Positions 1-36,279 of a stretch of DNA of 36,279 nucleotides are shown piece after piece. The notes under the pieces are model-generated. The model saw only the letters and a program-made list of their open reading frames with translations, searched no databases and was not told the DNA's origin. The translations under genes were made by a program, and so were the position numbers. Positions within the stretch are counted from its first letter, which is position 1, and every line of letters begins with the position of its first letter. Source of the DNA: Rhodospirillaceae bacterium (GTDB lineage Bacteria; Pseudomonadota; Alphaproteobacteria; UBA828); NCBI GenBank assembly GCA_018666805.1, contig JABIXB010000034.1, positions 1 through 36,279 on the forward strand. Direction: 5' to 3'.

Positions 1-99
1 CATATCTTTGAAGTTAAGTTTTTTTAATGAGATGTTCCGGCTTCTTCCTAACAGAATAGAAGAAAATCTAAATGAGCAGCCGGGATGCGGAATTTTCGC

Positions 100-175
100 T
101 GGTAGCGGGGGAGGGATTTGAACCCCCGACCCATGGATTATGATTCCACTGCTCTACCAACTGAGCTACCCCGCC
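100..175 (-). tRNA. tRNA-Met (CAT), elongator type
   Basis: The minus strand folds into a complete 76-nt cloverleaf. The acceptor stem pairs GGCGGGG with CCCCGCT. The D-arm contains AGCTCAGTTGGTAGAGC, the anticodon stem is GTGGA/TCCAT around the loop ATCATAA, and the T-arm contains GGTTCAAATCC. The 3' CCA is encoded. The anticodon is CAT. The paired first acceptor position (G-T) and the overall sequence match the alphaproteobacterial elongator tRNA-Met rather than initiator tRNA, which has an unpaired first base. A tRNA-Ile2 read through lysidine is the main alternative but fits less well. Confidence 0.95.
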
Positions 176-217
176 ACAGCGACGGCCATTGCCATACCCA
201 AGGCTATCGCGGCGATG

Positions 218-247
218 GCTATACGTCCCAGCGCGGCAATGTGTCAA
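218..247 (-). promoter_or_regulatory. sigma-70 promoter of tRNA-Met
   Basis: On the minus strand a perfect -35 TTGACA (242-247) is followed after 18 bp by TATAGC (218-223), a good -10 element. The predicted start near 211 lies about 36 nt before the mature 5' end of the tRNA at 175. This fits a short leader removed by RNase P. Confidence 0.6.
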
Positions 248-285
248 GCATGGAGGAACGCCGCGCGGCACAAGCGGCGGGAATA

Positions 286-612
286 TTAAGCGTTGAGATT
301 GTCCTGAAGCGCCAAAAGCGTTGCCAGATCCACTTCGACAAAGCGCACGGCGCGAGCGCCGCTCGTGTCAACCCGGGTGACCTGGCCGGTAAATTCGCTG
401 CTGGGGCCGCCTGGCGGCTCCATTTGTCCGGTAAAGCGGTCCTTCGGCTCAAGCCCTTCAAGACCATGGGCGATAAAGCCGCCGACCGACCAATTCAGGG
501 TCTCGATTTCGCGTTCGCCAACAACCAGTTTCAACTGAACATCCTCCACCCGAGTGCCGTTTCGCCGGTTACACCAGCGCCAACGGCATCTCAATAATCC
601 TAAAACCCTCAA
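286..612 (-). CDS. small PilZ-domain protein (unit 1)
   Basis: This 108-residue protein is essentially one PilZ domain. It has the c-di-GMP-binding RRxxxR motif (RRNGTR, about residues 16-21) and the second motif NxSxxG as NWSVGG (about 39-44). PilZ proteins act as c-di-GMP receptors, often by docking onto a partner. No signal peptide or membrane segment is seen. The start is a TTG at 612. It is preferred because AAAGGGA lies seven bases upstream and because the neighbouring paralogue at 785-1111 has exactly the same length. An ATG nearby (about 590) is in a different frame and stops quickly. The gene lies directly downstream of a c-di-GMP-I riboswitch, so the ligand probably controls both its synthesis and its activity. 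The molecular partner is unknown. Confidence 0.85.
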   Translation of the reverse strand: MRVLGLLRCRWRWCNRRNGTRVEDVQLKLVVGEREIETLNWSVGGFIAHGLEGLEPKDRFTGQMEPPGGPSSEFTGQVTRVDTSGARAVRFVEVDLATLLALQDNLNA

Positions 613-617
613 TTTCT

Positions 618-704
618 TGTCCCTTTCGGTAGCCCCGCTACCCAGAGACTGGGCCGGTGGCTTTGCGCCCCGCCGTTACCGGCGGTTTGCCGTTTCGATG
701 AACA
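618..704 (-). promoter_or_regulatory. c-di-GMP-I (GEMM) riboswitch of PilZ unit 1
   Basis: Read on the minus strand, the element holds the GEMM-I conserved blocks in order. GGCAAACC (684-691) is followed by a perfect six-pair P2 stem CCGCCG/CGGCGG capped by a GTAA (GNRA) tetraloop. Then come GCGCAAAGCC and CCGGCC, and a P3 receptor strand GGGTAGCGGGGCTACCGA. By alignment with the Vibrio Vc2 aptamer, the base matching G20 is G, which favours c-di-GMP over cGAMP. The conserved ACCGA runs directly into AAGGGA, the ribosome-binding site of the PilZ gene at 612. An outer pairing TGTTC (700-704) with GGACA (618-622) would cover part of that site. Confidence 0.93.
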
Positions 705-712
705 GTGTTCAC

Positions 713-756
713 ATCATGACAAATTAAAGGGCCAGTGCAAAGTGATGTTCGTCACA
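713..756 (-). promoter_or_regulatory. CRP-like site and -10 of PilZ unit 1
   Basis: Positions 741-756 read AGTGA-N6-TCACA on the plus strand. This matches the CRP consensus TGTGA-N6-TCACA at 9 of 10 fixed positions. On the minus strand a -10-like CATGAT lies at 713-718, centred 33 bp from the centre of the dyad (748.5). That is close to the geometry of a class II CRP promoter (activator at -41.5). The predicted start near 706 coincides with the 5' edge of the riboswitch. No good -35 is present, as expected for an activator-dependent promoter. Confidence 0.6.
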
Positions 757-784
757 AACTGTCAAATATTAGCTGCTTATGGCC

Positions 785-1111
785 TTAAAAGAGCGGCGCT
801 ATGGTGCTGAAATTCAAGGCTGCCCGCCCTTGATCGTCAATTCTGACAATTTCCGAGATAATTGCGCCCATGGGGACGCCGTTTTGTGATTCCAACGTTC
901 CCGCGACCGTATCGCCGACTTTCCAATGCTCAAGCGCATCGACCAGGCAGCCGCCGGCTGACCAATTGATGGTCGCCAATTCGCGGTGATTAACAACGAG
1001 ATGAAGCTGCTGATTTGGCGCAAATTCACGTCTATGGCGGCGCCGTTCGTCATGATGGGGCGTTGAATCGTCGCTTTGGGTGGAAGATTCGTTATTTGTC
1101 TGAGCCAGCAT
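785..1111 (-). CDS. small PilZ-domain protein (unit 2)
   Basis: This is a second 108-residue PilZ protein, paralogous to the one at 286-612. A short polar N-terminus (residues 1-20) precedes RRRHRR (23-28), which satisfies the RRxxxR c-di-GMP-binding motif. NWSAGG (49-54) supplies NxSxxG. A beta-barrel-like stretch continues to the end. The ATG at 1111 has AAAGGA six bases upstream, inside the 3' end of a riboswitch. The two PilZ proteins share the core pattern LVV-x3-REx-TxNWSxGG but differ elsewhere, so the duplication is not recent. It lies between mnmA and the first PilZ unit and has its own promoter region. The function beyond c-di-GMP binding is unknown. Confidence 0.9.
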   Translation of the reverse strand: MLAQTNNESSTQSDDSTPHHDERRRHRREFAPNQQLHLVVNHRELATINWSAGGCLVDALEHWKVGDTVAGTLESQNGVPMGAIISEIVRIDDQGRAALNFSTIAPLF

Positions 1112-1115
1112 GGCT

Positions 1116-1204
1116 ATTCCTTTCGGTGGCCCCGCTACCCGCTTTGACCCGGGCCGGAAGCTTTGCGTCCCGCCGTTACCAGCGGTTTGCCATTATCGTA
1201 GAAT
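1116..1204 (-). promoter_or_regulatory. c-di-GMP-I (GEMM) riboswitch of PilZ unit 2
   Basis: This is the second GEMM-I aptamer on the minus strand. It has GGCAAACC (1184-1191), a P2 stem CCGCTG/CGGCGG closed by a GTAA tetraloop, GGGACGCAAAGC, TCCGGCC, and finally GGGTAGCGGGGCCACCGA. The G20-equivalent is G. The last conserved bases run into AAAGGA, the ribosome-binding site of the ATG at 1111. ATTC (1201-1204) can pair with GAAT (1116-1119), the equivalent of the outer helix in unit 1 but with different bases. The GGCAAACC block sits exactly 500 bp from its counterpart in unit 1. Confidence 0.94.
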
Positions 1205-1213
1205 TCAAGCGTA

Positions 1214-1256
1214 ATTCTGCCGCGATTCGGCAAATCGCGCTGTGACCCGTGTCACA
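1214..1256 (-). promoter_or_regulatory. CRP-like site and -10 of PilZ unit 2
   Basis: Positions 1241-1256 are a perfect TGTGA-N6-TCACA dyad, the CRP/FNR-family cAMP receptor consensus. On the minus strand CAGAAT (1214-1219) is a -10-like hexamer centred 32 bp from the dyad centre (1248.5), the class II CRP arrangement. The predicted start near 1207 is just upstream of the aptamer. The dyad lies only 20 bp past the mnmA stop codon, so this promoter would restart transcription inside the gap after the sulfur operon. Confidence 0.7.
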
Positions 1257-1275
1257 AAAGGTCTTATGAACTTTG

Positions 1276-2421
1276 TCAGGCGGCGGCTTCAAGGGCGGCG
1301 CTGCGCCCGGTAGCACTGATCCAGCCACCCCCCAATAGGCGATTTTCGCGGTAACACACCGCCGCCTGGCCACGCGCGGTCGCCGCCTCGGGCTGATTGA
1401 GATGAATTTCCGCCCTACCATCCTCAAGCACCATCAGGCGGGCCGGAGCGCCGGGATGGGTGGAACGCAGGCGGACAGTGACATCGTGCTCGCTGCCCGG
1501 CGTCATGCCAGGGTCGAGAAAAAGCGCCGTGGCGACGGAGACACGGTCGCATAACAGCGCCGCTTTGGGCCCGACGGTAACGGTCCGCTTGGCCGCATCG
1601 ACGCCAACCACGTAAAGCGGCTCAGGTGCTGCAATACCAAGCCCCCGCCTCTGGCCAACGGTATAATGAATGATTCCCTCATGCCGGCCGAGAACTTCGC
1701 CGGCGCGGTTGACGATATCGCCCGCCTCCGCCGCACCCGGCCGCAGCCGCTCAATGACGGCAGCGTAATTGCCGCCGGGTACGAAGCAGATGTCCTGACT
1801 GTCGGGCTTTTCCGCCACCGCGAGGCCAAGCCGCTCGGCATGCCGGCGCACGTCGCGCTTGGCGATATCGCCCAACGGGAAACGCAGGAAGGCAAGCTGC
1901 TCAGCCGTGGTGGCAAACAGAAAGTAGCTCTGGTCGCGCTCGGGATCGTGCGCGCGGTGCATTTCCGGCCCCGCATCGCCCATCGCCCGGCGGACATAAT
2001 GGCCGGTGGCAAGCGCATCGGCGCCAAGATCGGCGGCGGCGGCCATCAGGTCGCGGAATTTGACCGTCTGGTTGCACGTGATGCATGGCACCGGCGTCTC
2101 GCCGCGCAGATAGGAATCGGCAAAACCCTCAATCACCTCGGCTTTGAAGCGATTCTCATAATCGAGAACATAGTGGGCGATGCCGAGATGCGCCGCGACC
2201 CGCCGGGCATCGTGAATATCTTGCCCGGCACAGCACGCGCCGACCCGCCCGTGCGCCGCGCCATCGTCATAAAGCTGCAGCGTGATGCCAACCACGTCAT
2301 AGCCGGCCTCGGCATAAAGCGCCGCCGTGACCGAGGAATCGACCCCGCCCGACATGGCGACGACGATGCGGGTCTGGCTGCGCGGCTTGTCGATACCGGC
2401 TTCGATGGAAGATATGGACAT
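1276..2421 (-). CDS. mnmA: tRNA-specific 2-thiouridylase MnmA
   Basis: MnmA puts the 2-thio group on uridine 34 of tRNA-Lys, -Glu and -Gln, using ATP and sulfur relayed from a cysteine desulfurase. The 381-residue length is typical. The PP-loop SGGVDSS is at residues 24-30. The catalytic cysteine lies in [11 protein letters not shown] (Cys116). The second, disulfide-forming cysteine is in SQDICFV (Cys212). GHYVR and DQSYFLF follow the family pattern. The ATG at 2421 begins MSISS, and the PP-loop strand follows after about 18 residues. It is the last gene of a minus-strand run starting at cysE, so its sulfur donor IscS is probably co-transcribed. Confidence 0.96.
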
Positions 2422-2475
2422 GGCGAAAATATAGGGCGTGAAACGAAACCGGCAAGGAATAAGGCTGAATTTTAT

Positions 2476-3150
2476 CTAGGCGCGTGCTGCGTCGAGCCCC
2501 ACCTGCCAGAAATCCGTTTCCAATCGGGTCGCCTGGCGGAAGGTGGCGATCAAATCCGCCTGGCGCGCCGCTACATTGCGCGCCTCGGCGATGATGTCGA
2601 GATACTGTACTGCCTCTGCCGCGATTTCCTGATATGCCGCGCCGCCATACATGTCGATCCAGTCGCGGTAGGGGTTGCCATCGAGGCGGGTGTTTTTATC
2701 GGCCAACAGCCGCGCTCCGATTTCGCCATAACCGACAATGCAGGGCGCCAGCGCAACGTGTAAATCGAGCAAATCGCCGGCCATGCCACGCTCCAGCACA
2801 TAGTCCGTATAAGCGAGCGTGGCGTCATACGCTTCTGCATTCTCCAGATCGGCGGCATCCAGCCCCCAGCCGGCGCAGTATTTTTCATGCAGGCCGATTT
2901 CGACATCGATGATGGCGCTGAGGCCATTTGACGCGGCGCGAATTTCCGCCAGGCTTTCCGACTTATAGGCGGCCAGGCCATAGGCGCGGGCAAAATGGCG
3001 GAGAAATATATAATCCTGGATCAGATATGTGCGGAACGCCGGCTTGGCCAAGCTGCCCACGGCCAAGGAAGTGAGAAAGGGATGGTGGGTATAATCGCGC
3101 CACTCGGCCGCACAGGCGTCACGCAAACTGGCAAACAGAGCCCCGGCCAT
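2476..3150 (-). CDS. tenA: TenA-family aminopyrimidine aminohydrolase / thiaminase II
   Basis: TenA proteins hydrolyse amino-HMP or related thiamine breakdown products so that the pyrimidine can be salvaged. The 224-residue sequence has the all-helical TenA pattern. It has THHPF near residue 21, LIQDYIFL with the substrate-binding Asp46, the nucleophilic cysteine in APCIVGYGEIG (Cys137), WIDMYGG (164-170), and the C-terminal LETDFW with Glu211. Cys137 places it in the classical TenA_C branch. The stop of the ferredoxin gene lies two bases before its ATG, so the two are very probably translated together. A link to sulfur trafficking is plausible because thiamine synthesis needs IscS-derived sulfur, but no other thi gene is nearby. 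Confidence 0.9.
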   Translation of the reverse strand: MAGALFASLRDACAAEWRDYTHHPFLTSLAVGSLAKPAFRTYLIQDYIFLRHFARAYGLAAYKSESLAEIRAASNGLSAIIDVEIGLHEKYCAGWGLDAADLENAEAYDATLAYTDYVLERGMAGDLLDLHVALAPCIVGYGEIGARLLADKNTRLDGNPYRDWIDMYGGAAYQEIAAEAVQYLDIIAEARNVAARQADLIATFRQATRLETDFWQVGLDAARA

Positions 3151-3152
3151 GA

Positions 3153-3485
3153 TCAGTCCAGCAGCATATTTCGCGTCTCTTTGGGCAGCGCAACCACAAG
3201 ACCATCGAGTTCTTCGGTGATCTCGATCTGACAGCCGAGACGCGATGTCCGGGTCAAGCCGAAGGCGAGATCAAGCATATCCTCTTCATCCTCGCTCGAT
3301 TGTTCGAGCTTGCGGTACCATTTTTTGTCGACGATGACATGGCAGGTCGAGCACGCCATCGAGCCCTCGCATGCCCCTTCAATTGCAATATCGTGTTCGC
3401 GCGCAACGTCGAGCACCGAATCGCCAAGCGCCGCGTTGACCTCAAGGCGTGTGCCGTCGGCGGCGACAAAAGTAATCCGTGGCAT
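3153..3485 (-). CDS. fdx: adrenodoxin-type 2Fe-2S ferredoxin of the Isc system
   Basis: This is a 110-residue ferredoxin. Its cluster ligands read C39-x5-C45-x2-C48 and C85, the layout of vertebrate-type/ISC ferredoxins rather than plant-type. The loop GACEGSMACSTCHV is diagnostic, and the acidic helix EQSSEDEEDMLDLAFGL after it is the usual partner-docking surface. In the Isc pathway such proteins supply electrons for cluster assembly on the scaffold. It sits between iscS and tenA on the minus strand, which supports that role. No iscU, hscA or hscB is found next to it in this window. Confidence 0.95.
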   Translation of the reverse strand: MPRITFVAADGTRLEVNAALGDSVLDVAREHDIAIEGACEGSMACSTCHVIVDKKWYRKLEQSSEDEEDMLDLAFGLTRTSRLGCQIEITEELDGLVVALPKETRNMLLD

Positions 3486-3584
3486 GGGTTAACTCTCCAA
3501 CAGTCTTGCCGCTGTCTGATGTCTCTTGTGAATTGAAAATTCCGAGGCGGGCGGCGCCATCCAAACGCATGACACCCGGCGCGG

Positions 3585-4802
3585 TCAACGCTCAACTGCG
3601 CCGGCGCCCGCCCCATCTGGAGATTGCGAAACGCCACCAGTGTAGCGCGCCGACAACCCGGCATAAAAGGCGCGCCACGCGCTGACCAGCTTTTCAACGT
3701 CCGCTTCCCGGCTGGCCCATCCGAAACTAATGCGGATGGCGCAACCGGTCTCGGCGTCGGGTGCACCGAGCGCGCGCAGCACATGCGACGGCTCAACCTT
3801 GCCCGATGAGCAGGCCGAGCCGGCGCTCACCGCAACGCCGGAAAGATCGAGACCCATCACCTGGGTCTCGCTTTGCACACCCGGCATGGATATGCAGCTG
3901 GTGTTGGGCAGGCGCGCCGCACCGGCGCTGAATATCCTGACTTCAGGGTCGATGGCGCGCAGGCGCTGCTCGACCGAATCCCTGAGCGCCGCCACATGCG
4001 GCGCGTTTTGCAAATCCTCGGCCGCCAGTTGCGCGGCGGTGCCGAAGCCGACGATGCCGGGAACATTTTCCGTACCCGCCCGCCAACCACGCTCCTGGCC
4101 GCCGCCGGCGACGAGCGCCTTCAGATCGACGCCCGCGCGCAGGAAGAGCGCGCCGACGCCCTTGGGTCCGCCGAATTTATGAGCCGAGAGGCTGAGCATA
4201 TCAACGCCCAGACTATCAACGCCGAAGGCGATGCGCCCCGGCGCCTGAACCGCGTCACAATGGACAAGCGCACCGCGCGCATGCGCCAGCGTGGCGATCT
4301 CGCCGACTGGCTGGATCACGCCGGTTTCATTATTGGCCAACATGATCGACACCAGTGCATCTTCGCCGCCTTCGCCGAGCGCCTGATCGAGCGCCTCGAG
4401 CGAAACAACGCCGTCGCCATCGACAGGAAGGACGCGCAATTCACGCTCGCCGCCAGCGCTGCTATTTTGAGAAAGAGTTTCGCCGGCGCGCAGAATGGAG
4501 GGATGCTCGATTTCGGAAACGATCAAACGTCTCCGGCCAGCGCCGGCAAGAGCGGTATTGTTGGCCTCTGTGCCACCCGCCGTAAAAATGATCTCCGCCG
4601 CCGTCGCGCCGATCATCGCCGCGACCCGCTCGCGCGCCTCTTCCACCGCTTCGCGCGCGGCGCGGCCGAACTGGTGCACCGACGACGGGTTGCCGGTCAT
4701 CGCCAGGGCGTCGGCGATGGCCTCTATGACTTGTGGTTTAACCGGCGCGGTCGCGTTGTAATCGAGATAGATTGCGTCTGTAGCGGGGCGGCGAAGGTTC
4801 AT
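3585..4802 (-). CDS. iscS: cysteine desulfurase (IscS/NifS type)
   Basis: This PLP enzyme takes sulfur from L-cysteine as a protein persulfide and passes it to iron-sulfur scaffolds and thiolation enzymes. The 405-residue protein starts IYLDYNATAPV. It has the PLP-contacting stretch GGTEANNTA (76-84), HCDAVQ (181-186), the Schiff-base lysine in SAHKFGGPKG (Lys209), and the catalytic cysteine loop SAGSACSSGK (Cys331). The loop form is that of the class I IscS/NifS group. The start ATG overlaps the iscR stop by four bases (ATGA), so the pair is translationally coupled. The C-terminal tail is Gly/Ala-rich and lacks a clear IscS-like end, so NifS-like naming is equally fair. Confidence 0.94.
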   Translation of the reverse strand: MNLRRPATDAIYLDYNATAPVKPQVIEAIADALAMTGNPSSVHQFGRAAREAVEEARERVAAMIGATAAEIIFTAGGTEANNTALAGAGRRRLIVSEIEHPSILRAGETLSQNSSAGGERELRVLPVDGDGVVSLEALDQALGEGGEDALVSIMLANNETGVIQPVGEIATLAHARGALVHCDAVQAPGRIAFGVDSLGVDMLSLSAHKFGGPKGVGALFLRAGVDLKALVAGGGQERGWRAGTENVPGIVGFGTAAQLAAEDLQNAPHVAALRDSVEQRLRAIDPEVRIFSAGAARLPNTSCISMPGVQSETQVMGLDLSGVAVSAGSACSSGKVEPSHVLRALGAPDAETGCAIRISFGWASREADVEKLVSAWRAFYAGLSARYTGGVSQSPDGAGAGAVER

Positions 4803-5320
4803 TCGGCCGCCACGGGCGATGCCGGGGACGCGGGCGTCAGGGTCTGCTGCTGATTTTCATTGCGCTGCGCCGTATGCAACACGCCACTCGCTCCGAGAAC
4901 GCGGCGCGCACAAACATCTTCCAGCGTCACCGTATTGAGGAACAGATAGATGTGGTTGCTGAGCTCTTCCCAAAGGTCATGGGTCACGCAGCGCCCGCCA
5001 TCGGGCATACAGCCGGCGCCGCTGTTGGGGTTGCAACGAGTGACGCGGATTGGCTCATCCACGGCCATGACGATATCGGAAATGCGCAACTGATCGGCGG
5101 CACGCGCCAGCATGTAACCACCACCGGGGCCGCGCACACTCTTGACCAAACCGGCCTTGCGCAGGCGGCTGAACAATTGCTCCAAATAGGACAAGGAAAT
5201 TTCCTGACGTTCGGCGATATCGGCAAGCGTCATGGGGCTGGATTTTCCATTCATGACGGTGCTGCCAGCGAGATCCACCATTGCCATAACCGCATAACGG
5301 CCTTTTGTACCAAGTTTCAT
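4799..5320 (-). CDS. iscR: Rrf2-family iron-sulfur regulator IscR
   Basis: This winged-helix repressor senses iron-sulfur status through its own 2Fe-2S cluster. The start MKLGTKGRYAVMAMVDLA is the standard Rrf2 N-terminus. ATG 5320 is chosen because AGGAAAGGAAA lies just upstream; a longer in-frame start would add a non-homologous leader. The helix-turn-helix covers about residues 30-68, ending RGPGGGY. The cluster ligands are visible as Cys96, Cys104, Cys111 and His114; the spacing is slightly longer than in E. coli IscR but the Cys-x2-His ending is kept. This separates it from RirA-like and NsrR-like members, though only moderately. It probably controls its own operon. Confidence 0.9.
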   Translation of the reverse strand: MKLGTKGRYAVMAMVDLAGSTVMNGKSSPMTLADIAERQEISLSYLEQLFSRLRKAGLVKSVRGPGGGYMLARAADQLRISDIVMAVDEPIRVTRCNPNSGAGCMPDGGRCVTHDLWEELSNHIYLFLNTVTLEDVCARRVLGASGVLHTAQRNENQQQTLTPASPASPVAAE

Positions 5321-5367
5321 GTTAGATTTCCTTTCCTGTAAAACGATGCCGGTAAAGCAACCGACGT

Positions 5368-6105
5368 CTAGCAATTGGGCGGGATATTTTCGCCCGCCGC
5401 CTCGTCACTCTCTTCACCGGTTACAGATTGCGTTTTCTCACCCGCGTCAGAACTTTCAAGCTCCTCGACCCGAACGCGCAAGCGTTCCAATTCGCCGAGC
5501 AAGCCTTCAATCGAGCGCGATGTCGGATCGGCGACATTCGGCGATGGCGTACCGTACGCGGCAAAACCACTCTTAGCGTCCTTATCTTTCGACATACCGG
5601 CTGCCGGCCGGGCCGCGATGCCAACCATGGTGGCGCCGGCGGGAACGTCCTTCAGGACGACCGCATTGGCGCCGACCCGCGCCCCCTTGCCAACCGTAAT
5701 CGGGCCCAACACCTGGGCGCCCGCGCCAACCACGACATCATCTTCGAGTGTCGGGTGGCGTTTGCCTGGCGCCCATGTGATGCCGCCGAGTGTGACGCCG
5801 TGGTAAAGCGTCACATTATCGCCGATCATGGCGGTCTCGCCGATCACCACACCCATGCCGTGGTCGATGAAAAAGCGCCGCCCGATGGTCGCGCCCGGAT
5901 GTATTTCGATGCCAGTGAACACCCGCCCCATGTGCGAGACAAAGCGCCCGAGCAGACGCATGCGATGGCGCCACAGCCAATTTGCCAGGCGAAAAAACCG
6001 CAGCGCGTGAAAGCCCGGATAACAGAAAAAAATCTCGACGCGCGAACGCACAGCCGGGTCGCGGCCAAATACACAATCCATATCTTCTTTAATGCGCTTG
6101 AACAT
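5368..6105 (-). CDS. cysE: serine O-acetyltransferase CysE
   Basis: CysE makes O-acetylserine from serine and acetyl-CoA, the entry step to cysteine. The 245-residue protein belongs to the short SAT group lacking the long E. coli N-terminal domain. Hexapeptide repeats run from about residue 64 to 155 ([52 protein letters not shown]). The catalytic [13 protein letters not shown] contains Asp81-His82, and KRHPTLED supplies His117. The C-terminal 70 residues are low-complexity and acidic. It is the first gene of the sulfur operon, 47 bases before iscR, so cysteine supply and cysteine desulfurization appear co-regulated. Confidence 0.95.
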
Positions 6106-6221
6106 AACGGTACCCGTCGTATATCAATGGTCTGTTCGTAACTAAGCACTTGGCGCGCGTGCCACAAGTACCGGCACAAAATTCGGGGACAAAATTCACA
6201 TTCTTAAACTTACAGTACCCG

Positions 6222-6237
6222 ACTTAATTAATCAAGT
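6222..6237. promoter_or_regulatory. 16-bp palindrome in the cysE/hydrolase divergent promoter region
   Basis: ACTTAATTAATCAAGT is a near-perfect inverted repeat: six of its eight base-pair positions are symmetric around the centre, with one symmetric pair of mismatches. It lies inside a 233-bp AT-rich gap between two divergent genes, 117 bp upstream of cysE. With an Rrf2 regulator in the adjoining operon, it is a reasonable candidate operator. I cannot confirm a match to a known IscR or RirA motif. Confidence 0.35.
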
Positions 6238-6338
6238 TAACTGACCTTGTTATTAGTCATTTCTTTAGCTATGTCCAGCAATAAATCATGGATTATAGCT
6301 GCTCATTCAAACAGTAACGGAAGACACGGAATGCCATC

Positions 6339-6995
6339 ATGCCAGAGGTGATGATCAACGGGCCTGAGGGGCGCTTGGAAGCGCGCTATCACCACGCCGA
6401 GGACCCGAATGCGCCAATCGCCCTGGTGCTCCACCCCCATCCGCAACATGGGGGAACGATGAATAATAAGCTGGTTTACACGATTTATCATATCTTCCGG
6501 GCGCGCGGTTTCTCAGTCCTGCGCTTTAATTTTCGCGGTGTCGGGCGCTCGCAAGGGCGCTTCGACAATGGCCTGGGCGAGCTTAGCGATGCCGCCGCGG
6601 CGCTCGATTGGATGCAAACCATCAATCCGAACGCCAAATATTGCTGGATCAGTGGGTTTTCGTTCGGCGCCTGGATCGCCATGCAGGTGCTGATGCGGCG
6701 GCCTGAAATTCACAGCTTTATCGCCGTGGCGCCACCGGCCAACATGTACGATTTCACCTTTCTCGCGCCGTGCCCGTCGTCCGGCCTCATTCTGCACGGC
6801 GCGCGCGATGATCTGGTGCCTGAATCCGATGTCGCGACGTTGGCGCAAAAACTGCAAAGCCAACGCCATATCGAGATCGATTACCGCGTCATCAAGGGCG
6901 CCAACCATTTGTTCGACGATAAAGTCGAGATTGTCGGCAAGAATATCGAATCCTATTTGGACGAGCATATGGAGCCGGCCGAGACTGGCAAATAA
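6339..6995 (+). CDS. alpha/beta hydrolase
   Basis: A 218-residue alpha/beta hydrolase of the compact family that begins with a glycine-rich strand and LVLHPHPQHGGTMNNKL (oxyanion region). The nucleophile elbow is ISGFSFGAW, with serine at about residue 110. The acid is in LILHGARDDLVPESD, and the histidine is in KGANHLFDDKV near the end. It has no signal peptide or lid domain. Members of this group often sit beside iscS/suf genes in alphaproteobacteria, and here it is divergent from cysE and shares that promoter region. The substrate is unknown. It converges on anmK with a four-base gap. Confidence 0.9.
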   Translation: MPEVMINGPEGRLEARYHHAEDPNAPIALVLHPHPQHGGTMNNKLVYTIYHIFRARGFSVLRFNFRGVGRSQGRFDNGLGELSDAAAALDWMQTINPNAKYCWISGFSFGAWIAMQVLMRRPEIHSFIAVAPPANMYDFTFLAPCPSSGLILHGARDDLVPESDVATLAQKLQSQRHIEIDYRVIKGANHLFDDKVEIVGKNIESYLDEHMEPAETGK

Positions 6996-6999
6996 CGCC

Positions 7000-8103
7000 T
7001 CAACCGGCCTTGTGCAAGACCCCACCGGTTAGTGGACGCGCCACGCCGGTGGTTTCCGGCACGCTCAGCGCCCTGCCCTGAAGCGCCCGCACGGCAAGAA
7101 ACGCGAATGCCTCAGCCTCCAGCGCATCGCCGCGCCAGCCCACTGCCTCAACCGGCTCGACCACCACACCGGTGTGCTTTTGCAGCGCCGCCATCAGGGT
7201 TGGATTGTGCCTGCCACCACCGGTAACCAAAATCCGACGGGCTTGTTCCGGGCATAGTGCCAAGCCGAGCGCCACCGTCCGGGCGGTGAAGGCGACCAGC
7301 GTCGCCGCGCCATCCTCTGTGGAAAGCACCTCTATCGGCGCCGCATCAAACGCATTGCGGTCGAGCGATTTTGGCGGCGGCGCGGAAAAATAAGCATCGT
7401 CCAAAAGCACCGCCAGCACGGCATCGCTCACCTGCCCGGCTGCCGCGCGTTTGCCATCGCGGTCATAGGCTTCGCCGCAGCGGCGCAACATCAAATCATC
7501 GATCAGGGCGCTGGCCGGGCCGGTATCGAACGCGAGCAGCCTTTGCGCCGCGCCGATCCAGGTAATATTGGCCACACCGCCGAGATTAAGAACGGCGAGC
7601 GGCAGCTCCGGCGTGCCCTTAGAACCGCGCGCCAAGGCGGCGTGATAGAGTGGCGCAAGGGGAGCGCCCTGCCCGCCCGCCGCCATGTCGGCGCTGCGGA
7701 AATCATTCACCACATCAATGCCGAGCCGCGCTGCCAACAGCGCGCCATCGCCAATCTGCCTGGTTCGCCCGCGTTCAGGGTCATGCCACAACGTATGACC
7801 GTGAAATCCGACGACGCGAATTTGGTCAGCGCTGAGCCCGGCCTCGGCGAGCAATGTGCGAACCGCGCCGGCGTGCGCTTCGGTCAGCGCCGCCTCCACT
7901 TGCGCAACGCCCGCAGCCGCCTCATCCATGCCCGGCCCGGCATCGACCAGACGCCTGAGCGCTTGCCCGAGTTCTGCCCCGTAGGGAGTGGTGGCCCAAG
8001 GGCCGAAATCGCTTATGGTCTCGCCGTCAGTCCGGATTAATGCGGCATCGATGCCATCGAGCGACGTCCCGCTCATCAGTCCCAACGCGAAATCCGTTTG
8101 CAT
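7000..8103 (-). CDS. anmK: anhydro-N-acetylmuramic acid kinase
   Basis: AnmK cleaves and phosphorylates 1,6-anhydro-MurNAc released by murein turnover, giving MurNAc-6-phosphate for recycling. The 367-residue length is standard. The N-terminal phosphate-binding [13 protein letters not shown] is at residues 8-20. [13 protein letters not shown] and [17 protein letters not shown] follow the family signatures. [17 protein letters not shown] and [12 protein letters not shown] form the C-terminal nucleotide-binding part. The ATG at 8103 has GGAG five bases upstream. It is divergent from tyrS, the common arrangement of these two genes in alphaproteobacteria. Confidence 0.96.
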
Positions 8104-8219
8104 TGCTGCTCCGATGTTGTGGCTCCTTTGGGCGGCTCATTGTTCATGTCTGTTGGCCGTGTTACATCACGCCAACCCGGCCCGCCAGGGTTCTTTTATA
8201 TCCAAGGATGCCGCGACCG

Positions 8220-9473
8220 ATGCCTGAGTTTCGCTCCGAATTTATGCGCGTGCTGCACGCGCGCGAGTTTGTTCACCAATGCACGGACGATAGTGCCCTT
8301 GATGCGCTCGCAGCGGACGGTGTGCTAACCGCCTATATCGGCTTCGATTGCACTGCCGACAGCCTGCATGTCGGCAGTTTGGTGCAGATCATGATGCTGC
8401 GCTGGCTGCAACAGACGGGCCACAAGCCGATCGTCCTGATGGGCGGCGGCACGACTAAGATCGGCGACCCGTCCGGGCGCGACGAATCGCGGCGGCTCTT
8501 AAGTGATGCGCAGATCGCCGAAAATAAAGCCGGCATCCAGCGCTGTTTCGCCCGTTTTCTCAAATTTGGCGACGGCCCGACCGACGCCATCATGGTCGAT
8601 AATGCTGATTGGCTCGACGGCTTGGAATATGTCCCGTTCCTGCGTCAGATCGGCACGCATTTTTCGCTCAACCGTATGCTTAAATTCGATTCCGTGCGCA
8701 TGCGGCTCGAACGCGAGCAACCGATGACGTTCCTCGAATTTAACTACATGATCCTGCAAGCCTATGATTTCATGGAATTATCTCGGCGCGAAGATTGCTC
8801 CCTGCAGATGGGCGGCTCGGACCAGTGGGGCAATATCGTCAATGGAGTCGAATTGGCGCGGCGCATCGATTCGACCAGCCTCTACGGCCTGACCACACCA
8901 TTAATCACGCTCGCTTCCGGCGCGAAAATGGGCAAGACGGCGCAAGGCGCGGTGTGGATCGACGAATCGAGGCTGAGCTCTTACGACTATTGGCAATTCT
9001 GGCGCAATACCGACGACCGCGACGTCTGCCGCTTTCTCCGCCTCTTCACCGAACTGCCGCTCGAAGAAATTGCCCGCATCGAAGCGGTAGAAGGCGAAGA
9101 ACTGAACGACGCAAAAAAACTGCTCGCCAATCTCGCCACCACCATGTGCCATGGTGAAAAGGCCGCGATGGATGCCGCCGACACGGCGCGCGCGACCTTT
9201 GAAGGAAGTGGCGCGGGCGACGGATTGCCTGAGGTGAGCGCCACGGAAAGCGACCTAAAGGCTGGAATTCCAGCCTTTCAGCTCATTCACGATGCCGGTC
9301 TCAGCGATTCGCGCGGCGCGGCGCGGCGCCTGATACGCGGCGGCGGCGTGCGTTTGAACGACAACGTTATTGAAAAAGAGGATGCCGCCATCAGCCTAGC
9401 GGACTGTAACGCCGATGGCGTGATCAAGCTCTCGGCCGGCAAGAAACGCCACGTTTTGGTACGGCCAAGTTAA
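8220..9473 (+). CDS. tyrS: tyrosyl-tRNA synthetase
   Basis: This class I synthetase charges tRNA-Tyr. From the chosen ATG at 8220 it is 417 residues. The HIGH-type motif appears as LHVGS (49-53). GGSDQWGN (198-205) is the tyrosine/ATP site. The KMSKS-type loop is KMGKT (236-240). An S4 RNA-binding domain covers the last 70 residues ([32 protein letters not shown]). A more upstream in-frame ATG at 8208 is possible; 8220 is preferred because AAGGA lies about 11 bases before it. The gene ends one base before the convergent TetR gene. Confidence 0.95.
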
Positions 9474-9474
9474 A

Positions 9475-10092
9475 TCAGGCTTCGTCCTCGGCAAATACGG
9501 CGCGCACCAAGGCCGAGACTGAGGCCTCAAGCCGGCGCCAGCCGGCATCGCTGGAAAAATCCATACCCATCAGACTTTGCGACTGGCGAGTCCTGAGGAC
9601 GAGATATTCCGACGCACCGCCGAGCAAGCCGTGCACCGCCATCAGGCGGGCGTCAGCGCGTTTGCCGCCACGCTCGATGACGCGGCGGACGAGCTGCTGC
9701 ATGCGCTCCTCACGAATTTGATTCAAATGCTGCGTCAGCGCATTGGACTGGCTCAGTTCCCACAGCAAAATCTGTTGCGTCACGGGACGTTGGCGGAGTG
9801 CCTCGACCTGGCGGGTCAGGGCCAGAATGCACCACGCCGACAGGGTGTCTTGTTTGGGCCCGGGCAGATCGCCACCAATAATTTCGTCAACTGTCCACCA
9901 GATATCGGCGCTTTCGCCAAACGCAGCGAGTAAACCATCCAGGCCGCCAAAATATCTGTATATCAAGACCTTATCGACTGACGCGGTGCGCGCCACAAGG
10001 TTGACCCCAACCTTCTCAAAGCCGTCATGCTCCAGGACGGTTGCCACCGCCTGGATAATCTTCGCTTCGGTGTTTTGACGGTTACGCGCCAC
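9475..10092 (-). CDS. TetR/AcrR-family transcriptional regulator
   Basis: A 205-residue regulator. The N-terminal TetR helix-turn-helix lies at about residues 8-54, with the pattern TEAKIIQAVATVLEHDGFEKVGVNLVARTASVDKVLIYRYFGG (residues given by position). The C-terminal ligand domain is helical and unrecognised. The start is a GTG at 10092, nine bases after the stop of the NDUFA12-like gene, so the two may share a transcript. No matching operator or obvious target is visible nearby. The target could be the adjoining complex I accessory gene or something outside the window. Confidence 0.88.
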   Translation of the reverse strand: MARNRQNTEAKIIQAVATVLEHDGFEKVGVNLVARTASVDKVLIYRYFGGLDGLLAAFGESADIWWTVDEIIGGDLPGPKQDTLSAWCILALTRQVEALRQRPVTQQILLWELSQSNALTQHLNQIREERMQQLVRRVIERGGKRADARLMAVHGLLGGASEYLVLRTRQSQSLMGMDFSSDAGWRRLEASVSALVRAVFAEDEA

Positions 10093-10101
10093 GCTGTCGG
10101 T

Positions 10102-10461
10102 CTACTCTGGCCGCCACGGTTCGTAATCGCCGGTTGCCTTGTCGCGCCGGCCACCTTCGAGAATATGCCCGGGCGGGCGGTAGGCGGCCGATGTGCCTGT
10201 CAGATTAGGCGCATGCGGCTTTTCCCATGATTTAACCTCAAGCGGCTTTTCGGCCGGAGACTCGGCGATGATATGGTGCAGCCAGCCATGCCATGCTGGC
10301 GGCACGCTCGTGGGCTCGTCGGCGCCGCTATAGAGCACCCAACGCCGCACGCGGCGCCCAGTCAGAGCGCGTTTTTCACGGTAATAGCGGTTGCCGACTT
10401 CATCCCGGCCGACAAATTCACCTTTGAACAAGGTGAACAGCCGGGTTCCGATGGTAGCCAT
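10102..10461 (-). CDS. NADH:ubiquinone oxidoreductase accessory subunit, NDUFA12 family
   Basis: A 119-residue protein of the NDUFA12/B17.2 family, an accessory subunit of complex I found in mitochondria and alphaproteobacteria. The visible family pattern is LFTLFKGEFVGRDEVGNRYYREK near the N-terminus, RRWVLYSG, then VPPAWHGWLHHI, and the proline-rich C-terminal part with KPHAPNLTGTSAAYRPPGH. The ATG at 10461 has GGAG nine bases upstream; the longer form would add 19 non-conserved residues. As elsewhere in alphaproteobacteria, it lies away from the main nuo operon. Confidence 0.92.
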   Translation of the reverse strand: MATIGTRLFTLFKGEFVGRDEVGNRYYREKRALTGRRVRRWVLYSGADEPTSVPPAWHGWLHHIIAESPAEKPLEVKSWEKPHAPNLTGTSAAYRPPGHILEGGRRDKATGDYEPWRPE

Positions 10462-10799
10462 GGCGAAAATCTCCGTTTGCGCCGCCCAACCGCCGATAAA
10501 CGCATGACGTTCAGGCAAGTTTTTTCAATTCCTCAACGAGGCGGCGAATAATGCACATTGCACGACGCGCCGTCCAGAACTCTACTCTAAAGCAACATTT
10601 TTGGTAGTCGAATGAGCGATCCCTGGCAAAACCGGCAAACTTTTTCGAAAATAAATTCCTTGACAATCAACATTCATACCTGAATCGCGTTTAGATTTTA
10701 CTTTAAGAGCGTTCAACAGCGAAATGAATATATTACTTTAGTATATTATTATAAATATCTGATATATTACAATATTTTCTATATTTTAAAAATTACATT

Positions 10800-10820
10800 T
10801 TAACCACAGTTTTATCCACA
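10800..10820 (+). promoter_or_regulatory. pair of DnaA-box-like nonamers
   Basis: TTATCCACA at 10812-10820 is a perfect match to the DnaA box TTATNCACA. TTAACCACA at 10800-10808 differs at one position and lies in the same orientation 12 bp upstream. They border an AT-rich stretch. DnaA boxes are known upstream of E. coli nrdAB, so regulation of the ribonucleotide reductase below is one reading. A replication-origin role is less likely with only two boxes. Confidence 0.5.
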
Positions 10821-10890
10821 GGACGAATAATACCGTATCTAGTAGCTACAATTTCGCTTATCACAAAATATGGTTGCCATCTAATTCTGA

Positions 10891-10985
10891 AGGGCGTAAC
10901 GTTCCGGACTTCAAGATGTTGTAGCAAGATAGACTTTGAGGCACAACATCTGGAAGTGTCTGATTTTGAAGAATTAATTCGCCCT
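10891..10985 (+). ncRNA. predicted structured leader RNA of nrdJ
   Basis: ACTTC at 10908-10912 plus AGATGTTGT at 10914-10922 can pair with ACAACATCT at 10943-10951 plus GAAGT at 10953-10957. This gives 14 pairs interrupted only by an A-G mismatch, with a 20-nt loop. AGGGCG (10891-10896) can pair with CGCCCT (10980-10985) to enclose it. TCCGGA occurs once on each side of the main stem, at 10903-10908 and 10988-10993. The element lies 66-160 bp before nrdJ. It lacks a poly-U tract, so it is not a plain terminator. I do not recognise it as a cobalamin riboswitch. Confidence 0.45.
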
Positions 10986-11050
10986 CGGTCCGGATATTTA
11001 TTGCGGATCGTACTTGGTTAACAGCGGGCGACGAATTGTTGGGGGGCGCC

Positions 11051-14000
11051 ATGCGCATAGAGCGAGTCTTCACGGTTGACGGCCAGTCGCCGTACAATGA
11101 CGTGGAGTTTCGCAAGACGAAGAGCGAGATTCGGGATCCCGACGGCTCTGTCGTATTTGCACAAAATGATATCGAAGTACCGAGCGCGTGGTCCCAGGTG
11201 GCCTGCGATGTGTTGGCGCAGAAATATTTCCGCAAGGCTGGTGTGCCCATGCATCTGCGCACCGTCGAAGAAGACAGCATGCCAAAATGGCTGTGGCGTT
11301 CGGAAGCCGATGATACCGCGCTTGAGGATTTGAATCCGTCCGAGCGCAAATGCGGCGAAACCTCCGCGCGCCAGGTTTTCGACCGTTTGGCCGGCACGTG
11401 GGCCTATTGGGGCTGGAAGGCCGGCTATTTCGACGCCGATGCCGACGCCCGCGCCTTCTACGACGAATCCCGCTATATGCTGAGCCAGCAGATGTGCGCG
11501 CCCAATTCGCCGCAATGGTTCAACACCGGTTTGCACTGGGCCTATGGCATCGACGGCCCGGCCCAGGGCCACTCCTACGTCGATTTCGAGTCCGGCGAGG
11601 TAAAGGCCTCCAAATCGGCCTACGCCCACCCGCAGCCGCATGCCTGCTTCATCCAGAGCATTGAGGATGATCTGGTCAATGAGGGCGGCATCATGGACCT
11701 CTGGGTACGTGAAGCGAGGCTGTTCAAATACGGCTCCGGCACCGGCACCAACTTCTCCAATTTGCGCTCGGACGGCGAATCCCTCAGTGGCGGCGGCAGA
11801 TCCTCCGGCCTGATGAGCTTCCTCAAGATCGGCGACCGCGCCGCCGGCGCGATCAAATCGGGCGGCACCACGCGGCGCGCGGCCAAAATGGTGATTGTCG
11901 ATATCGACCATCCGGATATCGAGAAATTCATCAATTGGAAGGTCGATGAAGAGCAGAAAGTGGCTGCCCTGGTGGCCGGCTCCAAGCTCGCCAACCGACA
12001 CCTCAACGCGATCATCAAGGCGTGTTCTGAGGGTGAAGGCGACGGACGCTTCGAGCCCAAGAAAAATCCGGCGCTGAGCAAGGAAATCCGCGCCGCACGC
12101 AAGGCGATGATTCCGGAAAATTATGTCCGCCGCGTCATCCGTCTCGCGCAGCAGGGCTATGATTCGGTTGATTTTCAGATGTATGACACCGATTGGCAGT
12201 CGGAAGCCTATGTCACCGTCTCGGGACAAAACGCCAACAACACGGTACGCATCACCAATGCCTTCCTCGAGAGCGTGCAGAGCGGCGGCGATTGGCAACT
12301 TGTCCGGCGTACCGATGGCAAGGTGGCGAAAACCCTGAAGGCAAGCGCGCTGTGGGAAAAAGTGGCGCTTGCGGCATGGCAATCGGCCGATCCCGGTGTG
12401 CAATATGACGACACTATCAACGAGTGGCATACCTGCCCGGCGGATGGCCGCATCAATGCTTCCAACCCGTGCTCGGAATATATGTTTCTCGACGACACGG
12501 CATGCAATCTGGCATCGCTCAACCTGCTCACCTTCCGCAATGCGGACGGCAGCCTGAAGATTGCCGAATTCGAGCATGCGGTGCGGCTGTGGACGGTAAC
12601 GCTCGAAATTTCCGTCCTGATGGCGCAATTCCCGTCCAAGGAAATCGCCCGGCGCTCGTTCGACTACCGCACCCTCGGCCTCGGCTTCGCCAATATCGGC
12701 GGTTATCTGATGTCGGGCGGCATTCCTTATGACAGCCCGCGCGGGCGTGCCATTTGCGGCGCCATCAGCGCGCTGATGACCGGAATCGCCTATGCGACAT
12801 CGGCCGAGATGGCGAGCGAATTCGGCGCCTTTCCGGCCTACCAGCACAATGCCGAGGATATGTTGCGCGTGATCCGCAATCACCGCCGCGCCGCGCACGG
12901 TAATGCGGCCGGCTATGAAGCACTATCGATCACACCGCTGCCGCTCGATCACGCCCATTTAGGCGAAGACGCCCTTAGCGAGGCGGCAAAGGCGGCGTGG
13001 GATAAAGCCGAGGCACTCGGCAACGCGCATGGCTACCGCAATGCGCAAGTCAGCGTCGTTGCGCCGACTGGCACCATCGGCCTGATCATGGATTGCGATA
13101 CCACCGGTATCGAGCCGGATTTTGCCCTGGTTAAGCACAAGACGCTGGCCGGCGGCGGCTATTTCCGCATCATCAACCGCTCGGTGCCGAGCGCCCTTAG
13201 GGTTTTGGGCTATGATGAAGAGACCGCCGATCAAATCGAGCGTTATGCCACCGGCCATGGCACCCTGGTCGGCGCGCCGGCGATCAATCACGACAGCCTA
13301 ACCGAACTCGGATTTTGCAAATCAGTGCTCGACAGCCTCGAACAGGCGCTCGGCAGCGCCTTCGAGCTGCGCTTTGCCTTCAACAAATGGACGCTCGGCG
13401 AGGATTTCTGCCTCAATGTACTCAATTTGAGCAAAGAGCAGATTAACGACCCGACATTCGATTTCCTGCCGGCCATGGGCTTCAGCCAGAAAGATATCGA
13501 GGCGGCCAATATCTACTGCTGCGGCGCCATGACGCTCGAAGGCGCGCCGAACCTGCGCGAGGAACATCTCGCGGTGTTCGATTGCGCCACACCGTGCGGC
13601 CGGCTCGGCACGCGCCATCTCTCGGCCGAGAGCCATATCCGCATGATGGCGGCGAGCCAGCCGTTTATATCCGGCGCGATTTCGAAAACCATCAATCTGC
13701 CGGCGAATGCGACGGTCGAGGAATGCACGGACGCCTATATGCTGTCCTGGCGCCTCGGCCTGAAGGCCAACGCGCTCTACCGCGACGGTTCCAAACTGTC
13801 GCAGCCGCTCAGCGTGTTGGCGCTCGGCGACGAGCTTGAGGAGGAAATCGAGGAGCTGCCGCAGGTCGCCCAAACCGTCAAGGTAACCGAGCGCATCGTC
13901 GAGCAGGTCTTCATGCACGCCGGCACCCGGCGGCGCCTGCCGGATCGGCGCAAGGGCTATACCCAGAAGGCGATTGTCGGCGGACATAAGATCTATTTGC

Positions 14001-14743
14001 GCACCGGCGAGTTCGAAGACGGCAATCTCGGCGAGATTTTCCTCGACATGCACAAGGAGGGCGCCGCCTTCCGCAGCCTGATGAATAATTTCGCCATCGC
14101 CATTTCGATCGGCCTGCAGTATGGCGTACCGCTCGAGGAATATACCGACGCCTTTACCTTCACCCGCTTCGAGCCCGCCGGCCTGGTCGAGGGCAACCAA
14201 GCGATCAAGATGAGCACGTCCATTCTCGATTACATCTTCCGCGAATTGGCGATTTCCTATCTCGGACGCAGCGACCTCTCGCACGCCGAGGCGTCCGACC
14301 TGCTGCCCGATACCATCGGCCGCGGCGAGGGCGAGGAAAGCTTTGCCGAGCAGGATGAAGAAAGCATTGCCGCCGCGATCAGCCACAATGGCACCAGTGC
14401 CGGCTATGTGCGCAGCAATCTAATCATGTTGAACGGCGGCGCATCGGCGAATGGCGGTTCGGCCTCCAGCCATCTGAGAGCCGTTACCGACAATGGCGTC
14501 GAAGTTTCGAACTTCGCCGGCGCGGCCGGTGGCCCGGGTGGCAGTACTGCAACCGCAGCCGTGCTCGACATCAATGACGAACAAGATCTCACCACGCAGG
14601 ATTTGGAGTTGGAGCGCATTCGCCGCGCCCGCATGCGGGGCTATGAGGGGGAAGCCTGCATGGAATGTGGCAACTTTACATTGGTGCGAAACGGCACCTG
14701 TATGAAATGCGACACTTGTGGCTCTACCAGTGGCTGTTCCTAA
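11051..14743 (+). CDS. nrdJ: vitamin B12-dependent ribonucleotide reductase, class II
   Basis: This enzyme reduces ribonucleotides to deoxyribonucleotides using adenosylcobalamin and does not need oxygen. The 1230-residue length is typical of the long alphaproteobacterial NrdJ. The N-terminus MRIERVFT with [20 protein letters not shown] is characteristic. Catalytic residues appear as NPCSE (Asn472, Cys474, Glu476). An upstream redox cysteine is near residue 199 (PHACFIQS). APTGTIG matches the substrate phosphate-binding loop. The C-terminus ends in a cysteine-rich tail with CMECG, CMKCDTC and SGC, expected to shuttle reducing equivalents. The ATG at 11051 follows a GGGGGG Shine-Dalgarno-like run. 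It has its own long leader and terminator, so it is probably monocistronic. Confidence 0.97.
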
Positions 14744-14781
14744 CGGCCGTTTATCTCCCGCGGCCTAGTCCACTGGAACTC

Positions 14782-14812
14782 ATGGGGTGCGCTCAAGGCG
14801 CACCCCATTTTT
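14782..14812 (+). terminator. rho-independent terminator of nrdJ
   Basis: A perfect 11-bp stem, ATGGGGTGCGC (14782-14792) with GCGCACCCCAT (14798-14808), has a five-base loop and ends in a TTTTT run. It lies about 40 bp after the nrdJ stop codon. Confidence 0.92.
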
Positions 14813-14891
14813 CTTAGACTCATTGCACTCGACCCTGCCCTGAATCTATTCTCGTCACCAGCGTATGTTTACTACGGGGAATGGGAGAGCC

Positions 14892-15599
14892 ATGCGGATC
14901 AGTGACTATTCCGCACTCACTTTCGATTGCTACGGAACGCTTATCGATTGGGAGCGCGGCATGTTGGCGGGATTGGCGCCGTGGCTGCAGCGCGCCGGCG
15001 TGACGGCGGATGAAAACGAACTGCTGGTAGCCTATGGCCGTCATGAGACGGTGGTTCAGACGGAAAACCCCGCCCTGCCCTACCGCGATATTGTGGCGCG
15101 CGTCCTCGGGCGCCTGGCCGGGGATTTTAATGCCGCCGCATCTCAAGATGAGATGCGCGAATTTGGCAATTCTGTCGGTCTCTGGCCGCCCTTCCCCGAC
15201 AGCGTTGAAGCGATGGCTTATCTGCGCCGGCATTTCAAACTCGTTGCCATCACCAATGTCGATAACCGCTCCTTTGCCCGCACCCACCTGCTGCTCGGCG
15301 AGCCATTCCACGCCGTCGTCACGGCCGAGGATGTCGGCAGTTACAAACCGGCGCATGAGAATTTTCACTACGCCTTCGAGCGCCTTGCCGAAATGGCTGT
15401 TCCGCGCGACAAAATCCTCCACGTGGCGCAAAGCCTCTATCACGATATTGCGCCGGCGCGCACGCTCGGCCTTGCCAATGTGTGGGTCGACCGGCAAACC
15501 GGGCGCGGCTCCGGCATGACACCGCCAACGGATGCGGCGCCCGATCTCCGCGTCGCCACCATGGAAGAGCTGGCGGCGCTGCACCGCGCCGAAGGCTAG
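14892..15599 (+). CDS. HAD-superfamily hydrolase, haloacid dehalogenase type II-like
   Basis: A 235-residue HAD enzyme. Motif I is FDCYGTLIDW with the nucleophilic aspartate near residue 10. Motif II is AITNVDNR, the conserved lysine is in DVGSYKPAHENF, and motif IV is in LYHDIAPARTLGLANVWVDR. This order and the FDCYGTL form match type II 2-haloacid dehalogenases and related phosphatases; the true substrate cannot be read from sequence. The ATG at 14892 has GGGAGAG just upstream. It is followed after seven bases by the cyclase gene at 15607, so it is probably the first gene of that operon. Confidence 0.88.
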   Translation: MRISDYSALTFDCYGTLIDWERGMLAGLAPWLQRAGVTADENELLVAYGRHETVVQTENPALPYRDIVARVLGRLAGDFNAAASQDEMREFGNSVGLWPPFPDSVEAMAYLRRHFKLVAITNVDNRSFARTHLLLGEPFHAVVTAEDVGSYKPAHENFHYAFERLAEMAVPRDKILHVAQSLYHDIAPARTLGLANVWVDRQTGRGSGMTPPTDAAPDLRVATMEELAALHRAEG

Positions 15600-15606
15600 C
15601 CTCCCG

Positions 15607-16560
15607 ATGCGCCGCATATACACACTCGATTTTCAATTCGATCATTCTCCTGAAGAATTGTGGCCGCTGATTATCGATACGGCGCGCCTCAATGAAGCGA
15701 CCGGCTTCCCGCGCCACACGGTGACGCAAACAGCACGGCCCGACGGTTCGGTCGAGCGCATTGCACGCGGCAAATTCGGCCCCTTTGCGTCCGAGTGGGA
15801 AGACTTTCCCTGGGAGTGGGAAGAAAATAAAAAAATCAGCCATATCCGGCGATTCCGAAAAGGAATTTTCAAGCCCATCACCGCCCAGATTGAAGTGACG
15901 CCCGAGGGCGAAGGTAGCCGATGGTATGGCGAACTTGGCATGGAGAGCAGCAACTTAACCGGCACCCTGTTCCTGCTTTTCGGCGGCGGCGATGTAATGA
16001 TTCGCAATTACCGCAAGTTCCTCGCCGCCATTGTCCCCTACCGCCTTGACAACGGGCCGCTGCCGAGCGAGTTGGCCAGCGACAAGGTTTCCGCCGCCGT
16101 ACGAACACGTCTCACGCAAATGGTTTCAGACATCGAGGGTGGCCCCTATGGACACAATCTGGCCCGGCCCCTGGCTGAATTTATCGCCACCGGATCCGAC
16201 ATCGACACCAATCATATTCGCCCGCTGGTGTTGGCCGGGCAATGGGGCGCCGAGCCGCGTAAGGTGATCGAGCTATGCCTGGAAGCGGTGCGCGTCGGCC
16301 TTCTCGGCATGCGCTGGGATCTCATCTGCCCGCGTTGCCGGGGCGGCGAAGGCGCCCTGCCGGACCTAGAATCCCTGCCCGACGGCGTCCACTGCCCGTC
16401 CTGCAATATCGATTATCAGCGTAATTTTTCGGCCAATGTGGAGCTCAGCTTCCACGCAGCGCCGGCCATACGGGCGATAAATTCGGACGCAAATTTTTGT
16501 CTGATGAGCCCGTCCAATACGCCGCATGTCATTTTACAAAAGATTTTAGAACCCGGCTAA
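15607..16560 (+). CDS. N-terminal part of a DUF5939-type adenylate cyclase, cut by an in-frame TAA
   Basis: This 317-residue product is the front half of a larger protein. It starts with an SRPBCC/START-like domain (about residues 1-145: YTLDFQFDHSPEELWPLIID). A helical region follows, then a DUF5939-like segment with a zinc-ribbon pattern CPRC near residue 239 and CPSC near 263, and ends NTPHVILQKILEPG before a TAA. Reading on in the same frame after the stop gives SAELEIDIAPGAYNLRTL, which continues the DUF5939 fold and leads into a class III cyclase domain at 16603-17406. So a single nonsense codon, not a frameshift, splits the gene. It could be a recent pseudogene, a sequence error, or two separately translated parts. 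The start is seven bases after the HAD stop. Confidence 0.8.
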   Translation: MRRIYTLDFQFDHSPEELWPLIIDTARLNEATGFPRHTVTQTARPDGSVERIARGKFGPFASEWEDFPWEWEENKKISHIRRFRKGIFKPITAQIEVTPEGEGSRWYGELGMESSNLTGTLFLLFGGGDVMIRNYRKFLAAIVPYRLDNGPLPSELASDKVSAAVRTRLTQMVSDIEGGPYGHNLARPLAEFIATGSDIDTNHIRPLVLAGQWGAEPRKVIELCLEAVRVGLLGMRWDLICPRCRGGEGALPDLESLPDGVHCPSCNIDYQRNFSANVELSFHAAPAIRAINSDANFCLMSPSNTPHVILQKILEPG

Positions 16561-16602
16561 AGCGCGGAACTTGAGATTGATATCGCGCCCGGCGCCTATA
16601 AT

Positions 16603-17406
16603 TTGCGCACGCTCGAACCCGGCGGCGAGGTGGAGGTCGACTATCAGGGCGGCGGCTTTCCCGAAGTGATCGCCGGCGACGGTAACATGCGCACCGGCGA
16701 GCAGGGAACGTTCGGCAAGGTGGCGCTTCGGAACGACAGCAAGAAGCGCCTCACCCTGCTGATCGAGCACTGCGAATGGCTCGATAATATTCTCACCGCC
16801 GACAAGGTCTCGACCCTGCAGGCCTTTCGCGAGCTCTGCGGCAATCAGGTGCTGCGCGCCGGCGACGATGCGGCGATCGAACATATCACTCTGGTGTTTT
16901 CCGACTTGCGCGGCTCAACGGCGCTCTATAACCGCATCGGCGATGGGCCCGCCTATCATTTGGTGCGCGAGCATTTTGCCTTCATGGCGGCCGAAGTGCG
17001 CGACCATAACGGCGCCATCATCAAGACCATCGGCGATGCCGTGATGGCGGCTTTCGGCGAGCCGGGCGATACCGTCGCCGCCATGCTCTCGATCCAGAGC
17101 CACATCGCCACATTTAACGATGCGCAGGAAGAGGAAGAGACGCTGGTGATCAAGCTTGGCGGCCATGCCGGGCGGACGATTGCCGTCAATCTAAATGGCC
17201 GGCTGGATTATTTCGGCACCACGGTAAACCTCGCGGCGCGGCTGCAACAGGAGAGCGAAGGCGGCGATATTGTCCTATCCGACGCGCTCGCCGGCGACCC
17301 AGCGGTAAAAGAGATCACCGAAAACCAACCGCTCGAAACCGGCGCCGCCGAGATGAAGGGCTTTGACGAGCCCATCGCCTATATTCGCCTGCGCTCTCCC
17401 AGTTAA
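16603..17406 (+). CDS. C-terminal class III adenylate/guanylate cyclase domain, downstream of the in-frame stop
   Basis: This segment is in the same frame as the 317-residue gene before it. Residues 1-85 complete the DUF5939-like region. The rest is a cyclase catalytic domain with the metal-binding aspartates in FSDLRGS and KTIGDAVMAAFG, the purine-binding lysine in KTIGD, and DYFGTTVNLAARLQ supplying the Asn-Arg transition-state pair. All expected catalytic residues seem intact, so function was kept until recently or is still kept. Separate translation would need a weak start (TTG 16603 or ATG 16687) with no good ribosome-binding site. It would normally be the C-terminus of a roughly 600-residue enzyme. 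Confidence 0.8.
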   Translation: MRTLEPGGEVEVDYQGGGFPEVIAGDGNMRTGEQGTFGKVALRNDSKKRLTLLIEHCEWLDNILTADKVSTLQAFRELCGNQVLRAGDDAAIEHITLVFSDLRGSTALYNRIGDGPAYHLVREHFAFMAAEVRDHNGAIIKTIGDAVMAAFGEPGDTVAAMLSIQSHIATFNDAQEEEETLVIKLGGHAGRTIAVNLNGRLDYFGTTVNLAARLQQESEGGDIVLSDALAGDPAVKEITENQPLETGAAEMKGFDEPIAYIRLRSPS

Positions 17407-17472
17407 GTGAATTTGTGCTAAAGTCCTGCTCTGGGAAGGCGAATTAAATAGCAAGAATAATCGGAGATGAAG

Positions 17473-17937
17473 ATGATACCGGATAAAATGGTGGAGTTTG
17501 CGCATGGCCCGCAATTGATGTTTTTCGGCTCGCGAAACGCCAAATTGCGGCCGACAGCGACATGGGCATTCGGCGCCCTGGCCGACGGCGAGGCGGGAAC
17601 GCTAACAGTGTTCATTCCGGAAGTTGAGGGAGCGGCGACATTCGAAAACCTTCACGACAATGGCCGCGCATCACTCACCTTGGCGGATGCGGCGACACAT
17701 GAGGCCTACCAGTTCAAGGGCCCGCACCAGGGTACCCGCGACTGCATTGATGCCGACTACACAGTACAGGAAATCTATCTTAGTAAACTGACTGCCTATC
17801 TCGAGCCCTTTGGTTATGGCGGGCACATTTGGAACGGTTTCATGCTTAATCCCTGCAAGGCTGTGACATTTGCGGTCGAGGATATTTTTATTCAGACGCC
17901 CGGGCCAGGCGCCGGCGAGAAAATCGATTTAGGCTAA
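17473..17937 (+). CDS. PPOX-class flavin-fold protein (first of two)
   Basis: A 154-residue protein resembling the split-barrel pyridoxamine-5'-phosphate-oxidase-like family, which binds FMN, F420 or haem. The visible pattern is a short N-terminal helix, then LRPTATWAFGAL and LTVFIPE, ENLHDNGRASLTLAD (typical 'N-x-R-x-S/A-L' strand-turn), and YQFKG. The ATG at 17473 is chosen because CGGAG lies six bases upstream; an ATG two codons earlier would sit directly on that site. It lies between two cyclase genes in the same orientation. No specific substrate can be named. Confidence 0.7.
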   Translation: MIPDKMVEFAHGPQLMFFGSRNAKLRPTATWAFGALADGEAGTLTVFIPEVEGAATFENLHDNGRASLTLADAATHEAYQFKGPHQGTRDCIDADYTVQEIYLSKLTAYLEPFGYGGHIWNGFMLNPCKAVTFAVEDIFIQTPGPGAGEKIDLG

Positions 17938-17960
17938 CGGAGCCAGTGGGAGAGATGACC

Positions 17961-18365
17961 ATGCTGCCAGACGAAATTAAACCGGCAATGCAGGGCTTGA
18001 TACCAAGCACGCTTGTCTCCTGTTCGCTCGAGGGCGAGCCCAATACAACGGAGATTTCACAAGTCTGGTATGTCGACGATATTCACGTTGCTCTGTCGCA
18101 CCAATTTTTTAATAAGACGCATCGCAATATTCGCGCCAATCCTTTCGTTTTCGTCATTATCAGAGACCCGGAGGCCTATCAGGAATGGCACTTGGAGTTG
18201 CAGTATGATCATTCCAAAACCGAGGGAGCGTTGTTTGACGAGATGGACATGAAGTTGGAGGCCATCGCCTCGATGACCGGCATGAGCGATATTTTCCAGC
18301 TTCGCGCCGCCGACATTTACAAAGTTCTCTCGGTACGCCAATCCAACTCGCGGAATATCGCCTAA
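17961..18365 (+). CDS. PPOX-class flavin-fold protein (second of two)
   Basis: A 134-residue split-barrel protein. It has IPSTLVSCSLEGEPNTTEISQVWYVDD, HVALSHQFFNKTHRNIRANPFVFVIIRDP (the N-x-R-x-N-P turn typical of pyridoxamine-phosphate-oxidase-like barrels), and YQEWHLELQYDHS. The ATG at 17961 follows GGGAG by eight bases; an in-frame ATG at 17955 and GTG at 17946 are alternatives. Its stop is three bases before the GAF-cyclase gene, so the two are almost certainly co-translated. That spacing suggests a shared job, perhaps presenting a flavin or other redox ligand to the cyclase, but this is inference. Confidence 0.78.
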   Translation: MLPDEIKPAMQGLIPSTLVSCSLEGEPNTTEISQVWYVDDIHVALSHQFFNKTHRNIRANPFVFVIIRDPEAYQEWHLELQYDHSKTEGALFDEMDMKLEAIASMTGMSDIFQLRAADIYKVLSVRQSNSRNIA

Positions 18366-18368
18366 GAC

Positions 18369-20441
18369 ATGTCCGCCATCGAAGAAACAGGCGAACCGAC
18401 GATCCGCGAACAGATCCTGCAAAACCAGAAGATCATCGACGACCTCAACGGCAAGCTCGCGCGCAAATCCGAAGAAGTAAAAATCATTCAGCAGATCTCG
18501 ACTGAGATCGTCGCCACGCTCGAACTCGATAAAATTCTCGAAACAATTCTCGCCTCGATGGATTCGGTACTCGGCTTCGAACACTGCATGATCCTGCTCG
18601 CTGCCCCGGGCGAGGAAAATAAATTGGTGCTCACCGCCAGCCGGGGCTATACGGAATCAGGCGTTGGCGTTGAGGTGCCGTTTGGCCAGGGCGTTATCGG
18701 CGTGGTCGCCAAGAAGCGCCGCATGATGCGCATGGGCAATATCCAAACCCAACTCGCCTACCAGGCCAATGTGCGCCAGCGCATGCAGGAAACCGGCGGC
18801 GGCGATGAAGTGGCGGAGACGGTCAAACTGCCCGGCCTGGAAAAAGCGCAAAGCCAGATCGGCATTCCGCTACTGGTTCAGGACAAGCTGGTTGGCGTGT
18901 TTGCCGTCGAGAGCGAGAAAGGTAACGCCTTTGATGAATTGGATGGCATGCTGCTTTCCATCGTCGCCAATCAGGTGGCGAGCGCGATCGACAATGCCCG
19001 CCTGCATCAGCAGGAAACGGAGCGTTCGGCCGAGCTCGATAAGGCAGTGAACGAACTTTCACACCTCAACGAAACACTCGAAGCCAAGGTCGACGGGCGA
19101 ACCGCGGAATTGTCGCGCGCCTTGGAGGAAGTCAAACACGAAAAGCAATTGAGCGAAGGCTTGCTCAACCGCATGGCACCGCCGGAGGTTATCCCGGCGA
19201 TGATGGAAGATAAACTCGAGGCGGAAAAAATATCCGCCACCTTGATGTTTACCGATTTAGAGAATTTCACTGAGTTCACCGCCGGCATGGAACCGGATGA
19301 AATTTTCTCGCGCCTCAATCATTATTTCAGTTGGGCCGGCGATATCATGACGCGCTATCGCGGCTATCTGAACAAGACCAATGGCGACGGCACCATGGCG
19401 CTGTTTGGCGCGCCGAACGGCAACTCGACCCACCCGACGGACGCCGTACTGGTCGGCCTGGCACTCCAGAACGAGGTGCGCGACCACATCCCGCTCAACA
19501 TGCGCATCGGTATCAATACCGGCACCATCGCCACCGGCCTCCTCGGCCCGCAGAATAAAGGCCTCTATGATGTGCTCGGCGACGCGGTAAATACCGCGAG
19601 CCGCATGGAAGGCATCTGCCCCTCGGCCGGCGTCTGCATCAGCGGCGATACCTATGAGTTGGTGAAGCCTTATTTCGATATCGAATCACTCGGCGAGAAA
19701 GATGTGAAGGGCCTGCACATCGTCTCCTACTACAATGTTAAATCGCTGAAAGCGCTGGAAAATGATGAGCGCCGCGTCGATGCCTCAAGCCGCTTTGCCG
19801 AGCATTGCGCGGCACTGGCGGAGGAGGTCGGCGCGTTCCGGCAAAAATCCTTTGGCATGTTCGACTTCACCAGCATCCAGTCGCGCGATGTCGCCCTAGG
19901 CCACAACGAGGCAGTCGCGGCCTATGCCCTCGCCCTCTTCCGCGCGCTCAGCGAGAGCAATTCGGAGCTGCTCGGAGAACTCAGCGAGGAGACGCTGATG
20001 GCAGCGGCACTGCTGCATGACGTCGGTAAATTTAATATCGATGTAGCGCGTCTGAACGAACGCTCGCCCGGCAATCAGGAGCGTATCAAGCTCCGCGCCG
20101 ACCTGTTGGAAAATACCCTTGAGGTGTTAGAAAAGATCAACCAACAAGCGCTCGCGCCCGCTCTTCGGCATTTTTATTATTTCGAGGAAACCGGCGGCGA
20201 AAGCGGCGATGCGGATGCGCTTACTCAATTGCTCGCCGCCGCAGATATTTACGATGCGCTGACCGCGCCGAAAATTTACAAGGGCACGCCGTGGCGCATT
20301 TCCGGCGTGTTGGAGGAATTGCTACACTTACCGCATTGCGAAGGCGCGGAACGGCCGATCTTCAACAAATTCGTTGAAATCATGCGCCCCAAGGACGCCG
20401 CCATTTCGACCAGCACGAAAACAGAAGTCATGTTCCGTTAG
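18369..20441 (+). CDS. GAF - class III adenylate cyclase - degenerate HD-GYP-like protein
   Basis: A 690-residue cytoplasmic signalling enzyme with three modules. Residues 40-215 are a GAF sensor with PFGQGVIGVV, followed after a short insertion by IGIPLLVQDKLVGVFAVES. Residues 215-270 form a coiled coil. Residues 288-455 are a class III cyclase: metal aspartates Asp296 (FTDLENF) and Asp340 (NGDGTMALFG), Lys336, Asp405 and Asn408 (GDAVN), and Arg412, so it should be active and most likely makes cAMP. Residues 505-660 resemble an HD-GYP domain: His512, HDVGK (550-554), and ADIYDALTAPKIYKG (625-639). The HHE-GYP core is degenerate (RHFYYFEETGGES), so phosphodiesterase activity is doubtful. No membrane segments are seen. 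Confidence 0.9.
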   Translation: MSAIEETGEPTIREQILQNQKIIDDLNGKLARKSEEVKIIQQISTEIVATLELDKILETILASMDSVLGFEHCMILLAAPGEENKLVLTASRGYTESGVGVEVPFGQGVIGVVAKKRRMMRMGNIQTQLAYQANVRQRMQETGGGDEVAETVKLPGLEKAQSQIGIPLLVQDKLVGVFAVESEKGNAFDELDGMLLSIVANQVASAIDNARLHQQETERSAELDKAVNELSHLNETLEAKVDGRTAELSRALEEVKHEKQLSEGLLNRMAPPEVIPAMMEDKLEAEKISATLMFTDLENFTEFTAGMEPDEIFSRLNHYFSWAGDIMTRYRGYLNKTNGDGTMALFGAPNGNSTHPTDAVLVGLALQNEVRDHIPLNMRIGINTGTIATGLLGPQNKGLYDVLGDAVNTASRMEGICPSAGVCISGDTYELVKPYFDIESLGEKDVKGLHIVSYYNVKSLKALENDERRVDASSRFAEHCAALAEEVGAFRQKSFGMFDFTSIQSRDVALGHNEAVAAYALALFRALSESNSELLGELSEETLMAAALLHDVGKFNIDVARLNERSPGNQERIKLRADLLENTLEVLEKINQQALAPALRHFYYFEETGGESGDADALTQLLAAADIYDALTAPKIYKGTPWRISGVLEELLHLPHCEGAERPIFNKFVEIMRPKDAAISTSTKTEVMFR

Positions 20442-20497
20442 ACTGGTACCAACGGACCATGAGAATGATTCGTTGTATTAGCCCTCAAACGCCGGGC

Positions 20498-20576
20498 GGC
20501 CACATCCGTGGCCTTGGCTACCTCGCGCATGCTCGGGCGCGCAGTCGCGCTTGCCAGAATGCGAAACGCATTCTGG
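20498..20576. repeat. two perfect hairpins between convergent genes
   Basis: GGCCAC-ATCC-GTGGCC (20498-20513) and CCAGAATGCG-AAA-CGCATTCTGG (20554-20576, ten pairs) lie in the 141-bp gap between the convergent cyclase and aspS genes. Neither is followed by a T-run on either strand. They may still slow or end transcription from both sides, or be REP-like debris. Confidence 0.6.
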
Positions 20577-20582
20577 AAATAC

Positions 20583-22412
20583 TTAAGATTGAGAATCAGA
20601 GTCCGGCTTTTTCTCGCCGTCGCGCGCCACCGCCTTCTTTTTCGGCAGCTCCACCCGCAAGCTCAATTCCTTGAGATGTTTTGCGCCCGCCGCAGCAGGT
20701 GCGCCCATCATCAAATCCTGTGCGGTTTGATTGAACGGGAACATGATAATCTCGCGGATATTGGGCTCATCGGCGAGCAACATGACGATGCGGTCGATAC
20801 CGGGCGCGATGCCGCCATGCGGCGGTGCGCCATATTGGAAGGCCTGATAGAGCGCGCCGAAGCGGCTCTCAACCTCAGCCTGATCATAGCCGGCAATCTC
20901 GAACGCCTTGACCATCACATCCAGGCGGTGATTTCGAATAGCCCCGCTCGAAAGTTCAACGCCGTTGCAGACGATGTCATATTGCCAGGCGAGAATATCG
21001 AGCGGATCTTCATTTTCGAGCGCTTCCAGCCCGCCTTGCGGCATCGAAAAGGGATTGTGGCTGAAGCCAATGGCGCCGCTCTCCTCGTCCTTCTCAAACA
21101 TCGGATAATCGACGATCCAGCAAAAGCGGAATGTTCCCGGCTCGATCAAATCGAGCTGCTCGGCCAATTCAACCCTGACCGCGCCGGCATAGCGCGCCGC
21201 CAGCTCCTCCTTGTCGCAACTGAGGAACAGGGCATCGCCATCGCCAACGCCGGCCGCCTCTTTCAGGCGCGCGATAACCTCATCGGGAATAAATTTGGCA
21301 ATTGGGCCTTTGCCGCCGCCATTCTCGAAAATGATATAGCCGAGGCCGGGCGCGCCGAGATCCTGGGTGAAGGCAATCATCTTGTCGAAGAAGCTGCGCG
21401 GCCTGTCGGCCACACCGCGCGCCGGAATGCCGCGCACCACGCCGCCCTTTTTGATCACGCCCTTGAAGGCTTTGAATTCCACTTCGTCCAAGGCAAAAAA
21501 CTCGGTGACATCGACGATCTCCGTCGCAATGCGGAGATCGGGCTTGTCGGTGCCGTAGCGCAGCATCACATCGGAATAGGCGAGGCGCGGAAACGGCATC
21601 GGGGTAATTTCTTGCTCGGTAAATTCGTCAAACACGCCATGCATCACCGGCTCGACGGCAGCGAAGACATCGTCCTGCTCGACAAACGCCATCTCGACAT
21701 CGAGCTGATAAAATTCGCCAGGCGAGCGGTCGGCGCGCGCATCCTCATCGCGGAAACAGGGCGCGATCTGGAAATAACGGTCAAAGCCTGAGCACATGAC
21801 AAGCTGCTTAAACTGCTGCGGCGCCTGGGGAAGAGCATAAAATTGGCCCGGATGCATACGGCTCGGCACGAGGAAATCGCGCGCGCCTTCGGGCGAACTC
21901 GCGGTCAGGATCGGCGTTTGAAATTCGGTAAAGCCCTGCTCCACCATACGCCGGCGGATGCTGGTGATGATCTCACTCCGGAGCAGAATATTGCGGTGCA
22001 TGCGCTCGCGCCGAAGGTCGAGAAAGCGGTAACGCAGACGCGATTCCTCGCCATATTCATGGTCGCCATGCACCGGCAGCGGCAGGGTCTCGGCCGCGTT
22101 TTGCATCTCGACATCGCGGATATGCAACTCGACCTCGCCGGTCGGCAGGCGGTCGTTTTTCGTCTCATCGTCGCGCCGGACCACAGGTCCGGTCACCGTG
22201 AGCACGGTTTCCGACTTCAAAACCCGCGCCGCCTCGAACATTTTATGATCGGCCTCAACGACACATTGGGTAATTCCGTAATGATCGCGAAGGTCGACAA
22301 AAACGAGGTGTCCGTGATCCCGGACGCGATGCACCCAGCCGGATAAGCGCGCTTCTTCACCAACGTTTTCGGCGCGCAATTCGGCGCAAGTATGGCTTCT
22401 GTAACGATGCAT
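20583..22412 (-). CDS. aspS: aspartyl-tRNA synthetase
   Basis: A 609-residue class II synthetase that charges tRNA-Asp (and tRNA-Asn if non-discriminating, which cannot be told here). The N-terminal OB-fold reads [13 protein letters not shown]...[25 protein letters not shown]. Motif 2 is [20 protein letters not shown]. The bacterial GAD insertion occupies the middle (about residues 300-430). Motif 3 is [20 protein letters not shown] 22412 is chosen because AGGAG lies ten bases upstream and the family starts at this MHRYR; the longer form would add an unrelated leader. Confidence 0.96.
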
Positions 22413-22550
22413 CTGTGGCGGCTCCTGATTTACCCGCGCCTCGTCTGGCGGGGAGCGAAAAAGCACATGGATCGGGGCCATTTGTCAAGGCTTGGCTCGC
22501 CTAAGACGCTGGCCGAATCGCCTGCTTTCTAGTAAACACTGCTCAACCCT

Positions 22551-23114
22551 ATGCCGCGACAGATCACATTCACGCTTCTTTTGATTTTTTTCACCCTTCC
22601 GGCGTTTGCCGAGGAGCGTGTCGATGCCTTCCTGGAGGCGGCAAAAACCGGAGATAACAAGGCGATTCGTGCCCTTTTAGCGGATGGTGTGGATATCCAG
22701 GCGGGCGACTGGGCCGGCTGGCCGGCGCTCAACTGGGCCGCCTTGATGTTGCGCAACGAAGCTATTGAAATCCTGCTCGATGCCGGCGCCGATATCGAAT
22801 ATCTCGCCAAGGGCGGCAAAAACAGCGGACGCCCGCTGATGATGGCGGCGAAAAAATATAAAGGAACGGCGACGGTGAAATTGCTTGTGGCGCGCGGCGC
22901 GGATGTAAACGGCGCGGATCAATATGGCCGCACGGCCCTGATTGTAGCGGCGCGCTACGGCCGCATGGAAACGGTCCGCTTCCTGCTCGAGCAAGGCGCC
23001 GACCCCAATGCCGAAAGTATTATGAAAAAATGGAAGACGCCGCTGATCGCGGCAAAGCTGCGCGGCCATGATGATGTCGCCACACTCTTGGCAAGCGCCG
23101 GGGCGCTGCCATGA
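22551..23114 (+). CDS. exported ankyrin-repeat protein
   Basis: A 187-residue protein. Residues 1-20 are a signal peptide (hydrophobic TLLLIFFTLP, then AFA before EE). The rest is about four to five ankyrin repeats: AAKTGDNKAIRALLADGVDI, GWPALNWAALMLRNEAIEILLDAGADI, RPLMMAAKKYKGTATVKLLVARGADV, GRTALIVAARYGRMETVRFLLEQGADPN, then a last repeat to the C-terminus. Such periplasmic ankyrin proteins bind partner proteins; the partner is unknown. Its stop overlaps the rnd start as ATGA, an odd pairing of an exported protein with a cytoplasmic nuclease. Confidence 0.88.
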   Translation: MPRQITFTLLLIFFTLPAFAEERVDAFLEAAKTGDNKAIRALLADGVDIQAGDWAGWPALNWAALMLRNEAIEILLDAGADIEYLAKGGKNSGRPLMMAAKKYKGTATVKLLVARGADVNGADQYGRTALIVAARYGRMETVRFLLEQGADPNAESIMKKWKTPLIAAKLRGHDDVATLLASAGALP

Positions 23115-24355
23115 ACGGCGTCACGATTATCACCGAAAGCGCCCAATTGGCCGAATATTGCGATGGCTGGCGGAGCGCAGAATATGTCACGGTCGATACG
23201 GAATTCATGCGCGAGAAGACCTATTGGCCAATTCTCTGCCTGATCCAGGTCGGCGGCCCCGATGAATCGGTGGTGATCGACCCGCAGGCCGAGGGGCTTG
23301 ATCTCACGCCGCTCTATGACCTGCTGATCAACCCGGATGTTCTCAAGGTTTTCCACGCGGCGCGCCAGGATGTCGAACTGTTCCATCATCTCACCGGGCA
23401 TGTGCCGGCGCCGCTGTTCGACACCCAGCTCGCCGCCATGGTCTGTGGCTTCGGCGAATCTGTCGGTTACGAAAAACTCGCCGCCCGTCTCGCCGACGCG
23501 CAGATCGACAAGACGCTGCGTTTCACCGATTGGGCGCGCCGGCCGCTCACGGATCGGCAAATTCTCTATGCCGTGGCCGATGTCAGCCACCTCCGCCCGA
23601 TCTATGACAAGCTGTGCGCGCAACTTGAAAATAACGGCCGGCGCGCCTGGATCGAAGAGGAAATGAGAATTCTGACCAGCCCCGCGACCTACGAAAACCC
23701 GCCCAGGGAAGCATGGCGGCGGATCAAGGTCAGGAATGGCAAGCCGCGCTATCTGGCGATCTTGCGCGAAGTGGCGGCGGGGCGCGAAGAGGAAGCACAA
23801 CGCCGCGACATGCCGCGCAACCGGATTGTGCGCGAAGAAGCGCTCACTGAAATCGCCGCGCACGGGCCAAGCACGGTCGACGAATTGGCTAGGGTGCGAG
23901 CGATCAGCCAAAAGCTTGCCGAGGGCTCGATGGGGACGGCAATCCTGAAAGCGGTTGCGCGCGCGCTCGCGCTCGACCGCAATTGCTATCCCTCCCTGCC
24001 CGAGCGGGTGGAAAAACCGGTCGGCCTGGCGCCGCTCATGGATCTCTTGAAAGTGATGCTGAAAATGCGTTGCGAGCAAACAGGCGTGGCGCAAAAGCTG
24101 GTTGCCACCGTCGGCGAATTGGAGCGCTTTGCCGCCGGCGACGAAAACTCGTCACTGCTCAGCGGTTGGCGGCGCGAGCTGTTTGGCGATCTGGCGCTGG
24201 CGCTCACAGAAGGCCGTGTGGCTCTCTCCGTATTGAACGGCCAGATTTGCGTCATACCGCAGGATGAGGAAGCGGCAAAACTCGCCGCGCCGCCGCGCCG
24301 CGCCAAGCGCGCGCGCCGGCGTTCCGGGCGCAACCGGCAAGCAGCACCGGAATAA
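23111..24355 (+). CDS. rnd: ribonuclease D
   Basis: RNase D trims the 3' ends of tRNA precursors and other small RNAs. The 414-residue protein has the DEDDy exonuclease domain first. Exo I is VDTEFMREKTYW (Asp and Glu), Exo II is VFHAARQDVELF, and Exo III is YAVADVSHL, with Tyr and Asp. A SPATYENPPREAWRR stretch and the HRDC helical domain (about residues 210-290) follow. The C-terminus ends in an Arg/Lys-rich tail (PRRAKRARRRSGRNRQ) that may help RNA binding. The ATG overlaps the ankyrin stop. It converges on ppk with a five-base gap. Confidence 0.95.
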   Translation: MNGVTIITESAQLAEYCDGWRSAEYVTVDTEFMREKTYWPILCLIQVGGPDESVVIDPQAEGLDLTPLYDLLINPDVLKVFHAARQDVELFHHLTGHVPAPLFDTQLAAMVCGFGESVGYEKLAARLADAQIDKTLRFTDWARRPLTDRQILYAVADVSHLRPIYDKLCAQLENNGRRAWIEEEMRILTSPATYENPPREAWRRIKVRNGKPRYLAILREVAAGREEEAQRRDMPRNRIVREEALTEIAAHGPSTVDELARVRAISQKLAEGSMGTAILKAVARALALDRNCYPSLPERVEKPVGLAPLMDLLKVMLKMRCEQTGVAQKLVATVGELERFAAGDENSSLLSGWRRELFGDLALALTEGRVALSVLNGQICVIPQDEEAAKLAAPPRRAKRARRRSGRNRQAAPE

Positions 24356-24360
24356 GGTTT

Positions 24361-26514
24361 TTAGGGGCGTACCGTCGCCAATTTAGCGCGCCGCGAGGAT
24401 GCGTCGGAAGACTCCTTGGGTAATTTCATCAGCGCATCATGGACGTTGAAGCCGTCGCCGTCGCTTGATTGCATACGGCTATATTCGCCATCCGGTCCGA
24501 GCGCCCAACTTTGCTCGGTATCGGCCAAATTGAAGGCCATGATCCGGTTCATCAATTTACCATGATCGCGCTCGTTGCGGATCGGCACCAAAATCTCGAC
24601 CCGCCAATCGAAATTCCTCGGCATCCAATCGGCCGAAGAGATAAAGACTTTAGCCTCTTTTGACGGCAGGCCGTGGCCAGCGCCGAAACAGGCTACCCGG
24701 GCGTGCTCAAGAAAACGCCCGACGATGGATTTCACCCGGATATTCTCAGATAGGCCCGGCACGCCGGGGCGGAGACAACAGACACCGCGCACCACCAAAT
24801 CGATGGCGACGCCGGCCTGAGAGGCGCGGTAGAGCGCATCGATCACTTCGCCGTCTACCAGGGCGTTGAGTTTGGCCCAAATCGCCGCCGGGCGGCCAGC
24901 CTCGGCATGGGCGATTTCGTCTTCGATCAACGATAGGACTTCGTCGCGGAGATCGATCGGCGCCACGGCAATGCAATCGAACTGATCGGGCCGCGCGCCG
25001 CCGGTAAGATAATTAAACAGATAAGCAGCATCATGGCAGAGCGCCGGGTCGCAGGTGAAAAACGAAATATCGGCGTAAACCTTGGCCGTGACCGGGTGGT
25101 AATTGCCGGTGCCGAAATGCACATAGCTGCGGATACCGTCGGCCTCGCGCCGCACCACCAGCGAGGCCTTGGCATGAGTTTTCTTATCGAAAAAACCGTA
25201 GACGACTTGTGCCCCGGCGCGCTCCAGGTCACGCGCCCATTTGATGTTCGCCTCTTCATCAAAGCGCGCGTTGAGCTCGACCAGGGCGGTGACAGATTTT
25301 CCCGCCTCCGCCGCTTCGATCAGCGCCTTAACAATCGGTGAATCATCGCTGGTGCGATAAAGGGTCTGCTTGATTGCCACCACATCGGGATCGTGTGCCG
25401 CCTGATTGAGAAACTGCACCACCATGTCGAAACTCTCATAGGGGTGATGCACCAACAAATCCTTGGCCCGAATCGCGGCGAAACAATCGCCGCCATGCTC
25501 GCGCATGCGCTCGGGAAAGCGCGCGCGATAGGGCTTGAACAATAGATCGGAACGGTCACTCTCAATCAACGTCACGGTATCGGCCATGCCGAGGAGGCCA
25601 TCGACCTTGACGATATCGCTTTCTTTCACGGCGAGGCTATCGGCAACGAAATCGAGCAGCTCTTGCGCAATGCCGTGATTGACTTCGAGACGAATGACAT
25701 TGCCGCGGCGGCGCCTTTTCAGCGCCGATTCAAAAATCCGCACTAGGTCTTCCGCTTCTTCCTCGAGCTCTATGTCGCTGTCACGCAGGAGTCGGAACTG
25801 GCCGACGCCGGTGATCGTCGAATCCATAAACAGGCGTTCTAAAAACTGCTCGATGAGTTGCTCAAGCGGCAGATAGCGCAAGGCCTGGCCGGCGCGTGCC
25901 GGCAAGCGGATAAAGCGGTCGACACCGGCCGGCAGCGGCACAAGTGCGGGGTGGGTTGCACCGTCGCGCCGGTTTTCAAGTTCCAACACCAGGGCAAAAC
26001 CAAAATTGGGAATAAACGGAAACGGATGTCCCGGATCGATGGCAAGCGGGGTCAACACCGGAAACAGGCGGCTCATGAAATATTTCTCGGCCCATGCCAG
26101 ATCTTCAGCGTCCAACTGGTCCGGGCCAACCACCGAAACGCCGGCGGCGGCGAGTCTGCCGCACAGCTCGTGCCAGCATAACTGTTGGCGCGCCATCAAC
26201 CGCGCTGTCCGCGCGTTTACCGCTTCGAGTTGCTGGCCCGGCGTGAGGCCATCCTGGCTAAGCTCCGCCACCTCGGCATCGACCTGGCCATGCAGACCGG
26301 CGACGCGCACCATATAAAATTCATCCAGATTGGAGGCGGAAATCGATAGAAAGCGCAGGCGCTCCAACAGTGGGTGCGCCACATTCTCGGTTTCCTCAAT
26401 GATCCGCTCATTGAACGCCAACCACGATAGTTCGCGGTTAATAAAGCGTTGCTCCGCACTGAAGCCCTCAAGCTGAAGGCCTTTGGCGTCCGCAGTTTGG
26501 CCGACAATTTTCAC
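24361..26514 (-). CDS. ppk: polyphosphate kinase 1
   Basis: PPK1 makes inorganic polyphosphate from ATP. The 717-residue protein has the N-terminal FINRELSWLAFNERI, a head domain, and two PLD-like catalytic domains. DVVAIKQTLYRTSDDSPI and SYVHFGTGNYHP carry the phosphate-accepting histidine motif, and SADWMPRNFDWRVE lies in the second half. The start is a GTG at 26514 with GAGG about seven bases before it; an overlapping ATG is in another frame. It is usually followed by ppx, but here the next gene downstream is convergent rnd. HdaA lies 75 bp upstream in the same orientation. Confidence 0.96.
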   Translation of the reverse strand: MKIVGQTADAKGLQLEGFSAEQRFINRELSWLAFNERIIEETENVAHPLLERLRFLSISASNLDEFYMVRVAGLHGQVDAEVAELSQDGLTPGQQLEAVNARTARLMARQQLCWHELCGRLAAAGVSVVGPDQLDAEDLAWAEKYFMSRLFPVLTPLAIDPGHPFPFIPNFGFALVLELENRRDGATHPALVPLPAGVDRFIRLPARAGQALRYLPLEQLIEQFLERLFMDSTITGVGQFRLLRDSDIELEEEAEDLVRIFESALKRRRRGNVIRLEVNHGIAQELLDFVADSLAVKESDIVKVDGLLGMADTVTLIESDRSDLLFKPYRARFPERMREHGGDCFAAIRAKDLLVHHPYESFDMVVQFLNQAAHDPDVVAIKQTLYRTSDDSPIVKALIEAAEAGKSVTALVELNARFDEEANIKWARDLERAGAQVVYGFFDKKTHAKASLVVRREADGIRSYVHFGTGNYHPVTAKVYADISFFTCDPALCHDAAYLFNYLTGGARPDQFDCIAVAPIDLRDEVLSLIEDEIAHAEAGRPAAIWAKLNALVDGEVIDALYRASQAGVAIDLVVRGVCCLRPGVPGLSENIRVKSIVGRFLEHARVACFGAGHGLPSKEAKVFISSADWMPRNFDWRVEILVPIRNERDHGKLMNRIMAFNLADTEQSWALGPDGEYSRMQSSDGDGFNVHDALMKLPKESSDASSRRAKLATVRP

Positions 26515-26589
26515 TGCATAACCTCTTTTTCGGGCGCGCCGGATTACGGCGCGAATCGGCAGAATAGCACGAACGAGTCACAGTGCAAT

Positions 26590-27276
26590 TTAGATTGTAT
26601 TGCCGCCAACCGCAGCGAGAACGGTTTTTGCGAGCGGGATCGTCACCTGGCGGCGCTCGGCGAGGGCAGCGCGGTCGATCTCGTGTGCGATCGTCCGGGC
26701 GGCCAAAAAGGAGCGTTCCATTCTCGCCAGCAGGAACTGAATGATGTCCTCGCTAACCGGCAATTGGCGGTCGGCAAACATTTTCCGCATGACCGCGCCG
26801 AGCGCGGCATCATCCGGGTCGTCGATCGCCACCGCCGGCATAGCACGCAATCGGGAGAGCAAATCAGGCAGACGAATATCGTAGCGCGCCGGTGCCTCAA
26901 GCGCGGTAAAGAGGATATGCCCGCCGCGCTCGCCAACCAGATTGTAGAGATGGAACAACGCCTGTTCCGGCACCTCGGCCGGCAAGTTTTCGACCACCAA
27001 CGCCTTGGCGTCCGATATCAGTTCGAGCGGATTGTGAACCGTCATGGCCGCGGCCTCGATCACGCGCGCTCCGCTCCGGGCGCGCCAGATTTCGGCCAAA
27101 TGGCTTTTGCCGCAACCGGGCGAGCCGTATAGCGCCAGACCCGTGGCCGGCCAATCCGGCCAGCGGTCGATCCACAGCAAGGCATTTTCATTGCACGGTG
27201 CGACGATAAATTCGTCTCGCCCCATCGCCGCGTGGTGAACAAGATCGAGGGGCAGTTGACCGATTCGCTTGGTCAC
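26590..27276 (-). CDS. hdaA: HdaA-like DnaA paralogue (regulatory inactivation of DnaA)
   Basis: A 228-residue AAA+ protein that resembles the central domain of DnaA without its DNA-binding domain. The N-terminus carries QLPLDL (residues 7-12), the sliding-clamp-binding motif of Hda proteins. Walker A is GSPGCGKSH. A Walker B-like strand reads ALVVENLP with reduced acidity, and the lid helices follow. In Caulobacter and E. coli such proteins, with the clamp, make DnaA hydrolyse ATP after initiation. The GTG start at 27276 has no clear ribosome-binding site but is needed to keep the clamp motif. It follows the permease gene by six bases, so it is translated from the same transcript. Confidence 0.92.
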   Translation of the reverse strand: MTKRIGQLPLDLVHHAAMGRDEFIVAPCNENALLWIDRWPDWPATGLALYGSPGCGKSHLAEIWRARSGARVIEAAAMTVHNPLELISDAKALVVENLPAEVPEQALFHLYNLVGERGGHILFTALEAPARYDIRLPDLLSRLRAMPAVAIDDPDDAALGAVMRKMFADRQLPVSEDIIQFLLARMERSFLAARTIAHEIDRAALAERRQVTIPLAKTVLAAVGGNTI

Positions 27277-27282
27277 GGGCGT

Positions 27283-28389
27283 CTAGGAGGGCGGCGGTGG
27301 AGAGGCTTGGTCGGGTGCCTCCGCTTCGTCGCCGCCGTGATAAATATCGCTGTCGAGATATTGATCAAGGCCAAAACGGATAACCACACCGATCAAGGCT
27401 GCGACCGGCAGCGCCAGCAGCATGCCGGCAAAACCGAACAGGGTGCCACCGCCGAGAACGGCGAAGATCACCCACACCGGATGCAGACGAATGCGGTCGC
27501 CGACCAGTTTGGGGGTGAGCACCATGCCCTCGACCAACTGGCCAAACACGAATATTCCGGCAACAACGGCGATGCGCCATGATTCGTCAAACTGGAGAAA
27601 GGCCAAGCCAACGCAAATGATGAGGCCGCCGAGCGAGCCGAGATAGGGCACGAAAGACAAAAACCCCGCCGCCAAGCCGATCGCCAGGCCAAATTGCAAG
27701 CCGGCCAGGCTGAGCGTCGCGGCATAAAAAACCGCCAAAATGACGCACACCATGCCGGTACCGCGGACAAAGCCGGAGAGCGTGCTATCCATGATGCGCG
27801 CCTGCTCGCGGAAGGTCTCGGCCTGGCTGCGCGGCAGCCATTTGTTGATGCGCGCCACAATCGAATCCCAGTCGCGCAACAGATAAAAGGTGACGACCGG
27901 GGTGATGACCAGGAGCGCGATGAAATTGACCAGCGCCATGCCGCCGGCCCAAACATCGCCCAGCATGGAGAGCACGAATTGCACCGCGCGCTGGGAAAAT
28001 TGTTCGATGACTGCTTCTGCCTTCTCCGACTGTTCGGGCTCGATCTTGCTCGTCCAGCTCTCGATCAGGGGTTCCGCCCAACCCTTGGCGGAGTGGAAAT
28101 ATTCCGGCAATTTAGCGAGAAAATCGACGATCTGCGCCTGCAGCAGCGGCGCGACGAATACCAGGAAGAGGCCGACCACGATGATAAAGGCGGCGGTAAT
28201 TATGCTTGTCGCCAACGTGCGCGAAAGGCCGGCCTTTTCGAGCCGGTCGGCAACGGGGTCGAGAAAATAAGCCACCGCCATGCCGGCCACGAAGGGCAGC
28301 AGAATGCTCTGAAATAGAACCAGCAGGATGATGCCGACGGCCAGCACCGCCAGCCATATTGCGCTATATGTGCGTACAGACATTTGCAT
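27283..28389 (-). CDS. AI-2E/PerM-family membrane transporter
   Basis: A 368-residue inner-membrane protein with about eight membrane segments: two near the N-terminus (IWLAVLAVGIILLVLF and LLPFVAGMAVAYFLDP), one near residue 65, then after a soluble loop several more (VNFIALLVITPVVTFYLL, VILAVFYAATLSLAGL, IGLAAGFLSFVPYLGSLGG). DPVADRLEKAGLSRTLA and FVPYLGS are typical of the family, which contains exporters of AI-2 and sodium/proton antiporters; the substrate is unknown. The start is two bases after the DUF2066 stop. An ATG two codons later is equally possible. Confidence 0.9.
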   Translation of the reverse strand: MQMSVRTYSAIWLAVLAVGIILLVLFQSILLPFVAGMAVAYFLDPVADRLEKAGLSRTLATSIITAAFIIVVGLFLVFVAPLLQAQIVDFLAKLPEYFHSAKGWAEPLIESWTSKIEPEQSEKAEAVIEQFSQRAVQFVLSMLGDVWAGGMALVNFIALLVITPVVTFYLLRDWDSIVARINKWLPRSQAETFREQARIMDSTLSGFVRGTGMVCVILAVFYAATLSLAGLQFGLAIGLAAGFLSFVPYLGSLGGLIICVGLAFLQFDESWRIAVVAGIFVFGQLVEGMVLTPKLVGDRIRLHPVWVIFAVLGGGTLFGFAGMLLALPVAALIGVVIRFGLDQYLDSDIYHGGDEAEAPDQASPPPPS

Positions 28390-28391
28390 AT

Positions 28392-29690
28392 TCAGAAATT
28401 TAACTCGCCTTGCTGTTCCTGGCCGTCCCCTGTCATGGCGACGCCTTCCGTCTGTAAAACCCAACCACGGTCTTCAAAGTTCAAGGCCAGGTCCGATTGT
28501 TCAAGCCCGAGCATCAATTGCTCCGTCTCGCCGAGATAATTTAGCAAAACCTCAGCCTGATCGCGCGACAATGCGGTCAATTCGATCGATATGACAACGG
28601 CCAAATCGCTTAATCTGCGGCGCATTTCAACCCAACCCGGCAATCCGGCCAGCGGCACGATGATGCGTAATTTATTCTCGCGCCCGAAACGTAGCATATT
28701 GGCCTGCTTCCAACCGCCTTCGACCTGGGCGATAACCCGGCCGACGGCGCGCGCCAACAAATCCGCCTGACTTTCGCCGGGCGCGCCACGTAGCAACTCG
28801 CTCTCCATGTGCTCTCCGGCAACGCCGACGCGGTGCACGGTCAATTGCAGATTGGCGCCCTCGACCGGCCCGCGCGCGCGCCGGCTCGCCGAGAGATCGC
28901 TGCCCTCTGCCGCCGCCAAGTCCGCGCTCTCGTCACCGGTATCAGCAGTGCCATCCGCTGTAGCATCCACAGTGCTTGAATCACTCTCTGTGCTCAGATC
29001 GCTCTCCGCCGTAAGGTCGGCAAGCTTTAGACTCGCAACCGCTACGACGGCTTCATCAACGCCGTAGCGCTCAGCCAGCGCCATCAGGGCCTCACGCGAC
29101 GGCGCCTCGGCCTCGGCGGCGCTGAGCGCCCCCATATCCATGACGTCACCAAGCGGCAGGATGAACGGCACCAAGCCCTCATTGGCCGGGCGGTTCAACC
29201 AGGCAGAGCGCCAATCGCCCGGTTCCTGCCACAAAACACCGCCCCCGCCGCTATCGAACACCGCCACCACCAGCACTTCCCTGCTGCGCGTTTCAGCGAA
29301 GCGGATTTTTCGCTGACGCAGCAATTTACGCACCTTATTTTTATTAAAACCAAATATTAACTGTGCTCTATAACGCGTTGAAGATACGAGCTCTTTATCA
29401 ATTTCATATCCGTCAACTATTCGCGCAATCTCAGCATCGTTCAGGTTCGGCAAAATGACCATGTCTTCGCTCAAAACGAGGCGTGTCATAAGCCGGTCGA
29501 AGGCTGCGCGCTGGCCACCTGCGAGCGCGATCGAGCGCGCCTCCGCCGCCGACGCGGCGGATGAATCAACGGCGATGCCGCGCACGGTATAGACCGAATC
29601 TGCCCGCGCGCCATGCAGCACCGTGACAATGCCGACAGCAAGCAAAAGAGCGAACACAGCAAACCCGCGAAAAAGGCGCGGCAGAATCAT
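28392..29690 (-). CDS. DUF2066 exported protein
   Basis: A 432-residue protein with an N-terminal signal peptide (FRGFAVFALLLAVGIVTV...ARA before DSVYTVRGIAVD). The DUF2066 pattern follows: SAAEARSIALAGGQRAAFDRLMTRL, NLNDAEIARIVDGYEIDKELVSSTRYRAQLIFGFN and VLVVAVFDSGGGGVLWQEPGDWRSAW. An acidic Ser/Thr-rich linker (about residues 230-260) separates a second half. Function is unknown in this family, which is thought to be envelope-located. ATG 29690 is used because GGGA lies about nine bases upstream; a start six codons earlier lies in a tandem CGACATAA repeat. It leads the perM-hdaA-ppk run. Confidence 0.88.
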   Translation of the reverse strand: MILPRLFRGFAVFALLLAVGIVTVLHGARADSVYTVRGIAVDSSAASAAEARSIALAGGQRAAFDRLMTRLVLSEDMVILPNLNDAEIARIVDGYEIDKELVSSTRYRAQLIFGFNKNKVRKLLRQRKIRFAETRSREVLVVAVFDSGGGGVLWQEPGDWRSAWLNRPANEGLVPFILPLGDVMDMGALSAAEAEAPSREALMALAERYGVDEAVVAVASLKLADLTAESDLSTESDSSTVDATADGTADTGDESADLAAAEGSDLSASRRARGPVEGANLQLTVHRVGVAGEHMESELLRGAPGESQADLLARAVGRVIAQVEGGWKQANMLRFGRENKLRIIVPLAGLPGWVEMRRRLSDLAVVISIELTALSRDQAEVLLNYLGETEQLMLGLEQSDLALNFEDRGWVLQTEGVAMTGDGQEQQGELNF

Positions 29691-29774
29691 TTCAGTATGT
29701 CCCGACATAACGACATAACGTATGTTGCGAAAGGGTCACCACTCCCGGGGCACTCCCAAGCCAAGCAAGATAAT

Positions 29775-30482
29775 ATGAGCAAACGCGAAAATGATAGCAA
29801 GCGTGGGCGCAATGGCCGAGCGGCGCAACTGAAACTTGCGGTTCTGATATCGGGCAGCGGCACCAATTTGCAGGCGCTGATTGACGCCTGCGCGGAGCCG
29901 GACTATCCGGCGCGGATTTCCTTGGTTATCGCCAACAAGGACGATGCCGGCGGCCTGGCGCGCGCAGCAAAGGTAAATATCGCGACGCAAATCATCCGCC
30001 ATAAGGATTTTGCCGAGCGCGAGGCGTTCGATCAGGCACTCAGCGACGCCCTTGAGGCGGCCGATATCGACCTGATATGCCTCGCCGGATTCATGCGCGT
30101 TCTTGGCGCAACCTTTGTCGAGCACTGGAAAGACCGCCTGATCAACATTCACCCGGCCCTGCTGCCCTCTTTCAAAGGCCTACACACCCACCAGCGGGCG
30201 CTCGAAGCCGGCGTGCGCATTGCCGGCTGCACAGTGCATTATGTCCGCGCCGATGTGGATGTCGGCCCGATTATCGCTCAGGCGGCGGTTCCGGTCTTAC
30301 CCGGAGACAATGAGGACAACCTGGCCGCGCGGGTACTCAAGCAGGAACACCGCCTCTACCCGCTCGCCGTGGAGCTGATCGCGCGCGGGCTGGTGCATGT
30401 CGAGAATGGGCGCGTGCGCATAGAAGAGGCGGATAGCAGGGCCGAAGACGCGGCACTAATCAACCCACCTCCGTTCGGCTGA
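29775..30482 (+). CDS. purN: phosphoribosylglycinamide formyltransferase 1
   Basis: PurN transfers a formyl group from 10-formyl-THF to GAR, the third step of purine synthesis. The 235-residue protein has the N-terminal LISGSGTNLQALIDAC phosphate-binding loop. AGFMRVLG, then INIHPALLPSFKG with the Asn-His pair, and VHYVRADVDVGPIIAQ with the catalytic aspartate complete the active site. A basic extension precedes residue 20. The chosen ATG at 29775 has only a weak AAG upstream. Elsewhere in alphaproteobacteria purM normally sits next to purN; here the next gene upstream is divergent DUF2066 and purM is not in the window. Confidence 0.95.
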   Translation: MSKRENDSKRGRNGRAAQLKLAVLISGSGTNLQALIDACAEPDYPARISLVIANKDDAGGLARAAKVNIATQIIRHKDFAEREAFDQALSDALEAADIDLICLAGFMRVLGATFVEHWKDRLINIHPALLPSFKGLHTHQRALEAGVRIAGCTVHYVRADVDVGPIIAQAAVPVLPGDNEDNLAARVLKQEHRLYPLAVELIARGLVHVENGRVRIEEADSRAEDAALINPPPFG

Positions 30483-30513
30483 AAAAAAGAAGGCCCGCTA
30501 CGTGCGGGCCTTC
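30482..30513 (-). terminator. terminator between purN and the phasin gene
   Basis: GAAGGCCCGC (30489-30498) pairs with GCGGGCCTTC (30504-30513) across a five-base loop, ten perfect pairs. Reading the minus strand, the stem is followed by seven T (30488-30482), so it is a strong terminator for the phasin gene. It may also stop purN transcription from the other side, though without a T-run. Confidence 0.9.
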
Positions 30514-30539
30514 ATCGTCAGAATATAGACTGGTTTAAA

Positions 30540-30947
30540 TTAGCTGGCGCTCTCGGCGAATTTCTCAACCGCACCGTCAACGCGGGCACGGATCGGAGCA
30601 ATCGCGTCATTCGCCGTCTTGACCGCCATTTCCGAAATCTTGCTCGATTCGGTGACGTAATTGTCAAAGGCTGAGCGCGCCCAATCGGCCTGCAGCTCAA
30701 CCGCGCTGGCCGCATCCTTGGAAGCGAAGATCGCCTCCGCCGCGGCGCCGTTGCGCTCCATCGCCGATTTGGCAAAGGAAAGCCAAGCCTGGTTGACCGC
30801 GCCGAAACCCTCGGCCGCGATGCTCGTGGCCGCCGCAATGGCTTCCATGTTCTCGCGCCCGGCATCAGCCAGCTTGTCGAACGAGGCATTGTTGTTCCAA
30901 GCGCCTGCGAAAGCGTCGCCGTTGGTCTTCTTCTTCTGTGTCGTCAT
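30540..30947 (-). CDS. phasin family protein
   Basis: Phasins coat polyhydroxyalkanoate granules and set their number and size. This 135-residue protein is nearly all amphipathic helix. It has the pattern DKLADAGRENMEAIAAATSIAAEGFGAVNQAWLSFAKSAMERNGAAAEAIFASKDAASAVELQADWARSAFDNYVTESSKISEMAVK with a basic N-terminus and no cysteine. The ATG at 30947 has GGAGAT eight bases upstream. It has a strong promoter with repressor-like dyads and its own terminator, so it is a single-gene unit. It shows that the organism probably stores PHA. No phaC, phaZ or phaR is seen here. Confidence 0.92.
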   Translation of the reverse strand: MTTQKKKTNGDAFAGAWNNNASFDKLADAGRENMEAIAAATSIAAEGFGAVNQAWLSFAKSAMERNGAAAEAIFASKDAASAVELQADWARSAFDNYVTESSKISEMAVKTANDAIAPIRARVDGAVEKFAESAS

Positions 30948-30987
30948 GATATCTATCTCCGAATGAGTTCTAATGAACCGGGTTATG

Positions 30988-31042
30988 CTGCAATGCAATA
31001 ATATGTTGCAATGCAATATAAGTAGTGCGGGATAAATGTCAA
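30988..31042 (-). promoter_or_regulatory. phasin promoter with tandem TTGCA-N-TGCAA operators
   Basis: On the minus strand TTGACA (31037-31042) is followed after 16 bp by TATATT (31015-31020), a strong sigma-70 promoter. Two dyads (T)TGCA-A-TGCAA lie at 31006-31016 and 30988-30998, 18 bp apart, covering the -10 edge and the early transcribed region. They contain TGC-N3-GCA, resembling the TGC-rich site described for the PHA-sensing repressor PhaR. Binding there would block initiation, which fits repression released by PHA. The regulator itself is not in the window. Confidence 0.7.
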
Positions 31043-31102
31043 GGGGCTGGCAATCCCTTATTTAACTAATTGTATTTGCAGAGAATTATTAGAGGGTCGA
31101 AT

Positions 31103-31615
31103 TTAGCGGGTATCACCGAAAACCAGGGGGCCGGCGCCTTTTCCGGCTTTTGCGGCGGGCGGACGGCGCGGTGGTGAATAAAATGTCGGTTGTTCGTCGC
31201 TTTCGTCCAGCTCGGCCCTGAAAGGTGAACGCAGCCTGACTCCCGTCCGATTGCCACGGCCCTGTTCCGTCGCTTCCTGGAGCTGCTCGGCCATTTCCCG
31301 GCTCCACGGCAATTTGTAGGCACGCGGCTCGGCAACACCGTCAATTTCCAGCCAAACGTAAATTGCCTCGCCTTCCTTTGCCGATGCGCCGAGAACGTTC
31401 GCCTCCTCCATGGAGCGCATTGCCCATTCGAGATGGATTGGCTTGGGCCGGCTGAGAAGATCGCTAAATCCAACATAAGCGACGGCGATCAGCCCTGCCG
31501 TGGCAGCGATGGCGGCGCCCCTGATCCACAGCTTTCTCGGCGCCCAGATGCTGATGCTGGCGAGGACCGCCGCCAGCAGCACCACTGCAGCATAAAGGTA
31601 GATCAAATTATCCAT
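31103..31615 (-). CDS. small membrane protein, third gene of an ExbB/ExbD-like operon
   Basis: I do not recognise the family. The 170-residue protein has two N-terminal membrane segments (LIYLYAAVVLLAAVLASISIWA and GAAIAATAGLIAVAYVGF), then a soluble part with a Glu-rich amphipathic stretch (SREMAEQLQEATEQG) and a proline/Lys-rich tail. YVWLEIDGVAEPRAYKLPWSREM looks like a short beta-helix element. Its start overlaps the previous stop by one base (TGATG), so it is translated with the two channel-like genes upstream of it. It is probably a partner subunit of that complex. Confidence 0.75.
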   Translation of the reverse strand: MDNLIYLYAAVVLLAAVLASISIWAPRKLWIRGAAIAATAGLIAVAYVGFSDLLSRPKPIHLEWAMRSMEEANVLGASAKEGEAIYVWLEIDGVAEPRAYKLPWSREMAEQLQEATEQGRGNRTGVRLRSPFRAELDESDEQPTFYSPPRRPPAAKAGKGAGPLVFGDTR

Positions 31616-32232
31616 CAGGATTTCTCTGATCTGAGCGGCTTGAAGATGTTGTGGACGCTGTCCGTGACCAAGTGACCTTTGCCGTCGAGTTTGAAGCGGA
31701 AGGCGGTTATTTCATCGCCGACCTGGCGCAATAACGCCTTGCCGGAGACGATTTGCCGGGCCGGCGCGGTCGGCGTGCGCCTGACACTCACCACCACATC
31801 GACCGATATCGGCGCGGTGATCTGGCTACGGCTGTTGTAGAGGTGAAGATTGATGACATATTCGCCAGCCGGCATGCCGCGGCTGTAACTCACCTCATAG
31901 TTCAAATTGCTGGCATCGCGCAGGTGGCCGCGGTCGTCGCGCAACAGGTTGAAGGAATTGCCGCCTTTGTTCGAATAACCGACCGGCGTATCGCCCGGCG
32001 CCTGGACCCAAAGATCGACATCGCTATCGAGCTCATCCGGCCAACGAATCTCGACCATGACGTTGCCGGGTGGATCCATCGACTGCTTGGCCGCCACCGC
32101 CGGCGGATTGATGTGCGGCAGCAATAACAGGACAATGACCACGAAGCCGGCGAGAACGAGCATGATGATGTCGCGAAATACCGTGCCGCCGGAATCGTCC
32201 TCGAGGGGATCAATCTCGAGCATAGCGCTCAC
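31615..32232 (-). CDS. ExbD/TolR-like membrane anchor with a DUF2135/YfaP-like domain
   Basis: The 205-residue protein has one N-terminal membrane segment, FRDIIMLVLAGFVVIVLLLL (residues 19-38). Asp21 precedes it in the position of the proton-carrying aspartate of ExbD/TolR/MotB (compare VDVMLVLL). The exported part is not a MotB/TolR peptidoglycan-binding domain. It reads as a beta-sandwich, EIRWPDELDSDVDLWVQAPGDTPVGYSNKGG...PAGEYVINLHLY, which is the DUF2135/YfaP-like pattern. The gene overlaps the ExbB-like gene by 23 bases and the small membrane protein by one. This combination of an ion-channel anchor and an unusual outer domain is the odd part. The role is unknown. Confidence 0.75.
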   Translation of the reverse strand: MSAMLEIDPLEDDSGGTVFRDIIMLVLAGFVVIVLLLLPHINPPAVAAKQSMDPPGNVMVEIRWPDELDSDVDLWVQAPGDTPVGYSNKGGNSFNLLRDDRGHLRDASNLNYEVSYSRGMPAGEYVINLHLYNSRSQITAPISVDVVVSVRRTPTAPARQIVSGKALLRQVGDEITAFRFKLDGKGHLVTDSVHNIFKPLRSEKS

Positions 32233-33025
32233 CCAACTCGACCACCGAGGTCATCAAATTGACCGTACCGCCGAGCAGAAGGCGATAATTGATCATCAGC
32301 CAGATGTTCAAAATGGCACCCACCATGGTCGTGTAAAGGGCCACCGACATGCCACCGATCAGGGTTGAAATCATCGGGCCAACGGCATCGATATCGGCGG
32401 CAAGATTCACATCGACGGCGGAGAGCGCGATGATAAACCCGACCACCGTGCCGATCAGGCCCAAGAGAACCAGGGTGTTGGCAATATGGCGAACGATGCC
32501 GATGCGGCTCGAGAGCTTTAGTTTGAGCAGTTCCGCCGTGATCGAGCGGCTCTCGGCTTTGCGCACGCGAATAGCGGATAAATAACCGCTCACCTTCGAT
32601 GGCTTAAGCGGGTCATAGGCTTTGATCATATTGAGGTCATGACTGGCGCGCCAGATCTTCCAGCCGCACAGCACCAGGCCAACGACAAACAGGCCAAATA
32701 TCAGCAACACAATGCCGGTGCTATCACTGGCCACGGCCTTATCGACCCAGCCCTGCAAATGGGCCGCACCAAGCAGCGCGAAGCCGACTAAATTAACTAG
32801 AGTGAAACGGAGCAGAAGGAGAAAACGGTGGCGATCAAATGAGGATGCGCGCCCCTCAAGGGCTTTTTCGAGCTCAGCTAACGGGCTAACGCCAGGTTGG
32901 TTCTGGCGTGCCTTACTCGGCTTCTCTGGAATAACCTCAGCCTGTTCATCCCAAGGGCGGTGATCCTGATCCTGCCGCTTGCCCGGGTTTGAACTGCCGG
33001 TGATATGGGCAATTCGAAGAGCCAT
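32210..33025 (-). CDS. ExbB/TolQ/MotA-like proton channel protein
   Basis: A 271-residue protein. A polar N-terminus (1-65) precedes two membrane segments (about 70-92 and 104-125), a cytoplasmic stretch, then the MotA/TolQ/ExbB core. TLVLLGLIGTVVGFIIALSAV (184-204) has the LxGTVxG motif, and MISTLIGGMSVALYTTMVGAILNIWLMI (218-245) has the conserved threonines. These form the pore helices in ExbB and TolQ. The ATG at 33025 has AAGGA seven bases upstream. It is first in a three-gene operon with an ExbD-like protein. No tonB, tolA, pal or flagellar gene is near, so it is not the standard Ton, Tol or Mot system. Confidence 0.85.
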   Translation of the reverse strand: MALRIAHITGSSNPGKRQDQDHRPWDEQAEVIPEKPSKARQNQPGVSPLAELEKALEGRASSFDRHRFLLLLRFTLVNLVGFALLGAAHLQGWVDKAVASDSTGIVLLIFGLFVVGLVLCGWKIWRASHDLNMIKAYDPLKPSKVSGYLSAIRVRKAESRSITAELLKLKLSSRIGIVRHIANTLVLLGLIGTVVGFIIALSAVDVNLAADIDAVGPMISTLIGGMSVALYTTMVGAILNIWLMINYRLLLGGTVNLMTSVVELGERYARD

Positions 33026-33290
33026 TCGCTGATCCTTACTTCCTTTATTCGTGCCTCAACATTCTCCCTAATTTACAAATCCCTGTGGCGGCCGCATTGT
33101 TGGATTCATGCGAGCCTGACCAATATTTTTAAAGCAAGTTAGTTAATCATGTATTTACGGAACTGGGCTTTATGAGATCAAATATGGGCACGATATTTTG
33201 AACGCCATTGGTGCGAAATAGATTTGAAAGCCGCTTTGAACAACCCAAGTGACAGAACGGCGACAGCCGCTGACTTGCCGGAGAGACAGA

Positions 33291-34364
33291 ATGACGAATT
33301 TAGAAAAAACTGAGTGCGACGCTGTGTTTAACTCGCCGGCCTATAATCAGCACGAACAGGTGATTTTCTGCGCCGATGCCGAGAGCGGGCTGCGCGCCAT
33401 CATCGCCATTCACAATAGCCGGCTCGGCCCGGCGCTGGGCGGCTGCCGCATGTGGCCTTACAAATGCGAAAATGAGGCAATCACCGATGTGCTCCGCCTG
33501 TCGCGCGCCATGAGCTATAAGAACGCCCTGGCGCAACTTTCGACCGGCGGCGGGAAAAGCGTCATTATCGGCGATCCGAAAAGCGACAAAAGCGAGGCCC
33601 TGTTTCACGCCTTTGGGCGCTTCGTCGAGAGCCTCGCCGGGCGCTATATCGTCGCCGAGGATGTCGGCACGACGGTTGAGGATATGAACCAGATCAGAAG
33701 CCAGACCGCTCATGTTATGGGTTTCTCCGCGCAACAGGGGAGCAGCGGCGATCCTTCGCCGGTCACCGCCTACGGCGTCTTTTGCGGCCTTAAGGCAGCA
33801 GTCGAATACCGCCTCGGGCGCAGCGAACTGGCGGGATTGCGCGTTGCCGTGCAGGGAATCGGCAATGTCGGATACCAATTGTGCAAATATCTGCATGAGG
33901 CCGGGGCAAAACTGATTGTGAGCGATATTCAACTTGATGCGATGGCCAGGGCGGAAGCGGATTTCGCCGCCGAACGTGCGCCCGGCACAGAAATACACGA
34001 TCAGGACGTCGAGGTTTTCGCTCCCTGTGCTCTTGGCGCGGAAATAAACCGCCGCACGATCCCACGCCTGAAGGCGCAAATCGTTGCCGGCGCCGCCAAC
34101 AATCAATTGGAGCGGCCCGAGGATGGCGCCGATCTGGCGGCGCGCGGCATTCTCTATGCGCCCGACTATGTCATTAATGCCGGTGGTGTCATTAACCTTT
34201 CTTACGAGCGCGAAAGCGGCTATGACCGCGCTGAGGCGATGACCCACACCGCGCGCATCCATGATATCGCCATGGAAATATTCAGCCGCGCCGAGCGCGA
34301 AAGCCGGCCGACAAGCGATATTGCCGACGCCATGGCTGAGGAATTGCTCACCGGAGCTCGTTAG
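33291..34364 (+). CDS. ldh: leucine/valine/phenylalanine dehydrogenase
   Basis: This NAD-dependent enzyme deaminates branched-chain (or aromatic) amino acids to 2-oxo acids. The 357-residue protein has the family lysines Lys77 (MSYKNA) and Lys89 (GGGKSVI), GPALGGCRMW (47-55), the dinucleotide-binding VQGIGNVGYQLC, and INAGGVINL near the C-terminus. The ATG at 33291 has GGAG eight bases upstream. The leucine dehydrogenase subgroup fits best; phenylalanine dehydrogenase is the alternative. The following FAH-family gene suggests a shared catabolic route, but the two are 82 bp apart. Confidence 0.92.
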   Translation: MTNLEKTECDAVFNSPAYNQHEQVIFCADAESGLRAIIAIHNSRLGPALGGCRMWPYKCENEAITDVLRLSRAMSYKNALAQLSTGGGKSVIIGDPKSDKSEALFHAFGRFVESLAGRYIVAEDVGTTVEDMNQIRSQTAHVMGFSAQQGSSGDPSPVTAYGVFCGLKAAVEYRLGRSELAGLRVAVQGIGNVGYQLCKYLHEAGAKLIVSDIQLDAMARAEADFAAERAPGTEIHDQDVEVFAPCALGAEINRRTIPRLKAQIVAGAANNQLERPEDGADLAARGILYAPDYVINAGGVINLSYERESGYDRAEAMTHTARIHDIAMEIFSRAERESRPTSDIADAMAEELLTGAR

Positions 34365-34446
34365 GCGGTTGACGGATTGAACACGGCAAGGCATTTATCC
34401 GCCGACGCCACTTCAGGCGCAAATTATCAAAACAAGAAGTAGCTCC

Positions 34447-35325
34447 ATGAAACTTGTCAGCTATGAATTGGCCGGCGCCGTGCGCCTCGGCCGGATTGAC
34501 CCCGAGGCGGGAAAAATCTATCCGCTCGGCGACAGCGAAACGGCCTACGGCAATGACATGGTCGCGCTTATCGAGCGCCACCCGGTATTGAATACGGCTT
34601 TGCCGACGGAAGATTCGGGTGTGGCGCTCGATCAGGTGAAAATCCTGGCGCCGATTCCCTCGCCGCGCAAGAACATCTTCTGTGTCGGTAAGAATTATTT
34701 TGAGCATGCGCAGGAATTCACCCAAAGCGGCTTCGACGCGACGAGTAAACGCGGCGACAATGTGCCGGATAATCCGATTATTTTTACCAAGGCGCCGACC
34801 ACGGTTATTGCGCCGGGTGATGATGTGCCGCTCCACGCGGAACAAAGCACGCAGATGGATTACGAGGCGGAGCTCGCCGTTATCATCGGCACGGGCGGGC
34901 GCGGTATTTCCAAGGCGGCGGCTTTCGACCATGTCTTCGGCTACACCATCGCCAACGATGTGACGGCGCGCGACCTGCAGCTCAAGCATCGCCAATGGTT
35001 CATCGGCAAATCACTCGATGGCACCTGCCCGATGGGCCCCTATATCGCGACTGCCGATGAAATCGATGCCGAAAATCTGACCATCCAATGTTGGGTGAAT
35101 GGCGAATTGCGCCAGGACGCTAATTCGCGCGATCTGATTTTCGATATCCCAACCCTGATCGAAACCCTATCCGCCGGCATTACACTGGAGCCCGGCGATA
35201 TCATCTCGACCGGCACGCCGGCCGGCGTCGGCATCGGCTTCGACCCACCGCGCTTTCTTGCACCGGGTGATGTGGTTAAGATTGAAATTGAGGGATTGGG
35301 GATACTGGAAAACACGATTGCCTGA
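34447..35325 (+). CDS. fumarylacetoacetate hydrolase family protein
   Basis: A 292-residue enzyme of the FAH fold, which cleaves or hydrates 2-oxo acid substrates using a divalent metal. Metal ligands appear in MDYEAELAVIIG (Glu140, Glu142) and NDVTARD (Asp171). FCVGKNYFEHAQE, IFTKAPTTVIAPGDDV and GTPAGVGIGF follow the family pattern. Specific activity (2-hydroxyhepta-2,4-diene-1,7-dioate isomerase, ureidoglycolate lyase, acylpyruvase or other) cannot be fixed. It lies after leucine dehydrogenase and before an alpha/beta hydrolase in the same direction. Its last codons are duplicated just downstream. Confidence 0.9.
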   Translation: MKLVSYELAGAVRLGRIDPEAGKIYPLGDSETAYGNDMVALIERHPVLNTALPTEDSGVALDQVKILAPIPSPRKNIFCVGKNYFEHAQEFTQSGFDATSKRGDNVPDNPIIFTKAPTTVIAPGDDVPLHAEQSTQMDYEAELAVIIGTGGRGISKAAAFDHVFGYTIANDVTARDLQLKHRQWFIGKSLDGTCPMGPYIATADEIDAENLTIQCWVNGELRQDANSRDLIFDIPTLIETLSAGITLEPGDIISTGTPAGVGIGFDPPRFLAPGDVVKIEIEGLGILENTIA

Positions 35326-35363
35326 CGGCAATATAGAAAACACAATTGCCTGACGGCAATTGT
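35308..35363 (+). repeat. tandem 25-bp duplication of the FAH gene end, forming hairpins
   Basis: The 25 bases at 35308-35332, which include the last codons and stop of the FAH-family gene, recur at 35336-35360 with one difference (G35316 versus A35344). Each copy contains ATTGCC-TGAC-GGCAAT. The second extends to a nine-pair hairpin, ACAATTGCC (35342-35350) with GGCAATTGT (35355-35363). There is no long T-run after it. It lies in the gap before the next gene at 35391. Confidence 0.75.
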
Positions 35364-35390
35364 TGAATTTACCAGGGGGAATGCAGGGAC

Positions 35391-36161
35391 ATGATGAACA
35401 TCAACGGAAAATTACTTGAAGTCGAGCAACATGGCGAAGGCGATGCCATGATTATGGTGCACGGCCTCGGCGGCTCGTCGAATGCCTGGCACCCGCAGGC
35501 AACGATTTTGTCACGCTCGTTTCACGTTATCCGGCCGGATATGGAAGGCTCGGGACGCTCGCCGGCCAAGGGCAAGATCACCATCGCCACACTGGCCAAG
35601 GACATCACTAAGCTGATGGATAAGCTGAATATCAAATCGGCCCATCTGCTCGGCCATTCCATGGGCACCATCGTTTGCCAACATATCGCCGCCGGCAGCC
35701 CGTCCCGGGTAAAGAGCCTGGCCTTGTTGGGGCCTCTGGCCGAACCGCCGGCACCGGCACGTGGCGCTCTCAAAGACCGCGCCGGCGTGGCACGCAGCAA
35801 AGGCATGGCGCCGATCGGCGATGCTCTGGTGCAGGCGGCGCTATCAGCCGATTCGCGCGCCCATCAGCCGGCCGTCGCCGCGTTCCTGCGCGAGGGCATC
35901 ATGCGCCAGGACGCCGAGGGTTATGCCCGTACCTGCGAAGCGCTGGCCGGAGCAAAATCCGCCGACCTCGCCAAGATCAAATGCCCGACACTGCTCATCA
36001 CCGGTGACGAGGACGGCGTCGCGCCGCCGGCCAATGTGCAAAAACTGGCACGCGCCATCAAGCGCTCGCAGACACTGATATTGGATCGCTGCGGACATAT
36101 TACGCCGATTGAAAAACCGGCTGAGGTCAACGCCGCTCTGCTTAACTTTTATTTCGGCTGA
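35391..36161 (+). CDS. alpha/beta hydrolase, 3-oxoadipate enol-lactonase-like
   Basis: A 256-residue alpha/beta hydrolase. VHGLGGSSNAWHP is the oxyanion loop, LLGHSMGTIV the nucleophile elbow (Ser near residue 94), LLITGDEDGVAPP the acid, and DRCGHITPIEKP the histidine. The overall look is that of the PcaD/esterase branch, with a cap region near residues 125-185. The substrate is not determined; the neighbouring FAH-family gene suggests ring-cleavage or oxo-acid catabolism. AGGGA lies just before the ATG pair at 35391 and 35394; either may start. Confidence 0.88.
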   Translation: MMNINGKLLEVEQHGEGDAMIMVHGLGGSSNAWHPQATILSRSFHVIRPDMEGSGRSPAKGKITIATLAKDITKLMDKLNIKSAHLLGHSMGTIVCQHIAAGSPSRVKSLALLGPLAEPPAPARGALKDRAGVARSKGMAPIGDALVQAALSADSRAHQPAVAAFLREGIMRQDAEGYARTCEALAGAKSADLAKIKCPTLLITGDEDGVAPPANVQKLARAIKRSQTLILDRCGHITPIEKPAEVNAALLNFYFG

Positions 36162-36169
36162 CGGCGGCA

Positions 36170-36279
36170 ATGGCGCGCGGAAACGGCGACAGCAAACCTT
36201 CAAAGAAACCGGCAGCGGCAAAAAGAAAGCCAGAGGCCACAGCAAAGGCAAAGGCAAAGGCGAAAAAGCCGTCTGCGGC
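36170..36279 (+). CDS. partial Lys/Ala-rich protein, runs off the window
   Basis: An open frame starts at ATG 36170, eight bases after the previous stop, and stays open to the window end. The first 36 residues are MARGNGDSKPSKKPAAAKRKP then alternating Ala/Lys, so very basic. This resembles the disordered N-terminus of a nucleoid or RNA-binding protein, or a histone-H1-like tail, but the identity cannot be read from so little. The gene may be co-transcribed with the hydrolase. Confidence 0.5.
   Translation, partial: MARGNGDSKPSKKPAAAKRKPEATAKAKAKAKKPSA

Follow-up and report, generated by a model that had tools for sequence, protein, structure and literature searches.

Tandem PilZ-fold genes behind CRP-type dyads and c-di-GMP-I riboswitches: a candidate two-messenger gate in Alphaproteobacteria

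The window, as the whole 36,279-base stretch of marine alphaproteobacterial DNA analysed here will be called, carries two consecutive copies of a three-part unit on its minus strand. In order along that strand lie mnmA, encoding tRNA 2-thiouridylase (1276-2421; Pfam tRNA_Me_trans, 244 bits), a dyad, an aptamer, a PilZ gene, a second dyad, a second aptamer, a second PilZ gene and a tRNA (175-103). The upstream unit is made up of a CRP-type dyad, TGTGACACGGGTCACA (1241-1256), a c-di-GMP-I aptamer (1121-1200), the Shine-Dalgarno sequence AAAGGAA (1117-1123), which abuts the 3' strand of aptamer P1, and a gene for a 108-residue protein with its ATG at 1111 (785-1111). In the downstream unit the dyad, TGTGACGAACATCACT on the minus strand (741-756), is followed by an aptamer (624-700) and by a gene that can be read either from a TTG at 612, 12 nt past the aptamer (286-612, 108 residues), or from a TTG at 534 (286-534, 82 residues). 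A first-pass annotation of this DNA had proposed a duplicated unit with copies offset by 500 bp, and both the duplication and its measurements are borne out. The aptamer cores are 500 bp apart, as are the dyads; the dyad centre lies 57.5 bp from the aptamer core in both copies and each dyad stands 56 bp before its aptamer. The aptamers are strong Rfam matches, and dyads and spacing are kept in two related species (G001 and G003). The mnmA-PilZ-tRNA site was compared in five congeners, namely the window genome (G000) and G001 to G004, the last being MarineAlpha10_Bin2 contig PTKB01000074, with mnmA orthologues as markers of the syntenic site.

Covariance models recover both claimed aptamers on the minus strand. 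RF03167, the family retained in the comparison of related Rfam families, scores 64.3 bits at 624-700 and 63.6 bits at 1121-1200, in both cases above its gathering score of 59, and the general c-di-GMP-I model RF01051 scores higher still (69.6 and 65.9 bits, respectively). Core positions G12, A39 and C78 of our alignment (A4) are invariant, and we take these to be the equivalents of the Vc2 ligand contacts G20, A47 and C92. The contact positions are those of Vc2 and not of the G20A cGAMP variant. Assignment to the RF03167 "GGC" variant, possibly with an altered ligand, is disfavored because RF01051 scores higher and the diagnostic position is A. The canonical c-di-GMP-I class is thus preferred for both aptamers, and c-di-GMP is very probably the ligand of the RNA.

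Both dyads of the first-pass annotation are present and are the sole GTGA-N6-TCAC matches in the 36,279 bases (0.28 expected). The stricter TGTGA-N6-TCACA occurs six times in the 3.9-Mb genome, against zero for the reversed control; all six sites, of which the upstream dyad is one, are apparently intergenic as judged by open frames. All five species share the downstream dyad in the form TTGTGAC-N5-TCACTTT, and dyad-to-aptamer spacing is 56 or 57 bp in each of the five intact units found in three species (G000, G001, and G003) despite divergence of the spacer. The spacing from the dyads to putative -10 elements would fit a placement near -41.5, as in class II CRP-dependent promoters, with start sites predicted accordingly. 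The proposed class II geometry holds best for the downstream unit, where a weak hexamer, CATGAT (718-713, predicted start near 706), is aligned in five species, its end 35.5-36.5 from the dyad centre. The upstream -10 (CAGAAT, 1219-1214, start near 1207) is poor and was placed by class II spacing alone. No sigma-70 consensus promoter was scored on the minus strand of the window. The units would thus resemble class II CRP-dependent promoters in having a TGTGA-N6-TCACA dyad approximately 42 bp before the predicted start and no good -35, but differ in the weak -10 of the upstream unit. Agreement with the strict CRP consensus would suit a protein binding cAMP or cGMP, and another member of the family is possible. 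A palindrome, TGAACAcTGTTCA, spans the inferred start of the downstream unit (701-713) with minor changes across the five species, including those without an aptamer, and is possibly a further operator.

What do the two genes encode? The description of both as 108-residue PilZ proteins is secure for the upstream one. This protein scores 21.7 bits against Pfam PilZ, slightly below the 22.5 cut-off, and its AlphaFold model best matches the Alg44 PilZ domain with c-di-GMP (Foldseek probability 1.00, E 1.6e-3). It combines the predicted PilZ fold with RxxxR (as RRRxxR) and [ND]xSxxG (as NWSAGG, of the form NxSxxG) motifs. A pattern scan of named genomes gave no close relatives of it, and a sequence-profile search gave no relatives of solved structure. 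The downstream protein, 36% identical to the upstream one, has no Pfam match at E 0.1, although fold prediction gives a PilZ barrel; its start is ambiguous between the 108- and 82-residue forms. The further proposal that the product binds c-di-GMP again is well motivated by the motif pair for the upstream protein only. The downstream protein has an RxxxR solely upstream of TTG 534, in the long form, and it would bind in this way only if a weakly constrained N-terminal stretch were translated; the motif is absent in G002, G003, and G004. In their predicted barrel, and in the RxxxR and [ND]xSxxG of the upstream protein, the two resemble single-domain PilZ proteins (the Alg44 PilZ domain, PA4608, and the DgrA type), but the downstream protein may lack RxxxR and both are weak or sub-threshold in Pfam.

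It is quite possible, if short of an even chance, that TTG 534 is the main start codon of the downstream gene, with the riboswitch ~90 nt upstream in a structured leader. The internal start and its Shine-Dalgarno sequence (GGAGG or GGAG-N8-TTG; GGAGG at 547-543 in the window) are conserved in all five species, in front of a PilZ body that is 68-83% identical, and in G000 and G001 the interval from the aptamer to GGAGG holds a strong hairpin. Between these two genomes the stretch 612-535 carries three synonymous and nine nonsynonymous codon changes, against 31 and 15 in the body, so that it appears to evolve like non-coding DNA under weak constraint; the 108-residue form depends on its translation. 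Conversely, TTG 612 has its own Shine-Dalgarno sequence at the aptamer edge, its distance from the aptamer matches that at other alphaproteobacterial loci, and neither species shows an indel or an interruption of the frame. Initiation at 534 would mean that this start is not controlled through the P1-adjacent Shine-Dalgarno sequence, and is compatible with the explanation preferred below for the upstream unit.

The genome encodes seven PilZ paralogues of this family. One is preceded by a decayed c-di-GMP-I-like element (L207:1090-1185, G000:C226, minus strand) and adjoins two further PilZ paralogues. The element scores 35 bits with a model of the genus and has lost the core GGCAAACC; it has no Rfam match. 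With seven paralogues, one of them behind a decayed aptamer, the aptamer-PilZ unit has evidently been duplicated on more than one occasion and is prone to decay.

The explanation that we consider probable, though well short of certain, is that the window holds two paralogous single-gene transcription units, which arose by tandem duplication before the split of the five sampled congeners. The activator would be a CRP-family protein, most likely cAMP-CRP, bound to a dyad placed for class II activation, and the transcript would start a few nucleotides (~6) before a canonical c-di-GMP-I aptamer. The Shine-Dalgarno sequence directly follows the 3' strand of P1, so that ligand-stabilized P1 would compete with the ribosome. 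The upstream product would be a free-standing PilZ protein for which c-di-GMP binding is expected, and the downstream product a PilZ barrel with an optional c-di-GMP arm. Of this picture, the anatomy of the units, their synteny, the conservation of dyad and spacing, the intact aptamers and, from structure prediction, the PilZ fold are established here; the effectors, the start sites, the sign of regulation and the feedback are predictions. If true, the arrangement would be a compact gate in which the CRP signal sets mRNA synthesis, c-di-GMP sets translation and the protein made is once more a c-di-GMP sensor.

The likeliest mode of action is translational control, given that the Shine-Dalgarno sequence abuts P1 and that the stretch before the upstream start codon could hardly accommodate a terminator. 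Start codons lie 10-12 nt after the aptamers in both units, and a Shine-Dalgarno sequence against P1 with a nearby start codon is found in 43 of the 46 alphaproteobacterial loci tested. An intrinsic terminator was considered as expression platform and rejected, as none was found on the minus strand of the window. The leader can pair with the Shine-Dalgarno sequence in every intact unit of the genus, by which c-di-GMP would repress. Across the class such pairing does not exceed permutation (p = 0.19), and sequestration by an extended P1 is accordingly discarded as a class-wide rule and retained only as a local proposal. Vc2 was reported to activate a reporter (PMC4545359). At this locus, repression by c-di-GMP is tentatively considered more probable than activation.

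Both messengers are plausibly available in the organism, since it encodes two CRP homologues (C80 and C134), 26 class III cyclase domains and nine GGDEF domains. Two of the cyclase domains lie inside the window on the plus strand (16876-17289 and 19233-19733). Each CRP homologue has the pocket motif FGE(L/M)S...RSAN and an S/TRETVxR recognition helix, and cAMP is very probably its ligand. With two CRP-type paralogues and 26 cyclase domains in the genome, a CRP/FNR-family protein might instead read the dyads for another signal, for example cGMP, and the gate would then not be one of cAMP and c-di-GMP. Responses to cGMP are known among alphaproteobacterial CRP homologues, as in CgrA of Rhodospirillum centenum. 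We regard this as unlikely: neither paralogue departs from cAMP-CRP in the phosphate-binding-cassette motif or in the typical recognition residues, and the dyads fit the CRP consensus. A further exact CRP dyad (L034:1501-1516, G000:C80:1812-1827) lies ~45 bp past the stop of one CRP homologue, ahead of a gene further along the same strand; the contig also encodes a class III cyclase.

Comparison of the five congeners, all metagenome-assembled, qualifies the view that the unit has been kept through the duplication: all five species have the CRP-type site and the body of the downstream PilZ gene, but in three the downstream aptamer is missing or disrupted, and in two there is neither upstream aptamer nor upstream gene. 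The mnmA tree is ((G000,G001),(G003,(G002,G004))). G001 has the full tandem and, as in G000, every core position is kept in both aptamers (64-70 bits, with 61.5 for the upstream aptamer of G001). G003 has the full upstream unit, while its downstream aptamer is cut after the first 14 nt and a terminator-like hairpin stands in its place. In G002 and G004 the upstream aptamer and gene are absent and a dyad still follows mnmA, exact in G004 and with one half-site change in G002; their downstream unit keeps the dyad, -10 region, and PilZ body without the aptamer. Each of the three aptamer-less states is found in an assembly of its own. Dyad and spacing are thus kept wherever an aptamer is intact outside the window genome (G001 and G003). 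From this pattern of losses, the ancestor probably had a tandem of full units, and the CRP-type site has outlived the riboswitch. The species that lack the downstream aptamer also lack RxxxR in the downstream protein, which suggests joint loss of the RNA and protein means of sensing c-di-GMP at this gene.

Such losses could also mean that the selected part is a CRP-controlled PilZ gene, its aptamers being inherited passengers that are disappearing and contribute little in this species. The downstream aptamer is gone from G002, G004, and G003, dyads remain in G002 and G004 where the upstream gene and aptamer do not, and the element before a PilZ paralogue elsewhere in the genome is likewise decayed, with a broken core. 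This too is quite unlikely in our judgment: the aptamers of G000 and G001 retain all core positions while the spacers around them diverge, and the upstream copy of G003 is intact. With both aptamers, one or none, the five congeners amount to a deletion series made by nature, which separates promoter and riboswitch contributions, and the logic is therefore testable through comparison of native alleles.

How unusual is this arrangement? The statement that no such system had been described went too far, since gbpA of Vibrio cholerae has a CRP promoter in front of a c-di-GMP riboswitch (PMC4545359). In that gene the site of cAMP-CRP binding lies upstream of the riboswitch, Vc1, although c-di-GMP acted independently of Vc1 (PMC4545359). 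The systems are alike in having cAMP-CRP upstream of a c-di-GMP-I leader, with two messengers on one gene, but the gbpA product is a colonization factor and not a c-di-GMP receptor, and gbpA is present in a single copy (PMC4545359). As members of the c-di-GMP-I (GEMM) riboswitches (RF01051/RF03167), the two aptamers score above the gathering thresholds and keep the conserved core intact. They differ in that stand-alone PilZ genes follow; a recognizable PilZ gene came after the aptamer at none of the other alphaproteobacterial loci examined. A literature search that covered few subscription journals, and is thus weak evidence of absence, turned up no account of a PilZ gene controlled by a c-di-GMP riboswitch. 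What is new is that the product is a PilZ protein, that the units stand in tandem and were lost stepwise, and that CRP-type dyads precede seven of 48 other alphaproteobacterial c-di-GMP-I aptamers.

At these seven loci, all in other alphaproteobacterial families, a GTGA-N6-TCAC dyad lies 59-128 bp before the aptamer, where shuffles predict 0.05 such cases and the remaining sequence of these loci 0.3. The pattern had been set in advance, and the 160-nt range was our own choice. They fall into three families (f36, f106, and f127) and are non-independent within each (L145, L146, L152, L160, L170, L177, and L189). That the window dyads arose by chance near two ordinary riboswitches, short as their half-sites are, is highly improbable: the only two GTGA-N6-TCAC sites of the window share one offset, this offset is conserved in relatives, and class-wide, where dyads are enriched, other spacers or patterns give at most one match in the same regions. 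The enrichment in other families suggests that single genes come under joint control of the two messengers more often than the lone described Vibrio case implies. More tentatively, and with the balance at present against so broad a claim, CRP-type promoters feeding c-di-GMP riboswitches might be a recurrent dual-messenger device that arose in several alphaproteobacterial families. In this genus it would drive a duplicated c-di-GMP receptor family and close a feedback loop, the RNA and protein sensors having been lost together while the CRP input was kept.

Two minor observations concern other aptamers of this class. Many alphaproteobacterial c-di-GMP-I aptamers (those of L144, L146, L150, L151, L153-L155, L157, L171, L175, L178, and L182) lie in front of a gene for a ParA/MinD-like ATPase (MRV.V.ASQKGGSGKTT), which suggests that c-di-GMP governs a positioning protein. 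At L021:3028-3106 (G000:C88:7027-7105, minus strand) and L015:2976-3054, a c-di-GMP-I aptamer without a CRP dyad precedes ATGCATGTAATT, a tiny open frame and a GC-rich hairpin that carries a T run. This is apparently an orphan riboswitch conserved in two species, possibly belonging to a small RNA or a leader peptide.
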